A DNA stretch of 64,000 nucleotides from Bacteroidota bacterium. Its GTDB lineage: Bacteria > Bacteroidota > Bacteroidia > Chitinophagales > Chitinophagaceae. Shown one piece after another: positions 1 through 64,000 of this stretch. The DNA is taken from contig CANGDH010000002.1 of assembly GCA_947452555.1 (NCBI GenBank), positions 248,001-312,000 of the forward strand, read 5' to 3'. Made by a program: the position numbers and the translations under genes. The notes beneath the pieces were generated by a model, which was given only the letters and a program-made list of their open reading frames with translations, was not told the DNA's origin and did not search any database. Each line of letters starts with the position of its first letter. Position 1 is the stretch's first letter.

Positions 1-144
1 GTCATATAAAAGTTTTGTCATTTTCTTTTTTAAACTCTCTATTGTTTTACCATAGTCTACCATTAAATTATCTTCAAAAAACACGCGTCCCCAAAATCCT
101 TTATCGTCTACTGACTCTAGTATTATTGGTATTTTCTTTTTCAT
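1..144 (-). CDS. hicB: HicB-family antitoxin, partial (3' end outside window)
   Basis: The reading frame starts with an ATG at 144 and stays open for 48 codons to the window edge, so the C-terminus is missing. The visible part begins MKKKIPIILESVDDKGFWGR and continues with a Gly-Lys-Thr turn and a Lys-rich helix. This fits the partly degraded RNase H-like N-terminal domain of HicB antitoxins. It lies two bases downstream of hicA in the usual hicA-hicB order. In the family, HicB binds and neutralises HicA and represses its own operon through a C-terminal DNA-binding domain; here that domain, HTH or RHH, cannot be seen. The identification leans on the partner gene, since the fragment alone is weakly diagnostic. 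Confidence 0.62.
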   Translation of the reverse strand, partial: MKKKIPIILESVDDKGFWGRVFFEDNLMVDYGKTIESLKKKMTKLLYD

Positions 145-146
145 AA

Positions 147-338
147 TTATTTAATATTTAAACCTGCTTGTTTTAAAATAGATTTTAATGTATTTAATTT
201 TATATCTTTTTTCCCATGTATTGAAATTGTTACTTTCCCTTTTTTTGTTGGGTGCACAAACTGTTGATGACTTCCCTTTTGTGTTTTAAGTAACCACCCG
301 TCTTTTAGTATAATCCGCTCAAGCTGTTTCGCATTCAT
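147..338 (-). CDS. hicA: HicA-family mRNA interferase toxin
   Basis: This 63-residue protein has the hallmarks of the HicA/YcfA double-stranded RNA-binding-fold toxins: an N-terminal MNAKQLERIILKDGW helix, then the central GSHQQFVHP motif whose first His is the family's catalytic residue, and a C-terminal IKLNTLKSILKQAGL helix. The length is normal for HicA. Family members cleave mRNA in a translation-dependent way and are held inactive by HicB, which follows after two bases. A perfect 10-bp-arm inverted repeat lies just upstream of the start and overlaps the likely promoter, which suggests autoregulation. The gene looks intact. Confidence 0.85.
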   Translation of the reverse strand: MNAKQLERIILKDGWLLKTQKGSHQQFVHPTKKGKVTISIHGKKDIKLNTLKSILKQAGLNIK

Positions 339-354
339 AGTAAACTACATTATA

Positions 355-376
355 AAGGTAACAAAATTGTTACCTT
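355..376. promoter_or_regulatory. Palindromic operator overlapping the hicAB promoter
   Basis: The arms AAGGTAACAA and TTGTTACCTT match perfectly around a 2-nt centre. The proximal arm runs into a TACCTTTA element on the minus strand, a one-mismatch form of the Bacteroidota -7 box TAnnTTTG, about 17 bases before the hicA ATG. A repressor bound here would block the promoter. HicB is the obvious candidate, but that is inference from position. Confidence 0.6.
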
Positions 377-450
377 CTAAAATAAGTTTTAAATAAATAT
401 TTTTTAAACGTATTTATACTTCTAGTATCTTAGAAAATAAACTCAATAAA

Positions 451-480
451 AAAAGCCCTTAATAAACGTTAAGGGCTTTT
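451..480. terminator. Bidirectional Rho-independent terminator between nadD and hicA
   Basis: A 12-bp perfect stem (AAAAGCCCTTAA with TTAAGGGCTTTT) surrounds a 6-nt loop, flanked by A and T runs on both sides. On the minus strand it ends the feoA-nadD transcript and separates it from hicAB. Confidence 0.85.
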
Positions 481-501
481 AAATATTTTTCCATCGTGCT
501 T

Positions 502-1107
502 TTAATCCTTCTTTACATCAAAAACTTTCGCGTTTTCTTCCTTAAAATAATTATTATCTTCAATTTCTTGACGCACTTTTTCTGGTACTAAATAGCGAAT
601 AGTGATTCCTGCTTTGCGGTTATTACGTATCAGTGTAGCAGATAGTTCTAGCATGGGTGCTTCTAAATAAATAAGGTCTGCACCATAAGTATCTGTGATT
701 TCATAACCGGGACGACGGTAAACAATAAAACGATAATTTTTTTTAAGTGTTTCAAAATTTTTCCATTTTGGCAAATTCTGAAAACTATCTCCACCCATTA
801 TTACATAAAACTCATGCTGAGGATATTGCTCTTGTAAATAAGTAAGTGTATCAATAGTGTAAGAGGGTTTCGGCAATTTAAATTCAATATCTGAAATCCT
901 TAATTGTGGATCATCTTCAATTGCTAATTGTGCCAAATGGAGTCTATCATATTCATTTAATAAACTGCTCTGTGGTTTGTGTGGATTCTGTGGAGACACC
1001 ACCAACCATACTTGTTTTAAATCGGAATGATTCGCAATATAACTAGCCACCATCAAATGTCCGTGATGAATAGGATTAAAAGAACCGAAAAACAAACCAA
1101 TTTTCAT
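502..1107 (-). CDS. nadD: Nicotinate-nucleotide adenylyltransferase
   Basis: NadD transfers AMP from ATP to nicotinate mononucleotide, giving deamido-NAD in cytosolic NAD synthesis. The nucleotidyltransferase N-terminus MKIGLFFGSFNPIHHGHL carries the (H/T)xGH ATP-binding signature at about residues 14-17, and the late LSATLIR sequence matches the family ISxTxIR motif. The frame is open seven codons further upstream to 1128, but the family begins at the Met used here (ATG at 1107), giving 201 residues, a normal length. It follows feoA on the same strand and is closed by the terminator at 451-480. The window also holds pnuC and a NadR-type kinase, a separate salvage route to NAD. Confidence 0.93.
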   Translation of the reverse strand: MKIGLFFGSFNPIHHGHLMVASYIANHSDLKQVWLVVSPQNPHKPQSSLLNEYDRLHLAQLAIEDDPQLRISDIEFKLPKPSYTIDTLTYLQEQYPQHEFYVIMGGDSFQNLPKWKNFETLKKNYRFIVYRRPGYEITDTYGADLIYLEAPMLELSATLIRNNRKAGITIRYLVPEKVRQEIEDNNYFKEENAKVFDVKKD

Positions 1108-1135
1108 AATTAACTTATTGAATATCAATGATTTA

Positions 1136-1363
1136 TTATAATTTTGGGCCTACTATAATACTTTCTGCTTCGTCGTTTCTAAGGCTTAACTGATATCCTG
1201 CAACTGATATTGAAATAGGATCACCCAACGGAGCTATTTGCTCCACGGTGATTAATTCACCCGGTATGCAGCCCATCTCCATTAGTTTTAAAAAGATATC
1301 ATCGTTTTCAAAAGAATGTATCACACCAGACTCCCCAATTTTAAGATCAGATAGTTTCTTCAT
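1136..1363 (-). CDS. feoA: FeoA-domain ferrous iron transport accessory protein
   Basis: A 75-residue stand-alone FeoA domain with an SH3-like fold. Typical features are the KLSDLKIGESGVI opening, the LMEMGCIPGELITV core with the conserved Met-Gly turn, the PLGDPISISVAGYQLSLR strand region, and the Ala-Glu-Ile/Val finish. FeoA proteins are cytosolic partners of the ferrous iron permease FeoB. No feoB is in the window, so a link to iron uptake is inferred from family only. It is preceded by a clear -7 box (TATCTTTG at 1374-1381) and lies 28 bases upstream of the nadD start, so both may share one transcript. Confidence 0.85.
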   Translation of the reverse strand: MKKLSDLKIGESGVIHSFENDDIFLKLMEMGCIPGELITVEQIAPLGDPISISVAGYQLSLRNDEAESIIVGPKL

Positions 1364-1373
1364 AATTATATTG

Positions 1374-1381
1374 CAAAGATA
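1374..1381 (-). promoter_or_regulatory. -7 promoter element for feoA (nadD)
   Basis: TATCTTTG on the minus strand matches the Bacteroidota TAnnTTTG box exactly and ends 10 bases before the feoA ATG, which implies a very short 5' leader. Confidence 0.6.
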
Positions 1382-1493
1382 GTTTCCTTTATTATCATAC
1401 GCTTACGAAATTTGGAGCAATAATAGGGGCATTAAATTCGTATATATTTAGGAGACAATCTTTTATATACTTGAGCATATACCCTTTATAATA

Positions 1494-1925
1494 ATGAGCA
1501 TATCTTTTAACAAGGCAGATAAGTCTGCAACACTGGCCAATAGAGCCGCTTTAAAATCTTTTCTAGAAAAGCAGATAAAGAAGGAGGGGTTATTAATTGA
1601 AAACCTGCAGTACGTTTTCTGCTCTGATAAGTACTTGCTAGACATTAATAAACAGTTTTTAGCACATGATTACTATACAGATATCATCAGCTTTGATCTA
1701 TCTGAACAAAAAGGACAATTAATAGGAGAGATATATATAAGTGTGGATAGGGTAAAAGAGAATGCTAAATCCGTTAAGACCACACAGGGAAATGAATTAT
1801 TACGTGTAATCTTCCACGGTGCTTTACATTTTTGTGGTTATAAAGACAAGAAGCCAGCGGATGTAAAACTAATGAGGAACATGGAAGATAGATGGCTGAA
1901 AGCTTATTTGAAAATTAGGGGATAG
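1494..1925 (+). CDS. ybeY: Endoribonuclease YbeY, rRNA maturation factor
   Basis: YbeY is a metal-dependent RNase acting in 16S rRNA 3' maturation and ribosome quality control in the cytosol. The metalloprotease-like signature HGALHFCGYKD begins at residue 108. His108 and His112 are the first two zinc ligands. The canonical third His (as in HGxLHLxGYDH) is replaced by Asp118; to my recollection this occurs in other Bacteroidota YbeY proteins too. Length, 143 residues, is normal. The stop codon overlaps the first parS-like half-site, and mnmG follows on the same strand after the palindrome cluster. It is divergent from feoA. Confidence 0.9.
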   Translation: MSISFNKADKSATLANRAALKSFLEKQIKKEGLLIENLQYVFCSDKYLLDINKQFLAHDYYTDIISFDLSEQKGQLIGEIYISVDRVKENAKSVKTTQGNELLRVIFHGALHFCGYKDKKPADVKLMRNMEDRWLKAYLKIRG

Positions 1926-1936
1926 AACGTTCCACG
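1922..1936. other. Degenerate parS-like half-site
   Basis: The 15 bases ATAGAACGTTCCACG are identical to the reverse complement of the right half of the palindrome at 1971-2000 (positions 1985-1999). After that the match decays (AGAAGG instead of TGGAAC). It overlaps the ybeY stop codon. It could be a decayed or low-affinity ParB site. Confidence 0.4.
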
Positions 1937-1939
1937 AGA

Positions 1940-1954
1940 AGGTGCATAGCACCT
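1940..1954. other. Small hairpin downstream of ybeY
   Basis: AGGTGC and GCACCT form a 6-bp stem around a 3-nt ATA loop, with an AAAATTTT stretch a few bases later. It could be a weak ybeY terminator. There is no proper U-run. Confidence 0.3.
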
Positions 1955-1970
1955 GATGCTAGAAAATTTT

Positions 1971-2000
1971 AATAGAATGTTCCACGTGGAACGTTCTATT
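1971..2000. other. parS-like 30-bp palindrome, site 1
   Basis: A 30-bp inverted repeat with no loop and only one mismatched pair, centred on GTTCCACGTGGAAC. The inner 16-mer TGTTCCACGTGGAACG (1978-1993) differs at one end base from the TGTTCCACGTGGAACA type of ParB-binding parS site. A loop-free palindrome with CACGTG at the centre is typical of a dimer-binding DNA site, not of an RNA terminator; there is no T-run. ParA/ParB genes are not in the window. Confidence 0.7.
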
Positions 2001-2026
2001 ATCATAGTAATGAAATGAGGAATTTA

Positions 2027-2058
2027 TTTAAAAGTGTTCCATGTGGAACACTTTTAAA
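2027..2058. other. parS-like 32-bp palindrome, site 2
   Basis: A 32-bp inverted repeat with 15-bp perfect arms around a central T-G mismatch. The inner 16-mer TGTTCCATGTGGAACA (2035-2050) is a one-base variant of the parS-type core at site 1. The flanks (TTTAAAAG) differ from site 1 (AATAGAA), so only the core is shared. That points to selection on the core sequence. It lies just upstream of the mnmG -7 box, so a bound protein could affect mnmG expression. Confidence 0.65.
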
Positions 2059-2071
2059 TACAAATCAAACT

Positions 2072-2079
2072 TATCTTTG
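2072..2079 (+). promoter_or_regulatory. -7 promoter element for mnmG
   Basis: TATCTTTG matches the Bacteroidota -7 consensus and ends 7 bases before the ATG at 2087. Transcription would begin at or within a few bases of the start codon, supporting 2087 over the upstream ATG at 2015, which would lie upstream of the promoter. Confidence 0.65.
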
Positions 2080-2086
2080 CAATCTT

Positions 2087-3955
2087 ATGTTTCCAAAATA
2101 CAATGTCATAGTAGTAGGTGCTGGCCACGCAGGTTGTGAGGCAGCAGCAGCAGCGGCGAATATGGGTAGTAAAGTACTCTTAGTAACCATGAATATGCAA
2201 ACCATTGCCCAAATGAGTTGTAACCCAGCTATGGGTGGAATTGCTAAAGGTCAAATTGTTCGCGAGATTGATGCACTGGGTGGATATAGTGGAATTGTAT
2301 CAGACTTAAGTACCATTCAATTTAGAATGTTAAATAAGAGTAAGGGACCAGCAATGTGGAGTCCGAGAACACAAAATGATAGACACTTGTTTGCTAGCAA
2401 GTGGAGAGAGATGCTAGAACAAACACCTAATGTTGATTTTTATCAAGATTCGGTACAAGAACTAATCATAAGAAACGGAAAAGCTTGTGGAGTTAAAACA
2501 AGCTTAGGACATTTAATAGAATCGGATGCTGTCATTATAACTAGCGGAACCTTCCTTAATGGAATTATGCATATTGGAGAGAAGCAAATTGGAGGTGGTC
2601 GTGTAGCTGAAAAAGCAGCTACAGGAATTACTGAACAATTAGTTTCATTTGGTTTAGAGTCTGATAGATTAAAAACAGGCACACCACCAAGGGTTGACGG
2701 TCGTAGTTTGGACTATTCTAAAATGGAAGAACAGAAAGGAGACGAAGAAGTAGTAGGCTTTTCTTATTTAAATATTCCTAAAGTTAAACCGGAAAACCAA
2801 CGTTCTTGTTGGATTACTTATACCGATACCATTGTTCATGATATATTAAAGACAGGATTTGATCGCAGCCCAATGTATGCTGGTCGTATTGAAGGTGTTG
2901 GACCAAGATACTGTCCTAGTATTGAAGATAAAATAAATAGATTCGCAGATAGAGAAAGACATCAATTATTCGTTGAGCCAGAGGGTTGGAATACGGTGGA
3001 AGTGTATGTAAACGGATTTAGTACTAGCTTACCAGAAGAGGTACAATACGAAGCACTTCGTAGAGTTCCTGGTTTTGAAAATGCTAGAATGTTCCGACCT
3101 GGTTACGCGATAGAATACGACTTCTTTCAACCAACTCAATTGAGATATACCTTAGAAACAAAAGCCATCGACAGCTTATATTTCGCTGGTCAGATAAACG
3201 GAACAACAGGATATGAAGAAGCAGCATGCCAAGGAATTATGGCAGGAATGAACGCTCATTTAAAAGTGAATCACGTAGATCCTTTTATATTACAAAGAAG
3301 TGATGCCTATATTGGAGTCTTGATAGATGACTTAATAGGAAAGGGTACAAATGAACCTTATCGAATGTTTACCTCCCGTGCAGAGTTCAGAACTTTATTA
3401 AGACAGGATAATGCGGATCTACGATTAACAGAACTTTCCTATAAATTAGGGTTGGCTTCTGAAGAACGTATGTATAGAGTGACAGAGAAAACAAATCATG
3501 TTTCTGAAATAATAGGTATTCTGAATACGCACTCAATAACACCAGAAGAAATCAATGAATTCCTTGGTACCATTGACTCTGCAGCTACAACCGAAAAACA
3601 AAAAGCATCCAAATTAGTGTTGAGACCAAATATTAGTTTGCAACAAATTTTAGATAATAGCGTAACATTAACAGAAAAATTACAAGGGAAAGAAACAGAA
3701 TATTTAGAACAAGCCGAGATTCAAGTCAAATACGAACGATATATTGAAAAAGAAAAAGAGATTGTAGAACGTATGGCTGCTCTAGAAAATAAAATTATAC
3801 CCGATACATTTGATTACGATAAGGTATCCGCTTTGTCAATCGAAGCAATGCAAAAATTCAAAAAAATTAGACCTGTTACTTTAGGACAAGCTAGTAGAAT
3901 TAGTGGTGTAAATCCAAGTGATATTCAAATATTAATGGTTTTCATGGGAAGGTAG
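2087..3955 (+). CDS. mnmG: tRNA uridine-5-carboxymethylaminomethyl modification enzyme MnmG (GidA)
   Basis: MnmG, with MnmE, installs the carboxymethylaminomethyl group at wobble U34 of several tRNAs using FAD, NADH and methylenetetrahydrofolate. The FAD-binding Rossmann motif VVGAGHAGCEAA starts near residue 9. GidA signatures follow, including MSCNPAMGGIAKGQ, KGPAMWSPRTQ, LKTGTPPRVDGR and a C-terminal helical domain ending in RISGVNPSDIQILMVF. The start at 2087 gives 622 residues, the normal length. An in-frame ATG at 2015 would add 24 unrelated residues read through the parS-like palindrome, so it is rejected. In many bacteria gidA lies near the origin and the par genes; here the parS-like sites sit directly upstream. 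Confidence 0.96.
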   Translation: MFPKYNVIVVGAGHAGCEAAAAAANMGSKVLLVTMNMQTIAQMSCNPAMGGIAKGQIVREIDALGGYSGIVSDLSTIQFRMLNKSKGPAMWSPRTQNDRHLFASKWREMLEQTPNVDFYQDSVQELIIRNGKACGVKTSLGHLIESDAVIITSGTFLNGIMHIGEKQIGGGRVAEKAATGITEQLVSFGLESDRLKTGTPPRVDGRSLDYSKMEEQKGDEEVVGFSYLNIPKVKPENQRSCWITYTDTIVHDILKTGFDRSPMYAGRIEGVGPRYCPSIEDKINRFADRERHQLFVEPEGWNTVEVYVNGFSTSLPEEVQYEALRRVPGFENARMFRPGYAIEYDFFQPTQLRYTLETKAIDSLYFAGQINGTTGYEEAACQGIMAGMNAHLKVNHVDPFILQRSDAYIGVLIDDLIGKGTNEPYRMFTSRAEFRTLLRQDNADLRLTELSYKLGLASEERMYRVTEKTNHVSEIIGILNTHSITPEEINEFLGTIDSAATTEKQKASKLVLRPNISLQQILDNSVTLTEKLQGKETEYLEQAEIQVKYERYIEKEKEIVERMAALENKIIPDTFDYDKVSALSIEAMQKFKKIRPVTLGQASRISGVNPSDIQILMVFMGR

Positions 3956-4088
3956 TATTTACCAAATGTCATAATATCAATACTCCCACTTATCAAAAAA
4001 AATATAAACACTTTAATTTAAAACGCTTAATTCAGTAGCTTTAGTACTATTCTTATAAAGTATAAATAAACAACAAAATTATCAGCGT

Positions 4089-7000
4089 ATGAGGAGGATT
4101 ATTTTCTCTCTCTTCCTATTAGTAGTTGGGATAACTGTGTTCGCACAAGAATCTTTTCCTATCAATGGCATTAGAGATGTTAGAGCAGGAATGTATGCGT
4201 TTACAAATGCTACAATCATTCAAAACGAAAGTGTGAAATTTGAAAAAGCCACTTTAGTAATTAAACAAGGGAAAATTATCGCCATAGGCGTTAACGTAAA
4301 TATTCCTAAAGAAGCAATCGTAGTAGATTGTGCAGGTAAATTTATATACCCTTCTTTCATTGATCCTTTTACAGATTATGGTGCAGGTACTCCTAAAAGA
4401 AATGCGGGTGGTTTTAACTATGGTGCACCGGCACAGTTTAGTTCAAACAAGATTGGTGCCTATAACTGGAACCAAGCTATTAAACCAGAAGTAAATGCTG
4501 CAGAAAGTTTTAACGTGGACGAAACAACAGCAGGCGGATATAGAGCAAATGGTTTTGGAACCGTATTCACACACGTGAAAGATGGTATAGCTCGTGGAAC
4601 AGGTGCGGTGGTAACATTAGCCAGTGGAAGTGCAAATGCTGCAATGATAAAAACAAAAGCTGCTGCAGTTTATTCATTCGATAAAGGAACTTCAACACAA
4701 TCATACCCTGCAAGCTTAATGGGAAGTATCGCATTATTGCGCCAAACTTATATGGATGCAAAATGGTATCAAACTAAACCTATTAATGAAGGGGTAAACC
4801 TTTCATTGGAAGCAATAAATAATAATACTGCATTACCTCAAATATTTAGTGCGGACGATAAATGGTCTACCTTAAGAGCGGATAGAGTTGGAGACGAAGC
4901 AGGGATACAATATATTATTAAAGGAGGAGAGAATGGATATCAAAGAATTGATGAGTTAGTAAAAACAAAAGCTTCTTTTATAGTTGGAATTGACTTTCCT
5001 ATGGCACTAGATGTAGAAGATGCAAACGATGCACGTTTTGTTTCTTTAGCAGATATGAAACATTGGGAATTAGCACCAACAAATCCTGCCGCATTTGAAA
5101 AAGCAAATATTAACTTTAGTATTAGTTCAGCCGACATGAAGGATAGTAAAAACTTCTTACCAAATATTAGAAAAGCAATTCAATATGGGTTGTCTGAAAC
5201 AAAAGCATTAGAAGCTTTAACAAAAACACCTGCAACACAATTAGGCGTATATGATCAAGTGGGTTCTTTAGAAAACGGTAAATTAGCAAACTTCATTATA
5301 ACAACAGAACCGATATTTTCTAGTAATGCAAAAATTATAGAGAACTGGATACAAGGAAACAAATATGAAGTAAATGCAGCTGAATGGGTAAACTTAGCCG
5401 GTAAATATAAATTGACAATAAATAATGCTGGTAACAAAACAGATTATGCCGTAGAGTTGAAAAAAGACTTATCTGCTTCTATTATTGGTGCGGATACCTT
5501 AACAGCTAAAATTAGTTTAAACGAATCTTTAATAAAAATTAGCTTCCCCGAGAAAAAAGGGAAAGCAGCAGAAAACATTCGTTTAAGTGGTGCTATTGTA
5601 GGTGCTGATATGACAGGATTTGGAACAGACGCTAAGGGTGCAAAAATAACTTGGACTGCAAGTTTGGTAGGACCTTTAGTAGTAGTGGTAGAAACAAAGA
5701 AAGCAGCTGATTCTATAAAATTAATTTCTAAAGTAACCTTCCCTTTTGTGGGACTAGGTAACGAAGTGATTCCTCAACAAGAAACCATCTTAATAAAAAA
5801 TGCAACGGTTTGGACCAACGAGAAAGAAGGGATTTTACAAAATACAGATGTATTATTAAAAGCAGGTAAAATTACAAAGATTGGTAAAAGTATAACAGAC
5901 GCTGCGTCTCGCACTATTGATGGTACTGGTAAATATTTAAGTGCTGGTATTATTGACGAGCATTCTCATATTGGCGCATTGTCAATAAACGAAGGTGCAC
6001 AGTCTGTTACCTCTGAAGTTCGTATTGGTGATAATATGAATCCAGAAGACATCAATATTTACCGTCAATTAAGTGGCGGTGTTACAACTTCTCATATTTT
6101 ACATGGAAGTGCTAACACTATTGGTGGTCAAACACAACTAATTAAATTACGTTGGGGTGCATCAGACGAGGGTATCAAATTTGGAGGTAATGATCCATTC
6201 ATAAAATTTGCTTTAGGGGAAAACGTTAAGCGTACAACCTCTTCTAATAATAATAGATATCCAGATACAAGAATGGGTGTTGAAGAAGTATTAACCGATG
6301 CTTTTGATAGAGCGGTAGATTATCAAAAAGCAATCAAAGCAAATCCTAATACAAGAAAAGATTTAGAATTAGATGCTATTTCAGAAATTATGAATAAGAA
6401 GCGTTTCATTACTTGTCACTCTTATGTACAAACTGAAATTACTTATGCAATGCGTGCAGTAGAAAAATTTAAAGCACAGGGTTATGATTTTAATATTAAC
6501 ACATTTACACATATTTTAGATGGTTATAAAGTAGCCGACAAAATGAAATTGCATGGTGCTAATGTTGCTACCTTCTCTGATTGGTTTAATTATAAAACAG
6601 AGGTACAAGACGCGACATCTTATAATGCAGCAATTATGCAGAAGGTAGGATTAAATACTTCGATTAATTCAGATGATGCAGAAATGGCACGTCGTTTAAA
6701 TCAAGAAGCTGGAAAGATTGTAAAATATGGTGGTGTTTCTGAAGAAGAAGCATTCAAAATGGTTACATTAAATCCAGCAAAGGCTTTACATATTGATAAC
6801 AAAGTAGGAAGTATTAAAGTTGGTAAAGATGCTGACGTTGTATTGTGGTCAGAAAATCCATTAAGCATTTATGCAAAATCTTTATATACCATTGTAGACG
6901 GTACCGTTTATTTTGATAGAGAAAAAGATGCTGCACAAAGAATTAAAATTGCAAGCGAAAGAACCAAGTTGATACAAAAAATGTTAGGTGATAAGAAAGC

Positions 7001-7109
7001 AGGCGCTCCTACAAAACCAGCTACACCAAGCTATCAAACAGTTTTACAATGTGGAGATCATGAACACGAAGATCATTTAGCAACTATTTACGAATCTCAA
7101 AATAACTAA
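4089..7109 (+). CDS. Secreted tandem amidohydrolase-family protein (N-domain degenerate)
   Basis: The N-terminus MRRIIFSLFLLVVGITVFAQ is a signal peptide, so the protein is exported. Two amidohydrolase (imidazolonepropionase-like) units follow in tandem. The first, to about residue 430, has the composite beta fold (ATLVIKQGKIIAIG) but reads PSFIDPFTDYG where HxH should be, and so lacks its metal site. The second, from about residue 575, keeps HSH at 625-627 (GIIDEHSHIG), later His residues in CHSY and FTHIL, and an Asp in INSDDAE, so it should be catalytic. A tail of about 30 residues ends in a His-rich stretch (CGDHEHEDH). The substrate cannot be predicted. The next gene, 3 bases downstream, encodes a shorter relative. 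Confidence 0.8.
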   Translation: MRRIIFSLFLLVVGITVFAQESFPINGIRDVRAGMYAFTNATIIQNESVKFEKATLVIKQGKIIAIGVNVNIPKEAIVVDCAGKFIYPSFIDPFTDYGAGTPKRNAGGFNYGAPAQFSSNKIGAYNWNQAIKPEVNAAESFNVDETTAGGYRANGFGTVFTHVKDGIARGTGAVVTLASGSANAAMIKTKAAAVYSFDKGTSTQSYPASLMGSIALLRQTYMDAKWYQTKPINEGVNLSLEAINNNTALPQIFSADDKWSTLRADRVGDEAGIQYIIKGGENGYQRIDELVKTKASFIVGIDFPMALDVEDANDARFVSLADMKHWELAPTNPAAFEKANINFSISSADMKDSKNFLPNIRKAIQYGLSETKALEALTKTPATQLGVYDQVGSLENGKLANFIITTEPIFSSNAKIIENWIQGNKYEVNAAEWVNLAGKYKLTINNAGNKTDYAVELKKDLSASIIGADTLTAKISLNESLIKISFPEKKGKAAENIRLSGAIVGADMTGFGTDAKGAKITWTASLVGPLVVVVETKKAADSIKLISKVTFPFVGLGNEVIPQQETILIKNATVWTNEKEGILQNTDVLLKAGKITKIGKSITDAASRTIDGTGKYLSAGIIDEHSHIGALSINEGAQSVTSEVRIGDNMNPEDINIYRQLSGGVTTSHILHGSANTIGGQTQLIKLRWGASDEGIKFGGNDPFIKFALGENVKRTTSSNNNRYPDTRMGVEEVLTDAFDRAVDYQKAIKANPNTRKDLELDAISEIMNKKRFITCHSYVQTEITYAMRAVEKFKAQGYDFNINTFTHILDGYKVADKMKLHGANVATFSDWFNYKTEVQDATSYNAAIMQKVGLNTSINSDDAEMARRLNQEAGKIVKYGGVSEEEAFKMVTLNPAKALHIDNKVGSIKVGKDADVVLWSENPLSIYAKSLYTIVDGTVYFDREKDAAQRIKIASERTKLIQKMLGDKKAGAPTKPATPSYQTVLQCGDHEHEDHLATIYESQNN

Positions 7110-7112
7110 ACC

Positions 7113-8423
7113 ATGCAAAAGAAATATTCAAAACTCTTTATCGCCTCTCTTGCATTGTTATCGGTAACAGCAAAGGCACAAGAAACAATTTATCCAACAG
7201 CTGCTCAAAAAGGTACAACTGTAATCACACATGCAACTATACATGTGGGTAATGGTACGGTATTAAATGATGCATCAATATCGTTTGAAAATGGAAAAAT
7301 TATTGCAGTAGGTAATAATGTAACCATACCAACAGGCGCTACGGTAGTAGATGCAACAGGAAAAAAAGTATATCCTGGTTTTATATTACCAAGCTCTGAC
7401 TTAGGATTAAGAGAAATAAGCTCTGGCGTAAGAGGTAGTAATGACTACCAAGAAATTGGAGAAAATAATGCAAATATTAGAGCAATTGTTGCCTATAATA
7501 CAGATTCTAAAAACATTGCAGTATTGCGTGAAAACGGAATCTTATTAGCTGGAGTAGCGCCTCAAGGCGACCTAATTGAAGGTGCTGCGTCGGTGGTACA
7601 ATTAGACGCTTGGAACTATGAAGATGCGGCTTATAAGACCGATAATGGTATCTATATTAATATGCCAAGCTTTATGCCTAGAAGAGGCCGTGCAGCATTT
7701 ATGGCGCGCCCAACTGGAGTGGATCCAGTAAAAGCCGGTTTAGATAAAATAGAAACCATTAAAAAATTCTTTACAGACGCTAAAGCTTATTATCAAGAAA
7801 AAACACATATTGGAAACAATCTAAGATTTGAAGCTGTACGCGGATTATATGATGGTAAACAAAAACTATTTGTACGTGCAAACGAAGTAAAACAAATACT
7901 ATTAGCAATTGACTTAGGTAAAACGCTTGGCTTTAAAGTAGTAATTGTTGGCGGATCAGAAGCATTTCAAATTGCTAGTATTTTAGCAGATAATAATGTG
8001 CCTGTAATTTTAGATCAAGAACACGCATTACCAACAATGGAAGATGACGATATCGATCAACCTTATAAAACACCTGCTATGTTATTAAAAGCTGGTGTCT
8101 TATTTGCTTTAAACGATACACATGACCAAAGTCGTTTCCGTAACCTAGCTTTTAACGCTGGAACAGCTGCAACCTATGGCTTAGATAAAGAACAAGCATT
8201 AACAGCAATCACTTTAAATGCGGCTAAAATATTAGGAATTGATAATATTACAGGAAGTATTGAAGTAGGAAAAGATGCAAATATATTAGTTGCTAATGGG
8301 GATGCTTTAGATATGCGTGGAAATGTATTCATTAAAACTTATATCCAAGGTCGTGATGTTTCATTAGACAATAAACAAAAGCAATTATTTGAGCGTTATA
8401 AGTTTAAATATGGTATAAAATAA
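7113..8423 (+). CDS. Secreted single-domain amidohydrolase homologue, probably inactive
   Basis: The signal peptide MQKKYSKLFIASLALLSVTAKAQ is followed by one amidohydrolase-like domain of about 410 residues. The fold elements are clear: an N-terminal beta sandwich (ASISFENGKIIAVGNNV), a TIM-barrel region, and the closing ITGSIEVGKDANILV strand typical of the superfamily. The HxH metal motif is absent (KVYPGFILPSSDLG), resembling the degenerate first half of the preceding protein. It is almost certainly cotranscribed with that gene and is closed by the terminator at 8455-8491. A structural or regulatory partner role is possible but is inference. Confidence 0.75.
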   Translation: MQKKYSKLFIASLALLSVTAKAQETIYPTAAQKGTTVITHATIHVGNGTVLNDASISFENGKIIAVGNNVTIPTGATVVDATGKKVYPGFILPSSDLGLREISSGVRGSNDYQEIGENNANIRAIVAYNTDSKNIAVLRENGILLAGVAPQGDLIEGAASVVQLDAWNYEDAAYKTDNGIYINMPSFMPRRGRAAFMARPTGVDPVKAGLDKIETIKKFFTDAKAYYQEKTHIGNNLRFEAVRGLYDGKQKLFVRANEVKQILLAIDLGKTLGFKVVIVGGSEAFQIASILADNNVPVILDQEHALPTMEDDDIDQPYKTPAMLLKAGVLFALNDTHDQSRFRNLAFNAGTAATYGLDKEQALTAITLNAAKILGIDNITGSIEVGKDANILVANGDALDMRGNVFIKTYIQGRDVSLDNKQKQLFERYKFKYGIK

Positions 8424-8454
8424 ACTTTAATTAATTTATTATAAGTTTACAATT

Positions 8455-8491
8455 GGCTCCCTGTCACAAATGTGATGGGGAGCTTTTTTTT
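8455..8491 (+). terminator. Rho-independent terminator after the amidohydrolase pair
   Basis: GCTCCC (8456-8461) pairs with GGGAGC (8478-8483), with an inner TCACA/TGTGA stem, followed by a run of eight T. It separates the amidohydrolase operon from polA. Confidence 0.88.
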
Positions 8492-8505
8492 GCTAACTTA
8501 GCAGC

Positions 8506-11403
8506 ATGCCTAAAAAACTATATTTACTAGATGCGCTTGCGCTTATTTATAGAGCTTACTATGCTTTAATTCGTACTCCTAGAATTACTTCAACAGGAAT
8601 TAATACCAATGCACAATTTGGATTTACCAATACCTTATTAGAGATTATAAAGAAGGAAAACCCAACGCATATTGCAGTATGTTTTGATACACATGCTCCA
8701 ACAGAACGTCATATTGATTTTACCGATTATAAGGCCAATAGAGAGGCCGCACCAGAAGACCTGCTTAGCTCCTTACCTCATATAAAAGCAATCATTGAAG
8801 GCTTTAATATTCCAGTTGTGGAGTGTGATGGATATGAGGCAGACGATGTAATAGGCACATTAGCTTGGCAGGCTGCAGAATTAGGATATGAAGTTTATAT
8901 GGTAACACCCGACAAAGACTATGGACAATTATTGGTGAAAGACAATGTTTATATGTGGAAACCACCAGCATTTGGCAATGAACGTGAAATATTAGATGCT
9001 GAAAAAATTAAGAGTAAGTGGGATATCTCAAGGGTAGATCAAGTAGTTGACATGTTAGGACTTATGGGAGATGCAGCAGATAATATTCCAGGTATTCCTG
9101 GTGTTGGAGAAAAGACAGCGGCGAAGCTTTTAAAGGAATATGATACACTAGAGGGCGTGTTAGCAAATGCAGATAAGATAAAGGGGGCGATGGGTGAAAA
9201 AGTGAGAGCAGGAAAAGATTCTGCAATTATGAGCAAAAAATTGGCCACCATAATAACGAATGTTCCCGTTCAATTTCATGAAGAAGATTATAAATTATCT
9301 GAAAAAAATGTAGACGCATTAACGGAAATATTTAATTTATTAGAATTCAAAACACTTGGTAAGCGCATACTTGGTAGCAGTTTCGAAATTGTCACACCTC
9401 AAGATCAAGAAGTTCAAACCGACTTATTTGGCAACGAAGTGAAATCTAAAAAAACTATCATTAAAACAAAGACTATTGTTTTAGACTCAGATAAGGGAAC
9501 CCAAAGTGTATTAGAACCAACCGATGAAGAAAATATCGAAAGTGAAGATGATGACTCACCACAGTTAATAGTAAATAAAAATATTAATAATACAGAACAC
9601 AATTATAAAACAATAATAGGTGAAGCTGCTATTGACAGTTTAATTTCATTATTATTACAATCAACAGAAATATGTGTTGATACAGAAACCACGGGAATCG
9701 ATGCAAACAATGTTCAATTAGTTGGATTAAGTTTTTCTATCAAGGTACACGAAGGCTATTATGTCCCAGTTGCGAATGATGGAGAAGGAATAGATGGTGC
9801 AAAACATATACTATCTAAATTTAAAAAATTATTTGATAATAGAGATATCACCTGGATAGGACAGAATCTTAAATATGATTTTCTTGTTTTAAAATGGTAT
9901 AATGTTGAACTAAAAGGTAAAACCTTTGATACCATGTTAGCGCATTATGTTATAGAACCAGAAGGTAGGCGTAACATGGATTTACTAAGTGCACAGTTCT
10001 TAGGATACGAGCCTGTAAGTATAGAAACCTTAATAGGGAAAAAAGGTAAGAATCAGGGAACAATGCGTGATGTTCCTGTAGAACAGGTTACAGAATATGC
10101 AGCAGAAGATGCTGATATAACATTACAATTAAAAAATTGTTTTGAACCACTAATAGTTAAGAAAGAAGTTGTCCGCGTATTTGAAGAAGTAGAAAATCCG
10201 CTGATGCAAGTATTGGTTGATATGGAATTTGAGGGGGTAAAAATAGACGAAGGGTTTTTAAATGATTATAGTAAAGTATTAGAACAAGCTATTAAGATTA
10301 GTGAAGAGCGTGTATTTGAACAAGCTGGCGTTAGGTTTAACCTAGCTTCTCCAAAACAATTGGGAGATGTATTATTTGATATATTAAAGATTGATCCAAA
10401 AGCTAAGAAAACTAAAACAGGACAATACGCAACAGGAGAAGAGGTCTTAGCAAAATTAGCTGCCAAGCATAAAATTGTCGACGACATCTTAAACTTTAGA
10501 GAATTAAGTAAATTAAAATCAACTTATGTAGATGCGTTACCACAAATGATCAATCAAAAAACAGGAAGAGTGCACACTAGTTATGCGCAAGCTGTTGCAG
10601 TTACTGGAAGACTTAGTAGTACCAATCCTAATTTGCAAAATATTCCAATAAGATCTGATCGAGGTAAAGAGGTTAGAAAAGCATTTATACCAAGAGATGC
10701 ATCTAGGTTCTTAGTAAGTGCCGATTATTCTCAAATTGAATTAAGAATTGTAGCAGCCATTAGTGGCGACCCAAATATGTGTGAAGCCTTTAAACAAGGG
10801 AAAGATATTCACACTGCCACTGCAGCAAAAGTATATGGTATTGAAGAGGCGGATGTAACTAAGGAAATGAGATATAAAGCAAAGAGTGTAAATTTTGGAA
10901 TTATATATGGTCAAGGCGCATTTGGTTTAGCTGAAAACTTAAACATATCAAGAACGGAAGCAAAAGAAATTATTGATAATTATAAAAAGGAGTTTCCAAA
11001 TATCCAGTTATATATGGATCAGCAAATCAACAAAGCAAAAGAGAATGGTTTTGTGGAAACCCTGATGGGACGTAAACGCTGGTTAAGAGATATCAATAGT
11101 AGTAATTTCACCGTAAGAGGATTTGCAGAAAGAAATGCCATTAACTCACCTATACAAGGATCTGCTGCTGACATGATAAAATTAGCCATGATTAGAGTAC
11201 ACCATGAAATGAAAAAGAAACATTGGGAATCTAAAATGATTTTACAAGTTCATGATGAATTGGTTTTTGATGCAGTAGAATCAGAATTACCCGCATTAAA
11301 AGAATTAATCTTAGACTGTATGACCAATGCTATGGAACTACCAAATGGTGTTCCAGTAGAGGCAGAAATAGGCGTAGGAAAAAATTGGCTAGAAGCACAT
11401 TAA
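8506..11403 (+). CDS. polA: DNA polymerase I
   Basis: Full-length Pol I of 965 residues with all three domains. The 5'-3' exonuclease/flap domain covers about residues 1-300 (DALALIYRAYYAL, YEADDVIGTLA, GDAADNIPGIPGVGEKTA). The 3'-5' proofreading domain keeps its DEDD residues: DTETTG at 392, the NLKYD segment and EDADIT. The polymerase domain has motif A SADYSQIELR (Asp740), motif B RYKAKSVNFGIIYG and motif C VHDELV (Asp917). It removes RNA primers and fills gaps in replication and repair. The ATG at 8506 lies 4 bases after a TAACTTAG element, a one-mismatch -7 box, so the mRNA may be leaderless. An acidic linker of about 60 residues precedes the proofreading domain. Confidence 0.97.
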   Translation: MPKKLYLLDALALIYRAYYALIRTPRITSTGINTNAQFGFTNTLLEIIKKENPTHIAVCFDTHAPTERHIDFTDYKANREAAPEDLLSSLPHIKAIIEGFNIPVVECDGYEADDVIGTLAWQAAELGYEVYMVTPDKDYGQLLVKDNVYMWKPPAFGNEREILDAEKIKSKWDISRVDQVVDMLGLMGDAADNIPGIPGVGEKTAAKLLKEYDTLEGVLANADKIKGAMGEKVRAGKDSAIMSKKLATIITNVPVQFHEEDYKLSEKNVDALTEIFNLLEFKTLGKRILGSSFEIVTPQDQEVQTDLFGNEVKSKKTIIKTKTIVLDSDKGTQSVLEPTDEENIESEDDDSPQLIVNKNINNTEHNYKTIIGEAAIDSLISLLLQSTEICVDTETTGIDANNVQLVGLSFSIKVHEGYYVPVANDGEGIDGAKHILSKFKKLFDNRDITWIGQNLKYDFLVLKWYNVELKGKTFDTMLAHYVIEPEGRRNMDLLSAQFLGYEPVSIETLIGKKGKNQGTMRDVPVEQVTEYAAEDADITLQLKNCFEPLIVKKEVVRVFEEVENPLMQVLVDMEFEGVKIDEGFLNDYSKVLEQAIKISEERVFEQAGVRFNLASPKQLGDVLFDILKIDPKAKKTKTGQYATGEEVLAKLAAKHKIVDDILNFRELSKLKSTYVDALPQMINQKTGRVHTSYAQAVAVTGRLSSTNPNLQNIPIRSDRGKEVRKAFIPRDASRFLVSADYSQIELRIVAAISGDPNMCEAFKQGKDIHTATAAKVYGIEEADVTKEMRYKAKSVNFGIIYGQGAFGLAENLNISRTEAKEIIDNYKKEFPNIQLYMDQQINKAKENGFVETLMGRKRWLRDINSSNFTVRGFAERNAINSPIQGSAADMIKLAMIRVHHEMKKKHWESKMILQVHDELVFDAVESELPALKELILDCMTNAMELPNGVPVEAEIGVGKNWLEAH

Positions 11404-11460
11404 TAATCAAAATCTAGTATTTAATCTACTATTTCATTGATTACATAAAGTGATTATATA

Positions 11461-11970
11461 TTACGGTTTACGTTTGTAAACAGGCACAGTACTACAGGGC
11501 TCACCGAACATGATGCTTTTCACAGCAGGTCTAAGCTTTTGTGTAATAGCAATATAAGCAGATTCTCTAATTGGGATTTCTCCACAACCCTTAACCACAA
11601 TACGCTGTTCTCTATAGTCTTCGGGGTTTAAATTTGCAATGGCAGTTAATAATAATTGTTCGCGCACTTTGTTTTCATTTCCAAAAAATATAGCATTTGC
11701 AAAAGGTTCTAATGCTGCAGCAATAAGCATATTGGCCCACATTGGAATAATAGCGTCGACTGAACAAAAAATACCTACAATCTTATCTTGATATTTTGAA
11801 ACGTCTAAGGCAGTTAAAGCAGCTCTGAAGTCTTTCTCCTTAAGAATTAATTCCATGAATAAATATTCCTTAATATCAAATAATACTATTTCGTTTTCTG
11901 GTAAAAAACCAGCAAGGTCTAGAGTGACCAAGCCACTATCTGCCACCTTATTTATAAATGGTTCTGACAT
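11461..11970 (-). CDS. DUF2480-like conserved Bacteroidota protein
   Basis: A 169-residue soluble protein with no signal peptide or membrane segment. The opening INKVADSGLVTLDLAGFLP, the central IVGIFCSVDAIIPMWANMLIA and the later KGCGEIPIRESAYIAITQKLRP are what I associate with the DUF2480 family, found mainly in Bacteroidota. No function is established. Conserved Cys residues (FCSVD, KGCGE, EPCSTV) could bind a metal or be redox-active, but nothing here proves it. It is convergent with polA, and the PPIase gene upstream has its own terminator, so it probably has its own promoter. Confidence 0.65.
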   Translation of the reverse strand: MSEPFINKVADSGLVTLDLAGFLPENEIVLFDIKEYLFMELILKEKDFRAALTALDVSKYQDKIVGIFCSVDAIIPMWANMLIAAALEPFANAIFFGNENKVREQLLLTAIANLNPEDYREQRIVVKGCGEIPIRESAYIAITQKLRPAVKSIMFGEPCSTVPVYKRKP

Positions 11971-12041
11971 ATCACAAAATTAAGTAGAAATAAGGACACT
12001 AGTATTAATGCAATTGTCGAGATTAGAATAAAATTTAGGAA

Positions 12042-12070
12042 TAAAAAAAGACCTCCTTTTAGGAGGTCTT
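12042..12070 (-). terminator. Rho-independent terminator after the SurA-like PPIase gene
   Basis: Read on the minus strand, AAGACCTCC pairs with GGAGGTCTT around a short A-rich loop and is followed by a run of seven or eight T. It lies just downstream of the PPIase stop codon. Confidence 0.85.
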
Positions 12071-12091
12071 GATACTATAGTTAACTAAATA

Positions 12092-14176
12092 CTAATAAAT
12101 TTTAGCGCGATTGTCTTCAATTTTAGCAGCTTTCTTTAAACCTAAATTAGATCTAAAAAACACAGATCTTGTTCTTTGTAATAATTCGTCTTTAAATAAA
12201 ATAGGATCTAAACTAGATTGTTTTGCACCAACACTATTCACACTGATTGCAAATACACCAGTATTGCCCGCGATTGGATCGCTAACTTTATTCACTAAAT
12301 TCTTATTAAACGCAGCACCCACAATCTTAGGTTCATTGCCTAATCCCGGTACCATTGAATAATTAAAATTTAAACTATCAGAAACCATAACAGTAGACTT
12401 TGCGGCTATTGCATAAGCTTCTAAGCTAGTTCCTTTGAATGTAGTCTTAATTAAATCAGCTTTTTTCTTGTCTTTAACAATACCTTCTACTTGAGAACGT
12501 GCAGCTTCAACACTCATTAAACCAGCTTTTTCTTCAGCGGTTATTACTGCTACTAAATAATTATCCCCTAATTCAATTGGTTCTGATACATCATTCACTC
12601 CTTTTTCATAAACCCAACGAACCAACACCCTTGCGTCTCCAATACCTGGAACTTCTGTATCATTTGCTTTAATATTTGTAGCAGGGAATACTTCTTTCTT
12701 AAATTTAACTACACTTGCTGTAAAAGACTTTTGATCCTTTGCGCTAGCAGCAAACTGAGCAGCTGCTGTAGCTGCGATATTTACTGTTTCATTACTTGGT
12801 AAAACGCTCTTAGATAAATAAGCAATTTTATACGCTGGTGTACGAGGAGTTTGTTTTAAAATCTCAATATAATGGTAACCAAAATCTGTCTTTACAACAC
12901 CCTTTGTTCCTACTGTATTATCGAACGAGAAATCATTAAAACTAGGAACCATTTTCGCTTGTGGGAACATTTCGTAAACACCACCAATTGCTTTACTTCC
13001 ACCGTCGTCAGAATATTTTTGAACCATATCATTAAAATTAGCACCACCCGCTATTGCCGTTTTAATACTATCAATTAAATTCTTAGCTGAACTATCATCT
13101 CTAATTTGTTGACCAGATTGAGGATTTGACGTTGCAATTAAGATATGTCTAACACTTGCACTATCGGGCCATGATTTAGTTGCAATTATTTTAGCGATCG
13201 TAAAATTTCGACCATCAATATAAGGACCATAGGTATTACCAACACCAACTGCTAAAACAGAATCTTTGTTAGGTATTTGTAAAGTCTTTTTACTCACATA
13301 ACTATTATAGAATGGGATATCAGTACCTACCTTGTTTAAATAAGCACCCGCATCGTTTGTTGATTTAAATTCTTCTTTTAAAGCAACTAATTGGTTTAAA
13401 ATAGTAAGAGAATCTTGACTACTTGGAGATGCATTAAAACCAACATAACTAATAGATCTTGAAGCTTCTTCATTTTGATAAGCTGCTGCATTGTCTTTTA
13501 AGTAAGTAGCTATCTCATCCGTACTTACTTTAACAGCACTATCAGCAATAGTTGTATACGGAACCGCAACATAAGAGATAGAAGCTACAGAATTTGTTTC
13601 TGCTAAAGTTTTATCGGATAACCATTTAGGAAGCTGAACACCTTTAACTACTAATGATTGATATTTACTTCTAATTCTATTATCAATTGCCGGTTCAATA
13701 TAGAATTTTTCAATTTGCTTTATTTGCTCAACGTTTTTGCTTTTCTTAATTTGTGCAATTGAACTCTTGGCATCATTCACCTTAAACTCACCAGTTGTTT
13801 TATCTGTGAACTCTTGTTTAAAAGGAGATTCATTACCAAACAAAACATCTGATAATTCTTTATTACCAACCGATAATCCTAATTTCTCAACTTCTGCTTT
13901 TATTAAAAGAGCATCCACTTCTTGATTAAATTGATAACCTACAATTTGTTCTCTCTTAACTCCTTGAGCAGCATAGTTTTGAACTTGTAGATCCACTTTT
14001 TCATCAAAGTCTACTTTATTAATAGCAACACCATTTACCTTACCAATGGAAGTAAGATCTGATCCTCTATTTTTACGACCAATACCATCTTGAAGAATAA
14101 AAGCTATTAAAGCTAAAGCGATAATACCAAAAATAATCCAAGTTCCTTTTTCTCTAATGTTCTGAATAATTGACAT
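12092..14176 (-). CDS. Membrane-anchored peptidyl-prolyl cis-trans isomerase, PpiD/SurA-like
   Basis: A single N-terminal membrane segment (about residues 13-29, WIIFGIIALALIAFILQ) anchors a large periplasmic part. A SurA-N-like chaperone region follows, and then a parvulin rotamase domain near residues 340-445 with SVRHILIA, YSDDGGSKAIGG and TDFGYHYIEIL. The rest is a long helical C-terminal region. Such proteins help fold outer-membrane and secreted proteins. I use the ATG at 14176 (694 residues) because MSIIQNIREKGTW is the usual Bacteroidota beginning; an upstream Met at 14200 adds only eight hydrophobic residues. A strong terminator lies downstream. Confidence 0.87.
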   Translation of the reverse strand: MSIIQNIREKGTWIIFGIIALALIAFILQDGIGRKNRGSDLTSIGKVNGVAINKVDFDEKVDLQVQNYAAQGVKREQIVGYQFNQEVDALLIKAEVEKLGLSVGNKELSDVLFGNESPFKQEFTDKTTGEFKVNDAKSSIAQIKKSKNVEQIKQIEKFYIEPAIDNRIRSKYQSLVVKGVQLPKWLSDKTLAETNSVASISYVAVPYTTIADSAVKVSTDEIATYLKDNAAAYQNEEASRSISYVGFNASPSSQDSLTILNQLVALKEEFKSTNDAGAYLNKVGTDIPFYNSYVSKKTLQIPNKDSVLAVGVGNTYGPYIDGRNFTIAKIIATKSWPDSASVRHILIATSNPQSGQQIRDDSSAKNLIDSIKTAIAGGANFNDMVQKYSDDGGSKAIGGVYEMFPQAKMVPSFNDFSFDNTVGTKGVVKTDFGYHYIEILKQTPRTPAYKIAYLSKSVLPSNETVNIAATAAAQFAASAKDQKSFTASVVKFKKEVFPATNIKANDTEVPGIGDARVLVRWVYEKGVNDVSEPIELGDNYLVAVITAEEKAGLMSVEAARSQVEGIVKDKKKADLIKTTFKGTSLEAYAIAAKSTVMVSDSLNFNYSMVPGLGNEPKIVGAAFNKNLVNKVSDPIAGNTGVFAISVNSVGAKQSSLDPILFKDELLQRTRSVFFRSNLGLKKAAKIEDNRAKIY

Positions 14177-15004
14177 ATATACTATAATTATAGGCAGCAA
14201 AAATAATGTTTTATACTTACCAAAGTCAGGACTTGCCTTTTTTTTAAATACACAATACTTAAGTTAATAAATAAAAAAACAGTGGATAACCCTAGTTTTA
14301 GCCTGAATAAGTGGGAATAACATTGTAATAACAAAGTTTGGAAGCAATAGAAAAGTATAAAAATTCTAAATTAACTCATTATTATACCCGTGAATTAACA
14401 GTTAATAACCTGTTTATTAAAAATATAGTCAAAATAAAAACTATATATAATAATTAAAATTAGTAGCATAAAAGTCAATAGCAATATACTTATAGTTATT
14501 ATTCTATAAACTGTAATGGTTAATTATGATAATAATTAATTACTGTTAATAACTAAAATATTAAGATATTAACACCCGTAATAGTATTAGCTCTTTTATA
14601 TAAATGTATTATAAGATAATACTACAAGAGAAATACACATTCGATTATTAGATCAAAAAATTTTGATCTAACAATTTAAACTACTTTTATTCCAAGCAGA
14701 TAAATCACCAGCAATATCTCTGAATTAATACTTGAAAAACATATTTACAATACGTATATCTTTAAAAATCAAACAAAATAAGCATAATAACTGTTATACA
14801 ATAGTTCAATTTTCTAATTTTGATAAAATTACTAAAAAAATACTAAATTCATAAACAATTGAAAATCAATAATATATTATATAAAATATAGGTAATAATA
14901 AAAATAACTAACCATATTAGTAATTAAATACTAAATATTTTAGTTTATTAACATTTTATCCCTATCTTCACATAAATATTAAAGAAAACATAAAACGACT
15001 AACC
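14177..15004. other. Gene-free, extremely AT-rich region upstream of recA
   Basis: About 0.83 kb with no credible coding frame on either strand and no RNA gene that I recognise. It consists largely of A and T with many short TTAATAA-type runs. Recognisable items are a near-consensus DnaA box (AGTGGATAA, 14281-14289), a 24-bp inverted repeat (14648-14671), and a possible recA -7 element (TATCTTCA) about 35 bases before the recA ATG. The region is much longer than any other gap in the window. Confidence 0.6.
14648..14671. repeat. 24-bp inverted repeat upstream of recA
   Basis: The arms TTAGATCAAAA and TTTTGATCTAA match perfectly around a 2-nt AA centre. There is no T-run typical of a terminator. 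It could be a protein-binding site or cruciform; its role is unknown. Confidence 0.6.
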
Positions 15005-16027
15005 ATGAGTAACGTAGACAACGCAGATAAACTTAAAGCCTTAAAGTTAACAATCGATAAAATCGATAAAGATTACGGTAAAGGAAGTGTGATGATGATG
15101 AATGAAAGAAATCAAGATCCTCAGGAAGTAATTTCAACTGGGTCAATTGGTTTAGACACAGCTTTAGGTATTGGTGGTTTACCAAAAGGTAGAATCGTAG
15201 AAATATATGGTCCAGAATCTTCAGGTAAAACAACTGTTGCAATTCATGTGATAGCAGAAGCACAAAAAAAAGGTGGAATTTGTGCAATTATCGACGCTGA
15301 ACATGCTTTTGATAGTGCTTATGCTAAGCGTTTAGGGGTAGATGTAGATAGTTTGTTGGTTTCACAACCTGATTATGGTGAGCAAGCTTTAGAAATAGCT
15401 GATCGTTTAATTTTATCTGGTGCTGTTGATGTAGTAGTAATTGATTCCGTTGCAGCATTAGTTCCTAAAAGTGAATTAGAAGGAGAAATGGGTGATTCTA
15501 AAATGGGTTTACACGCTCGTTTAATGTCTCAAGCATTAAGAAAATTAACCGCTACGATTAACAAAACAGGAACTATCTGTATTTTCATCAATCAGCTTCG
15601 TGAAAAAATAGGTGTGATGTTTGGTAATCCTGAAACAACAACAGGAGGTAATGCCTTGAAATTCTATGCTTCAGTTCGTTTAGATATTAGAAGAATGGCA
15701 CAAATTAAAGACGGAGATGAAGCAATTGGTAATAGAGTTAAAGTAAAAGTGGTAAAAAATAAAGTAGCTCCTCCATTTAGAGCAGCAGAATTTGAAATTA
15801 TATTTGGGGAAGGAATTAGTAAGATTGGTGAAATTATTGATATGGGAGTGGAGTTAGAAGTAATTAATAAAAGCGGAAGCTGGTTTAGTTATGAAGGAAA
15901 TAAATTAGGTCAAGGTCGTGATACAGTAAAATCAATATTACATGACAACCCAGAAATGGCAAATGAAATAGAAGCAAAAATTAGAGCAAAAATCGCATTA
16001 AAAGTAGAGGAAGCTGCTTCTAAATAA
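15005..16027 (+). CDS. recA: Recombinase RecA
   Basis: RecA forms filaments on single-stranded DNA, catalyses strand exchange and triggers LexA-type responses. The protein is 340 residues, typical for the family. It shows the Walker [10 protein letters not shown] at residues 69-77, the [12 protein letters not shown] and [13 protein letters not shown] segments, loop L1 near [15 protein letters not shown], and loop L2 with [19 protein letters not shown]. The start at 15005 is preceded by a large AT-rich control region, and a terminator closes the gene at 16062. recX, its usual modulator, is about 14.5 kb away instead of adjacent. Confidence 0.98.
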
Positions 16028-16061
16028 AAGATAAATGTGTTTATTGTGGTTAGTAAATACG

Positions 16062-16093
16062 AAACCGCATCATTAATATGGTGCGGTTTTTTT
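16062..16093 (+). terminator. Rho-independent terminator after recA
   Basis: AAACCGCA pairs with TGCGGTTT, extended by an inner TCAT/ATGG stem with a TAAT loop, and is followed by a run of T. It overlaps the nominal ATG of the next gene (16078). Confidence 0.85.
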
Positions 16094-16986
16094 ATATTTA
16101 TGAAAAAATAGAATTGATTTTTGTTTTAAAATATTTAATAAGAGTTGCCTTGTATTTTTTTTGTACTAAAGTACATGTAAAAAATAAACATCTTTTACAA
16201 TCAAAAGGGCCATTATTAATTATTGCCAATCACCCTAATTCCTTTTTAGATGCAATTATATTGGGTGCATATTATAATAGACGCGTATATTTTTTAGCAA
16301 GAGGAGATGTTTTTAAAAAATCACTATATCGTATCATTTTAGGATCTTTAAATATGATACCGGTTTATCGTTTAAGAGAAGGAAAAGAAAATTTACATCT
16401 TAATGAATTTGCATTTCAAAAATCTATTGAATTAATAAAAAAAGGGGAAGCAGTATTAATTTTTATAGAGGGTACTTGTATTAATAATCATGAATTACAA
16501 CCCTTTAAAAAAGGATGTACAAGGATTTTAGAAGGACTTCATAAAATAAATATTATACCAACAATTCATATTGCAGGAATTGCCTACAATGGTTTAAGGG
16601 GAATTGGTAAAAAAATAAACATCGTCATTACAGAATTTATTTTTTCTCAAAAAATTGAAAGCGCTTCCGATAAGGTTTTATTTAACAAAATTGTTTTTAG
16701 ACAATTACAACACAATATTATCATTCCTAGTCAAGTAACTAATTTACATAAAGGACTTGGTTATTATATTCATTGGCCCTATTATACAATTATTAAATAT
16801 TTTGTTGCAAAAAAAACAAAAGGCACGGTGTTTTTCGATTCCGTTTTATTTAGCCTCTTATTAGTAACCTATCCAATTTTACTCTTGCTGATTTTTATCA
16901 TGCTATATGTATTAGGTATATCCCTACCAATAATTTTAATTACCTTGTTATTGGTTCCAATAATAAGTAAAAATAGTTTTTCATAA
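16078..16986 (+). CDS. PlsC-like glycerolipid acyltransferase
   Basis: This membrane-associated acyltransferase has the catalytic His-Asp motif as NHPNSFLDA (HX5D spacing, which I associate with Bacteroidota members) and the substrate motif FIEGTCINNHELQPFKKG, matching FPEGT of 1-acyl-glycerol-3-phosphate acyltransferases. Hydrophobic segments occur near the N-terminus and close to the C-terminus (SLLLVTYPILLLLIFIML). It probably acylates a lysophospholipid or related acceptor. The start is uncertain: the only early ATG (16078) lies inside the recA terminator, and a TTG at 16114 is an alternative. The gene is richer in A/T than its neighbours. mgsA follows after 14 bases. Confidence 0.75.
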   Translation: MVRFFYIYEKIELIFVLKYLIRVALYFFCTKVHVKNKHLLQSKGPLLIIANHPNSFLDAIILGAYYNRRVYFLARGDVFKKSLYRIILGSLNMIPVYRLREGKENLHLNEFAFQKSIELIKKGEAVLIFIEGTCINNHELQPFKKGCTRILEGLHKINIIPTIHIAGIAYNGLRGIGKKINIVITEFIFSQKIESASDKVLFNKIVFRQLQHNIIIPSQVTNLHKGLGYYIHWPYYTIIKYFVAKKTKGTVFFDSVLFSLLLVTYPILLLLIFIMLYVLGISLPIILITLLLVPIISKNSFS

Positions 16987-17000
16987 AAAGAAAATACAAA

Positions 17001-17465
17001 ATGACAGAAGATAAGAAGCATATAAGAACACTAGAAAAAAGAAAAAAAATTGCCTTAATTGCACACGACAATAAAAAAAAGGATCTAATCGAATGGGCTA
17101 TACATAATAAACTTGCACTATCTAAGCACTCCTTAGTAGCAACAGGAACAACTGGTAGGCTTGTTGAAGAAGCGTTAGACCAGCCGGTAGTTAAATTATT
17201 AAGCGGTCCATTAGGCGGAGACCAACAGATCGGTGCCATGATTGCAACTGGAGATATCGATGTTGTTTTTTTCTTTTTTGATCCTATGGAAGCGCAACCA
17301 CATGATAGTGATGTAAAAGCACTATTAAGACTTGCGGTTGCTTGGAATCTTCCTATGGCTTGCGATAGAACCACTGCAGATTTTTTAATGACCTCTCGTT
17401 TTATGAGTGACGTTTATGAATACGAGCTCCCTAACTATACACATTATCTAAACAGAAATATTTAA
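17001..17465 (+). CDS. mgsA: Methylglyoxal synthase
   Basis: MgsA converts dihydroxyacetone phosphate to methylglyoxal and phosphate, a bypass that relieves sugar-phosphate stress. Diagnostic motifs are KKIALIAHDNKK, LVATGTTGRLVEE, GPLGGDQQIGA with the catalytic Asp, and DPMEAQPHDSDVKALLR with the second Asp and the conserved His. Length, 154 residues, is normal. It follows the PlsC-like gene closely and precedes an exported peptidase gene by 16 bases, so these three may be cotranscribed, though their functions are not obviously linked. Confidence 0.95.
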   Translation: MTEDKKHIRTLEKRKKIALIAHDNKKKDLIEWAIHNKLALSKHSLVATGTTGRLVEEALDQPVVKLLSGPLGGDQQIGAMIATGDIDVVFFFFDPMEAQPHDSDVKALLRLAVAWNLPMACDRTTADFLMTSRFMSDVYEYELPNYTHYLNRNI

Positions 17466-17481
17466 TCATAAAAAAGCAAGC

Positions 17482-19680
17482 ATGAGAAAAACAATAGTAC
17501 TATCAATACTAGGATCTAGCCTGATATTGAATGTTCAGGCGCAAAGTCTTTTAGGCTTTAAATCAAACGACAAACAATTAAAAATTGAAAAATTTTTTGA
17601 TGCACAATTAAGTGCAAAGCGCGTTGGAGAGAATATTAAATTATTATCTTCAGTGCCGCACCATATGAGTTCAAAAGGTGGAAAATTTGTTGCAGAACAA
17701 ATAGCTAAAACTTTTAAAGAGGCAGGCTGGGATACTAAAATTGAAACCTATCAAATTTTATTTCCAACCCCTATCGTTAGAGAATTAGAAATTAAAGGTG
17801 CAACTAATTATAAAGCACAGTTAAAAGAATATGCGGTGAAAGAAGACGCAACTTCTGGACAAGCAGATCAATTACCTACTTATAACGCATGGAGTGCAGA
17901 TGGTGATGTAACTGCAGAATTGGTTTTTGTGAACTATGGCTTACCCGAGGATTATGAAACATTGGCTAAATTCGGAATTGATGTAAAAGGTAAAATTGTT
18001 ATTGCAAAATATGGTCGTAGCTGGAGAGGGATTAAACCAAAAGTAGCACAAGAACATGGTGCTATTGGCTGTTTAATATACTCTGACCCAATCGACGACG
18101 GTTATACAGCGGGAGATGCCTATCCGCTCGGAGCATTTAAAAACGACCAAACCGTTCAACGTGGTTCCATTATGGACATGGTGGTTTACCCCGGTGACCC
18201 AACAACACCAAATGTAGGTTCTGTAGAGGGAGTTAAAAGAGTTGACCACACAGAAGCGGCGAATCTTTTAAAAATCCCTGTTTTACCAATAAGCTATGGC
18301 GACGCCACTCCATTATTAAAGGATATGGCTGGTCCTGTTGCGCCAAAGGGTTGGGCAGGTTCTTTGCCTTTTACGTATCATATTGGGCCAAGTAGATCAA
18401 TGGTTCACTTAAAAGCAACATTTGACTGGAAAATACGTCCAGCTTTAGACGTCATTGCTACTATTAAAGGAAGTGAATTTCCAGACCAGTGGGTTATTAG
18501 AGGAAATCACCACGATGGATGGGTAAATGGCGCAGCAGACCCTATTAGTGGCATGGCTGCTGAATTAGAAGAAGCTATTGCAATTGGTGGTTTATTAAAA
18601 CAAGGATGGAAGCCAAAAAGAACATTAGTGTATTGTGCTTGGGACGGGGAAGAGCCGGGATTATTAGGATCTACAGAGTGGGTTGAAAACCACGCTGCAG
18701 AATTACAAGCTAAAGCGGTTGCTTATATTAATTCAGACGGAAATGGCCGTGGGTTTTTAGGAGTAGAAGGTTCTCATGCTTTTAACCCATTAATTACAGA
18801 AATTAGTAAAACAGTGATTGACCCACAAACAGGTGTTACGGTTTTTGAAAGATCAAAAGCAGCACGCGCGGCTGGTGCAACTTCAACAAAAGCAAAAAAA
18901 GAAGCCTTTGATGCCACAACATATCCACTTGGTGCAATGGGTTCGGGTTCGGATTACTCTTCATTTATACAACATCTAGGTATTCCTTCTTTAAATATTG
19001 GATACGGCGGCGAGGATGAGGGTGGAGAATACCACTCTATTTATGATTCTTATGACATGTATAAACGATTTAAAGATCCAGAATTTCAATATGGTGTTGC
19101 TTTAGCTCAAACATCAGGGCGTGTAGCTTTACGTTTAGCAGAAGCGGATGCATTACCATTTGATTATCGCGTGTTACACACAACCGTAAAAGGATATATC
19201 AATGAATTAATTTCGAATGTGGATCAAATGCGTGAAAAAGTAAAAGTGGAAAATGAATTAGTTGCAAAGAAAGTATATGAGTATGCTGCCGATCCAACAG
19301 AAAAATTAAAAACACCAACAGTTCAGGGGGAAGTGCCTTTTGTAGATTTTTCACCCATCTTAAATGCATTAACAAATTTAGAAAAAGCAGCGACGCATGT
19401 TGAAGAAGTAAAAGCAAATGGTGATGCTACAAAATTAGCAACCATTAACGCTAAAATATATTCAGCAGAACAAAGCCTATTAACTAATGCGGGTTTACCT
19501 CGCAGACCATGGTTCAAACACAGTTTATATGCTCCCGGTTTTTACACAGGATATGGTGTTAAAACTATTCCAGGTGTAAGAGAAGCAATAGAACAAAAAA
19601 ATTGGTCGGAAGCAACAGCACAAATTAGCGAAGTGGCAAAAGCAATAAATAAGCTTTCTGTTTATTTAGAAAGCTTATAA
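17482..19680 (+). CDS. Exported M28-family metallopeptidase (glutamate carboxypeptidase II-like)
   Basis: A signal peptide (MRKTIVLSILGSSLILNVQA) is followed by a protease-associated domain (about 140-310, GKIVIAKYGRSWRGIKPKVA) inserted ahead of the M28 zinc domain. Zinc and catalytic residues are visible: His344 and Asp in GNHHDGWVNGAADP, the Glu pair in WDGEEPGLLGS, Asp in INSDGNGRG, and His in GEYHSIYDSYD. The C-terminal 170 residues resemble the transferrin-receptor-like dimerisation domain. At 732 residues it matches the carboxypeptidase II architecture. It probably trims peptides in the periplasm or outside the cell. Confidence 0.9.
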   Translation: MRKTIVLSILGSSLILNVQAQSLLGFKSNDKQLKIEKFFDAQLSAKRVGENIKLLSSVPHHMSSKGGKFVAEQIAKTFKEAGWDTKIETYQILFPTPIVRELEIKGATNYKAQLKEYAVKEDATSGQADQLPTYNAWSADGDVTAELVFVNYGLPEDYETLAKFGIDVKGKIVIAKYGRSWRGIKPKVAQEHGAIGCLIYSDPIDDGYTAGDAYPLGAFKNDQTVQRGSIMDMVVYPGDPTTPNVGSVEGVKRVDHTEAANLLKIPVLPISYGDATPLLKDMAGPVAPKGWAGSLPFTYHIGPSRSMVHLKATFDWKIRPALDVIATIKGSEFPDQWVIRGNHHDGWVNGAADPISGMAAELEEAIAIGGLLKQGWKPKRTLVYCAWDGEEPGLLGSTEWVENHAAELQAKAVAYINSDGNGRGFLGVEGSHAFNPLITEISKTVIDPQTGVTVFERSKAARAAGATSTKAKKEAFDATTYPLGAMGSGSDYSSFIQHLGIPSLNIGYGGEDEGGEYHSIYDSYDMYKRFKDPEFQYGVALAQTSGRVALRLAEADALPFDYRVLHTTVKGYINELISNVDQMREKVKVENELVAKKVYEYAADPTEKLKTPTVQGEVPFVDFSPILNALTNLEKAATHVEEVKANGDATKLATINAKIYSAEQSLLTNAGLPRRPWFKHSLYAPGFYTGYGVKTIPGVREAIEQKNWSEATAQISEVAKAINKLSVYLESL

Positions 19681-19705
19681 AACAAAGTTCTTTTTAGATA
19701 AAGCA

Positions 19706-19713
19706 TATCTTTG
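19706..19713 (+). promoter_or_regulatory. -7 promoter element for uvrB
   Basis: TATCTTTG ends 3 bases before the uvrB ATG. With normal -7 spacing, transcription would start at about the A of the start codon, giving a leaderless mRNA. Confidence 0.65.
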
Positions 19714-19716
19714 AAT

Positions 19717-21756
19717 ATGCCTTTTAAAATCCATTCAAACTATACTCCGTCGGGCGACCAACCTAGTGCCATTGCGCAGCTCACCGACGGAGTAGAGAAT
19801 GGAGATCGTTATCAAACCCTATTGGGTGTTACTGGATCAGGTAAAACATTTACCATTGCAAATTTGATCCAAAATGTACAACGCCCCACACTAGTCCTTA
19901 CACATAATAAAACTTTAGTTGCCCAATTGTATGGAGAGTTTAAAAGCTTTTTTCCAGAGAATGCTGTTGGTTATTTTGTTTCTTATTACGACTATTATCA
20001 ACCAGAAGCGTATTTACCAACCTCGGGTGTTTATATTGAAAAAGATTTAAGTATCAATGAAGAGTTAGATAAATTAAGATTACAAGCAACTGCACAATTA
20101 TTAAGTGGGCGACGTGATATTATAATTGTTGCCAGTGTAAGTTGTATTTATGGTATGGGAAATCCTACTGAATACGAAAACGGAATTATCCGTATTCACC
20201 AAGGAATGATCATTGCGCGACAAGCATTTTTACACGCATTGGTGAATAGTACTTATCATAGAACAGTAACAGAATTTGATAGAGGATCATTCAGAGTCAA
20301 TGGCGACACGGTAGACATAAGACTTCCCTATGTAGACTATGGATATAGAATTACTTTTTTTGGAGACGAAATTGAAAGCATCGAAAGTATTGAAATAGAA
20401 ACAGGCAAGCGAATAGAGGCCATGGAGAATGCGGCTATTTTTCCTGCAAACTTATATTTAGCTCCCAAGGATATGGTGCAAGAAATTATTCACGAAGTCC
20501 AAGACGAAATGTTAGCACAGGTTGAATATTTTAAATCTACCGGAAAACATATTGAAGCTGCCAGGATAAAAGAGCGCGTAGAATATGATATCGAAATGAT
20601 ACGAGAGCTAGGTTATTGTACAGGTATTGAAAACTATTCAAGATTTTTTGATAGAAGAAAGCCTGGCACAAGACCCTTTTGTTTATTGGATTATTTTCCA
20701 AAAGATTTTCTATGCGTGATAGATGAGAGCCATGTAACGATTCCGCAAATTAGTGGCATGTATGGTGGTGATAGAAGTAGAAAAATGAATTTAGTGGAAT
20801 ATGGTTTTAGATTACCAAGTGCAATAGACAACCGCCCTTTAAATTTTAATGAATTCGAAACCATTATTGGACAGTCTATTTTTGTGAGCGCCACGCCTGG
20901 TGATTACGAATTAGAAAAAACAGATGGACTAATTGTAGAGCAGGTAGTAAGACCCACAGGTTTATTAGATCCTCCGATTGAAGTACGTCCTACCAAAAAT
21001 CAAATTGATGATTTATTAGATGAGATAGCAATACAGGTTGAAAAAGGAGATCGTGTTTTAGTAACTACGCTTACTAAAAAAATGGCAGAGGAGATGGATC
21101 GTTATTTAAATAACCTGCAAATCAAATCAAAATATGTGCATAGTGATATTGATGCACTAGAGCGTGTGGAAATATTAAGAGAATTAAGACTGGGAATCAT
21201 TGATGTGTTGGTTGGGGTAAACCTATTAAGAGAGGGATTGGATTTGCCCGAAGTTTCTTTGGTGGCGGTATTAGACGCGGATAAAGAAGGGTTTTTAAGA
21301 AACGAAAAATCCTTGACACAAACAGCAGGTCGTGCGGCAAGAAACGTAAATGGCCGAGTAATTTTTTATGGTGATTCCATTACAAAAAGCATGCAACGCA
21401 CAATTGACGAAACAAATAGACGCCGAGCAAAACAAAAAAAATACAATGAGGAGCATCATATTACCCCAACCACCATTGTAAAAAGCATCGAACAAGTAAT
21501 GGCGCAGGGCTCGGTCCTAGACATTAAAGGATTTGATTTAAATAATATAAATATTCGCACCACCGACGGAATTGACATGGTATCTGATTCAGATAGTGAT
21601 TACAAAACAATTCCGCAAACCGAAAAAGCGATTCAACAAACTAAGAAGCAAATGGATAAATTTGCTAAAGCACTTGATTTTATAGAAGCCGCTAGACTAA
21701 GAGATGAAATGTTCCGACTAGAAGCACAACTACAAAAAATGAAAGCCTCAAAATAA
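19717..21756 (+). CDS. uvrB: Excinuclease ABC subunit UvrB
   Basis: UvrB is the damage-verification helicase-like subunit of nucleotide excision repair and works with UvrA and UvrC. Walker A is GVTGSGKT at residues 37-44; the beta-hairpin region (YYDYYQPEAYLPTSGVYIEK), the helicase motifs (DESHVTIPQ, VGVNLLREGLDLPEVSLV, QTAGRAARN) and the C-terminal UVR domain (about 640-675) are all present. Length, 679 residues, is normal. The ATG at 19717 is chosen over a TTG six bases earlier, because that TTG is part of the -7 box and the family begins at MPFKIHSNY. Confidence 0.97.
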   Translation: MPFKIHSNYTPSGDQPSAIAQLTDGVENGDRYQTLLGVTGSGKTFTIANLIQNVQRPTLVLTHNKTLVAQLYGEFKSFFPENAVGYFVSYYDYYQPEAYLPTSGVYIEKDLSINEELDKLRLQATAQLLSGRRDIIIVASVSCIYGMGNPTEYENGIIRIHQGMIIARQAFLHALVNSTYHRTVTEFDRGSFRVNGDTVDIRLPYVDYGYRITFFGDEIESIESIEIETGKRIEAMENAAIFPANLYLAPKDMVQEIIHEVQDEMLAQVEYFKSTGKHIEAARIKERVEYDIEMIRELGYCTGIENYSRFFDRRKPGTRPFCLLDYFPKDFLCVIDESHVTIPQISGMYGGDRSRKMNLVEYGFRLPSAIDNRPLNFNEFETIIGQSIFVSATPGDYELEKTDGLIVEQVVRPTGLLDPPIEVRPTKNQIDDLLDEIAIQVEKGDRVLVTTLTKKMAEEMDRYLNNLQIKSKYVHSDIDALERVEILRELRLGIIDVLVGVNLLREGLDLPEVSLVAVLDADKEGFLRNEKSLTQTAGRAARNVNGRVIFYGDSITKSMQRTIDETNRRRAKQKKYNEEHHITPTTIVKSIEQVMAQGSVLDIKGFDLNNINIRTTDGIDMVSDSDSDYKTIPQTEKAIQQTKKQMDKFAKALDFIEAARLRDEMFRLEAQLQKMKASK

Positions 21757-21811
21757 ATATTAAAAATATTTTTAAATAAAAAGGATCTATAAAAAAGAAT
21801 AAATAAATAAA

Positions 21812-22444
21812 ATGAACGAAACAATTACTTCAATATATAATGGTTTAATACAAACCACTTGGATTGAAGCTATTGCTGTGTTTGCAGGCATTGCATCTGT
21901 TTGGTATAGCAGAAAAGAAAATATTTTAGTATACCCGGTTGGAATTATAAATACCACATTCTATATTTATTTAAGTTTTAAAGGACATTTATTGGGTGAG
22001 GCTAGTGTTAATTTATATTATACCATAATGAGTATTTATGGATGGTATTTATGGACGCGAAAAAAAGAAGACCACCACACGCCGGTTTTACAAATTACTA
22101 ACAGCAATCAAAAAGAATGGCTACAGCATTTAGGTTTTTTTGCTGCTTTTTATGTAGTTATTTTTGTGGCATTGTCTTATGCTAAAACAGCATTTGCACC
22201 AGAAGCCATTCCTTGGGCAGACGCATTAGCAAGCGCTTCAGCGTATACTGGAATGTGGTTAATGGCTAAGAAAAAAGTGGAAAGTTGGATTTGGTGGATA
22301 ATTACCAATGTGGCATCTATTCCATTGTATTTTATAAAAGGCTATGCATTTACGAGTGTGCAATTTATTATTTTATTAATTTTAGCTATTGCGGGTTGGA
22401 AAACATGGCACAAAAAAGCAAGAACAAAAGGAGTATTATTCTAA
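21812..22444 (+). CDS. pnuC: Nicotinamide riboside transporter PnuC
   Basis: An integral membrane protein of 210 residues with about seven hydrophobic segments. The family sequences IEAIAVFAGIASVWYSRKENILVYPVGI, ASVNLYYTIMSIYGWYLW (a Trp/Tyr-rich substrate region) and WIWWIITNVASIPLYFIKG are all present. PnuC carries nicotinamide riboside across the inner membrane by facilitated diffusion, driven by phosphorylation inside the cell. The kinase that would do this is encoded 28 bases downstream, making a complete salvage pair. Confidence 0.93.
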   Translation: MNETITSIYNGLIQTTWIEAIAVFAGIASVWYSRKENILVYPVGIINTTFYIYLSFKGHLLGEASVNLYYTIMSIYGWYLWTRKKEDHHTPVLQITNSNQKEWLQHLGFFAAFYVVIFVALSYAKTAFAPEAIPWADALASASAYTGMWLMAKKKVESWIWWIITNVASIPLYFIKGYAFTSVQFIILLILAIAGWKTWHKKARTKGVLF

Positions 22445-22472
22445 TTAAAAGGAAAACACTAAAAAAGGAAAA

Positions 22473-23036
22473 TTGGAAAATAGGAACATAAAAAAAATAG
22501 TGGTACTAGGACCAGAATCCACAGGAAAGTCAACACTTTGCGCAGCACTAGCCAAACACTATGACACTATTTGGTGTCCAGAATATGCACGTCAATACCT
22601 ACACGAAAACGGAACTAAGTATGTTTATGAAGATTTATTAACCATTGCAAAAGGTCAATTAGATGGTGAAGACGAAGCAATAGCTGCAGCTATACTAGCA
22701 AAGCGTAATGGCAAAGCGATAGATAAAATAATTATAGACACCGATATGTATGTGATGAAGGTTTGGTGTGAATATGTGTTTAATAACTGCCACACCAATA
22801 TTTTAGAACAAATTAATGCTCGTAGGTATGATGCTTATATATTATGTGATATAGACCTACCCTGGACCCCAGACGAAATGCGTGAATACCCAGACGAGGC
22901 ACCACGCAAAGAGTTATTTACTATTTACAAAGAAATTTTAATGAACCAAAATACACCATGGGGAATTGTAAGCGGTATTGGTGAACAAAGAACAAAAAAC
23001 GCAGTTCGTTTAATTGAAAAATTAATACAGGCATAA
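22473..23036 (+). CDS. nadR: NadR-type nicotinamide riboside kinase/ATPase
   Basis: This 187-residue P-loop protein matches the C-terminal ribosylnicotinamide kinase domain of NadR. Walker A is GPESTGKS (13-20), followed by CPEYARQYL, the IIIDTDMYVMKVWCEYVF segment, and ILCDIDLPWTPDEMREYPD, a strong NadR signature. It lacks the DNA-binding and adenylyltransferase domains of enterobacterial NadR. It should phosphorylate nicotinamide riboside imported by PnuC. No ATG exists near the 5' end. A TTG at 22473 with AAGGAAAA directly upstream fits best. Confidence 0.88.
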   Translation: MENRNIKKIVVLGPESTGKSTLCAALAKHYDTIWCPEYARQYLHENGTKYVYEDLLTIAKGQLDGEDEAIAAAILAKRNGKAIDKIIIDTDMYVMKVWCEYVFNNCHTNILEQINARRYDAYILCDIDLPWTPDEMREYPDEAPRKELFTIYKEILMNQNTPWGIVSGIGEQRTKNAVRLIEKLIQA

Positions 23037-23096
23037 ATTACTATTTTAACCCGAGTTTAATATTTTAACTAGTTAATTTTTTCTAATTAATAATAA

Positions 23097-23792
23097 TTAT
23101 TTACTTCTCAATAATGTGCTAATATCATCATCCCCTTCCAAATTATTCATCTCATGTAAAATTTGAGGATAACGCCAAGATACCCTCCTAGACATGGGGA
23201 CTGCAGTGAATTTTTTTGGATTTGGAAATCCAGCAACAATCATAGCAGCTTCGGCCCTTGATAAATTTTTAGCGGACTTATGAAAATAATGTTGTGCTGC
23301 AGCTTCCACTCCAAAACAACCTGGTCCTGTTTCAATTACATTTAAGTATACTTCTAAAATTCGTTTTTTACCCCAAACCATTTCAATTAAAAAGGTAAAA
23401 TAAAATTCAGGAATTTTTCGAAGATACCTGTCAAATCCACTACCCTGCCACAAAAAAACATTTTTAGCCACCTGCTGTGTAATAGTACTAGCACCGCCAC
23501 CTAATGGAATTTTAGATTTCTTTTTTTTCTTTTTAGGCCTCAAGCTTTTTTCTATCGCGTCCCAATCAAAACCACTATGGTCTGTGAAAGCCTGGTCCTC
23601 GCTTGCTATTACAGCTAACTTAATATTGTAAGAAATGTCTTCCCAGCCAACATAATCTCTTTTCAATCCCAATCCGAATGCGTTGGTTATTTGAGTTATT
23701 GTAATAGGAGGCTCAATAAATTTAGTAATTAGCACATATGCCAGAGAGCTTAAGAATAGATATAATAAAATTCGACGAATTTTTCTAAGCAC
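23097..23792 (-). CDS. mtgA: Monofunctional peptidoglycan glycosyltransferase
   Basis: A signal-anchor segment (about residues 7-24) precedes a GT51 transglycosylase domain. The catalytic Glu65 sits in VIASEDQAFTDHSGFDW; GGASTITQQVAKN, KRILEVYLNVIETGPGCFGVEAAAQHYF and the AAMIVAGFPNP stretch complete the family motifs. There is no transpeptidase domain, so it polymerises lipid II glycan chains without crosslinking. A Lys-rich insertion (KKKKKKSK) lies before the GGASTIT motif. The start is GTG at 23792. It is the last gene of a four-gene operon with GH3, LysE and a hypothetical protein, with spacers of 12 bases or less. Confidence 0.92.
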   Translation of the reverse strand: MLRKIRRILLYLFLSSLAYVLITKFIEPPITITQITNAFGLGLKRDYVGWEDISYNIKLAVIASEDQAFTDHSGFDWDAIEKSLRPKKKKKKSKIPLGGGASTITQQVAKNVFLWQGSGFDRYLRKIPEFYFTFLIEMVWGKKRILEVYLNVIETGPGCFGVEAAAQHYFHKSAKNLSRAEAAMIVAGFPNPKKFTAVPMSRRVSWRYPQILHEMNNLEGDDDISTLLRSK

Positions 23793-23801
23793 AGCAATTA
23801 T

Positions 23802-24356
23802 TTATAAAATTTCTACACTAAAACGTTTTCCAATGGGACGATAATCGGGATTTGATTTTTGTTGAATCTTTCCTAATATCCATGCGGCAACTCCACCCAA
23901 TAATTTAGGGACATTTCCACTTTCAAAAACAGGGTCCTTTCGAATAAGAGAATTCGTAATATTTAAAATGATATAACCAGCACCTGCGGTTTTTAATAAT
24001 GCGCCATTCGTAAAGACGCTATTAAAATGACCTCTATCTTTTGCAAATGCACGAATTTCATTAATATGTAAACTCAAAGTACCAAGTCTTAATGTGTCTT
24101 CTGCAGTTGTTCCATAACCTGTCATAATTTGTTGTAATGCAAATTGTTTAATGTCTACCGTATCGTGTTCTATACGAGAAATATAACCGGTGATCCATTG
24201 CTGATTACTAAACTCAAAGCGAATATAATTACCAACAGTAAAAGTTTTAATACCAACGCCCCTGTCTTTTAGAACAAGCACTTTTCCGCCTTGAGCGAAA
24301 CCGTTAAACACTACTAATAGTAGCACCCAACACAATATGATTGATTTCTTTTTCAC
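23802..24356 (-). CDS. Exported hypothetical protein
   Basis: I do not recognise this 184-residue protein. The N-terminus MKKKSIILCWVLLLVVFNGFAQ is a signal peptide. The mature part has a beta-rich first half (KTFTVGNYIRFEFSNQQWITGYISRIEHDTVDI) that reads like a small barrel or SH3-like fold, then a Gly-rich hydrophobic stretch (LLKTAGAGYIILNITNSLI) that could be a membrane or amphipathic segment. It starts at a GTG. It sits between lysE and mtgA in a tight operon, so a periplasmic or envelope role is plausible. Confidence 0.6.
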   Translation of the reverse strand: MKKKSIILCWVLLLVVFNGFAQGGKVLVLKDRGVGIKTFTVGNYIRFEFSNQQWITGYISRIEHDTVDIKQFALQQIMTGYGTTAEDTLRLGTLSLHINEIRAFAKDRGHFNSVFTNGALLKTAGAGYIILNITNSLIRKDPVFESGNVPKLLGGVAAWILGKIQQKSNPDYRPIGKRFSVEIL

Positions 24357-24368
24357 GATACAAATTAC

Positions 24369-25013
24369 TTAATAATAACGAATAGCACTATAAAATAAAG
24401 CCGCACTAAAAATTAAAATTATGATTGCTGATATTCTATTTATCCAAATTAGGTTCTTCTCGGTTAGCTTTGGCCTTAGCGCTCCAGCAAGCATTACCTT
24501 GGCTAAATCAGAAACCAATACAAATCCCAAACAGGTCCCAAAAACAATTAATTTATAAGAAACGGGGTTATTGGTATCACTAGCTGTCGCGTCAATGGCG
24601 GCAGTCCAGGCGAACCAAAACAAAAAAACGCTAGGGTTTAGGGTGTTCATTAAAAAACCAGACATATAACTTTTAATATAATCTCGCTTTCTCATAACCA
24701 TCTCCTTTTCATCAAAGCCGGTTTCTAAGGTAATTTTTTTAAAGAGTAGCGTGTACAGGCCCATTAACAATAAAAACCCAGCACCACACATTGCGATTAT
24801 TGCCTTATGGCTTAATACTAATGCAAAAAAACTAGTAAACACATTACAAATAAACAAAAGGGTAATGTCGCTAGAAGAAACCCCTGCAACAAAAGCATAT
24901 CCCGCATTTTTGCCATTCGTTAAACTTTGTTTTAAAATTGCAAATATTACAGGACCAATAGAGATACTTAAAATCAAGCCCAGCAATAAACCTTTTAAAA
25001 TGGGCGCTATCAT
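24369..25013 (-). CDS. LysE/RhtB-family amino-acid exporter
   Basis: A 214-residue membrane protein with about six hydrophobic segments. The opening LKGLLLGLILSISIGPVIFAILKQSLTNGKNAGYAFVAGVSSSD matches the LysE/RhtB signature with the conserved Gly-Pro. FLMNTLNPSVFLFWF is the second conserved region (NP motif). Family members export amino acids or related small molecules using the proton gradient. It begins one base after the GH3 gene ends, suggesting translational coupling. Possible export of an amino acid or GH3 product is inference. Confidence 0.8.
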   Translation of the reverse strand: MIAPILKGLLLGLILSISIGPVIFAILKQSLTNGKNAGYAFVAGVSSSDITLLFICNVFTSFFALVLSHKAIIAMCGAGFLLLMGLYTLLFKKITLETGFDEKEMVMRKRDYIKSYMSGFLMNTLNPSVFLFWFAWTAAIDATASDTNNPVSYKLIVFGTCLGFVLVSDLAKVMLAGALRPKLTEKNLIWINRISAIIILIFSAALFYSAIRYY

Positions 25014-25014
25014 A

Positions 25015-26535
25015 TTAGTTATTTAAAATAAAGACTTTCCAGTCTGTTAACATATCCCCTTTTATAACTCTAGGAAACTTATGCTGACCTCCAATCTTTC
25101 CTTTACTATGCATAAAAGCCATGAAAATATTTTCTTTTAATACAGTAACCTTAACGTCTTTTAGCGCACTTTTTCTTTCCACGGCATAGTCGTCGTTTAG
25201 TACTATTAATTTTTCATCAATATTTTTAGCCAATAAATTTGCGTCAATATTTTGATCACAAGCAATATACCAATGGTGTCCAAAAAAATTATTAATAGGC
25301 TCTCCGGTAACACAATATTCAGGAATAGAAATATTCATTTCCTCGCTTACGAGTTGTATTGCTTTGTTCATATTGTCTACACTCAAATGCTCTCCCACTA
25401 AACTCAAAAAATGTTTAGTGCGCCCAGTAATAATTATTTCAGCATTTGCTTTATCAATAAAACGAACCGTGTCTCCAATTAAATATCTCCATGCACCAGC
25501 GGGTGTACTAATTAGAATAGCATAATCCTTGCCCTCTTCAACTTCATGTATCATAAGGGTTTCGGGCGATTCTATTAATTCCCCATTGGCATCAAAATTA
25601 ATATCATCAAAAGGCACAAATTCAAAAAAGATATGCTGATTATAGGACAATCGCATTCCAGTTGCACCCTGCTTATCCTGCCAAGCTAAAAAGCCTTCAC
25701 TTGCTAAATAGGTTTCAACATAAGTAATTGGCTTGCCTAATAATTTTTCAAAACCATGTTTATAAGGTTCAAAGCTTACCCCGCCATGTACAAAAAAAGT
25801 TAGGTTCGGCCAGATCTCGTGAATATTATTTAACTTATATCGCTCAATCACCATTTCTAAACACATTTGTATCCACGCGGGAACACCAATTATAAAACTG
25901 ATATCCCAGTCGGGTGCTTTTTCAACAATCTCGTTTAATTTTTTATTCCAATCTTTTTCTTTTGCTATTTTTTTTCCTGGTTTATAAAAAGGCTGAAACC
26001 AGAAGGGTGCTTTTTTTGCAGTAATGCCGCTTAAGTCCCCAGAATAATAACCGGGCCCTTTTTGCAAGTCGGTGCTACCACCCAAGGTTAACCAACCTCG
26101 TCCAAGTGCCGATAAAGGAATGTTTTCATAATTAAATAAACTAATCAACTGTTTAATCATGATAGCCTTATTACCCCTTAATAAGTCGTTGGTAACAGGA
26201 ATATATTTACTAGCAGCTTCACTGGTTCCGCTGCTTAATGCGAAAAATTTAATTTTTCCAGGCCAACAAATATCAGGCTGACCCTCTAGTGTTTTATGCC
26301 ACCATTCTGTATATATCTTATTATAATTATATACGGGGACGTTTTCTTGAAAAGACTTTCCAGCGTGTTTGCTGCGTAATATATTTTCAAAACCAAAACG
26401 TTGCCCAAATTCTGTATAACGGGCGCGACGTAGTAGCTTTTTAAGAACACGCAATTGTGATCTTCTGGGGCTTCTTGGTGGAATTCCCAAAGCTTTCGTA
26501 ACGCTTTTTGGTAAGTTAAACTCGAATATGGCCAT
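25015..26535 (-). CDS. GH3-family acyl-amido synthetase (paralogue 1)
   Basis: A 506-residue protein of the GH3 auxin-responsive promoter family, a branch of the adenylate-forming superfamily. Recognisable parts are the P-loop-like FFALSSGTSEAASKYIPVT, IGVPAWIQMCLEM, FFVHGGVSFEPYKHGFE, TYLASEGFLAWQ, AWRYLIGDTVRF and the C-terminal GKIGGQHKFPRV. Plant GH3 enzymes join a carboxylic acid to an amino acid through an acyl-adenylate. Bacterial substrates are mostly unknown. A second copy of about the same length lies at 49121-50635. This copy leads an operon with LysE, a hypothetical protein and MtgA. Confidence 0.85.
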   Translation of the reverse strand: MAIFEFNLPKSVTKALGIPPRSPRRSQLRVLKKLLRRARYTEFGQRFGFENILRSKHAGKSFQENVPVYNYNKIYTEWWHKTLEGQPDICWPGKIKFFALSSGTSEAASKYIPVTNDLLRGNKAIMIKQLISLFNYENIPLSALGRGWLTLGGSTDLQKGPGYYSGDLSGITAKKAPFWFQPFYKPGKKIAKEKDWNKKLNEIVEKAPDWDISFIIGVPAWIQMCLEMVIERYKLNNIHEIWPNLTFFVHGGVSFEPYKHGFEKLLGKPITYVETYLASEGFLAWQDKQGATGMRLSYNQHIFFEFVPFDDINFDANGELIESPETLMIHEVEEGKDYAILISTPAGAWRYLIGDTVRFIDKANAEIIITGRTKHFLSLVGEHLSVDNMNKAIQLVSEEMNISIPEYCVTGEPINNFFGHHWYIACDQNIDANLLAKNIDEKLIVLNDDYAVERKSALKDVKVTVLKENIFMAFMHSKGKIGGQHKFPRVIKGDMLTDWKVFILNN

Positions 26536-26574
26536 GTACTACAAAAATAGGAATGTTATTTCACCAAACGAACC

Positions 26575-26582
26575 TACTTTTG
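26575..26582 (+). promoter_or_regulatory. -7 promoter element for the inositol-monophosphatase gene
   Basis: TACTTTTG fits TAnnTTTG and ends 4 bases before the ATG at 26587, implying a leaderless transcript. Confidence 0.6.
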
Positions 26583-26586
26583 TCAT

Positions 26587-27363
26587 ATGATTAAAAATAC
26601 CTTAATAACAGCCGTAGAAGCTGGTGCGGTTGAATTAAAACGCTTTTTTAATGGGACATTTACCGTTACAAGTAAGGGTAGTTTAAACGACCTGGTTACA
26701 GAGGCAGATCATGCATCAGAAAAAGCCATAATAGACATTATTCAAAAGAACCATCCAGATCATTTTATACTAAGCGAGGAAACGGGGGAGATCAAGCAAA
26801 ATTCTCCTTATAAATGGATCATTGATCCCATTGACGGTACTATTAATTTCGCCAATGGCATTCCTATTTGTTGTGTAAGTATTGGTGTGGAGTTGAATGG
26901 AGAAATCATTTTAGGAGCGGTGTATAATCCTTTTATGAATGAAATGTTTTTTGCAGAAAAAGGAAAGGGAGCAACGCTCAATGATATAAAAATTGGAGTG
27001 AGTGCAGAGGATAATTTATTAAAAAGCTGTTTGGTAACGGGCTTCCCTTATCAATATTTAGATACTGCAAATGGGCCGTTACAAATTTTTGAAAAATTAG
27101 TGCGTAAGGCAATTCCGGTAAGAAGACTTGGTAGTGCAGCGTTGGATTTATGTTGGACAGCGGCAGGAAGATTTGATGGATTTTATGAACATAAATTACA
27201 AGCATGGGATAGTGCAGCAGGATTTTTAATAGTAGAAGAAGCAGGAGGAACGGTAACCGATTTAAAAGGAGACGTCTATAACCCATACCAGCCAGGCATT
27301 ATAGCGACTAATGGAAAAATTCATGCGCAATTGCAGGCCCTAGTAAACGGTGGAGATATTTAA
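26587..27363 (+). CDS. suhB: Inositol-monophosphatase family phosphatase
   Basis: A 258-residue Mg-dependent, Li-sensitive phosphatase fold. Metal-binding motifs are clear: ILSEETGE (Glu64, Glu65), WIIDPIDGTINFANGIP (Asp80, Asp83), and AWDSAAGFLIVEEAGG near residue 200. SuhB-like enzymes dephosphorylate inositol phosphates and, in some relatives, fructose-1,6-bisphosphate, 3'-phosphoadenosine phosphate or histidinol phosphate. The exact substrate is not decidable here, so the symbol is provisional. thiL follows 51 bases downstream on the same strand. Confidence 0.88.
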   Translation: MIKNTLITAVEAGAVELKRFFNGTFTVTSKGSLNDLVTEADHASEKAIIDIIQKNHPDHFILSEETGEIKQNSPYKWIIDPIDGTINFANGIPICCVSIGVELNGEIILGAVYNPFMNEMFFAEKGKGATLNDIKIGVSAEDNLLKSCLVTGFPYQYLDTANGPLQIFEKLVRKAIPVRRLGSAALDLCWTAAGRFDGFYEHKLQAWDSAAGFLIVEEAGGTVTDLKGDVYNPYQPGIIATNGKIHAQLQALVNGGDI

Positions 27364-27414
27364 TTCGTTTGTTAAGAACCACACCTTTAATAAAAAAATA
27401 ATAAGTAAGAATAT

Positions 27415-28449
27415 ATGTCATCAGAAAGAACTGAAATTGAAAAACTAGGAGAGTTTGGATTAATAGAGCATTTAACACAAAACTTTGAAATACAAAACGC
27501 GTCTACCATTTTAGCCATTGGTGACGATGCTGCGGTAATAGATCATTTTGGAAAACAAACTGTGATAAGCACCGACATGTTAATTGAAGGAGTGCATTTT
27601 GATTTAATGTATACACCTTTAAAGCATTTGGGATATAAGTCGGTGGTGGTAAACCTGAGCGATATTTATGCAATGAATGCACAACCAACGCATATCACTA
27701 TAAGCATTGGTTTTAGCAATAGGTTTAGTTTAGAAGCATTAGATGAATTTTATGAAGGAGTGAATATTGCTTGTGAAAAATATGGGGTAGATTTAATTGG
27801 CGGTGATACTTCAAGCTCACAAAAAGGGTTAATTATTTCTGTGACGGCATTAGGAGAAGTAACACCAGACACTTATGTAAAAAGAAGTACAGCAGAAAGT
27901 GGAGACTTAATTTGTGTATCAGGAGATCTAGGAGCTGCGTTTTTAGGATTGACTTTAATGGAGCGTGAAAAAAATATTTTTATAGAAAATCCACAAGTAC
28001 AACCCAACTTAGAAAACGAAGATTATATCGTGGGGCGCTTGTTAAAACCTGAAGCCAGAAAAGACATCATTGATTTATTAGAAGAAATGAAAGTAGTACC
28101 AACGGCCATGATGGATATAAGCGATGGTTTGAGTAGTGAGCTATTACACTTATGTAAGCAAAGTGATTTAGGTTGTAGAATTTATGAAGAAAAAATTCCG
28201 TTAAACGATGCTACAAAAGCTGCTGCCTTTAAGTTTGGCCTAGATCCAACTGTTTGTGCTTTGAATGGTGGAGAGGATTATGAATTAATTTTCACCATGA
28301 AGCAAGTGGATTATGACAAGATTACTATGCAAGAAGAAATTAGTGTAATTGGCTATATGTGTGATAGAGGAGAAGGTGCAAAATTAATTACAAAAGGAAA
28401 TAATCTTTTTGATATCACTGCACAAGGTTGGAATGCTTTTGCAAAATAA
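27415..28449 (+). CDS. thiL: Thiamine-monophosphate kinase
   Basis: ThiL phosphorylates thiamine monophosphate to the active cofactor thiamine diphosphate in the cytosol. The 344-residue protein has the family order: an ILAIGDDAAVI metal/ATP site, STDMLIEGVHFDL, a HLGYKSVVVNLSDIYAMNAQP helix, DLIGGDTSSS, and later MMDISDGLSSELLHL and NGGEDYELIFT. The AIR-synthase-like C-terminal domain is complete. No other thiamine biosynthesis gene lies in the window. It is convergent with nagA. Confidence 0.95.
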   Translation: MSSERTEIEKLGEFGLIEHLTQNFEIQNASTILAIGDDAAVIDHFGKQTVISTDMLIEGVHFDLMYTPLKHLGYKSVVVNLSDIYAMNAQPTHITISIGFSNRFSLEALDEFYEGVNIACEKYGVDLIGGDTSSSQKGLIISVTALGEVTPDTYVKRSTAESGDLICVSGDLGAAFLGLTLMEREKNIFIENPQVQPNLENEDYIVGRLLKPEARKDIIDLLEEMKVVPTAMMDISDGLSSELLHLCKQSDLGCRIYEEKIPLNDATKAAAFKFGLDPTVCALNGGEDYELIFTMKQVDYDKITMQEEISVIGYMCDRGEGAKLITKGNNLFDITAQGWNAFAK

Positions 28450-28499
28450 TTTTTTCTGAAATTTAAATTAATAATTTAGTAAAAAAAGTTTTAAAAGAA

Positions 28500-29582
28500 C
28501 TAGCTAACTAAAATATCAATTAACTGCCGATCTGCTGTTAAACACAATAGGTCGGCATTTTCGTTTACTGCTATTTTTCCCGTAAGACCTGATTTGCTCA
28601 TAACAATTGCTGGATATAAAGAACACATACGCAAGGCTTCTCCCAAATCAAGTCCCACTTCTATTACTAAATTATTGACAGACTTTAATTGTGTTAAAGC
28701 AGATCCACTAAGGGTTCCATCGCTTTCGTATTTATTTCCAATAAGTGCATGTTGATACAAACCAGTTGAAGTTTTGGTTACTGCGTCGGTAATACAAAAC
28801 AATCTATCGCCCATAATTTTTTTTGCTATTTGTATAGCAGCAAAGTCTACATGAAAACCATCCGCTACTAAACTACACATGGCACGCTTGTGATTAAACA
28901 AAGCACCAACAACGCCAGGTGCTCTATGTTGTAGGCCTGTCATAGCATTATATAAATGCGTAGCAACTTTAATTCCATCATTAAAATAATTAGTTGCCAC
29001 TTCATAATTTGCATTGGTATGTCCAGCAGAAACCACGATTCCGTTTAATTGAATCAATCGAATAATCTCACGATCACAAACCTCTGGAGCTAAGGTAATC
29101 ATGCTTATATAATCTTTTCCGTAGTCTAGTAATGCTTGTATTTCAAGTAAGCTAGGTGCGTGAATTACCGACTCGTCATGTGCTCCCTTTTTGGCTTTAT
29201 TAATCCAAGGTCCTTCAATATGCAAGCCAATACAACCTTTACCGCCACTAGCCTTATAAGCTTTAACCGCGTCTATCGACTTATAAATAATATCCTTAGT
29301 TTGTGTTGCAATAGTGGGCTGAAAGTAGGCAGCTCCGCCAGCTAAACAGTATTTATAAATTTTTTCAATTGTAGCTGCTTCTGGAAATTCAGAAAGCAAT
29401 TTATCATAAGCGCCATAAATTTGTAAATCTATTAAAGCAGGAACCATTAAAGGAACGGCGCTTTTATGTTCATAGCCCTCTTTTTGTATGGCTGTAATTT
29501 TACCTGCAGTTATTTCCACAACTACTTCAGAAATCCAGTTAGTGCCATTAAATAATTCTTGTACAGAAACGCGTGTTTGCAT
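28500..29582 (-). CDS. nagA: N-acetylglucosamine-6-phosphate deacetylase
   Basis: NagA removes acetate from GlcNAc-6-P in amino-sugar recycling. This amidohydrolase-fold protein has LHIEGPWINKAKKGAH with the metal-binding Glu, SAGHTNANYE and ATHLYNAMTGLQHRAPG with two His, and FCITDAV with the catalytic Asp. The usual HxH is QIY (Gln54, Tyr56). E. coli NagA has a Gln-x-Asn there, so loss of HxH alone does not argue against activity. The ATG at 29582 gives 360 residues; an upstream TTG at 29600 is possible. It follows a nitrilase-family gene and recX on the same strand. Confidence 0.88.
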   Translation of the reverse strand: MQTRVSVQELFNGTNWISEVVVEITAGKITAIQKEGYEHKSAVPLMVPALIDLQIYGAYDKLLSEFPEAATIEKIYKYCLAGGAAYFQPTIATQTKDIIYKSIDAVKAYKASGGKGCIGLHIEGPWINKAKKGAHDESVIHAPSLLEIQALLDYGKDYISMITLAPEVCDREIIRLIQLNGIVVSAGHTNANYEVATNYFNDGIKVATHLYNAMTGLQHRAPGVVGALFNHKRAMCSLVADGFHVDFAAIQIAKKIMGDRLFCITDAVTKTSTGLYQHALIGNKYESDGTLSGSALTQLKSVNNLVIEVGLDLGEALRMCSLYPAIVMSKSGLTGKIAVNENADLLCLTADRQLIDILVS

Positions 29583-29603
29583 ATGATTAATTTGGTTCAA
29601 TAC

Positions 29604-30449
29604 TTATTGAATATGAAAAAAATCGGCGTCCTTCCAAAAAGGAAATTTAGAACGTGTATTATCAATTTCTTCTTTTTGTAAACTGATATGAAAAACTGCT
29701 TCTTCATAAGCGCAATGATATAATACTTCCCCTAGTGGACCTACTATCATTGAGTTTCCGCTATGTGCTATATTATTACCATCTAGCCCCACCCTATTAA
29801 CACCAATAGTAAAACATTGATTTTCTATAGCCCTTGCGGTTAATAATGTTTTCCATGCATGACTTCTTTTCTCAGGCCAATTAGCTACATAAAGCAAAAC
29901 ATCGTATTCTGTTACCAATGTACTTGAAACAGCATTTTCATTAAATGTATCAACCTTTTTTCTTTTATCGCTTACTTGCGCAAGCTCTTGTCTTGCCCAA
30001 ACCGGAAAGCGAAGATCATAGCAAATTTGTAAATTTATTTTCCAGCCTTTAACACTGGCAATTAATCTTTTATTTCCAGGAGTATAATGTTGGTCTTCAC
30101 CAGCGAAGGCAAACAAGTGCCTTTTGTCATAAACGCCGCATTGACCATTGGGCAACATCCAAATAAGTCGGTTATAATATTTTCCATTTTCGCTTATCAT
30201 TAGTGACCCAGTAATAATTGATTTTGTAGCTGCAGACATTCTACGCATCCAATCCACAGAAGGCCCGTCCATTGTTTCTGCAAATTTTTCTGGTTGCATA
30301 CTAAAACCGGTATTAAACATTTCTGGAAGTACTATGATTTCGGTAGGTTCGTTAATGCCCATAATTTTCTGGCCCAATAAGTCCAAATTGGCGCCCTTGT
30401 CCTCCCAAAAAAGAGAAGTTTGTATAATTGAAAATCGAAGTGTTGACAA
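29604..30449 (-). CDS. Carbon-nitrogen hydrolase (nitrilase superfamily; omega-amidase-like)
   Basis: A 281-residue cytosolic hydrolase with the Glu-Lys-Cys triad: Glu43 in IIVLPEMFNTGFSM, Lys109 in VYDKRHLFAFAGED, and Cys143 in LQICYDLRFPVWAR. The overall sequence resembles YafV/NIT2-type omega-amidases, which hydrolyse 2-oxoglutaramate or 2-oxosuccinamate as metabolite repair. The exact substrate is inference. The only plausible start is TTG at 30449, as no ATG occurs in frame near it. It sits between recX and nagA. Confidence 0.85.
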   Translation of the reverse strand: MSTLRFSIIQTSLFWEDKGANLDLLGQKIMGINEPTEIIVLPEMFNTGFSMQPEKFAETMDGPSVDWMRRMSAATKSIITGSLMISENGKYYNRLIWMLPNGQCGVYDKRHLFAFAGEDQHYTPGNKRLIASVKGWKINLQICYDLRFPVWARQELAQVSDKRKKVDTFNENAVSSTLVTEYDVLLYVANWPEKRSHAWKTLLTARAIENQCFTIGVNRVGLDGNNIAHSGNSMIVGPLGEVLYHCAYEEAVFHISLQKEEIDNTRSKFPFWKDADFFHIQ

Positions 30450-30513
30450 TGTCTAACTTTTTACTTTATTAGTATTGACTACCTGCTTATTAAAGATACA
30501 ATAAACTATCATT

Positions 30514-30987
30514 TCAACCTTTGTAAAGTAGCTGAACAATTGGCTGGTATAAGGCTGGTTCAAACCCTCTTTGTTGCAAAAAAGCATAGGTTTTAGCCAT
30601 TCTACTAAGGCTGCGCTCGCCTTTTAAGCTATTCCATTTTTTTGTAGCCAAGGAAATCAGGGTTTTTTCATAGTCTTTTGGATCAATTGCCTTGAGGGCC
30701 ATTTTGATATTAAACGTACTCACCCTTTTTTGCTGTAAAGCGTGGTTTATTTTTATTTTTCCCCAGCCCTTTATTCTAAAATGGCCACCTGCAAACTGAA
30801 GGGCAAATCGTTCTTCATTTAAAAAATTTTCTGAAATCAAATCCGACAAAATTTCTTCCACTTCACTCTTTGTCATGCCTAATTCATATAGCTTATCGCG
30901 AACTTCTTGCTGTGCTCTTTCTTGATAGGCACAGAAGTGACGTATTCTTTGTATAGCCTGCTCTTTGCCGATTCTGATTTTTTTCAT
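30514..30987 (-). CDS. recX: Regulatory protein RecX
   Basis: RecX caps or destabilises RecA filaments. The protein consists of three-helix repeats: an AIQRIRHFCAYQERAQQEVRDKLYELG unit, then SEVEEILSDLISENFLNEERFALQFAGGHFRIKGWGKIKI, the most conserved RecX region, and a third repeat after residue 100. With the ATG at 30987 it is 157 residues. A TTG three codons upstream is less likely. It is not next to recA, which is about 14.5 kb upstream in this window. Confidence 0.88.
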   Translation of the reverse strand: MKKIRIGKEQAIQRIRHFCAYQERAQQEVRDKLYELGMTKSEVEEILSDLISENFLNEERFALQFAGGHFRIKGWGKIKINHALQQKRVSTFNIKMALKAIDPKDYEKTLISLATKKWNSLKGERSLSRMAKTYAFLQQRGFEPALYQPIVQLLYKG

Positions 30988-31105
30988 CGATGTCAATAAG
31001 TAGTGCTAAAATAGCTTTTTAATCTTAACATTTTGCATTAGGTTTGCCCTGATTTATTTGCAGTAATAATTGCAAAATAAATACAAAAAATAAAAATCGC
31101 TATAC

Positions 31106-32221
31106 ATGAAGTTTATTGTCTCTTCTTCCTCTCTTTTAAAACACCTTCAACAAATTTCTGGTGTTATAAATACAAATACTGTGTTGCCTATTTTGGAAGA
31201 TTTTTTATTCGAAATAGAAGATAAAAAATTAAATATTGTTGCTACCGATTTAGAAACGGTAATGCGTGTACAAATGGAAGTAGAAAGTAAAGCGAATGGT
31301 CGCGTTTGTATTCCTGCTAAAATATTGATTGATTCTTTAAAAAATATTGCGGACCAGCCTTTAACTTTTAATATTGAAAAAAATTATGCAGTAGAAATTA
31401 CTAGCGATAATGGAAAGTATAAAGTGATGGGAGAAAATCCAGATAATTTTCCTAAAGAGCCTACAGCTGATGATACGACAGGTTTTAACATGACTAGCGG
31501 TGGTTTATTAACTGCAATAAATAAAACATTATTTGCTGTAAGTGGTGACGATTTGCGTCCAGCAATGACGGGAGTATTTTTTGAATTATCAAAAGATAGC
31601 GTTCAGTTTGTAGCAACCGACGCACACCGTTTAGTTAAATATAAAAGAACAGATGTAAAGGCAACACAAAACGCAAGTTTCATTGTACCTAAAAAACCAT
31701 TGAACTTATTAAAGAACGCTTTGCCAGATAATGATGATCCTATAACTATTAGCTTCAACAACAATCATTTATTTGTGGACCATGGTTCAACGCAATTAAT
31801 TTGTCGTTTGATTGATGCAAGATTCCCTGATTATAAAGTAGTTATCCCAACTGATAACCCATTCCGCTTAACGGTGAACAAACATGATTTCCAAAATGCA
31901 TTACGTCGCGTAAATGTATTTAGTAATAAAAGCACAAACCAAGTTGCTTTAAATATTACAGGAAATGAATTACAAATGGCAGCTCAGGACATTGACTTCA
32001 GTTTTGAAGGAAATGAGCGCATGAGTTGTGAATATCAAGGCGAAGACATTCAAATTGCATTTAATGCAAAATTCTTAATTGAAATGTTGAACGCAGCAGA
32101 TACCGATGATGTTTTTATAGAATTGTCAACACCTAGTAAAGCGGGCTTAATTAAGCCTTCCGAGCAAGCGCCAGGTGAAGATCTATTAATGTTGGTAATG
32201 CCTTTGATGTTGAATAGTTAA
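31106..32221 (+). CDS. dnaN: DNA polymerase III beta subunit (sliding clamp)
   Basis: DnaN forms the ring that tethers the replicative polymerase to DNA and recruits repair proteins. The 371-residue protein has three repeated clamp domains. Landmarks are MKFIVSSSSLLKHLQQISGVI, LPILEDFLFEIEDKKLNIVATDLE, VATDAHRLVKYKR and the hydrophobic C-terminus LLMLVMPLMLNS. dnaN often neighbours dnaA, but here it does not; its flanks are recX and a hydroxylase gene. A strong terminator follows. Confidence 0.97.
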   Translation: MKFIVSSSSLLKHLQQISGVINTNTVLPILEDFLFEIEDKKLNIVATDLETVMRVQMEVESKANGRVCIPAKILIDSLKNIADQPLTFNIEKNYAVEITSDNGKYKVMGENPDNFPKEPTADDTTGFNMTSGGLLTAINKTLFAVSGDDLRPAMTGVFFELSKDSVQFVATDAHRLVKYKRTDVKATQNASFIVPKKPLNLLKNALPDNDDPITISFNNNHLFVDHGSTQLICRLIDARFPDYKVVIPTDNPFRLTVNKHDFQNALRRVNVFSNKSTNQVALNITGNELQMAAQDIDFSFEGNERMSCEYQGEDIQIAFNAKFLIEMLNAADTDDVFIELSTPSKAGLIKPSEQAPGEDLLMLVMPLMLNS

Positions 32222-32253
32222 TTAATTATAGTAATCCGTACCATAAAACAACC

Positions 32254-32292
32254 AAAGCCCGATGATATCTGCATAAGAACATCGGGTTTTTT
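32254..32292 (+). terminator. Rho-independent terminator after dnaN
   Basis: CCCGATG (32258-32264) pairs with CATCGGG (32280-32286) around a 15-nt loop and is followed by TTTTTT. Confidence 0.85.
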
Positions 32293-32322
32293 ATTTACAT
32301 TTATACTATAATATCTATACGC

Positions 32323-33144
32323 ATGCTTGAAACAATAAAGTCTTACTTTGAAACTATTCCAAGTTTACATAGGGCATTAATATTAGCAGGAGGCATTAGC
32401 TTCTTTTGGTTGATAGAAACTGCTATTCCCTTGTTTAAATTTCAATATCAAAAAGGCAGACACGCTGCTTTAAATATATTTTTTACATTCACGACTATCG
32501 TGATCAATTTTGCATTTGCCTTGTTGATGGTTAAGGCAAGTGATACCATGGTGCAAAGTGGTTGGGGTTTATTACAATGGGTTAAATTACCATTAGTGTA
32601 TGAGCTTATAATTGGATTATTGTTAATGGATTTTATTGGAGCCTATTTGGTACATATGATAGAGCATAAAGTAAAATTTTTATGGAAATTTCATATGGTC
32701 CACCATGCGGATGTTTATGTAGATACCACTACCGCAAATCGTCATCATCCAGGAGAGTCGGTAATAAGAGCCGTTTTTGCCATACTAGCGGTGGTTGTGC
32801 TAGGCGCACCAATGTGGTTGGTTTTATTATATCAAAGTGCTAGTGTCGTTTTATCTCAGTTCAACCACGCGAATATTTTTATTCCCAAATGGTTTGATAA
32901 AACGGTTGGCTTAATAATAGTTTCACCCAATATGCATAGGGTACACCATCATGTTACAAGACCACAGACGGATAGTAACTATGGAAATATATTTTCATTC
33001 TGGGATCGTTTATTAGGAACCTATAATGATACACCAATGGATCAAATTAAATATGGTTTAGACGTATTGGATAATTCAAAACACGGTTCTGTGGGATATC
33101 AATTAAAAGTGCCATTCAATAAAAATATTAAATCAGATTATTAA
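32323..33144 (+). CDS. Sterol desaturase/fatty-acid hydroxylase family membrane protein
   Basis: A 273-residue integral membrane protein with about four hydrophobic segments and the His clusters of di-iron membrane hydroxylases: HMIEHKVKFLWKFHMVHH, NRHHPGE and later HRVHHHVTRP. Enzymes of this family insert hydroxyl groups or double bonds into lipids using oxygen. Bacteroidota members may hydroxylate fatty acyl chains or carotenoids; the substrate here is not determinable. It lies between dnaN (terminated) and kdsB, 37 bases upstream of the latter. Confidence 0.85.
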   Translation: MLETIKSYFETIPSLHRALILAGGISFFWLIETAIPLFKFQYQKGRHAALNIFFTFTTIVINFAFALLMVKASDTMVQSGWGLLQWVKLPLVYELIIGLLLMDFIGAYLVHMIEHKVKFLWKFHMVHHADVYVDTTTANRHHPGESVIRAVFAILAVVVLGAPMWLVLLYQSASVVLSQFNHANIFIPKWFDKTVGLIIVSPNMHRVHHHVTRPQTDSNYGNIFSFWDRLLGTYNDTPMDQIKYGLDVLDNSKHGSVGYQLKVPFNKNIKSDY

Positions 33145-33181
33145 CATTCACTTTTAAAAGTGGTTTAAGCAAAACAGATAG

Positions 33182-33901
33182 ATGACAAAAATTGGAGCTT
33201 TTATTCCCGCAAGGTATGCGGCAACTCGTTTCCCTGCAAAGCTGATGCAGCCGCTAGGAGACAAAACAGTAATTAGACATACCTATGACAACACAATAGC
33301 TACTGGCTTATTTGACGAAGTATATGTAGTAACAGACAGTGAAATTATTTTTAATGAAATAACAGATCATGGTGGGAAAGCCATTATGAGCAAACGTCCA
33401 CACGAAAGCGGAAGCGATCGTATAGCAGAAGCGGTGCTTGATTTAGATATTGATATAGTTGTGAACGTGCAAGGCGACGAGCCCTTTGTAAAAAGAGAAC
33501 CTTTAGAAAAAGTGATTGATTGTTTTAAAGACAGCGCGGTTCAAGTAGCCTCTTTAATGCAAGTGCTCACGCATCACCCAAGTATTGAAGACCCTAATTA
33601 TGTTAAAGTAGCGGTAGACAAGAACTGGAATGCTTTATTCTTTTCAAGAAGCGTGATACCGTATCCAAGAAGTTCGGAAACCCCAATTATTTATTATGAG
33701 CATGTAGGAGTTTATGCTTTTAAGAAACAAGCACTCCTTGATTTTACCAATTGGCCAATGTCTCCTTTGGAAGCTGCAGAGAAAATAGAATGCTTAAGAT
33801 ATTTAGAAAACGGCATTAGTATCAGAATGGTGGTGACTAATTATATGGGAGTGGAAATTGATACGCCCGAAGATTTAATCAAAGCGGCTAAACTTTTATA
33901 A
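33182..33901 (+). CDS. kdsB: 3-deoxy-manno-octulosonate cytidylyltransferase (CMP-Kdo synthetase)
   Basis: KdsB activates Kdo with CTP so that it can be transferred to lipid A. Motifs are [27 protein letters not shown] at the nucleotide site, [22 protein letters not shown], and [10 protein letters not shown] with the metal-binding Asp. Length is 239 residues, which is usual. It begins what looks like an operon with an MFS transporter (11-base spacer) and a KdnB-like dehydrogenase (10-base spacer). In Shewanella, KdsB and KdnB act together on 8-amino-Kdo, so this enzyme may prefer the amino sugar. That preference is inference. Confidence 0.94.
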
Positions 33902-33912
33902 AAAAATAAAAA

Positions 33913-35259
33913 ATGAACAAAGGAAAATTATTTCAATCCACAGTAGTAGCCGCATTGGCTGGTTTTATTTTTGGATTTGACATGGTCGTGATATCGGGTG
34001 CTGACAAGCCTATTCAAGAGCTTTGGCATACGACCCCATTATTTCATGGATTCTTTATTATGTCTATGGCTTTATGGGGTACCGTAATTGGATCGGTGTT
34101 TGCAGGTGCACCAACCGAAAAGTATGGTCGTAAAAAAGTATTAATATGGTTGGGTGTAATGTTTATTGCATCTGCAATTGGCTCTGCATTAGCACAGGAT
34201 CCGTATACTTTTTCTTTCTTTAGATTAATTGGAGGTATTGCGATTGGAGTTTCTTCTGTTGCGGCGCCTACTTATATTTCTGAGATCTCTAATAAAAACA
34301 ATCGTGGCAAGTTAGTTGGCATGTATCAGTTCAATATTGTGTTTGGAATTTTGATTGCTTATTTGTCTAATTATTTCTTAGCGGGATTTGGTGGAGCGAA
34401 TGACTGGCGTTGGATGTTAGCCGTATTATTGGTTCCTTCTACAATCTATACTTTAATGACATTGGGTTTGCCAGAAAGTCCAAGATGGTTGTTGTCAACT
34501 AAAAATGATGAAGCGGGTGCACGTAAAACATTGGCAGTAGTTGGGGTTGAAAATATTGACGAGACCATCCAAGAGATTAAGGTTTCTAATGAGCAGGAGA
34601 AAGCCTTTGGTGTTGCTAAATTGTTTACGAAACACCACACTAAAATTATTTCCTTAGCATTTTTTGTAGCATTCTTTAATCAAGCATCTGGTATTAATTT
34701 TCTTTTATATTATGCGCCAAGAATTTTAGAAGAAGCGGGATTTGCAAAAGATAATTCTTTATTAAGTTCTATTTCTTTAGGTCTAATGAATTTGATTTTC
34801 ACTTTTGTGGGACTATGGTTAATTGATCGTATTGGTAGAAAGACATTATTGATAATTGGTTGTTTTGGATATTTAATTAGTTTGTCCATGGTGGCCTATG
34901 GCTTTATTAACCATAGTGCGCCGGAGTTTATGTTGACTTTCTTATTATTATTTATTGCAGCACATGCAATTGGACAAGGTGCGGTTATTTGGGTTTTAAT
35001 TTCTGAAGTATTTCCAAATAATATTCGTGCAAAAGGTCAATCCTTTGGGGCAAGTATACACTGGGTTTTTGCAGCGCTTATTACTTTAGTTACTCCCGTA
35101 TTTTTAGATAGCGAGCACGGAATTTTCAAAGATAACCCTTGGCCTATATTTGCTTTCTTTTGTGTAATGATGGCATTACAATTAGTATGGATTTTGTTAA
35201 AAGTGCCAGAAACAAAAGGCGTATCTTTGGAGGAATTACAAAAAAAATTAGTTCAATAA
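33913..35259 (+). CDS. Sugar-porter family MFS transporter
   Basis: A 448-residue protein with about twelve membrane segments and sugar-porter signatures: FGFDMVVISGADKPIQ near the N-terminus, the loop motif EKYGRKKVL, PTYISEISNKNNRGKLVG, PESPRWLL, NQASGINFLLYYAPRI, DRIGRKTLL and the closing PETKGVSLEEL. It probably imports a hexose or related sugar with protons. Its position between kdsB and kdnB, with very short spacers, hints that its substrate may be connected with Kdo or a precursor, but generic sugar uptake is equally possible. Confidence 0.88.
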   Translation: MNKGKLFQSTVVAALAGFIFGFDMVVISGADKPIQELWHTTPLFHGFFIMSMALWGTVIGSVFAGAPTEKYGRKKVLIWLGVMFIASAIGSALAQDPYTFSFFRLIGGIAIGVSSVAAPTYISEISNKNNRGKLVGMYQFNIVFGILIAYLSNYFLAGFGGANDWRWMLAVLLVPSTIYTLMTLGLPESPRWLLSTKNDEAGARKTLAVVGVENIDETIQEIKVSNEQEKAFGVAKLFTKHHTKIISLAFFVAFFNQASGINFLLYYAPRILEEAGFAKDNSLLSSISLGLMNLIFTFVGLWLIDRIGRKTLLIIGCFGYLISLSMVAYGFINHSAPEFMLTFLLLFIAAHAIGQGAVIWVLISEVFPNNIRAKGQSFGASIHWVFAALITLVTPVFLDSEHGIFKDNPWPIFAFFCVMMALQLVWILLKVPETKGVSLEELQKKLVQ

Positions 35260-35269
35260 AATTTTTATC

Positions 35270-36343
35270 ATGCAATTTAAGAATTTAAAACTTGTCGACT
35301 ATGTGGTATATGGTCGTGGTGCATTTAATCAGTTAGATGAAATATTGGCTCCTAGAAGAAAGGATAGTTTTCCAATGATATTCTTTCTAGATCATTTTTT
35401 TATTGGAAAGCCCTTGGCCTCTAGAATTCCATTAAGAGGAAAAGATAAAATTATATACGTAGACGTTACCTTCGAGCCCAAAACCAAGCAGGTAGATGCA
35501 TTAGCTGCAGAGTTAAAGGCGGAGTTCGGCGAAGTGAGTGGTATTATAGGTATTGGAGGAGGTTCCACTATGGATTTAGCAAAAGCAGTCTCTTTAATGA
35601 TGACCAATCCAGGTTCTTCTGCGGATTATCAGGGTTGGGATTTGGTAAAACTGCCTGGCGTTTTTAAAGTAGGTATTCCAACACTTAGTGGAACGGGTGC
35701 AGAAGTTAGCCGCACAACGGTATTAACGGGTCCAGTTCGTAAATTAGGTATGAACTCGGACTTTACTCCATTTAATCAAATTGTATTAGATCCAGAATTA
35801 ACCAAGAACGCTCCAACGAATCAACGTTTCTATACGGGTATGGATTGTTATATCCATTGTGTTGAAAGTTTAGACGGCACATTTATAAACGAGTTTAGCA
35901 GAAGCTATGGCGAGAAGGCAATGGACTTATGTCGTAAGGTATTTGTAGAAAAAGATAAATGGGATGAAGAAAGCGATGAACAATTAATGATGGCATCTTA
36001 TGCAGGCGGAATGAGTATTGCCTATAGTCAAGTAGGTGTTGCGCACGCAGTGAGTTATGGATTAAGTTTTTTATTGGGTACAAAACATTGTATTGGAAAC
36101 TGTATTGTTATGAATCACTTAGAAGAATTTTATCCAGCCGGTGTGAAAGAATTTAAATTCATGGTAGAGAAAAACAATATTGAAATTCCTACGGGGATTT
36201 GTGCAAATTTAACAGAAGACCAATTTGACACCATGATGGACGTAACATTGGGCATGAAACCTTTATGGGAGAACGCGTTGGGCAAGGACTGGGAAACTAT
36301 CATGACCCGCGAGAAACTACGAGCACTCTATGGAAAGTTGTAA
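35270..36343 (+). CDS. kdnB: Iron-containing alcohol dehydrogenase, probable Kdo 8-oxidase KdnB
   Basis: A 357-residue type III (iron) alcohol dehydrogenase. The nucleotide region is GIIGIGGGSTMDLAKAVSLM; metal ligands are Asp192 and His196 (GMDCYIHCVESL), His259 (GVAHAVSYG) and His273 (GTKHCIGNC). The sequence as a whole, including QGWDLVKLPGVFKVGIPTLSGTGAE, matches what I know of Shewanella KdnB, which oxidises Kdo at C8 as the first step to 8-amino-Kdo. Its neighbour kdsB supports this. The partner aminotransferase KdnA is not in the window. Confidence 0.78.
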   Translation: MQFKNLKLVDYVVYGRGAFNQLDEILAPRRKDSFPMIFFLDHFFIGKPLASRIPLRGKDKIIYVDVTFEPKTKQVDALAAELKAEFGEVSGIIGIGGGSTMDLAKAVSLMMTNPGSSADYQGWDLVKLPGVFKVGIPTLSGTGAEVSRTTVLTGPVRKLGMNSDFTPFNQIVLDPELTKNAPTNQRFYTGMDCYIHCVESLDGTFINEFSRSYGEKAMDLCRKVFVEKDKWDEESDEQLMMASYAGGMSIAYSQVGVAHAVSYGLSFLLGTKHCIGNCIVMNHLEEFYPAGVKEFKFMVEKNNIEIPTGICANLTEDQFDTMMDVTLGMKPLWENALGKDWETIMTREKLRALYGKL

Positions 36344-36384
36344 GCTTTTCGAACTTCTTTCTTTTCGAAATAGATATTCAAAAT

Positions 36385-36418
36385 AAAAAAGCCTCGTAAA
36401 ATTTACGAGGCTTTTTTT
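36385..36418. terminator. Bidirectional terminator between kdnB and the Nfu gene
   Basis: A 15-bp stem (GCCTCGTAAA with TTTACGAGGC, extended by A/T runs) with T-runs on both strands separates two convergent genes. Confidence 0.9.
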
Positions 36419-36440
36419 GTATTTCTAACCCATCCTTAAA

Positions 36441-37040
36441 CTATTCTGCTTCCGCTACTACTTCTTTTACTTCAGGAATCATACGCTTCATCATTCCTTC
36501 AATACCTGCTTTCAATGTAACCATGGAAGAAGGACATCCGCTACAAGAACCCTGTAACATTAGATTTACGATTCCGTCATTATAACTTTTAAATTGTATT
36601 GCACCACCATCCATTTCAACTGCGGGCTTTACATAATTTTCTAATAGTTCTTTTACACGCTTTACTACATCATCATCGTCTGCGTGCACGGTGTTAGTAG
36701 CTTCTTGTTTGATCTTGGCAACTTCTTCTTCGTTTACAACCATACCACCATTTTCTAAAAACTCTTTTAAGAAAGTTTTGATAGTAGGAATTACATCCTG
36801 CCAGTCTTCAGTTTCTGTGCTCTTAGTTAAAGTGATAAAATTGCTCGCAATGAAAACACTTTTAATAAAAGGAAAACTGAACAATTCTTTAGCCAAAGGA
36901 GAAGGTGTTGCCAAACTTTCGTCAGCAATGTCGATGCTTTTCCCTGGATACAATAATTTGTTGGCAACAAATTTCATTGTTTCTGGATTAGGGGTCATCT
37001 CAGTATAGATGCTCACAATTGTATTTCCTGTAGTAATCAT
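36441..37040 (-). CDS. NifU/Nfu-family iron-sulfur cluster carrier
   Basis: A 199-residue two-domain Nfu protein. The N-terminal Nfu_N domain (about 10-95) contains the TPNPETMKFVANK signature. The C-terminal NifU-like domain (about 115-195) carries GSCSGCPSS with Cys166 and Cys169, which hold a shared 4Fe-4S cluster between two subunits. Such proteins deliver clusters to client enzymes, possibly including the MnmH-type and radical enzymes of the cell. It is monocistronic, between two terminator-like hairpins. Confidence 0.9.
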   Translation of the reverse strand: MITTGNTIVSIYTEMTPNPETMKFVANKLLYPGKSIDIADESLATPSPLAKELFSFPFIKSVFIASNFITLTKSTETEDWQDVIPTIKTFLKEFLENGGMVVNEEEVAKIKQEATNTVHADDDDVVKRVKELLENYVKPAVEMDGGAIQFKSYNDGIVNLMLQGSCSGCPSSMVTLKAGIEGMMKRMIPEVKEVVAEAE

Positions 37041-37088
37041 AAAATGTCTTTTAGTAGCTTATTGAGTACAAAATTAAACAAAATAGAA

Positions 37089-37119
37089 AGGCGCTAAGCT
37101 CCTTTTCGAGTTAGCGCCT
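37089..37119 (-). terminator. Terminator-like hairpin downstream of uvrD
   Basis: AGGCGCTAA pairs with TTAGCGCCT with an inner CTC/GAG extension and one bulged base. Only a short broken T-run follows on the minus strand, so termination strength is uncertain. Confidence 0.6.
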
Positions 37120-37167
37120 GTTATTTTTCCGATATCGAAATATAGGAAGAAGGCTTTGGGCCATTTA

Positions 37168-39522
37168 TTATGGGATAATGCTCAGTTTCGCATAATTCAA
37201 CATGATCTTTTTTTCTCCATTTAGGTCAAAAAGGATCTGCGCTATGGGATTATGTGCGGAACCTTCAATTTCTTTAATAATACCAAAACCAAACTTTTGG
37301 TGCTCTACTTTCATACCTGCTTCTAGTGCAGAAGGGTCAGCGGCTACAAAATTAGGCGATGGAATATGGTTTTTATTGACTGAAGTAGGTGGACTTACTG
37401 GCAAATAGCTCGGTTTACTAGGCGTTGAGGATTTAGCTGCGGCCTGTGCAATTCCAGATTTAGGCTTTTGTTCTGCCCAACCCTTATTGTTTCCACCATG
37501 CATTCTGTCATAGGTATTACCCCAGCCAGAACTTTGATTGCGTGCTCCGCCACCAGCGCTAGACTTGTCAATTCTGTCTTCAGGCATCTCTTCCAGAAAG
37601 CGGCTAGGGTCATTTTGAACCAATTGACCAAATCGATATCTTGAATTAGCATGACTTAACCATAAATGCTTTTTTGCTCTGGTTACCGCCACGTAAAATA
37701 ATCTTCTTTCTTCTTCTAGCTCCTCGCGAGTGTTGATACTCATTCCACTTGGGAAAAGAGATTCTTCTAAACCCACCACAAACACACAGGCAAACTCTAA
37801 TCCTTTCGCTGCGTGCACTGTCATTAATTTTACAGAATCAAATTCATTCTTGTCGTTATCTGCGTCCGTAATTAATGTTATTTGTTGTAAATAAGAACCT
37901 AAACTTTTATCACCTACTTCTCCGTCGTCGTTACTTGGGCTTTCGGTCCACTCTTTAATAGAGTTTAATAATTCTTGAACGTTCTCATAACGAGCGAGTC
38001 CTTCGGTAGACTTATCATTAAATAATTCTTTAACAATATTAGTATGTTTTCCAACTTGTGTAGCTACTTCGTATGCATTGTGTTTTGTAAGTTGATTTTG
38101 AAAATACTTAATCATGGTTACAAACTCTTCTATCGAAGTTAAAGTTCCTGCTTTAAATCCAAATCCTTTTGCTTTTTCAAGTACTTCAAAAAAAGTAATA
38201 TTTTGTTCACTTGCAATTACTAAACATTTTTCAACAGTAGTTTTACCAATGCCTCTAACGGGATAATTAATAATTCTTTTTAATCCTTCTTCGTCTTTTG
38301 TATTTGCAATGATTCTTAAATAAGCGATATAATCTTTTACTTCCTTTCTTTGATAGAAGCTAAGCCCACCATATATCTTGTAAGGTATACCTGTTCTGCG
38401 TAAGCTTTCCTCAAAGGATCTACTTTGGGCGTTGGTTCTATATAAAATAGCGAAATCATTATTATAAAAATGGTTTCTTAATTTATATTCTTGAATAGCG
38501 TCAGCAACAAATTTACCCTCATCGTTGTCTGTCATGGTACGAACCTGTTTGATTTTTTCTCCCTCCTCATTGTCGGTCCATAAATCTTTTGCTATTTGTC
38601 CCTTATTATTTTTAATCACATGATTAGCCACTTCAATAATGGAAGAGCTGCTTCGATAGTTTTGTTCCAGCTTTACCAGTTTAACGTCATCATAATCTTT
38701 TTCAAACTGTAAAATATTTTCAATGGTTGCTCCACGGAAACTATAAATACTTTGTGCATCGTCTCCTACCACACAAATATTTTCATGAACGGCTGCTAAT
38801 AGTTTTGCAATTTGATACTGAACTGGGTTCGTATCCTGATACTCGTCAATTAATAAATATTTAAACTTGTGTTGATACTTGTGTAATACTTCTGGAAAGT
38901 CACGCAATAGTTCGTGCATTTTGAATAATAAGTCATCAAAATCCATTGCGCCGTTTTTAAAACAACGTGCAGCATAGCTTGCATAAATATTTCCAATAGC
39001 AGGTCGATTCGCTCTTGCGTCTTCTTGCTGAATGGTAGCGTTAATGGAATATTCTGCAGGACCCACTAATGCATTTTTAGCGGAAGAGATCCTATTGTGC
39101 ACCACATTGGGTTTATAATGTTTGTCGTCTAAGCCCATTTCATTAATTACCGCCTTTAGAACAGACCTTGAGTCGTCTGTATCATAAATGGTAAAGCTTT
39201 GTGGATAGCCTAGTTTGTCCGCTTCGCTTCTTAAAATACGAGCAAATACACTATGGAAAGTACCAATATATAAATTACGCGCTTCTGTATTGCCAAGTGC
39301 TCTTTCAACACGCTCTTTCATTTCTTTTGCCGCCTTATTTGTAAAAGTAAGTGCCAATATATTAAAAGAATCTACCCCACTATGAATCAAGTGGGCAATA
39401 CGACTTGTCAATACTTTAGTTTTTCCACTGCCCGCACCGGCAATAATCATTAAAGGCCCCTTAATGTGTAATACGGCTTCTTTCTGCCTTTCATTTAATC
39501 CATCCAAATAAGATTGTTGCAT
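37168..39522 (-). CDS. uvrD: ATP-dependent DNA helicase UvrD/PcrA
   Basis: A 784-residue superfamily-1A helicase. Motifs are AGAGSGKTKVLTSRI (Walker A, about 28-36), GTFHSVFARILR, LLIDEYQDTNPVQY, VVGDDAQSIYSFRGA, LEQNYRSS, VKLMTVHAAKGLEFACVFVVG and ERRLFYVAVTRAK. The C-terminal tail, about residues 645-784, has a flexible Gly/Ser-rich linker and ends in a KVEHQKFGFGIIKEIEG module that PcrA proteins use for RNA polymerase contact. It acts in nucleotide excision and mismatch repair. The start follows a -7 box by 4 bases. Confidence 0.95.
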   Translation of the reverse strand: MQQSYLDGLNERQKEAVLHIKGPLMIIAGAGSGKTKVLTSRIAHLIHSGVDSFNILALTFTNKAAKEMKERVERALGNTEARNLYIGTFHSVFARILRSEADKLGYPQSFTIYDTDDSRSVLKAVINEMGLDDKHYKPNVVHNRISSAKNALVGPAEYSINATIQQEDARANRPAIGNIYASYAARCFKNGAMDFDDLLFKMHELLRDFPEVLHKYQHKFKYLLIDEYQDTNPVQYQIAKLLAAVHENICVVGDDAQSIYSFRGATIENILQFEKDYDDVKLVKLEQNYRSSSSIIEVANHVIKNNKGQIAKDLWTDNEEGEKIKQVRTMTDNDEGKFVADAIQEYKLRNHFYNNDFAILYRTNAQSRSFEESLRRTGIPYKIYGGLSFYQRKEVKDYIAYLRIIANTKDEEGLKRIINYPVRGIGKTTVEKCLVIASEQNITFFEVLEKAKGFGFKAGTLTSIEEFVTMIKYFQNQLTKHNAYEVATQVGKHTNIVKELFNDKSTEGLARYENVQELLNSIKEWTESPSNDDGEVGDKSLGSYLQQITLITDADNDKNEFDSVKLMTVHAAKGLEFACVFVVGLEESLFPSGMSINTREELEEERRLFYVAVTRAKKHLWLSHANSRYRFGQLVQNDPSRFLEEMPEDRIDKSSAGGGARNQSSGWGNTYDRMHGGNNKGWAEQKPKSGIAQAAAKSSTPSKPSYLPVSPPTSVNKNHIPSPNFVAADPSALEAGMKVEHQKFGFGIIKEIEGSAHNPIAQILFDLNGEKKIMLNYAKLSIIP

Positions 39523-39526
39523 TCAG

Positions 39527-39534
39527 CAAAGATA
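39527..39534 (-). promoter_or_regulatory. -7 promoter element for uvrD
   Basis: TATCTTTG on the minus strand ends 4 bases before the uvrD ATG, implying a leaderless transcript. Confidence 0.65.
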
Positions 39535-39571
39535 CGACCTGTTAAAGTATTTTGGTGGGATGGTGGAAAAC

Positions 39572-39603
39572 AAAAAGCCCGATCAATTTGATCGGGCTTT
39601 TTT
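39572..39603 (-). terminator. Rho-independent terminator after the OmpA-family gene
   Basis: A 15-bp stem (GCCCGATCAA with TTGATCGGGC, extended by A/T runs) has T-runs on both strands. On the minus strand it ends the ompA-like transcript before the uvrD promoter. Confidence 0.9.
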
Positions 39604-39619
39604 AAAAAGAAGAGAGAAA

Positions 39620-40510
39620 CTATTTCTTCTCTAATAATTTAAAGAATTGATCTAATTGAGGTAAGATCACTATTCTTGTTCTACGATTTTTTGCTCTGTT
39701 TGTTGCATTGTTATTGTCGGCAACAGGTGAATATTCACCTCTTCCAGCTGCAGTCATACGCTTAGGATCTAAACCATATTTTTCTTGTAAAATTCTTACA
39801 ATTGTTGTTGCACGCTTAACACTCAAATCCCAGTTGTCTTCCATAACAGTATCGTTGCCTAATAATTGTTTAGAGTCTGTATGACCTTCTACCATGAATT
39901 CAATATTTGGTTGAGCAGCTAAAACTTTAGCAACTTTACCTAACACCGTGTTCGCCTTGTCAGTGATATTAAAGCTTCCGCTTTTAAATAATAATTTGTC
40001 TGAGATATCAACAAACACCACTCCTTTTTCTACTTTGATATTAATGTCATCGTCGTTTAAGTCTCCAATAGCACCTTTCAAATTCATTACCAACGCCATG
40101 TTGATAGAATCTTTACGAGCCATAGAACCTTGTAAGTCTTGAATATAAATATCTTTAGCACCAATGTTCTCTAAAGATTTTTTAATACTTTCAGCTTGAG
40201 CACCTGTAACAACTGACAAGTCTTTTAATTGACCTAATACGGTTGTATTGTTAGTTCTTAAAAACTCAATTTGTTTATTTAAGTCGTCAATAGTTGATTG
40301 TAATGACTTGCTTTTGTCACTATATTTTTCAACATCTGATTTGTTTTTTGTTAATGCATCTTGCGCGTCACGTAATTTACTTTGAAGGTCTGCATAAGCA
40401 CCGTTTAGTTGACTATACTTTGCTTCTGCTTCTTGTAATTTTTTAGGACTTACACAAGAATAGGCACCTATACTTACTATTGCAAGCGCTAAAAAAATTT
40501 TACTTTTCAT
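39620..40510 (-). CDS. OmpA-family outer-membrane lipoprotein
   Basis: The N-terminus MKSKIFLALAIVSIGAYSC is a signal peptide with a loose lipobox ending in Cys19, so the protein is probably lipid-anchored. A coiled-coil region (about 25-95, heptads of Leu, Lys and Asp) precedes a C-terminal OmpA-like peptidoglycan-binding domain: LLFKSGSFNITDKANTVLGK, FMVEGHTDSKQ, WDLSVKRATTIVRILQEKYG, MTAAGRGEYSPVADN and NRRTRIVILP. It should link the outer membrane to the cell wall. It is followed by a strong terminator and appears monocistronic. Confidence 0.9.
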   Translation of the reverse strand: MKSKIFLALAIVSIGAYSCVSPKKLQEAEAKYSQLNGAYADLQSKLRDAQDALTKNKSDVEKYSDKSKSLQSTIDDLNKQIEFLRTNNTTVLGQLKDLSVVTGAQAESIKKSLENIGAKDIYIQDLQGSMARKDSINMALVMNLKGAIGDLNDDDINIKVEKGVVFVDISDKLLFKSGSFNITDKANTVLGKVAKVLAAQPNIEFMVEGHTDSKQLLGNDTVMEDNWDLSVKRATTIVRILQEKYGLDPKRMTAAGRGEYSPVADNNNATNRAKNRRTRIVILPQLDQFFKLLEKK

Positions 40511-40612
40511 ACTGTTTCTTTTTTATTTAAATGAATAAATGTAGCCCAAGGCTGTAACAAAAATAAGCATATAGTTTGTACCTTAAAACTTTTTTCTACA
40601 GTTTTGTAAGGT

Positions 40613-41176
40613 TTAACATTCTATGTCTTTTGAAATTCCAAATTCAGGAATACGTCCCTTATAGGCACTAAAAAACTCAATAATCTTAAACATATCGGCA
40701 GTTTGATTGCCTGACGGCTCAAAAGGATCAGAGAAAACCACTTTTCGATTTGCAAAGTCAAGCCCAATCATGACAATAGGAACCTTGGCGTTTTTTGCAA
40801 TATGATAAAAACCGGTCTTTAATTTGGTTACTTTTTTTCTAGTTCCTTCTGGTGACAACGCAATATGAAAGGAATCTTTTTCATTAAATAGAGCCACGAC
40901 CTGATCCACTAGGTTATTATTTTTAGAACGGTCTACCGGGCGTCCGCCCAGGGCTTTAAGTATCCAACTAAAGGGGGGCACAAACAATTCTTTCTTACCC
41001 AAAAACTGAATAAACTCCAAATGCAGTTTTTTTCTAAAAGCCAACCCTAAAAAAAAGTCAATATAATGAGTATGAGGCGCTACTATAACAACAGATTTTT
41101 TCAGATGATAGGGGAAAGCATTTTCTATTTTCCAGCCTCTAATATTAAAAAACCACCAAACAAGTAGCTGTATCAT
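40613..41176 (-). CDS. Lysophospholipid acyltransferase-family protein (PlsC-like)
   Basis: A compact 187-residue acyltransferase. The HX4D catalytic motif is PHTHYIDFFLG, and LSPEGTRKKVTKLKTGFYHIAKNAKVPIVMIGLD matches the acyl-glycerol-phosphate acyltransferase EGTR region. A short hydrophobic N-terminus may insert in the membrane. It lies 10 bases downstream of mnmH in a three-gene operon with a glycosyltransferase. It is a second, more typical PlsC-fold protein beside the one at 16078. Confidence 0.85.
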   Translation of the reverse strand: MIQLLVWWFFNIRGWKIENAFPYHLKKSVVIVAPHTHYIDFFLGLAFRKKLHLEFIQFLGKKELFVPPFSWILKALGGRPVDRSKNNNLVDQVVALFNEKDSFHIALSPEGTRKKVTKLKTGFYHIAKNAKVPIVMIGLDFANRKVVFSDPFEPSGNQTADMFKIIEFFSAYKGRIPEFGISKDIEC

Positions 41177-41186
41177 AATATAAATT

Positions 41187-42215
41187 TTATTGTTTCATAA
41201 GTAAAACCGCATTTAAAAGCGGATCTACTTTTTCTGAGTTGAATGGAATAATCGTCCTTTCCTTTTCATACCATTTGTCATAGTACTTTAATAAAATACT
41301 AAAAGCCTGACTAATTTCTTTTTCTAAAATATGATTAATAGCATTTTTTGTTTCTAATCCACCTAGTCTTTTTTGAATTCGATAAGTAGCGGCCATTAAA
41401 TGTTCAGTATTAAATTTTCCATAACATTCTACAATAAAGGACAATCTTGATTCAAACGGAATTTTAATAAAATAACATTTACTAGCACGTAATAATTTAA
41501 AAAAGGGAGTTGGCAACATAACCAATCCTATCCTTTGACTTTCGTCTTCAATCCAAATACCAGTGTGTAATAAAGAGACATTATATAATTCGTTTGCTAA
41601 AATATTTTCAAACATTTCTTGAGAAGGTTGCTCCTCTTGACCAAGCGCTCCAAATGCAGACCCTTTGTGATGTGCCAACCCTTCTAAATCTATTACAGGT
41701 TGTTTTTGTTTTTTAAGTTCCTGCAAAATTTCTGTTTTACCAGAACCAGTGTATCCACCTAATACTTTTAATTCATATGATTTTACAAACTGCGCTAGAA
41801 CCCAGTTCCGATAAGCCTTATAGCCTCCTATTAATTGACAAACCTCAAATCCATATAAATCTAATAACCATGCAACCGCGGCACTTCGCATTCCTCCTCT
41901 CCAACAGTGAACATAAATAATTGGTTTATTTTTATCATGTTTTTTTTGAAATTCTTTGACCCAAACTTCTACTGTTTCAATCATGTTAAGCATCTTGTTT
42001 CCAAAAATTGGAAATCCTGCTTTAATGGCTTCCTCTCTACTTTTTTGTTTATAGGTTGTACCAATTAAAACACGCTCTTCATTATTAAAAAGGGGAAGAG
42101 AAAAAGCATTTTTTATATGTGCATGTTCAAATTCTGCGGGGCTTCTTACATCAATTACAATACCCATAGGTGCTGCAGTAATAAAGTCATTAATCTCAAT
42201 TTTTTGGATTGCCAT
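41187..42215 (-). CDS. mnmH: tRNA 2-selenouridine synthase MnmH
   Basis: MnmH (SelU) replaces sulfur by selenium at wobble U34 through a geranylated intermediate. The N-terminal rhodanese domain has Cys104 in YVHCWRGGMRSAAVAWLL, and the C-terminal half has a P-loop (GGYTGSGKTE, about 153-162) and the LEGLAHHKGSAFG motif typical of MnmH. Length, 342 residues, is normal. Full selenation would need SelD, which is not in this window. It begins two bases after the glycosyltransferase stop, so the pair is cotranscribed. mnmG elsewhere in the window acts on the same nucleotide. Confidence 0.92.
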   Translation of the reverse strand: MAIQKIEINDFITAAPMGIVIDVRSPAEFEHAHIKNAFSLPLFNNEERVLIGTTYKQKSREEAIKAGFPIFGNKMLNMIETVEVWVKEFQKKHDKNKPIIYVHCWRGGMRSAAVAWLLDLYGFEVCQLIGGYKAYRNWVLAQFVKSYELKVLGGYTGSGKTEILQELKKQKQPVIDLEGLAHHKGSAFGALGQEEQPSQEMFENILANELYNVSLLHTGIWIEDESQRIGLVMLPTPFFKLLRASKCYFIKIPFESRLSFIVECYGKFNTEHLMAATYRIQKRLGGLETKNAINHILEKEISQAFSILLKYYDKWYEKERTIIPFNSEKVDPLLNAVLLMKQ

Positions 42216-42217
42216 TA

Positions 42218-43315
42218 TTACAAAGTTAACTGCTTTAATTGTCTTGCAAGCGATTCGCTATTAATTTCAGAAAAAGGAGGCACAATAAAATTAAATTGCT
42301 TTGCCTTTAACAATGCATTTTCTAAATCAAATTCGTTTTGTGGAATAAAAATGGCCCAGTTTTTTTCCTGCCAATATGCACCTAAATATTCTTGTTCTGT
42401 TTGGCCGGGAGTTGGAATAATTATTAATTTTTTCTCAAAAGGAATTAGCTCCATCAAACTAGTATAACCTCCTCGACATATAATATATTCAGCATTCGTA
42501 ATCTGTTTTGCTAATACTGGTCCAGACAAATGATTATATAGCGTTCCAACCTGTGTTGCTTTATGATAATGCTCATTTTTAGGCAAGCCTGCTACCACCA
42601 CAAAGGGTTTGTCTTGTGTATTTCCCGCTTCCCATAAAAGCGCCTCTAAAATGGTTCTTTGAGGTTCGGGACCCGACACGATTCCTAAAAAATGCAAGGG
42701 GACTGCATTGATATCAACTGTTTTGTTTGCAATATACGAATGTAGCCTTGACAAACATCCCATATACCAAACAGGAATAGTAGGTTGTATAGTTGGACTA
42801 CCCAATTTACCAGAAAGGTTATTGGGCCCCTCCATATCTGGCACCCAGCAAGCACTGAAGCGTTTGATCCAGGCATATTGTAATTTTTGAAGCAAATTGC
42901 TTGCCCATCCAAAAGGCATAATCATATATAATTGATGTGTTATAAAAACACTTGGTACTTTTTTATGATAAAAGCCAATACGATTGTCTGAAATGATTAA
43001 GTCAAAATGATAGTGTGCATGCATTTTTTTAAGCCACCAATATTCATTTATAATACTCCACAAAACTTTAGGGGCCTGTAAAAAAATATTTGCAAAAAAT
43101 AAGCTTCGTTTTTTAGTATAGCGAACATGGTATCCACGTAATGGTAAAAACTGAGCTGTTGGGAAAGCTTCTTTTAAAATGATTTCATGATGACCTTCGG
43201 TGGCTATATAAATTTTATGTCCCAGCGCTTGCAAAGCGTGTATGATGGGAATGCATCTTGTAGCATGGCCCAATCCCCAATCCAAGGGTGAAATACAAAT
43301 TGAAAGCTGTTTCAT
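42218..43315 (-). CDS. MurG-like GT-B glycosyltransferase
   Basis: A 365-residue protein with a GT-B two-domain fold. The N-terminal CISPLDWGLGHATRCIPII has the Gly-rich His loop of GT28-type enzymes, and the C-terminal domain has the nucleotide-sugar region AEYIICRGGYTSLMELI and IIIPTPGQTEQEYLGAYW. No signal peptide is seen. It is related to but distinct from MurG. The acceptor could be a lipid or polysaccharide. It opens an operon with mnmH and a PlsC-like acyltransferase, which favours a lipid acceptor without proving it. Confidence 0.75.
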   Translation of the reverse strand: MKQLSICISPLDWGLGHATRCIPIIHALQALGHKIYIATEGHHEIILKEAFPTAQFLPLRGYHVRYTKKRSLFFANIFLQAPKVLWSIINEYWWLKKMHAHYHFDLIISDNRIGFYHKKVPSVFITHQLYMIMPFGWASNLLQKLQYAWIKRFSACWVPDMEGPNNLSGKLGSPTIQPTIPVWYMGCLSRLHSYIANKTVDINAVPLHFLGIVSGPEPQRTILEALLWEAGNTQDKPFVVVAGLPKNEHYHKATQVGTLYNHLSGPVLAKQITNAEYIICRGGYTSLMELIPFEKKLIIIPTPGQTEQEYLGAYWQEKNWAIFIPQNEFDLENALLKAKQFNFIVPPFSEINSESLARQLKQLTL

Positions 43316-43354
43316 GAAACCTAAATTTAGTCAATTATTGCCTGTATAAAACAC

Positions 43355-43362
43355 TAAATTTG
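43355..43362 (+). promoter_or_regulatory. -7 promoter element for the DUF5690-like gene
   Basis: TAAATTTG fits TAnnTTTG and ends 16 bases before the ATG, leaving a short leader. Confidence 0.45.
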
Positions 43363-43378
43363 TTTCAAACAAATAAAC

Positions 43379-44641
43379 ATGAACTTATTGTCAAAAGATA
43401 AATCTATAGCACTTTACGCCGCGTTGGTTTCTTTTGGAACATACGTGTTTATTTTTGGGTTTAGAAAATCATTTACAGTATGTACTTTTGATGGTTTAAC
43501 ATTTGGTCCTATTGCTTATAAAACAGCATTGGTGATTAGTCAGATGTTAGGATATTTATTAGCAAAATTTTATGGCATTCGGTTTATTTCTGGAATGCAA
43601 AAAACCAATAGATATAAAACTATATTTTTATTAACGGGCATAGCCTGGGCTGCTTGGTTATTATTTGCATTAGTTCCTGCGCCATATAATGTGGTGTTTT
43701 TATTTTTAAATGGATTTCCATTGGGTATGTTGTGGGGTGTGGTATTCTCTTATGTAGAAGGCAGGCGTAGCACAGATTTCATTGGTGCTGCATTGGCGGT
43801 GAGTTTCATATTTTCTGCAGGTTGGGTGAAGTCTGTTGGAGGATGGTTATTACTTAATTTTCATATGACAGAATTTTGGGTACCATTTTGTACAGGCTTG
43901 GTTTTTGCAATTCCACTTATGATATGTGTATATGGATTAGAACAAGTACCACCGCCCTCTTTGGAGGACGAATTATTGAGAACCACCCGTGTTCCAATGA
44001 CAGCTTCAGATAGAAAAAATTTATTAAAACAATATTTACCTGGCGTAATTGCATTTGTTACGATCTATTTATTTGCCACTATTTTTAGAGATATTAGAGA
44101 TAATTTTTCTGCAGACATGTGGAAGGAAATGGGCTTTGCTTCAAGGCCTTCTATTTTTACAGAAACAGAAACGCCTATTACCATTTTTATATTAATATTA
44201 ATGGGTGCAGTGGTGGCTATTAAGAATAGTTTTAAAGCACTAATGGTAGCACATGTATTTATTTTATTTGGATTTATTATTGCAGGACTGTCTACCTATT
44301 TTTTTACGCATGGTAAATTAGATCCGTTTTGGTGGATGCTATTTGTTGGACTTGGTTTATACCTTGTCTACATCCCTTTCAACTCTATCTTTTTTGACAG
44401 ACTGATTGCTGCATTTTCAATGAAAGGAAATGTTGGGTTCTTTATTTATGTAGCAGACTCGGTAGGATATGTGGGAAGTGTAAGTGTGATGCTAGTAAAA
44501 GAGGGTATGACATTGAAAATAAAATGGACACAGTTTTTCTCACAAAGTGTAATGATACTTTCCTTTGTTGGTGTTTTCATAACACTATATTCTATTTATT
44601 ACTTCTTATCAAAATCAAGAACGACGCCATTAATACAATAA
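43379..44641 (+). CDS. DUF5690-like multi-span membrane protein
   Basis: A 420-residue protein with about twelve hydrophobic segments and an MFS-like layout. It begins with [21 protein letters not shown] and [21 protein letters not shown], which I associate with the DUF5690 family of Bacteroidota. The family has no assigned function; the RKSF/T motif resembles the glycerol-phosphate-type MFS opening, so small-molecule transport is likely. The last 43 bases overlap the convergent msrB gene. It has its own -7 box upstream. Confidence 0.65.
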
Positions 44642-45111
44642 CGCAATCCAGTTGGAGGAGGACCGTCTTCAAAAATATGTCCTAAATGGGCTTTGCATTT
44701 TCCACATTGCACTTCGGTTCTATTCATTCCATGTGTATTGTCTGGAGTATAAATTACAGCAGCTTTAGAGATAGGCTCATAAAAGCTAGGCCATCCACAA
44801 CCACTATCAAATTTAGTATCACTTTTAAAAAGGGCGTTGCCACAAGCAGCACAATGGTAGGTTCCAATTTCCTTGGAGGTTTCATAGATACTTGTAAAAG
44901 GACGTTCTGTTCCTTTTTCTCTTGCAACTGCATATACTTCTGGTGATAATATTTGCTTCCAAATACTATCAGGCACTACCACTTTATCTTGTTGACTCTT
45001 AGAATAATAAGGGTTGTTCTTGTTTGGCATAGAATGATTTTTATCAGGCTTAGGGCCTTGTGCACAGGCGAATTGGCTAACGCTAATAAGTAGAAACAGT
45101 ATTTTATACAT
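44599..45111 (-). CDS. msrB: Peptide-methionine (R)-S-oxide reductase, exported lipoprotein
   Basis: MsrB reduces methionine-R-sulfoxide in oxidised proteins. The protein has a lipoprotein-type signal ([16 protein letters not shown]) and a short spacer, so this copy acts in the periplasm. Two CxxC zinc pairs (YHCAACGN and QCGKCKAH) frame the [12 protein letters not shown] and [11 protein letters not shown] motifs. The catalytic Cys159 is in [11 protein letters not shown]. Length is 170 residues. It is convergent with the DUF5690-like gene and overlaps it by 43 bases. Confidence 0.92.
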
Positions 45112-45203
45112 AATGTTGGGTCTCTTGTAAAAATACTAACAAGTATTCTAATATTTTGTTCAGATTTTTAAAAATCCATTGTCTATAATTTAGGGTAGAT
45201 GCT

Positions 45204-45211
45204 TATCTTTG
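45204..45211 (+). promoter_or_regulatory. -7 promoter element for adk
   Basis: TATCTTTG ends 21 bases before the adk ATG at 45233, leaving a leader of about 16 bases. It excludes the alternative TTG at 45209, which lies inside the box. Confidence 0.6.
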
Positions 45212-45232
45212 ATAGCACTCCAAATCAACCCT

Positions 45233-45808
45233 ATGTTCAATTTAATTTTATTTGGTCCTCCAGGTAGCGGAAAAGGTACTCAAAGTGAAAACATTATTGC
45301 CGCTTATGGCCTTCAGCATTTGTCCACTGGTAATCTTTTAAGAGAAGAGATTGGGAACGCTACACCATTAGGATTAGAGGCAAAACGTTTAATGGATCAA
45401 GGACAATTAGTTCCAGACGAGGTTGTAATTGGTATGGTGCGCAATTTTATAGAAGCGCGCTCCGCGGCAAAAGGATTTTTATTTGATGGGTTTCCTAGAA
45501 CTACTGCACAATGTGTTGCCTTGGATGCCCTTTTAAAAGAGAACGGTAACGAAATCAATATTGTACTTGCACTAGAAGTAAGTGAAGAAGAATTAGTAAA
45601 AAGATTATTAGGTCGTGGTTTAACGTCTGGACGTAGTGATGATACCAACGAAACTATTATTCGTGCAAGAATTAAAGAATATCACGACAAAACCACTGCT
45701 GTTGCAACTTATTATGCACAATTTAATAAAGTGGTTCATGTAAAAGGGGAAGGTACTGTTGACTCTATTTATGCTGATTTAAAGCAGGAGATAGACCATA
45801 AAATTTAA
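45233..45808 (+). CDS. adk: Adenylate kinase
   Basis: Adk interconverts ATP, AMP and ADP. The P-loop is GPPGSGKGTQ (about 8-17); AMP-binding LSTGNLLREE and LFDGFPRTTAQC follow. The LID region is short (RGLTSGRSDDTNETIIRAR) and lacks the Cys cluster of zinc-bearing long forms. The 191-residue length matches the short form. The start at 45233 fits the family beginning MFNLILFG. A 170-base gap with palindromes separates it from the next gene. Confidence 0.95.
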   Translation: MFNLILFGPPGSGKGTQSENIIAAYGLQHLSTGNLLREEIGNATPLGLEAKRLMDQGQLVPDEVVIGMVRNFIEARSAAKGFLFDGFPRTTAQCVALDALLKENGNEINIVLALEVSEEELVKRLLGRGLTSGRSDDTNETIIRARIKEYHDKTTAVATYYAQFNKVVHVKGEGTVDSIYADLKQEIDHKI

Positions 45809-45825
45809 ATACATATTAAATATCC

Positions 45826-45847
45826 TATATAGATTATAATCTATATA
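45826..45847. repeat. 22-bp perfect palindrome upstream of the pgsA-pgpA gene
   Basis: The sequence reads the same on both strands over 22 bases (TATATAGATTA and its complement) with no loop. It lies 20-40 bases after adk and about 130 bases before the next start. It is too AT-rich to be a convincing terminator, and could be a protein-binding site. Confidence 0.5.
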
Positions 45848-45865
45848 TTCTCTAAAAGTTATATA

Positions 45866-45886
45866 TTTACTGCCTTTAACAGTAAA
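45866..45886. other. Hairpin in the adk/pgsA-pgpA gap
   Basis: TTTACTG pairs with CAGTAAA around a 7-nt loop. No T-run follows, so its role as a terminator is doubtful. Confidence 0.4.
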
Positions 45887-45978
45887 TGCTTGTGCCATTT
45901 TGATTAAACTAATATACTTTAGTATTGTCTAATGAGTAACTTGTAATTATTTAGAATATATTTCCTTGTAGTCTGTGT

Positions 45979-46962
45979 ATGAATAGAGCCATAATAAATA
46001 GTATTACTTTTTCTAGGCTATTGCTTTTGCCACTACTATATATTATTCCCAACCCACTTTTCTTATTTATAGGAGCAGCCTGGTGCGGGGTATCCGATTT
46101 CTTAGATGGTTATTTAGCAAAACGATTAAAATGTAGTAGTCCCTTTGGTGTACAACTTGACCAAATTGCAGATAAACTTGTGGCATTGTATTTTTTTATT
46201 GATTTATTTTTAAGAGGACAAATTTCGATTTGGTTTATTTTATTATTTTTTCTTCGAGAAGGGCTTATTTTAGTGGGGAGGAGAACTGGTTTTAATTTAG
46301 TAGGTTCTAATATTTGGGGTAAAATAAAAACAGTATTAGTTTATGTTTTTATTGCAATATTATATTGCAATAACTATTTACAAATTATTTCTTTAGAAAA
46401 GGGAATAATTTTGAGTATTATATTTCAGGCAGTCATTTTAATAATTAGTTATTTTTCATATTATATTTCAATAGTATCCGAAATTCAAACAAAGCTGAAT
46501 CTGGAAATTTCAAAAACAATTGGCTCTAGTTTTTATACAGCATATATATTTAAGAAGATGCCGGGAACTTCCAGTTCCTTATTTGTATTTCCCTTATTCT
46601 ATTATTTTCAAGACATTGATTTTGAAATTAAAATAGTGATATTGGGCTTATTAATAATTTTACATTATTTAATTTATCCACTATTTAGTAGTGAATTAAA
46701 AAAGGAGGATCCAGGTGAATATACATTAGACGAAACTATTGCAATAGCGTTTTGTTGGTTTATACCATTTGAGTCTATTCAAATATGGATTCTATGTTTT
46801 ATTCTATTTCGTTTTTTTGATATTATAAAACCCTTTGGTATCAAAGGTTTTGAGAAATCACCTACATTTGGAAAAGCTACTCGAGTATTAGGGGACGACC
46901 TTATTGCTATATTATATACCTTAATAACTATACATGCTGTTGAATTTTTTGTCGAAATATAA
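45979..46962 (+). CDS. PgsA-PgpA fusion: phosphatidylglycerophosphate synthase plus phosphatase
   Basis: A 327-residue membrane protein that joins two consecutive enzymes of phosphatidylglycerol synthesis. The N-terminal half (about 1-165) is a CDP-alcohol phosphatidyltransferase with the signature DGYLAK-x9-G-x3-D-x3-D (Asp40, Asp43, Gly57, Asp61, Asp65); the canonical Ala-Arg is Ala-Lys48. The C-terminal half (about 170-327) matches PgpA phosphatase: MPGTSSS near 194, LDETIAIAF (Asp251, Glu252), FRFFDIIKPFGIKGFEK (Asp281) and LGDDLIA (Asp306, Asp307). CDP-diacylglycerol plus glycerol-3-phosphate would thus yield PG on one polypeptide. The next gene overlaps its end by 29 bases. Base composition is visibly more AT-rich than most of the window. 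Confidence 0.85.
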   Translation: MNRAIINSITFSRLLLLPLLYIIPNPLFLFIGAAWCGVSDFLDGYLAKRLKCSSPFGVQLDQIADKLVALYFFIDLFLRGQISIWFILLFFLREGLILVGRRTGFNLVGSNIWGKIKTVLVYVFIAILYCNNYLQIISLEKGIILSIIFQAVILIISYFSYYISIVSEIQTKLNLEISKTIGSSFYTAYIFKKMPGTSSSLFVFPLFYYFQDIDFEIKIVILGLLIILHYLIYPLFSSELKKEDPGEYTLDETIAIAFCWFIPFESIQIWILCFILFRFFDIIKPFGIKGFEKSPTFGKATRVLGDDLIAILYTLITIHAVEFFVEI

Positions 46963-48340
46963 AATCGATATTTTATTAATTATTCCAATAATAGCTATTA
47001 ATTCTTTTGGGTTATTGGGAGTGTATTTTTTTTTGCCAAGATCAATTTTTTATTATGAATATCTATTAGTATTATTAAGTATAGCTTTTTTCAAAAATTA
47101 TCGCATTTCTTTTTTACTTTTTATTTTAATATTTATATTCGATTTATTTAACATAATCTCAAAATTATTTTTATTTAAAATAGACGATTTCATCCAAAGC
47201 ATTTCATTTGTTAAACTTTATAATTTTTCATTAAATCAAATTTTCATCTTTATATTTTTTGTAACGTATTTAATAATTATTAAACTTATTGTTAAAAAAA
47301 CAAAGTCTACCATAGATCAAAATAAAAAAAAATACATAATATTTATCTTTATATTATATTTTCTAATCTTTTTATTAGACGCCTTGAACGGATCTGGTCG
47401 TCTATTCACTCAAAGAGAACATGATATAAATGAAACACACATTAAAAAAAACATAATAAGCCCACTATATAAAGAGTATAAAGTAGCTTATCAAGATATG
47501 GCTAACGATACAATAAGCACTCTTAAAGATACATCGGTTAGCTTTAAAAGTTTCTTAAAGGATTCAAGTGGAAATCAATTGGTGATTCTTGTAGAATCTT
47601 GGGGAATTATTAAAGACACTTTACTTCAAGGAGAGTTAGTAAAAATCATTTCAAATTCATTTTATAAAAAAGGGTTTAATGTAAGTAGCGGTAATTCTAA
47701 ATATTATGGATCTACCACTGCTGCTGGTCTGAGAGAGCTATTAAATGCAAGTGGTTCATATTCTTATTTCATTAACAAATCGTCTAATAAAACAAAGTAT
47801 ATTTCAATTTTAGATGTTAAAACTAATCAAGGCTATGATACATATATGTTCCATCCGTATACAGGAGAAATGTTTTCCCGTTCTAAATGGTGGAAAAACT
47901 TAGGCGCAAAAAACTTATTTTTTCGAGAAAATTACTTGATTGATAATAATTTTAAAGCCGAGGAAGTGGATGAGGATGCAAGATTTCCTTCTATTAAAGA
48001 TGATACTTTTTTTGATTATCTATTACAGAAAACCCAAAAAAGCAAGAAAAAATTTGTGTATTATTTGACAGTAAATTCACATTTACCGTATACTAAAATC
48101 GTTAGCGAACACAATCCTTCATCAGGTTTTAATATTGAAAAAATGCCTATTACTAATGAAGCTAAATTTCATCTCATACATATCAAAAACTTAATTGAGT
48201 ATTTTTCACAAAAAATCGAAGCCAATGAATGGAATAAAATATTAATAATTGGAGACCATACTCCACCATTTTCAACCTTAACTGATCGTAATTTTTATGT
48301 TGACGGTAAAGTTCCTTATTTGCTTATTACTAAAAAGTAA
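46934..48340 (+). CDS. LtaS/MdoB-like membrane sulfatase-fold transferase (phosphoglycerol transferase-like)
   Basis: About five membrane segments (residues 10-150) precede an extracytoplasmic alkaline-phosphatase/sulfatase-fold domain. Visible site residues are Glu221 in VILVESWG, a Thr pair at 261-262 in YYGSTTAAGLREL as candidate nucleophile, His383 in TVNSHLPYT, and Asp441-His442 in IIGDHTPPF. This pattern fits lipoteichoic-acid synthase, OpgB/MdoB and phosphoethanolamine transferases. LtaS-type enzymes take phosphoglycerol from PG. The gene overlaps the PgsA-PgpA fusion by 29 bases in another frame, so the two are translationally coupled. The acceptor is unknown. Its stop is one base from the convergent fabG stop. 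Confidence 0.78.
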   Translation: MLLNFLSKYKIDILLIIPIIAINSFGLLGVYFFLPRSIFYYEYLLVLLSIAFFKNYRISFLLFILIFIFDLFNIISKLFLFKIDDFIQSISFVKLYNFSLNQIFIFIFFVTYLIIIKLIVKKTKSTIDQNKKKYIIFIFILYFLIFLLDALNGSGRLFTQREHDINETHIKKNIISPLYKEYKVAYQDMANDTISTLKDTSVSFKSFLKDSSGNQLVILVESWGIIKDTLLQGELVKIISNSFYKKGFNVSSGNSKYYGSTTAAGLRELLNASGSYSYFINKSSNKTKYISILDVKTNQGYDTYMFHPYTGEMFSRSKWWKNLGAKNLFFRENYLIDNNFKAEEVDEDARFPSIKDDTFFDYLLQKTQKSKKKFVYYLTVNSHLPYTKIVSEHNPSSGFNIEKMPITNEAKFHLIHIKNLIEYFSQKIEANEWNKILIIGDHTPPFSTLTDRNFYVDGKVPYLLITKK

Positions 48341-48341
48341 A

Positions 48342-49097
48342 TTAGATATTCAATCCACCACAAGTGCTAATAACCTGACCTGTAATATAACTGCTTAAGT
48401 CACTTGCCAAGAATAAAGTAGTATTTGCAATTTCCTCTGCCTTACCAAAACGACCTAAAGGAATTTTGTCTAAAAATGCTTTTCCTGCTTCTCCTTCATT
48501 TAAATAATGAGTCATATCAGTTTCAACGAATCCTGGTGCAATGGCATTGCATCTAATATTTCTACTTCCAATTTCTAAAGCGATAGATTTTGTAAAACCA
48601 ATAATACCCGCCTTACTTGCAGCATAGCTACTTTGTCCAGCATTTCCACGAATACCAATAATAGAACTCATATTAATAATACTTCCGCTTCTTGCTTTCA
48701 TCATTGGTCTTATCACCTGCTTAGTCATATTGAATACACTTTTTAAATTAGTGTCCATAACTACATCCCATTGCTCTGGCGTCATTCGCAACAATAAATT
48801 ATCTTTTGAAATACCTGCGTTATTCACACAAATATCAATAGCTCCAAATTCTTCTATAACACTATTTACAAAAATTTCACAGGCAGTATAGTCTGCTGCA
48901 TTCGCCTTATATGCTTTTGCTTTTACTCCTAATTTTTCAATTTCAGCAACTAAGCTTTCTGCTTTTTCAGCACTACTATCACTTATATAAGTAAAGGCAA
49001 TATGACTTCCTTGTTCTGCTAATTTTAATGCAATGGCTGCACCTATTCCTCTTGCAGCTCCAGTTACTATTGCAACTTTTCCTTCTAATAATTTCAT
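48342..49097 (-). CDS. fabG: 3-oxoacyl-ACP reductase
   Basis: A classical short-chain dehydrogenase of 251 residues, close to FabG. The NADP motif is VTGAARGIGAAIA, followed by VNNAGISKDNLLLRM, the active-site Ser in NMSSIIGIRGNAGQSSYAASKAG with Tyr and Lys, and the closing YITGQVISTCGG. FabG reduces 3-oxoacyl-ACP during fatty-acid elongation. It is the last gene of an apparent lptB-GH3-fabG operon (24-base spacer to GH3). As with any single SDR, another ketoreductase role cannot be excluded, though the FabG-specific NLLLRM sequence is good support. Confidence 0.92.
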   Translation of the reverse strand: MKLLEGKVAIVTGAARGIGAAIALKLAEQGSHIAFTYISDSSAEKAESLVAEIEKLGVKAKAYKANAADYTACEIFVNSVIEEFGAIDICVNNAGISKDNLLLRMTPEQWDVVMDTNLKSVFNMTKQVIRPMMKARSGSIINMSSIIGIRGNAGQSSYAASKAGIIGFTKSIALEIGSRNIRCNAIAPGFVETDMTHYLNEGEAGKAFLDKIPLGRFGKAEEIANTTLFLASDLSSYITGQVISTCGGLNI

Positions 49098-49120
49098 GAC
49101 TTTTTATTTTTTTGATTTAT

Positions 49121-50635
49121 TTAAAGTGCCTCGTTTATTAATTTAATCTGTTCCACATATTCTCTCCCATTAGAAAGTCTTGGAATTTTATGTTGACCTC
49201 CTAACTTCCCTTTTCTTTTAAGCCATTCATGAAAACAGCCTTTTTTTACTGCTATCACTTTTGGCAAACTTAATGCAATATTTTTATGTCGCTTCGCTTC
49301 ATAATCACTATTTAATGCTTGTAAGTTTTTATCTAATTCAACTATAAATGCATCCAAATTGGTTGGATTCTTTTCAAATTCAATCAACCACTCATGCGCT
49401 CCCGAATGGTGTTCAGACATATAAATTGGAGCAGCCGTATATTCCTTTAGGACTAGGCCAAAAGTAGCACAAGCCTGGCTTATAGCATTATCACTATTGT
49501 CGGCAATAACTTCTTCGCCAAATGCATTCATAAATTGTTTAAGTCGACCACTTACTTTTATTTTAAACGGATTTTTCTTTACAAATTGAATTGTGTCTCC
49601 TACAAGATATCTCCACAAACCACTATTGGTACTAATTACAATTGCATAATTTTTACCAATTTCAACCTTGTCTAGTCCAATGGTGCGGGGAGACTCTTTT
49701 CCATATTCTTCTATTGGCATGAATTCATAAAAAATGCCATGTTGTAATAATAATAACATTCCCTCTTCTTCTAAATTATTTTGTGCTGCAAAAAATCCTT
49801 CACTCGCATTATATATTTCAAGGTATTTACAACCAGGACCAATTATTTTTTCGAATTGTTCTTTATAAGGGGTGAAGGAAACGCCCCCATGAATATATAA
49901 TTCAAAATTGGGCCATACTTCCTTTATATTATTCTTACCAGTAATTTCTAAAATTCGTTTTAACAAAACCATGCTCCATGTTGGAACGCCAGCAATGGAG
50001 CTTACCTCCTCTTGAATGGTACTTTCTGCTAGGCTTTCAATCTTTTCCTCCCATTCATCCATTAATGCTATGGAAAGTTCAGGTGTGCGAATAAGGCTTG
50101 ACCAGAATGGAGAATTTTGAAGTAAGACAGCGCTCAAATCTCCAAATTGGATACCGTCTTTTATAGGATGAACTTGATGACTTCCACCAATTACTAAACC
50201 CTTGCCGGTTAATAAATCACTATCCGGATATTCATGATAAAAAATGGTAAGTACATCTTTAGATGCTTGAAAATGATTGTCTTCAATATTTTCTTTAGTA
50301 ATAGGAATAAACTTACTCTTGTCACTTGTTGTTCCACTGCTTTTTGCAAACCATTCTACTGGAGTGTTCCACAATACGGACTCTGCCCCATTCATAATTT
50401 GGTCAATATAGGGTTTAAGATCCTCGTACTCATGAATAGGAACGGTGGCCTTAAACTTGCGTAGATTGAAAATTTCTGAAAATTGATATTTAACGCCAAA
50501 CTGTGTGTATTGGCCATGCGAAATTAAATCCATAAGCACTTCGCGTTGCGCAGCAATTGGGTTTTCTTCCCAATGCTCAATTCGCGAATAGCGTAGTTGA
50601 GCCAATCTTGATAATGCTGGGCTAAATAACTTCAT
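49121..50635 (-). CDS. GH3-family acyl-amido synthetase (paralogue 2)
   Basis: A 504-residue GH3-family protein clearly homologous to the one at 25015-26535. Shared landmarks are EWFAKSSGTTSDKSKFIPIT, IAGVPTWSMVLLKRI, YIHGGVSFTPYKEQFE, YNASEGFFAAQ, LWRYLVGDTIQF and GKLGGQHKIPRLS. It is expected to adenylate a carboxylate and join it to an amine. It sits between lptB and fabG on the same strand, while the other copy is next to an amino-acid exporter and mtgA. The different neighbours suggest distinct substrates; neither is known. Confidence 0.85.
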   Translation of the reverse strand: MKLFSPALSRLAQLRYSRIEHWEENPIAAQREVLMDLISHGQYTQFGVKYQFSEIFNLRKFKATVPIHEYEDLKPYIDQIMNGAESVLWNTPVEWFAKSSGTTSDKSKFIPITKENIEDNHFQASKDVLTIFYHEYPDSDLLTGKGLVIGGSHQVHPIKDGIQFGDLSAVLLQNSPFWSSLIRTPELSIALMDEWEEKIESLAESTIQEEVSSIAGVPTWSMVLLKRILEITGKNNIKEVWPNFELYIHGGVSFTPYKEQFEKIIGPGCKYLEIYNASEGFFAAQNNLEEEGMLLLLQHGIFYEFMPIEEYGKESPRTIGLDKVEIGKNYAIVISTNSGLWRYLVGDTIQFVKKNPFKIKVSGRLKQFMNAFGEEVIADNSDNAISQACATFGLVLKEYTAAPIYMSEHHSGAHEWLIEFEKNPTNLDAFIVELDKNLQALNSDYEAKRHKNIALSLPKVIAVKKGCFHEWLKRKGKLGGQHKIPRLSNGREYVEQIKLINEAL

Positions 50636-50667
50636 ATAGTGCTCACAATATAAGCATTAGATGTAAA

Positions 50668-51435
50668 TTATTTTGCTTTCTGACCCATTTCAATAATCCA
50701 GTCTTTACGCTTTAATTCGAAATTAGTACCTAGGTATAAACGTCTAACATGTTCATCCTCAGCTAGTTCTTCGGCAGTGCCGTGTTTGAAAATTTTTCCC
50801 TCAATTAATAAGTAAGCTCTATCACAAATTGAAAGCGTTTCGTTCACATTATGATCGGTAATAAGAATACCAATATCTTTTAATTTTAATCTTGCAACCA
50901 CCGACTGAATATCCTCCACTGCAATAGGATCCACACCAGCAAATGGCTCATCTAATAATATAAATTTAGGATCTACAGCTAAAGCGCGTGCAATTTCGGT
51001 TCTTCTTCGCTCACCACCGCTTAAACTATCTCCATTATTATTACGTACTGTATGTAGATTAAACTCGTCAATCAATGTTTCTAGTTTATAATCACGCTCT
51101 CCCTTGGTCAACTTAGTCATTTCTAGAACAGCCATGATATTATCTGCTACGGACAACTTTCTAAAAACGCTTGCCTCCTGAGGTAAATAACCTAAACCCA
51201 TTTGTGCCCTTTTATACATAGGTAGTTTAGTAATGTCTTCTTCATTTAAAAAAACACGACCCTCGTCGGGTGCAATTAAGCCCACAACCATATAGAATGT
51301 GGTAGTTTTTCCTGCTCCATTTGGTCCTAAAAGTCCCACAATTTCACCTTGCTTTACAGAAATACTTACATCATTCACTACTTTTCGGCCTTTATATTGC
51401 TTAATGAGTCTGTCGGTATGTATAGTAAGTATCAC
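50668..51435 (-). CDS. lptB: LPS export ABC transporter ATP-binding protein LptB
   Basis: LptB powers extraction of lipopolysaccharide from the inner membrane with LptF, LptG and LptC. Walker A is GPNGAGKTT (about 35-43), then [18 protein letters not shown], a very LptB-like Q-loop region, signature [15 protein letters not shown], Walker [14 protein letters not shown] and the H-loop [10 protein letters not shown]. Length, 255 residues, includes a short C-terminal extension. The start is GTG at 51435, as no ATG precedes the family core; a -7 box ends 14 bases upstream. It probably leads an operon with GH3 and fabG. Confidence 0.95.
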
Positions 51436-51449
51436 AGTAATTATTTGTA

Positions 51450-51457
51450 CAAAAATA
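51450..51457 (-). promoter_or_regulatory. -7 promoter element for lptB
   Basis: TATTTTTG on the minus strand fits TAnnTTTG and ends 14 bases before the GTG start. Confidence 0.45.
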
Positions 51458-51513
51458 AGGGGAAATGGAGGATTTGACTCATTAGAAACTAATATTAACT
51501 AATTTCGCATTCT

Positions 51514-52467
51514 ATGCACGTAACAGAACATATAGCTAAGGCAAAAGACACATTGGTATCATTCGAAGTATTACCGCCTTTAAAAGGAAGAACCATTTCC
51601 TATATATACGAACATTTAGACCCCCTGATGGAATTTAAGCCGTCTTGGATTAACGTGACTTACCATCGCAGTGAAACTATTATAAGAACGAATGCAGCAG
51701 GAATAGAGGAAAAAGTAGACGTGCGTAAGCGTCCAGGCACCGTAGGTATTTGTGCAGCTATTATGAATCATTACAATATTGACGCTGTTCCCCATATTAT
51801 TTGCGGTGGATTCTCCAAAAGAGAAACCGAGGACGCTTTAATTGATTTACAGTTTTTAGGAATTGACAATGTATTGATTTTAAGAGGGGATGCAGAGAAG
51901 GGACAAAAAACATTTGTTCCAGAACATAATGGAAATAGCCAAGCACTCGATTTATTGCAACAGGTAGTGGGATTGAATAATGGAGAATACCTAGATAAAG
52001 AAATATTGAACGGCAGCAAGACCGATTTTTGTATGGGTGTTGCAGGCTATCCTGAAAAACATTTTGAAGCACCTAGCATGGAATTTGATTTGCAAAGAGC
52101 CAAGGAAAAAGTAGATGCCGGTGCACAATATATTATGACACAAATGTTTTTTGAAAACAAAAAATATTTTGAATACGTTGATGCTTGCCGAAGTATTGGT
52201 ATTAATGTGCCTATTATTCCAGGACTAAAACCCATCACGAATAAAAAGCAACTAACTATTTTACCGAATATTTTTTATGTAGACATCCCTGCAGATTTAC
52301 GCAACGCAATGCAATCAGCTACTACCGACGAAGCATGTGAGCAAGTGGGAACAGAGTGGTTGATACAACAAAGTAAGGAGCTGAAAGCCGCTGGTGTGCC
52401 TGTTATACACTACTATACATTGGGTAAGCCAAGGGTAATTAAGGAAGTAGTGTCGGCAATATTTTAA
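51514..52467 (+). CDS. metF: Methylenetetrahydrofolate reductase
   Basis: MetF reduces methylene-THF to methyl-THF with FAD and NAD(P)H, supplying methyl groups for methionine. The 317-residue TIM barrel has SFEVLPPLKGRT with the conserved catalytic Glu, a WINVTYH strand, VPHIICGGFSKRETEDALIDL, NVLILRGDA, the FAD-binding segment FCMGVAGYPEKHFE, and GAQYIMTQMFFENKKYFEYVDACR. It appears monocistronic, divergent from lptB with a 78-base shared gap. Confidence 0.95.
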   Translation: MHVTEHIAKAKDTLVSFEVLPPLKGRTISYIYEHLDPLMEFKPSWINVTYHRSETIIRTNAAGIEEKVDVRKRPGTVGICAAIMNHYNIDAVPHIICGGFSKRETEDALIDLQFLGIDNVLILRGDAEKGQKTFVPEHNGNSQALDLLQQVVGLNNGEYLDKEILNGSKTDFCMGVAGYPEKHFEAPSMEFDLQRAKEKVDAGAQYIMTQMFFENKKYFEYVDACRSIGINVPIIPGLKPITNKKQLTILPNIFYVDIPADLRNAMQSATTDEACEQVGTEWLIQQSKELKAAGVPVIHYYTLGKPRVIKEVVSAIF

Positions 52468-52480
52468 ATTATCATTTTTC

Positions 52481-53953
52481 TTAATTACTCTTTTTTACTT
52501 GAGATTGTAAAAAGTCATTGAATTGTTCAATGCTTAGATTTTTTGCAATTATCTTTTTATTTTTATCTAACAAATAAAAAGTAGGAGTTTTAAAAACATC
52601 ATACAGCTGTCTTATAGTTGTAGGCTTACCTGTACTAATTTCTTTATTTAAATCAGCTTCTGTTTGATAAACGTGCAACCAGCTATTTAAATTCTTTTCT
52701 TTTATAAATGCTTTCCAAGAATTTAATTCTTTAAAATTAATATTCACTCCTATAAGTTTTACATTTAATTTTTTCCATTGTGCATTATACATAGAGTCCA
52801 ACTGTGGAATTTCTATTTTACAATGACTGCAAGTAGGGTCCCAAAATGCTATAAAAGTGTAAGGAGCATCTGTCTTATATAATGAAAAAGACTGTTCGTC
52901 AATCGTGTTGATATTCAATACAGGCGCGGCTAATCCAATTTGGTTAGCCATAATACTATAGGCTCTTTCTGTGATAGATTTTTTAGAATTGGCATCTAAT
53001 AAAATAGTATCACCCTTTGCAAAAAAGTTTTGATAAATATGTAAAAACACTTTGTCTTGTCCCATAAATTCGGGACTAATATATTTATTTGTAAATTTAA
53101 AAAGCAAGAAAGGATAAATTTCTTTTCCGGTTTTTGCAATAGTGAGCATGTATTGAACTTCTTCAATAATAGAATCAGGTTCACGAGATACATAATTTTT
53201 AAAATACTCGTCTAGCTTGTCTTCAAAGAAGGGGGTTCGAACTAATCGATTATCATTAAAAACAACATTATCCCAAAAATGATATTTCACAAAATAAAAT
53301 GGATATGTACTATCCATTTTTCCGTTAATAACCTTTATTGCAGGCGCTTCTGGGCGTTGCATAACATTTAATAAATAGCTTGTCATTGACTTTGGATAGG
53401 TAGTTGTAAAGTAGTTTCTTTTATCTTTTATCTCCTTATCCTTTGTAATATATTGAGTTCTAATAGCTGCAGTATCTGCTGCCGTTTTTGCAATTTTAAA
53501 ACTAGATTCAATTGTGTTTAATTCACCCCCTAATGTATTAATTGATTTTATATATTCTTTAAAAATATCATTATCCTTGGATCCAACAATTTTAAATTCG
53601 GTTAATGCTAATGTGTCTGCAATAATTTTAAAATGTTGTGCATCATCCATTAAAAAATCAAAAAGGATAGTATACTTTGGAGAGACTACAAAATAGACAC
53701 CTGGTGTTAATTTTTGTTTTGACATAAAAACGCCTTCACTTTTGTCATTCAAAATACAAGAGTCTGCCAGCACTCTATTTTTACCATAATTAGTTCCAAT
53801 ATAAACCTTGGTATTTTGGTATGGCTTTAAGGTTATTTGAATCGCATGACCCACAGTTGAATTGACAGCGGAACTAATTGGTTTTTTAGATTGAGCCCAA
53901 CCATTCAATGCAGCCAATAAGGAAATTATAATAACGAATCTAGCATTTTTCAT
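52481..53953 (-). CDS. Exported thioredoxin-like protein (DUF4369/DUF5106-type)
   Basis: A signal peptide (MKNARFVIIISLLAALNGWA) leads a protein of 490 residues. The N-terminal third resembles the DUF4369 beta domain, the middle is a helical DUF5106-like region (IKSINTLGGELNTIESSF onward), and the C-terminal 140 residues are a TlpA/AhpC-like thioredoxin domain with the CSHC active site (Cys375, Cys378) in FWDPTCSHCKIEIP. Such Bacteroidota proteins are thought to reduce periplasmic disulfides. The ATG at 53953 starts a proper signal peptide; a Met at 53989 would add 12 residues in front of it. It is convergent with metF. Confidence 0.82.
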   Translation of the reverse strand: MKNARFVIIISLLAALNGWAQSKKPISSAVNSTVGHAIQITLKPYQNTKVYIGTNYGKNRVLADSCILNDKSEGVFMSKQKLTPGVYFVVSPKYTILFDFLMDDAQHFKIIADTLALTEFKIVGSKDNDIFKEYIKSINTLGGELNTIESSFKIAKTAADTAAIRTQYITKDKEIKDKRNYFTTTYPKSMTSYLLNVMQRPEAPAIKVINGKMDSTYPFYFVKYHFWDNVVFNDNRLVRTPFFEDKLDEYFKNYVSREPDSIIEEVQYMLTIAKTGKEIYPFLLFKFTNKYISPEFMGQDKVFLHIYQNFFAKGDTILLDANSKKSITERAYSIMANQIGLAAPVLNINTIDEQSFSLYKTDAPYTFIAFWDPTCSHCKIEIPQLDSMYNAQWKKLNVKLIGVNINFKELNSWKAFIKEKNLNSWLHVYQTEADLNKEISTGKPTTIRQLYDVFKTPTFYLLDKNKKIIAKNLSIEQFNDFLQSQVKKSN

Positions 53954-54057
53954 AAGTATTAAATTTAAACCTAAATCCAGGGGATGCAAAAATATAATCT
54001 TTAGAGGACTTCTTAATTTATAGCCGCTTTTTTAGTTTAAATATAATCGGGGTTGAG

Positions 54058-54065
54058 TACCTTTG
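54058..54065 (+). promoter_or_regulatory. -7 promoter element for rlmD
   Basis: TACCTTTG ends 5 bases before the GTG at 54071. Combined with normal spacing this implies a leaderless mRNA beginning at or near GTG. Confidence 0.6.
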
Positions 54066-54070
54066 CTTGA

Positions 54071-55504
54071 GTGAGAAAAATCAAACAAGCCCCTATTTTA
54101 GAGAAAGTCCTGATTGAAGACTACGCTGCCGAAGGAAAGTCCTTAGCGCGAGTTGATGGAAAAGTAATATTTGTTGAAGGTGCCGTTCCTGGCGATGTCG
54201 TTGACATTCAACTTCAAAAAAACAAAGCTGACTGGGCTGAGGGGTTTGCTAAAACCTTTCATAGCTATTCAGAAATTAGAGTTGAGCCTTTTTGTACTCA
54301 TTTTGGTGTTTGCGGAGGTTGTCAATGGCAAATGCTTCCTTATGCGCAGCAGTTAATATATAAGCATAAGCAGGTAGTAGACAATTTGACTAGAATTGCT
54401 AAAATTGCTCTTCCAGAAATTCCACCAATTCTTGGAGCTGAACAAACAGAGACCTATCGTAATAAAGTAGAATATACATTTGCAACAGAACGCTTTATTC
54501 CTTTTGAAGCGTTTAAGGCAATGAAGGCAGCAGGGGAAGAGCCTAAAAAATCACCAGGTGCGGGTGGCTTTCATGCACGTGGTTTTTTTGAAAAAGTAGT
54601 AGAAATAGACAAGTGTTATTTACAAGCAGAGCCTACAAATGAAATGCGCAAGACAGTTGTCAATTTTGCAATTGAAAATAATATGCCTTTTTATAATATC
54701 AAACAACACCAAGGTTGGTTGCGAAATATGTTTGTAAGAAATACGACACAGGGTGAATGGATGGTTAATTTGATATTAGGTTATGAAGATCAAGAAAAAA
54801 GAGAAGCATTATTTACGATACTTTTAGATCGTTTTCCACAAATCACAACTTTGTTATATACTATCAATGCCAAACGTAATGATAGTATGCAGGACTTGGT
54901 ACCACAGGTTTATGCTGGAAATGGATACATTACGGAAAAGCTGGAAGATTTTGAATTTAAGATAAGTCCAAAATCATTTTTTCAAACCAATTCAATGCAA
55001 GCGGAGCGTTTATATCAAATTACAAGAGACTTTGCAGAATTAACAGGGAAGGAAACTGTTTATGATTTGTATTGTGGAACAGGAAGTATTGGAATTTTTT
55101 GTAGTCATCAAGCAAAAAAAATTATTGGAGTAGAAGTAATAGCAGAAGCTATTGAAGACGCTAAAATAAATGCACAAATTAATAAGCTAGAGGATACTGC
55201 ATTTTTTGCGGGAGATGTAATTGACATTTGTAATGACGAATTTTTTGAAACACATGGTAAGCCAGATGTTATCATAACGGACCCTCCACGTGCGGGAATG
55301 CATGAAAAGTTGATACGAAAATTATTAGAAATGGAAGCGCCAACAATTGTTTACGTTAGCTGTAACCCTGCAACACAAGCAAGAGACCTAGGTTTATTGG
55401 CTGAAAAATATACGGTTACTAAAATACAACCAGTAGACATGTTTCCTCACACATTGCATATTGAGAATGTAGTTCAATTAAAAAGAACGACATTAATAAA
55501 ATAA
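54071..55504 (+). CDS. rlmD: 23S rRNA (uracil-C5)-methyltransferase, RlmD/RumA type
   Basis: A 477-residue SAM-dependent RNA methyltransferase. An N-terminal TRAM domain (about 10-60) is followed by a 4Fe-4S Cys cluster (CTHFGVCGGCQWQ), the central PKSFFQTNSMQAERLYQ RNA-binding segment, SAM motif VYDLYCGTGSIGIFC, and the catalytic Cys in YVSCNPATQARDLGLL. The RlmD and RlmCD subfamilies cannot be separated with certainty here. The start is GTG, close behind a -7 box. It begins a tight four-gene operon with two rhomboid proteins and an EEP-fold protein. Confidence 0.9.
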   Translation: MRKIKQAPILEKVLIEDYAAEGKSLARVDGKVIFVEGAVPGDVVDIQLQKNKADWAEGFAKTFHSYSEIRVEPFCTHFGVCGGCQWQMLPYAQQLIYKHKQVVDNLTRIAKIALPEIPPILGAEQTETYRNKVEYTFATERFIPFEAFKAMKAAGEEPKKSPGAGGFHARGFFEKVVEIDKCYLQAEPTNEMRKTVVNFAIENNMPFYNIKQHQGWLRNMFVRNTTQGEWMVNLILGYEDQEKREALFTILLDRFPQITTLLYTINAKRNDSMQDLVPQVYAGNGYITEKLEDFEFKISPKSFFQTNSMQAERLYQITRDFAELTGKETVYDLYCGTGSIGIFCSHQAKKIIGVEVIAEAIEDAKINAQINKLEDTAFFAGDVIDICNDEFFETHGKPDVIITDPPRAGMHEKLIRKLLEMEAPTIVYVSCNPATQARDLGLLAEKYTVTKIQPVDMFPHTLHIENVVQLKRTTLIK

Positions 55505-55516
55505 AATATTTTTTAA

Positions 55517-56242
55517 ATGACACAGTTTAGGCCCACAAGATTTGAAGTTCTACCCACTATTGTAAAAAATTTATTAATTATTAATGGATTAATATTTTTA
55601 GCACAAAATACATTTGCTGGTCCTACAAGTGCATTTTCTTTTGAAGACTATTTTGCATTGCATGCATGGCAAAGTGATTTATATAAACCATGGCAGTTAG
55701 TAACACACATGTTTTTACATGGAGATCTTGGACATATTTTTGGTAATATGTTGGCCTTGTGGATGTTTGGATCTATTCTTGAAAACTTATGGGGTCCTAA
55801 GCGATTCTTATTATTTTACATGTTATGTGGTGTGGGTGCTGCTGTAATTCATTTGGCTATTTTGTCTTATGAATTAATTCCAGTGGTAAGAACCTATCAT
55901 GAAATTATGACTTCAAATATCCCTCATAATCAAGATTTCTTAGATTATGTAGTAAGATATAATAGAAAAATAAACGTTGCAACGTTGGGTGCAAGTGGTG
56001 CTATATTTGGTGTCCTTATTGCATTTGTATATTTATTTCCTAATACCTATATCTATATTTATTTCTTATTCCCTATCAAGGCAAAATACTTAGGTATTTT
56101 GTATTTTTCATATGAGCTATTTTTTGCGGTTAAGAATTCAGCAGGGGACAATGTTGCAAGATGGGCACATGTAGGTGGTGCCATTGTTGGCTTTGTATTG
56201 GTTTATATATGGAATCGAAAAAACAGAAAACACTTTTATTAA
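55517..56242 (+). CDS. Rhomboid-family intramembrane serine protease
   Basis: A 241-residue membrane protein with six or seven hydrophobic segments and the rhomboid catalytic dyad: Ser160 in TLGASGAIFGVL and His218 in RWAHVGGAIVGFVL. The HGDLGHIFGNMLALWMFG region, with its conserved His and Asn, is also present. Rhomboids cut single-pass membrane proteins within the bilayer. It is 12 bases downstream of rlmD and 18 upstream of a second, degenerate rhomboid. Confidence 0.92.
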   Translation: MTQFRPTRFEVLPTIVKNLLIINGLIFLAQNTFAGPTSAFSFEDYFALHAWQSDLYKPWQLVTHMFLHGDLGHIFGNMLALWMFGSILENLWGPKRFLLFYMLCGVGAAVIHLAILSYELIPVVRTYHEIMTSNIPHNQDFLDYVVRYNRKINVATLGASGAIFGVLIAFVYLFPNTYIYIYFLFPIKAKYLGILYFSYELFFAVKNSAGDNVARWAHVGGAIVGFVLVYIWNRKNRKHFY

Positions 56243-56260
56243 TCTTCATTTGCATTTTAT

Positions 56261-56947
56261 ATGAGCGCTTCAACACAAAAACCATTATTTGGTGCAGATA
56301 ATAATGCAATGGTAGCTTTGGTTTCTATTAATTTAGTAGTAGCAGTTACGTTGGGTTTAATCAAAATGATTTATTATTTAGAAGGGCATACTATTTTGCA
56401 ATATGAAACAGAAGTGTTTGATATGGTGACTTTGATACCAGCTAAATGGTCAACACAAGCATGGTCTATATTTACTTTTAATTGGGTGAACCCCGGATTT
56501 TGGGTTTTAATAACGAATATGATTTGGTTAAGTGTTTTTGGGAATGCATTACAAGAAGCGTCTGCAAACAAACATATTTTTCCAATCTATTTTTATAGTG
56601 GTGTGGTTACTGCATTGGTTTATGTACTATTAGGATCAAGCACAGCACTATTGGGTTCACATGTTGGTGTCATCGCATTGGCAATAGCAACCATTTCAAT
56701 TTGTCCTAAAACAAGAATACTAACTAGTATTGCTGGTGGTATTGCTGTATGGGTGATAGCATTATTTTATATAGTTTCTACAGGCTTTACCTTATTAAAT
56801 AATTCATGGCAGCAAATAACCGCTATTGGATTGGGTGCATTAAGCGGATTAATATATGCGCAATTATTAAAAAAAGAAATAGATTTAGGTAACTGGATGC
56901 ATCAATTATTAAGATGGTTGAATAACAGTTTAAGTCCTAAAAACTAA
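56261..56947 (+). CDS. Rhomboid-like protein lacking the catalytic Ser and His (pseudo-protease)
   Basis: A 228-residue membrane protein whose hydrophobic profile and motifs follow the preceding rhomboid: FTFNWVNPGFWVLITNMIWLSVFGNALQE in place of the HGxxxHxxxNM region, and ALLGSHVGVIALAI where the rhomboid GxSG should be. The second catalytic site reads QQITAIGLGALSG, with no His. It is therefore probably not a protease; such pseudo-rhomboids can bind substrates or partner proteins. It is tightly linked to an active rhomboid upstream and overlaps the EEP gene downstream by one base. Confidence 0.75.
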   Translation: MSASTQKPLFGADNNAMVALVSINLVVAVTLGLIKMIYYLEGHTILQYETEVFDMVTLIPAKWSTQAWSIFTFNWVNPGFWVLITNMIWLSVFGNALQEASANKHIFPIYFYSGVVTALVYVLLGSSTALLGSHVGVIALAIATISICPKTRILTSIAGGIAVWVIALFYIVSTGFTLLNNSWQQITAIGLGALSGLIYAQLLKKEIDLGNWMHQLLRWLNNSLSPKN

Positions 56948-58059
56948 TGAGCAGAAAAAAATCAAAGGCACGCGGTTATACGAAACGATTTTTATTAATC
57001 GTGCAACTATTGATTTCGACACTATTTTTATATCCTATATTTTTTGCACCACTTAGTTTAATTTGGATAAATGGATTCTTGGGAATAGCGGCGCCTTATT
57101 TGGTAGCAGCATCTCTTTTATTTTTTATAATCTGGTTATTGGCAAAGCCTGTGCTGTCTATTATTCCATTGGTAACAATGATTTTAGGGGGTCCTACTAT
57201 TCTAGTTTTATTTGCATGGCACCCCGGCACCATGTTCTCACAAAAAAAGAAACCTAATTTATTGCGTATAGCAAGTTGGAATGTGAAAGAGTTTAATGGT
57301 AATGAGAAAATTATAGCAGCACATAAATTTAGAGCTGAAGAGATTGCTTATTCTATTCAAAAGTGGAATCCCGATATTATTTGCATGCAGGAATACAATA
57401 CTAAAGAGCGTCCGAATGACGCTGCAAATCATTCTCAATATTTTGAAAAACAATATCCTTACTCGTTTTTCTCAAAGGATTATCAAAACAGCGATCCTGC
57501 GTATTTTTCAGGCTGCATAATTTATTCTAGATATCCAATTATTAAAGCAGAACGCATTCCCTATACCAATCAGGAGAGTTTAATTTATACTGATATTTTA
57601 AAAGGAGATGACACTATAAGAATATATACCACTCATCTAGCTTCTTACCGATTCAAGGAAATTGATTTTGAACAAAGTGATTTACCAAATAATGAATTGG
57701 AAGTAAAAGCAAATAGAGGTGTGGCTAGAAAAATGAAAAGAGCTTTTGTGGAAAGAGCTGTGCAGGCAGGAATTGTAAGGGCACATTTAAATAATAGCCC
57801 TTATCCCACCATTATAACAGGTGATTTCAATGACGTGCCAAGTTCTTATACTTACAAAACAATTAAAGGGGATTTACAAGATGCATTTTTAGTAAAAGGA
57901 TTTGGTATAGGTGCTACGTTTTTAGGCTTATCTCCAACGTTGAGAATTGATTATATTTTAGCAAATGCTAAATGGGATATAAAAGGATGGGAGTCGATAG
58001 ACGAAAACCTAAGTGACCACCATATGATTCTATCAGACCTGCAGTTGATCAAGAATTAA
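56947..58059 (+). CDS. Membrane-anchored endonuclease/exonuclease/phosphatase-family protein
   Basis: Three N-terminal hydrophobic segments (about 14-95) tether an EEP domain that, by topology, is probably outside the cytoplasm or at its face. Motifs are ASWNVKEFNGNEK, DIICMQEYNT (metal-binding Glu), TGDFNDVPSSYTYK and NLSDHHMI with the catalytic Asp-His. EEP enzymes hydrolyse phosphodiesters in DNA, RNA, lipids or inositol phosphates. The membrane anchor disfavours a DNA repair role. The start overlaps the previous stop by one base (TAATG), so it is translationally coupled with the rhomboid-like gene. Confidence 0.85.
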   Translation: MSRKKSKARGYTKRFLLIVQLLISTLFLYPIFFAPLSLIWINGFLGIAAPYLVAASLLFFIIWLLAKPVLSIIPLVTMILGGPTILVLFAWHPGTMFSQKKKPNLLRIASWNVKEFNGNEKIIAAHKFRAEEIAYSIQKWNPDIICMQEYNTKERPNDAANHSQYFEKQYPYSFFSKDYQNSDPAYFSGCIIYSRYPIIKAERIPYTNQESLIYTDILKGDDTIRIYTTHLASYRFKEIDFEQSDLPNNELEVKANRGVARKMKRAFVERAVQAGIVRAHLNNSPYPTIITGDFNDVPSSYTYKTIKGDLQDAFLVKGFGIGATFLGLSPTLRIDYILANAKWDIKGWESIDENLSDHHMILSDLQLIKN

Positions 58060-58083
58060 GCCCTATTATTACTTAAAATAAAA

Positions 58084-58091
58084 TATCTTTG
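58084..58091 (+). promoter_or_regulatory. -7 promoter element for cysS
   Basis: TATCTTTG ends 10 bases before the ATG at 58102, giving a leader of a few bases. Confidence 0.6.
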
Positions 58092-58101
58092 TGGCTACAT
58101 T

Positions 58102-59607
58102 ATGCCACTTAAGATATACAATTCCCTTACTAGACAGAAAGAAGTTTTCGAGCCTTTAAACGCGCCTTATGTGGGCATGTATGTTTGTGGACCTACTGTT
58201 AGTGGAGAAAGTCATTTGGGTCATGCAAGACCTTTTATCACATTTGATGTAGTGTATCGTTTCTTATTATATAAAGGCCTTAAGGTACGATATGTACGTA
58301 ATATAACAGATGCCGGTCATTTTGAAGAAGAAGGGAAACAAGCAGAAGACAAAATAGCAACCAAAGCTATTCTAGAGAAATTGGAACCCATGGAATTGGT
58401 ACAAAAGTATACACATTTGTACCATTGGGCAATGGAGCAGTTTAATAATATGCCACCAAGTATTGAACCAACAGCGACAGGCCATATTGTAGAGCAAATA
58501 GAGATGATTAAAAAAATCATTGCAGACGGATATGGATACGAGGCGAATGGGTCGGTTTATTTTGATGTTGTTAAATACAACGAAGACTATTCTAAAAAAA
58601 ATCAGCCATATGGAATTTTAAGTGGTCGTAATTTAGAAGAGCAACTAGACACTACACGTGAATTAGAAAATCAAGAGGAGAAAAAAAATAAAGTAGACTT
58701 TGCTTTGTGGAAAAAAGCGCCGGTTGAACATATCATGCGCTGGCAAAGCCCATGGGGAGAAGGTTTCCCGGGTTGGCATATAGAATGTTCTGCAATGGCT
58801 ACTAAATATTTGGGAAAACAATTTGATATACATGGAGGTGGAATGGACTTACAATTTCCTCATCATGAATGTGAAATTGCACAAAGTACAGTTTGTAATC
58901 ATCAAATGCCTGCACGTTATTGGATGCATAATAATATGATTACTATTAACGGCCGTAAGATGGGGAAGAGCTATAATAATGTAATTAAGTTAAGCGAATT
59001 GTTTGAAGGGAATCATCCTGAACTAACACAAGCCTATTCTCCAATGACTGTCCGCTTCTTTATTTTACAAAGTCAATATAGGGGTACATTGGATTTTAGT
59101 AATGAAGCATTACAGGCTTCTGAAAAAGCTTTACGAAGATTAATGGAAGCCTATGAGTGGTTAAAAGCGCAAAGCTTTACTGCAGGTGCTAATGCTACTG
59201 ACGCTGCTTTAGACAGTCAATTAAAAACATGGGTAAATGAATTAGAAATATTCATGGACGACGATATTAATACAGCAAAAGTTGTTGCTAATTTATTTGA
59301 AATCATTCCGTCAGTAAATTCTTTAAAGGACAAGCATATTACTGCAGAAGCTGTTTCTGGAGACACTTGGTTGTTTGTACAAAAGCAGCTTGAATTATTT
59401 ATTGAGCAAATTTTAGGTATCAAAGTAGAACAGGGAGCGAATCGTCAACAGTTGAATGGGGTGGTTGACTTATTGGTTGAAATCCGCAAGGACGCAAAAA
59501 CTAGAAAAGACTTTGCAACGAGCGATAAAATCAGAAATCAATTGGCTGCAATGGGTATCCAAATTAAGGACGAGAAGGACGGAGGTATGAGCTATTCTTT
59601 TTTATAA
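58102..59607 (+). CDS. cysS: Cysteinyl-tRNA synthetase
   Basis: A class I synthetase of 501 residues. The zinc-site region [20 protein letters not shown] contains the HIGH-like SHLGH motif, [10 protein letters not shown] and [19 protein letters not shown] give the remaining zinc ligands, and [11 protein letters not shown] is the KMSKS loop in its Gly variant. The C-terminal anticodon-binding DALR-type domain covers about 355-501. It charges tRNA-Cys. The gene has its own promoter and no close partner. Confidence 0.97.
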
Positions 59608-59649
59608 TCCTTTTTAACATAGCATCAATTTAAATGTAGGCTTTAGGTA

Positions 59650-60042
59650 TTAATGATCACAGTCGTCAGCGTGTGCATGATTATGCATCCTGCAACTATT
59701 GTGGTTATTAATATGTGCTATAATAATGAAGAAGGCAGCGGGAAATAATAAGATCAACTCCGCCTCTCTAAAAATCATTCTACTAAACATTAGGGCAATA
59801 CCAATACTAAATAAGATAATGGGTTTAAAAGAATGGTGGTGTTTTTTATAACCATGATAAAGAGAGTAGGCGCCAATCCCAAAAGACAAGAGAATCATTC
59901 CAAATTCGAATTGAAAATTGTGAAGTACGTTAATTCCGAATAAAGGTAGGGTACTAAAAAACAAGGGCAATAGTGCACAGTGTATTGCACATGCCAATGA
60001 AGCGCCAATCCCAATTTTATCCCAATCCCAATTTTTAAACAT
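59650..60042 (-). CDS. MerC-domain membrane protein with His-rich tail
   Basis: A 131-residue protein with about four membrane segments. SLACAIHCALLPLFF carries the paired Cys18 and Cys22 typical of MerC mercury transporters, and the C-terminal tail is a metal-rich string (CRMHNHAHADDCDH). Outside mercury operons, MerC-like proteins are widespread in Bacteroidota and may move other metals. The ATG at 60042 is chosen because it follows the -7 box (4 bases); an upstream in-frame start at 60060 lies before that box. It is divergent from the SCO gene, 72 bases away. Confidence 0.82.
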   Translation of the reverse strand: MFKNWDWDKIGIGASLACAIHCALLPLFFSTLPLFGINVLHNFQFEFGMILLSFGIGAYSLYHGYKKHHHSFKPIILFSIGIALMFSRMIFREAELILLFPAAFFIIIAHINNHNSCRMHNHAHADDCDH

Positions 60043-60046
60043 AGCA

Positions 60047-60054
60047 CAAAGATA
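60047..60054 (-). promoter_or_regulatory. -7 promoter element for the MerC-like gene
   Basis: TATCTTTG on the minus strand ends 4 bases before the ATG at 60042, implying a leaderless transcript. Confidence 0.65.
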
Positions 60055-60114
60055 GTTCAATGTAGCATGTAAATATTACCTTTACACTGCGAAAAGCAAC
60101 TAAAATTGAATCCT

Positions 60115-60723
60115 ATGTCAAAGAAGCCAGTAGTTTATATAGTGTTTTTTGTAGTACTGATAGCCGGGTTCTATTATTTCTTATTTAGGGGTACCGATAA
60201 CTGGAAAGTTAAAATGCCTGTATTAAGTTATGTACAACCTTTTTCTTTTACAAATCAAGACGGTGAAAAAGTAACAGAAAAAAACTTATTAAACAAAATA
60301 ACTGTAGTGGAGTATTTCTTTACAACTTGTAAAGGTATTTGTCCAAAATTGAATACCAATATGAAAGAAGTGTATTCGATTTATAAAATAGAACCAGACT
60401 TTCAAATTTTATCGCACACTTGCAATCCAGGCACAGACTCGGTTTCAGTTCTTAAACGTTATGCAGACTCTTTAAAAGTGGACACTAAAAAATGGATATT
60501 TGTTACAGGAAGAAAAGATAGTTTATATCAAATGGCAAGAGGGTCTTATTTATTAGATGACCCTAAAAACAATGTTGAAAAAATAGAAGATCAATTTATA
60601 CACACACAATTTTTTGCATTGATTGACAGAAACGGAAAAGTACGTGGAAAAATTTATGATGGATTAAAACAGCTAGAAGTGGAGCAATTAAAGCAAGACA
60701 TTTCTAGATTATTAAAAGAATAA
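60115..60723 (+). CDS. SCO1/SenC-family copper chaperone/thioredoxin-fold protein
   Basis: A membrane anchor (about 4-22, VVYIVFFVVLIAGFYYF) precedes a periplasmic thioredoxin-fold domain. Copper-binding residues are complete: CKGIC (Cys72, Cys76) in FFTTCKGICPKL and His163 in EDQFIHTQFFALI. SCO proteins deliver copper to, or reduce thiols of, the CuA site of cytochrome c oxidase. The ATG at 60115 gives 202 residues; a TTG at 60106 is possible. The divergent neighbour is a MerC-like protein with a metal-binding tail, suggesting shared metal physiology. Confidence 0.9.
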   Translation: MSKKPVVYIVFFVVLIAGFYYFLFRGTDNWKVKMPVLSYVQPFSFTNQDGEKVTEKNLLNKITVVEYFFTTCKGICPKLNTNMKEVYSIYKIEPDFQILSHTCNPGTDSVSVLKRYADSLKVDTKKWIFVTGRKDSLYQMARGSYLLDDPKNNVEKIEDQFIHTQFFALIDRNGKVRGKIYDGLKQLEVEQLKQDISRLLKE

Positions 60724-60732
60724 TTAGCACCT

Positions 60733-61707
60733 ATGATTTTTGTAACTGGCGCAAGTGGTTTAGTGGGTTCTCATTTAATTCAATCTTTATTATTAAAAAG
60801 ACAACAAGTTGTTGGCTTATACCGAAATCAGGTGCCTGTATTTGAGGGTTCAGAAAAAGTGATTTGGAGAAAGGGTGATATTTTGGATGTGTTTTCATTG
60901 GAATCAGGAATGGAAGAATGTACACAAGTATATCATTGTGCTGCAGTAGTTTCGTTTGTTCCAGGCGTAGCAAATAAAATGATGCAGGCGAATCAAGAAG
61001 GGACCGCAAATGTAGTGAACACTTGTTTGAGGAAAGGAATTCAAAAATTAGTATTTGTAAGTTCGGTAGCCGCATTGGGAAGAATCAGAAAAAATGCACC
61101 TATTGACGAGTCGGTGTATTGGACTCCAGAAACCAGTAATAGTGTTTATGGACAATCTAAATTTTTAGCGGAGATGGAAGTGTGGCGTGGTATGGCGGAA
61201 GGATTAAATATTGCTATTGTAAATCCAGTAATAATTTTAGGTGCGGGTGATTGGAATAATGGATCATCTGGATTGTTCAAATCAGCTTATGATGCATTCC
61301 CTTGGTATACCGAAGGGGTAAGCGGCTTTGTAGACGTAATGGATGTTGTAGACGCAATGCAATTATTAATGAATAGTGACATTAGTGGTGAACGATATGT
61401 AATAAGTGCAGAGAATGTTTCTTACAGCTCTATTTTCATACAAATAGCGAATGCTTTTAATAAAAGACCACCATTTAGAAAAGTTACTCCAGTGCTAGCT
61501 GCCATAGTGTGGAGATTGGAATCGATTAAAGCATTTTTTACAGGCAAAACACCATTACTGACAAAAGAAACAGCAGCAACGGCTCAAGCGGTAGTAAATT
61601 TTGATAATACAAAGTTCTTAAAAGCTTTTCCAGCATTCAAATACAGAACAATTTCAGCAACTATAGAAAGAGTTTGCGCAGAATTATCTAAAATGCATCA
61701 ACTTTAG
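60733..61707 (+). CDS. NAD-dependent epimerase/dehydratase-family protein
   Basis: An extended short-chain dehydrogenase of 324 residues. The Rossmann motif VTGASGLVGSHLIQ sits at 4-17, FVSSVAALG supplies the active-site Ser near 110, and VYGQSKFLAE supplies Tyr139 and Lys143. The family covers nucleotide-sugar epimerases, flavonoid-reductase-like dehydrogenases and others. The sequence looks nearer to the dihydroflavonol-reductase-like group (IVNPVIILGAGDW) than to UDP-sugar epimerases, so no substrate is assigned. It starts 9 bases after the SCO gene and is convergent with the lpxD-like gene. Confidence 0.82.
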   Translation: MIFVTGASGLVGSHLIQSLLLKRQQVVGLYRNQVPVFEGSEKVIWRKGDILDVFSLESGMEECTQVYHCAAVVSFVPGVANKMMQANQEGTANVVNTCLRKGIQKLVFVSSVAALGRIRKNAPIDESVYWTPETSNSVYGQSKFLAEMEVWRGMAEGLNIAIVNPVIILGAGDWNNGSSGLFKSAYDAFPWYTEGVSGFVDVMDVVDAMQLLMNSDISGERYVISAENVSYSSIFIQIANAFNKRPPFRKVTPVLAAIVWRLESIKAFFTGKTPLLTKETAATAQAVVNFDNTKFLKAFPAFKYRTISATIERVCAELSKMHQL

Positions 61708-61709
61708 TT

Positions 61710-62663
61710 TTAATCGTTTTGTTCCATTATCTTTTTCCATAATTCAGGAATGCGCTTAATCCAAACATACTCACGACGTTTTATAGAAGCGTCTTCAGCA
61801 GGAAAACCCATATATACTTTATTGCCTTTTAAAGAAGAAGGAACACCAGCTTGTGCTAAAACCACCGCATTTTCACCAATCGTCAATGTTTTACCAACTC
61901 CAACCTGACCCCAAAGTGTTACTCCAGCTTCAACTTTAACCCCGCCTGCAATACCCACCTGCGCTGCAATCAAACAATTGGCCTGTGTTTGTGTATCATG
62001 ACCAATATGCACCATATTGTCAATCTTAGTTCCCATACCAATAATTGTACTTCCACTTACACCTCTGTCAATGGTACAACTAGCACCAATTTCTACTTTA
62101 TCTTCTAAGATTACATTTCCACAACTCAACATTTTTTTATACCAAGCAGTGCGATTCTTTTTTGTATTATAATAAAAAGCATCACTTCCAATAACCGTAT
62201 TAGCTTGTATAATAACATCGTCACCAATTATGGTATCAGACATAATAGAAACACCTGCATGAATCACACAATTATTCCCAATACTAACATTAGTACCAAT
62301 AAAAACATTCGGCATAATAATGCTGTCTTTACCAATTATCAAATCGGAACTAATTGCTTCGTTAGTAGCTTTGAATGGTTTGAAATGAGTAATTATTTTC
62401 AAATAAGCTTCAAAAGGATCTTCACAATACAATAAGGCTTTACCATTTGGAATAACAACATCTTTATTATTGATAATGATACAACTAGCTGCACTTTGTA
62501 AGCAGATATCATAATACTTAGGATGATCTACAAATACAATATCACCTTTTTCAACTTGGTGAATTTCATTCACTCCAGTAATTTCTAAATTGTCATTTCC
62601 AATAATTTCTGATGCGGTAAGACTAGATAACCATTTTACCGAAACGGGTGCGAGAAGCTTCAT
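61710..62663 (-). CDS. LpxD-like UDP-3-O-acyl-glucosamine N-acyltransferase
   Basis: A 317-residue left-handed beta-helix protein. The N-terminal LpxD-type uridine-binding region (about 1-95, including GDIVFVDHPKYYDICLQSAASCIII) precedes about ten hexapeptide repeats (IIGKDSIIMPNVFIGTNVSI onward). The likely catalytic His is in DNMVHIGHDTQTQ, followed by QVGIAGGVKVEAG. LpxD adds the N-linked 3-hydroxyacyl chain of lipid A. Bacteroidota genomes often hold an lpxD in an lpx cluster; this one stands alone, so it could be a second paralogue acting on another acylamino sugar. The symbol is left blank for that reason. Confidence 0.82.
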   Translation of the reverse strand: MKLLAPVSVKWLSSLTASEIIGNDNLEITGVNEIHQVEKGDIVFVDHPKYYDICLQSAASCIIINNKDVVIPNGKALLYCEDPFEAYLKIITHFKPFKATNEAISSDLIIGKDSIIMPNVFIGTNVSIGNNCVIHAGVSIMSDTIIGDDVIIQANTVIGSDAFYYNTKKNRTAWYKKMLSCGNVILEDKVEIGASCTIDRGVSGSTIIGMGTKIDNMVHIGHDTQTQANCLIAAQVGIAGGVKVEAGVTLWGQVGVGKTLTIGENAVVLAQAGVPSSLKGNKVYMGFPAEDASIKRREYVWIKRIPELWKKIMEQND

Positions 62664-62685
62664 AATCGTGATTTTTGGGCTAAAT

Positions 62686-62693
62686 CAAAGGTA
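62686..62693 (-). promoter_or_regulatory. -7 promoter element for the lpxD-like gene
   Basis: TACCTTTG on the minus strand fits TAnnTTTG and ends 22 bases before the ATG. Confidence 0.5.
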
Positions 62694-62937
62694 ATGCGGG
62701 AATTTTGTAAAAAATATTTTTTCGTATTTTTCTCGCTAAATAAATCACTTCTTCATTCCTTTTTTTACTTTTAAAATTCAATTTTAAAAATAAATTTAAA
62801 AAAATGCAAATCAATGAAATCCTTTGTTTGCAATAGTTTCACGTAATCTGAAAAAATTATAAATCATAAAATAAAAAGCTAAACAACAGATATTAATGCC
62901 TAAAAAATAAAAAAAGTAAAGCTGTTAAAAAGGGCAA

Positions 62938-62953
62938 TTGTGGATAACCACAA
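62938..62953. promoter_or_regulatory. DnaA-box-containing palindrome
   Basis: TTGTGG and CCACAA form a 6-bp stem around ATAA; the 9-mer TGTGGATAA (62939-62947) is an exact complement of the DnaA box TTATCCACA. A single box can regulate or titrate DnaA, but one box does not make an origin. Confidence 0.4.
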
Positions 62954-63049
62954 AAAATTTGTTTAAAAAAATTTTTGAATTCGAATAAAGTATAATTAAT
63001 ATTGTGATGGGAATTCAATTCCCGTACTTACTAACCCATCTATATACGA

Positions 63050-63077
63050 GGTCCCACCAACAGTGGGACTTTGTTTT
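63050..63077 (+). terminator. Terminator/attenuator hairpin just before the pseudouridine synthase gene
   Basis: GTCCCAC (63051-63057) pairs with GTGGGAC (63063-63069) around a 5-nt loop and is followed by TTTGTTTTTT. It lies 16 bases upstream of the next ATG with no obvious promoter between them. It may end a small RNA or attenuate the downstream gene. Confidence 0.7.
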
Positions 63078-63093
63078 TTAAGAGACTTTTTCA

Positions 63094-63675
63094 ATGGAAT
63101 ATTACTTATTATATAAACCTTTTCAAGTATTATCTCAGTTCACTTCGGTAGACGGGAAAAACTGTTTAAAGGATATTGTAAACGTATCAAAAGATGTTTA
63201 TCCAGTAGGGAGATTAGATTATGATAGTGAGGGATTGTTGTTATTAACAAACGATACAAGTATAAATCATCAGTTATTGCATCCAAGTTTTGAACATGCA
63301 AGAGTATATTGGGTACAAGTGGAAGGCGATATTACGCAGGAAGCAATAATACAATTAACAAAAGGGGTAACTATAACTGTAGAAGGGAAGCAGCATAAAA
63401 CGAAACCGGCAATACTTAATAAATTAGATACGACAATTTCTATATCAGAAAGAACTCCACCTATTCGTTTTAGAAAGAACATTCCTACTACATGGGTAAG
63501 TATACAATTAACAGAGGGAAAAAATAGACAGGTCAGAAAAATGTTTGCAAGCGTTGGCTTCCCCGTATTGCGATTAATTCGTGCACAATTAGGCAAATAT
63601 CAAATAAATGACATGCAGCCTGGTGATTGCCTAAAATTAAGCCATCAAGACATTCAAGAAGGCTTCTTTCGTTAA
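63094..63675 (+). CDS. RNA pseudouridine synthase, RluE/RsuA type
   Basis: A 193-residue RsuA-family enzyme without an S4 domain. The opening YYLLYKPFQVLSQF, catalytic Asp42 in VGRLDYDSEGLLLLTND, and the later LTEGKNRQVRKMFASVGFPVLRLIR are characteristic. The lack of S4 and the size best fit RluE, which modifies U2457 of 23S rRNA, though the target is inferred. A strong terminator-like hairpin occurs just upstream, so expression may be attenuated. It ends 42 bases before lysS. Confidence 0.88.
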   Translation: MEYYLLYKPFQVLSQFTSVDGKNCLKDIVNVSKDVYPVGRLDYDSEGLLLLTNDTSINHQLLHPSFEHARVYWVQVEGDITQEAIIQLTKGVTITVEGKQHKTKPAILNKLDTTISISERTPPIRFRKNIPTTWVSIQLTEGKNRQVRKMFASVGFPVLRLIRAQLGKYQINDMQPGDCLKLSHQDIQEGFFR

Positions 63676-63690
63676 TTGACTGCTAAGTTT

Positions 63691-63698
63691 TACTTTTG
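63691..63698 (+). promoter_or_regulatory. -7 promoter element for lysS
   Basis: TACTTTTG fits TAnnTTTG and ends 19 bases before the ATG. Confidence 0.5.
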
Positions 63699-63717
63699 CA
63701 GATATAATACAATATTA

Positions 63718-64000
63718 ATGAGTCAAGATTTATCAGAACAAGAGATCATCAGAAGGGAAAAACTGCAAGCTTTAGAGGCTGCGGGCATCAATCCGTATCC
63801 AGCACCCCTATATCCAGTAAGCCATTATTCTAAAGAAATAAAGGACAATTATACAGAAGAGAACAAGGAGCAATATGCTGCAGTATGTGTTGCAGGTAGA
63901 ATTATGAGTGTGAATGACAAGGGTAAAGTACTTTTTGTAAAAATTCAAGACGACCAGGGTTTATTTCAGCTATATGTGAAGAGAGACGAGATATGTCCAG
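63718..64000 (+). CDS. lysS: Lysyl-tRNA synthetase, partial (3' end outside window)
   Basis: The first 94 codons of a class II LysRS are present. MSQDLSEQEIIRREKLQALE is followed by AAGINPYPAPLYPVSHYS, a typical LysRS opening, and the OB-fold anticodon-binding domain begins with VCVAGRIMSVNDKGKVLFVK and IQDDQGLFQLYVKRDE. The catalytic domain lies beyond the window. It charges tRNA-Lys. The ATG at 63718 is supported by the -7 box 19 bases upstream. Confidence 0.93.
   Translation, partial: MSQDLSEQEIIRREKLQALEAAGINPYPAPLYPVSHYSKEIKDNYTEENKEQYAAVCVAGRIMSVNDKGKVLFVKIQDDQGLFQLYVKRDEICP

Follow-up and report, generated by a model that had tools for sequence, protein, structure and literature searches.

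A predicted PgsA–PgpA fusion linked to an LtaS/LtaP/GacH-like transferase in a Bacteroidota genus: a candidate module making phosphatidylglycerol as a head-group donor

Why would a Bacteroidota cell encode two consecutive reactions of phosphatidylglycerol (PG) synthesis in one chain and overlap that gene with one for a transferase resembling LtaS? To our knowledge, LtaS-type transferases use PG from a pool that the cell produces in any case. In the window, the whole 64,000-nucleotide stretch of DNA analyzed here, an earlier note had described such a pair of genes (Table 1) and read it as making PG and transferring its head group to a surface polymer or lipid. The facts on LtaS, LtaP, GacH, and Bacteroides lipids used below for comparison are drawn from passages of PMC4192460, PMC9246714, PMC12282279, PMC8791184, and PMC11629553; in these passages, the glycerophospholipids named for Bacteroides are phosphatidylethanolamine (PE) and phosphatidylinositol (PI), not PG.

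Table 1. Position of the two genes, their domains, and their overlap in the window.
Feature	Position	Strand	Remark
PgsA–PgpA fusion gene, 327 aa	45979..46962	+	predicted PGP synthase plus PGP phosphatase
PgsA-like CDP-alcohol phosphatidyltransferase domain, residues 7–144	45997..46410	+	PF01066 1.5e-21
PgpA-like phosphatase domain, residues 181–321	46519..46941	+	PF04608 5.9e-25
Gene overlap, 29 bases, another frame	46934..46962	+	fusion ORF end vs transferase ORF start
LtaS/LtaP/GacH-like membrane phosphoglycerol transferase, 468 aa	46934..48340	+	PF00884; N-terminal membrane helices then catalytic domain
Transferase catalytic domain, residues 208–468 (E221, T261, H383, D441–H442)	47555..48337	+	
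Donor-pocket motif H307-x6-F314-x-R316-x2-W319-W320	47852..47893	+	

As shown in Table 1, the Pfam domains CDP-OH_P_transf and PgpA are both significant on a single chain, as the earlier note had proposed, and the match of the C-terminal half to PF04608 reaches 88.3 bits at a gathering score of 28. The separate PgsA and PgpA enzymes catalyze the two consecutive reactions predicted for the fusion and carry the same motifs, whereas those of the window are fused and stay under the curated cut-offs: the top curated family for the PgsA half is pgsA (TIGR00560) at 68.7 bits, under its cut-off of 109.1, and the PgpA half gives 48.6 bits with the curated E. coli-type PgpA model (NF008288), far under the cut-off of 226. 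The residues singled out before (D40, D43, G57, D61, D65, D251–E252, R278, D281, K284, and D306–D307) proved to be invariant throughout an alignment of 33 fused proteins that contains the window's own; the CDP-alcohol phosphotransferase motif D-x2-D-G-x2-A...G-x3-D-x3-D is complete, with D40, D43, G44, A47, G57, D61, and D65 invariant in all 33 rows. The AlphaFold model of the fusion has a mean pLDDT of 87.2 and a pTM of 0.60; the nearest solved structure to the PgsA half is PgsA 7drj/7drk (1.9e-5 by sequence), which was also the top Foldseek match of the whole fusion at an E of 0.005, with no match at E ≤0.001. The fusion is predicted to be a PGP synthase plus a PGP phosphatase, and the 29-base overlap, present in another frame as described, suggests translational coupling of the two genes.

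Both Pfam domains lie in one chain in 38 of the 86 proteins listed from a large collection, the window's own among them, and the identical fused layout, partner included, was seen between adk and fabG in two further members of the host genus, G412 and G417, again with the 29-base overlap; since fused proteins recur and these genomes share gene, overlap, and place, the fusion is not an assembly accident of one genome. Besides the window's pair, four fused proteins and transferases were put in the same genomes (P0002/P0090, P0005/P0088, P0006/P0093, and P0020/P0110; one is G417), being matched across two homologue lists by inferred common genome. When 100 related genomes were searched with the fusion, a full-length match in one open frame was found only in G028 besides the window's genome, and in G091 (L008) the match spans the fusion from end to end and is split by a stop into two separate genes. 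More distant fused proteins are P0037–P0039 and P0042. Of 459 relatives, 80 loci were kept, and these include L037 (Omnitrophota), another fusion in a single ORF, as well as 12 pgsA–pgpA pairs lying side by side; no relative of the transferase was found in the stretches fetched. Adjacent genes without a transferase in the fetched stretch occur outside the genus, e.g., in L066, and likewise in G091. Viral contigs gave 34 pattern matches, none of them a relative, and a blastn search of plasmids in distant mode gave one match at 2% coverage, which is not relevant. In the literature searched (titles and abstract openings), neither a described PgsA–PgpA fusion nor a glycerol-phosphate transferase module in Bacteroidota was found.

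The PgpA tree relied on here has 85 rows, with the rows of 43 named loci omitted (mostly Pelagibacter, other proteobacterial rows, and duplicates). One clade (100/98) holds 12 fused proteins, for 5 of which transferase linkage was seen, together with 3 unfused linked genes; inositol-type PgpA form a separate clade of 25 proteins (99/95) apart from the fused PgpA, labelled by size and PF04608 score, with the inositol gene cluster itself inspected only in G017 (L117). Other PgsA–PgpA fusions and adjacent pairs have the same domain pairing, but those in the tree fall outside the PgpA clade of the module, and the fusions P0037, P0038/P0039, P0042, and L037 probably arose separately. Five changes on the tree, at least three of them forced by well-supported branches, suggest several origins of the fusion. 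Adjacent pgsA–pgpA pairs are a possible source of a fusion.

The second protein matches Pfam Sulfatase (PF00884) at 4.7e-11 over residues 255–386, and its model has a mean pLDDT of 84.9 and a pTM of 0.76. None of the curated NCBIfam families claims it, and on its own it had no meaningful match among PDB sequences; a profile of 38 transferase sequences gave one sequence match in the PDB, LtaP (3.6e-8). In Foldseek, ranks 1–16 are taken up by chains from LtaP, LtaS, GacH, and 3lxq, a Vibrio protein, and EptA follows at rank 17; VIA-align gave the same top entries, with the phosphoglycerol transferases at 19.5–17.2 and, after a gap, EptC at 14.0 and EptA at 13.9, a ranking that covers approximately residues 208–468, hardly includes the membrane part, and is no test of the donor. 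The LtaS-like character proposed before is supported, with LtaS/LtaP/GacH above ordinary sulfatases and EptA/EptC. In the passages used of PMC4192460, Listeria LtaS holds the phosphate by His353, Trp360, Arg362, and His422, binds the metal by Glu263, Asp481, and His482, and has Thr307 as the nucleophile. The counterparts in the window are H307, F314, R316, and H383 for the phosphate, E221, D441, and H442 for the metal, and T261 for the nucleophile, and the His/aromatic/Arg spacing of 0/+7/+9 is the same as in Listeria LtaS, with Phe314 in place of Trp360; the signs of the LtaS/LtaP/GacH group, namely, a Thr nucleophile, a Glu/Asp/His metal site, and a phosphate-binding His/aromatic/Arg with a second His, are all present. 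The residues that the earlier note had named (E221, T261, H383, and D441–H442) are invariant across 38 aligned relatives, the window's included. The second glycerol-phosphate site of Listeria LtaS is described as Ser486, Asn488, and His489 (+5, +7, and +8 from the metal Asp) and as missing in LtaP, which has the same catalytic residues as the window transferase; in the latter, these positions are F446, T448, and L449, assigned by spacing without structural superposition. Since this polymerization site is not kept at the LtaS spacing, the transferase probably adds single groups, not chains. A GT2–transferase fusion (P0113) was considered as a functional hint and dropped, as its join looks by eye like an assembly chimera.

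Across genomes, pgsA, with or without pgpA, adjoins the transferase gene (once two genes away) in nine genomes, three genera, and four layouts, and the pairing is not chance, since the linkage recurs in this way. The overlap between fusion and transferase measures 11 bases in G028; G017 has a PgsA that lacks PgpA and shares 4 bases with the transferase gene, and G400 has pgsA alone in front of it. A second genus of the family (G350 and G249) has unfused pgsA and pgpA leading into the transferase gene within a single run, and in a third (G237) one gene lies between the pgsA and pgpA genes and a transferase gene of convergent orientation. The pairing is conserved in other genomes, and a fused gene is just one of the arrangements in which pgsA, pgpA, and the transferase are associated. 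In addition, PgsA and transferase distances are parallel over 12 pairs, 3 of them matched by inferred common genome (rho 0.93, 0 of 5000 permutations as high), and a thinned set of 7 pairs gives a rho of 0.87 (3 of 5040). Searches with the transferase profile gave at least 5 of 294 genomes of the family and at least 11 of 396 of the order, both being lower bounds because four or five candidates were scored per genome. Weak matches to this profile were also seen in G195, G588, G595, G614, and G638.

Between related species, the pair is more diverged than the flanking genes compared (fusion 72–76%, transferase 57%; flanks 83–99%, with 12 in G412 and 10 in G417). The GC of the two genes is 0.279 and 0.255 against 0.322–0.383 in 12 neighbors, while their third-position GC of 0.192 and 0.209 lies within the neighbors' range of 0.183–0.319; horizontal transfer was dropped as a reading of base composition for this reason, and the low GC probably reflects membrane-protein composition.

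The host genus was sampled by 71 genomes, at least 90% complete, with the window's own (89.65%) counted in, and all transferase candidates were scored. PgsA of the module type was recognized in five of them, G000 (the window's), G412, G417, G017, and G400, and each of the five has an adjoining transferase with the His...aromatic-x-Arg motif; the other 66 have no recognized module-type pgsA, 34 of them having a single PF01066 match of PssA size and 4 having none. In bits of the N-domain profile, PgsA-like copies score 89–241 (97.9 for the unlinked copy of G091) and PssA-like ones 35–44; this scoring applies to PF01066 matches with fetched loci, and the rest were judged by open-frame length (≥243 aa) and profile span, with six odd ones read individually. 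A further small CDP-alcohol transferase in G396 (35.6 bits), which lacks a transferase partner, was left uncounted. Meanwhile, 57 motif rows (56 different) were examined, where 42 have H...(F/Y)-x-R (class 1) and 15 do not (class 2), and a single well-supported branch (99/97) of the transferase tree separates the two classes. The donor-pocket His, aromatic residue, and Arg are present in all nine pgsA-linked loci, and the motif is missing in class 2. In the genus, class 1 is found in the five pgsA genomes and in G408, which has a motif-bearing transferase and no pgsA found, is 95% complete, and has the gene near a contig end; class 2 without class 1 is found in ten genomes (G011, G025, G037, G048, G049, G058, G390, G393, G395, and G421), and no module-type pgsA was found in these ten. 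A transferase match was present in 19 genus genomes, of which G046, G051, and G405 had weak ones that disappeared when the search was restricted to frames of at least 150 aa and belong to neither class. A Fisher test of motif class against pgsA in 20 genomes (10 per class; G028, G237, G249, and G350 come from outside the 71) gives 1.2e-4, a value that overstates independence because most of the association traces to a single split of the transferase tree; the proper reading is one event that was then kept up, rather than 20 independent cases.

In the window's genome, which measures 2.28 Mb at 89.65% completeness, PF01066 is matched by two proteins, the fusion and a PssA-like protein on contig 5, and there are one PgpA and one PF00884 protein; statements of an only copy are provisional at this completeness. 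Neither an inositol-1-phosphate synthase nor a PLD-type cardiolipin synthase was found in it; the listed PLD-type match is a polyphosphate kinase, and both PLDc_2 matches, of which one is listed, probably lie in this protein, since it has two such stretches. Among the PG users looked for (Lgt, PLD-type cardiolipin synthase, and PF01066 and PF00884 proteins), Lgt and the transferase remain.

The domains, the predicted fold, the catalytic residues, the conserved linkage, and the co-distribution of motif and pgsA established here are, with fair probability, those of an accessory module that makes PG mainly as a head-group donor to decorate a surface glycan, by single transfers rather than polymerization. 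In the enzyme activities that we infer, the PgsA half would join CDP-diacylglycerol and sn-glycerol-3-phosphate, and the PgpA half would at once remove the terminal phosphate, giving PG at the cytoplasmic face of the inner membrane; PG would then pass across the membrane, and the LtaP/GacH-type transferase would attack it from the periplasmic side by Thr261, with Glu221, Asp441, and His442 as the metal site and the PG phosphate held by His307, Arg316, His383, and the aromatic Phe314. Diacylglycerol would be released, and the group accepting the glycerol phosphate would most likely be a hydroxyl on a surface polysaccharide or on its lipid-linked precursor. The pgsA linkage is the evidence that points to PG as the donor. 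In silico, the support for enzyme class and donor is good, and both are likely correct; for this part, as for its interpretation in general, the earlier note finds support in silico, and none of the three outcomes that it had listed as refuting it occurred, while the surface polymer or lipid that it names is a putative acceptor.

A surface glycan as the acceptor has about an even chance of being correct. The best functional analogue is GacH of the streptococcal group A carbohydrate, which is described as moving glycerol phosphate from PG to a surface polysaccharide; GacH serves a Gram-positive wall polysaccharide, whereas here PG synthesis is encoded with the transferase, and in Bacteroidota. 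In the window's species, G412, and G417, the pair has no polysaccharide genes beside it, and the argument comes from more distant relatives: the G028 pair has a Bac_transf sugar transferase and an epimerase as neighbors, and Wzi proteins follow farther along; to one side of the G017 pair, a Poly_export protein is encoded a few genes away, and to the other lies a cluster that, by reading of the sequences, is of sugar-nucleotide, Wzz-like, and NeuB-like type; and for class 2, the relatives in G025, G049, and G058 are surrounded by glycosyltransferase, export, and Wzz-like genes, the Wzz matches being just under the Pfam cut-off. The same bare surroundings of the three close pairs (G000, G412, and G417) would suit a lipid acceptor, such as a glycolipid or ceramide, and so would the closest sequence relative with a structure, LtaP, a primase whose acceptor is a glycolipid anchor; we consider a lipid in place of a polysaccharide unlikely though worth keeping in mind, given the polysaccharide genes around the relatives in G028, G017, and some of class 2. 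We know of no linkage of Listeria LtaP to pgsA or pgpA. A true poly(glycerol phosphate) polymerase building a lipoteichoic-acid-like chain would share fold and catalytic site with LtaS, but the replacement of Ser486, Asn488, and His489, which LtaP also does without, leaves this reading very little weight.

The donor and the purpose of the fusion can also be read otherwise. On one reading, the fusion supplies PG to the membrane in general and to Lgt, and the transferase is merely co-transcribed. The presence of Lgt, which classically uses PG, in the window's genome and in 67 of the 71 genus genomes speaks for it; this reading is improbable, since the lack of a recognized module-type pgsA in 66 of the 71 genomes argues against PG being a housekeeping need in the genus, and the transferase adjoins pgsA in all five genomes that have it. 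The earlier note had itself offered a phosphoethanolamine transferase; were PE used, the neighboring enzyme would be irrelevant to the donor. PE is presumably abundant in the cell, the protein belongs to the same superfamily as EptA/MCR and BcsG, and class 2 sister proteins live in genomes without module-type pgsA; however, the LtaS-type phosphate-binding residues are kept at exact spacing, phosphoglycerol transferases rank first with a gap, and His and Arg are missing in the class whose genomes have no module-type pgsA, so that this alternative is disfavored and has only a small probability. Synthesis of PI, by a PIP synthase and PIP phosphatase, is hardly credible: the Bacteroides PgpA-family protein BT1525, in a MIPS/PIPS cluster, acts most probably as a PIP phosphatase according to the passages used of PMC9246714, but the genus members of that type form a separate clade, the fused PgpA is outside the 25-row inositol-type clade in a genome of 89.65% completeness where no MIPS was detected, and the PIP synthase model gives the fusion 14.5 bits against 68.7 for pgsA, while the G017 PIP synthase scores 377.7 on its own model; PGP rather than PIP would be the substrate.

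With PG made mainly as a donor remaining the preferred reading, the module is a variation on known enzymes, not a new kind, and the genus setting is its unexpected part. The gene pair is rare, and most sampled genus genomes have no recognizable PG-making enzyme. A tentative extension, which we hold to be possible rather than probable, is that PG is no housekeeping phospholipid in the lineage: most species would make none by a known route, a few would have a co-inherited module making PG mainly as a donor, the donor class of the transferase family would have shifted between a PG-type and a non-PG pocket in step with the module, and Lgt in most of the genus would work on a donor other than PG. 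Given Lgt in 67 of 71 genus genomes and recognized module-type pgsA in 5 of 71, the question arises which lipid serves Lgt where no PgsA is recognized. The co-distribution of motif and pgsA offers a sequence rule by which donor use may be predicted in the transferase family, and with a donor lipid and a consumer that seem to form a single unit, the pair lends itself to testing whether a lipid can be made chiefly for group transfer.

Between the window and the corresponding loci of related species (L184 and L185), the pair shares 57–76% identity, while the flanking genes share 83–99%, and this excess divergence suggests replacement or fast evolution of the pair. PgsA-PgpA fusions are also found outside the module's clade, at the Omnitrophota locus L037 and in the database proteins P0037, P0038, P0039, and P0042, which suggests that neighbouring pgsA and pgpA genes have been fused repeatedly. 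In the database protein P0113 the transferase appears joined to a GT2 domain; judged by eye, the join is probably an assembly chimera.

Within the genus, pgsA adjoins the transferase gene in G017 and G400, at loci L115 and L187, without the module PgpA; the sole PF04608 match in each genome is of the inositol type, and this PgpA might serve both lipids. In G408, the transferase carries the His/Arg motif and pgsA was not found, the only PF01066 match there being of PssA size; this absence may be an assembly gap, because the transferase gene lies close to a contig end. In the genus survey, Lgt (PF01790) is present in 67 of 71 genomes and PgsA of recognised type in 5, a disparity that bears on the lipid donor for lipoprotein maturation.

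Sequence comparison separates a sister class of the transferase, class 2, which lacks the His/Arg phosphate-binding motif. Most carrier genomes are without pgsA of the module type, and the copies of G025, G049, and G058 are set amid polysaccharide genes; perhaps PE is the donor of class 2 transferases.

Coordinates of the pair, related genes, and class 2 loci
Feature	Locus	Coordinates
PgsA-PgpA fusion and transferase pair	window	45979–48340
pgsA adjoining transferase gene	L115	10028–10579
pgsA adjoining transferase gene	L187	8998–9519
G408 transferase	L202	8926–10389
Class 2 transferase	L116	3180–4538
Class 2 transferases	L199, L203, L204, L205, L206, L207, L208, L209, L210, L237, L238, L242, L243
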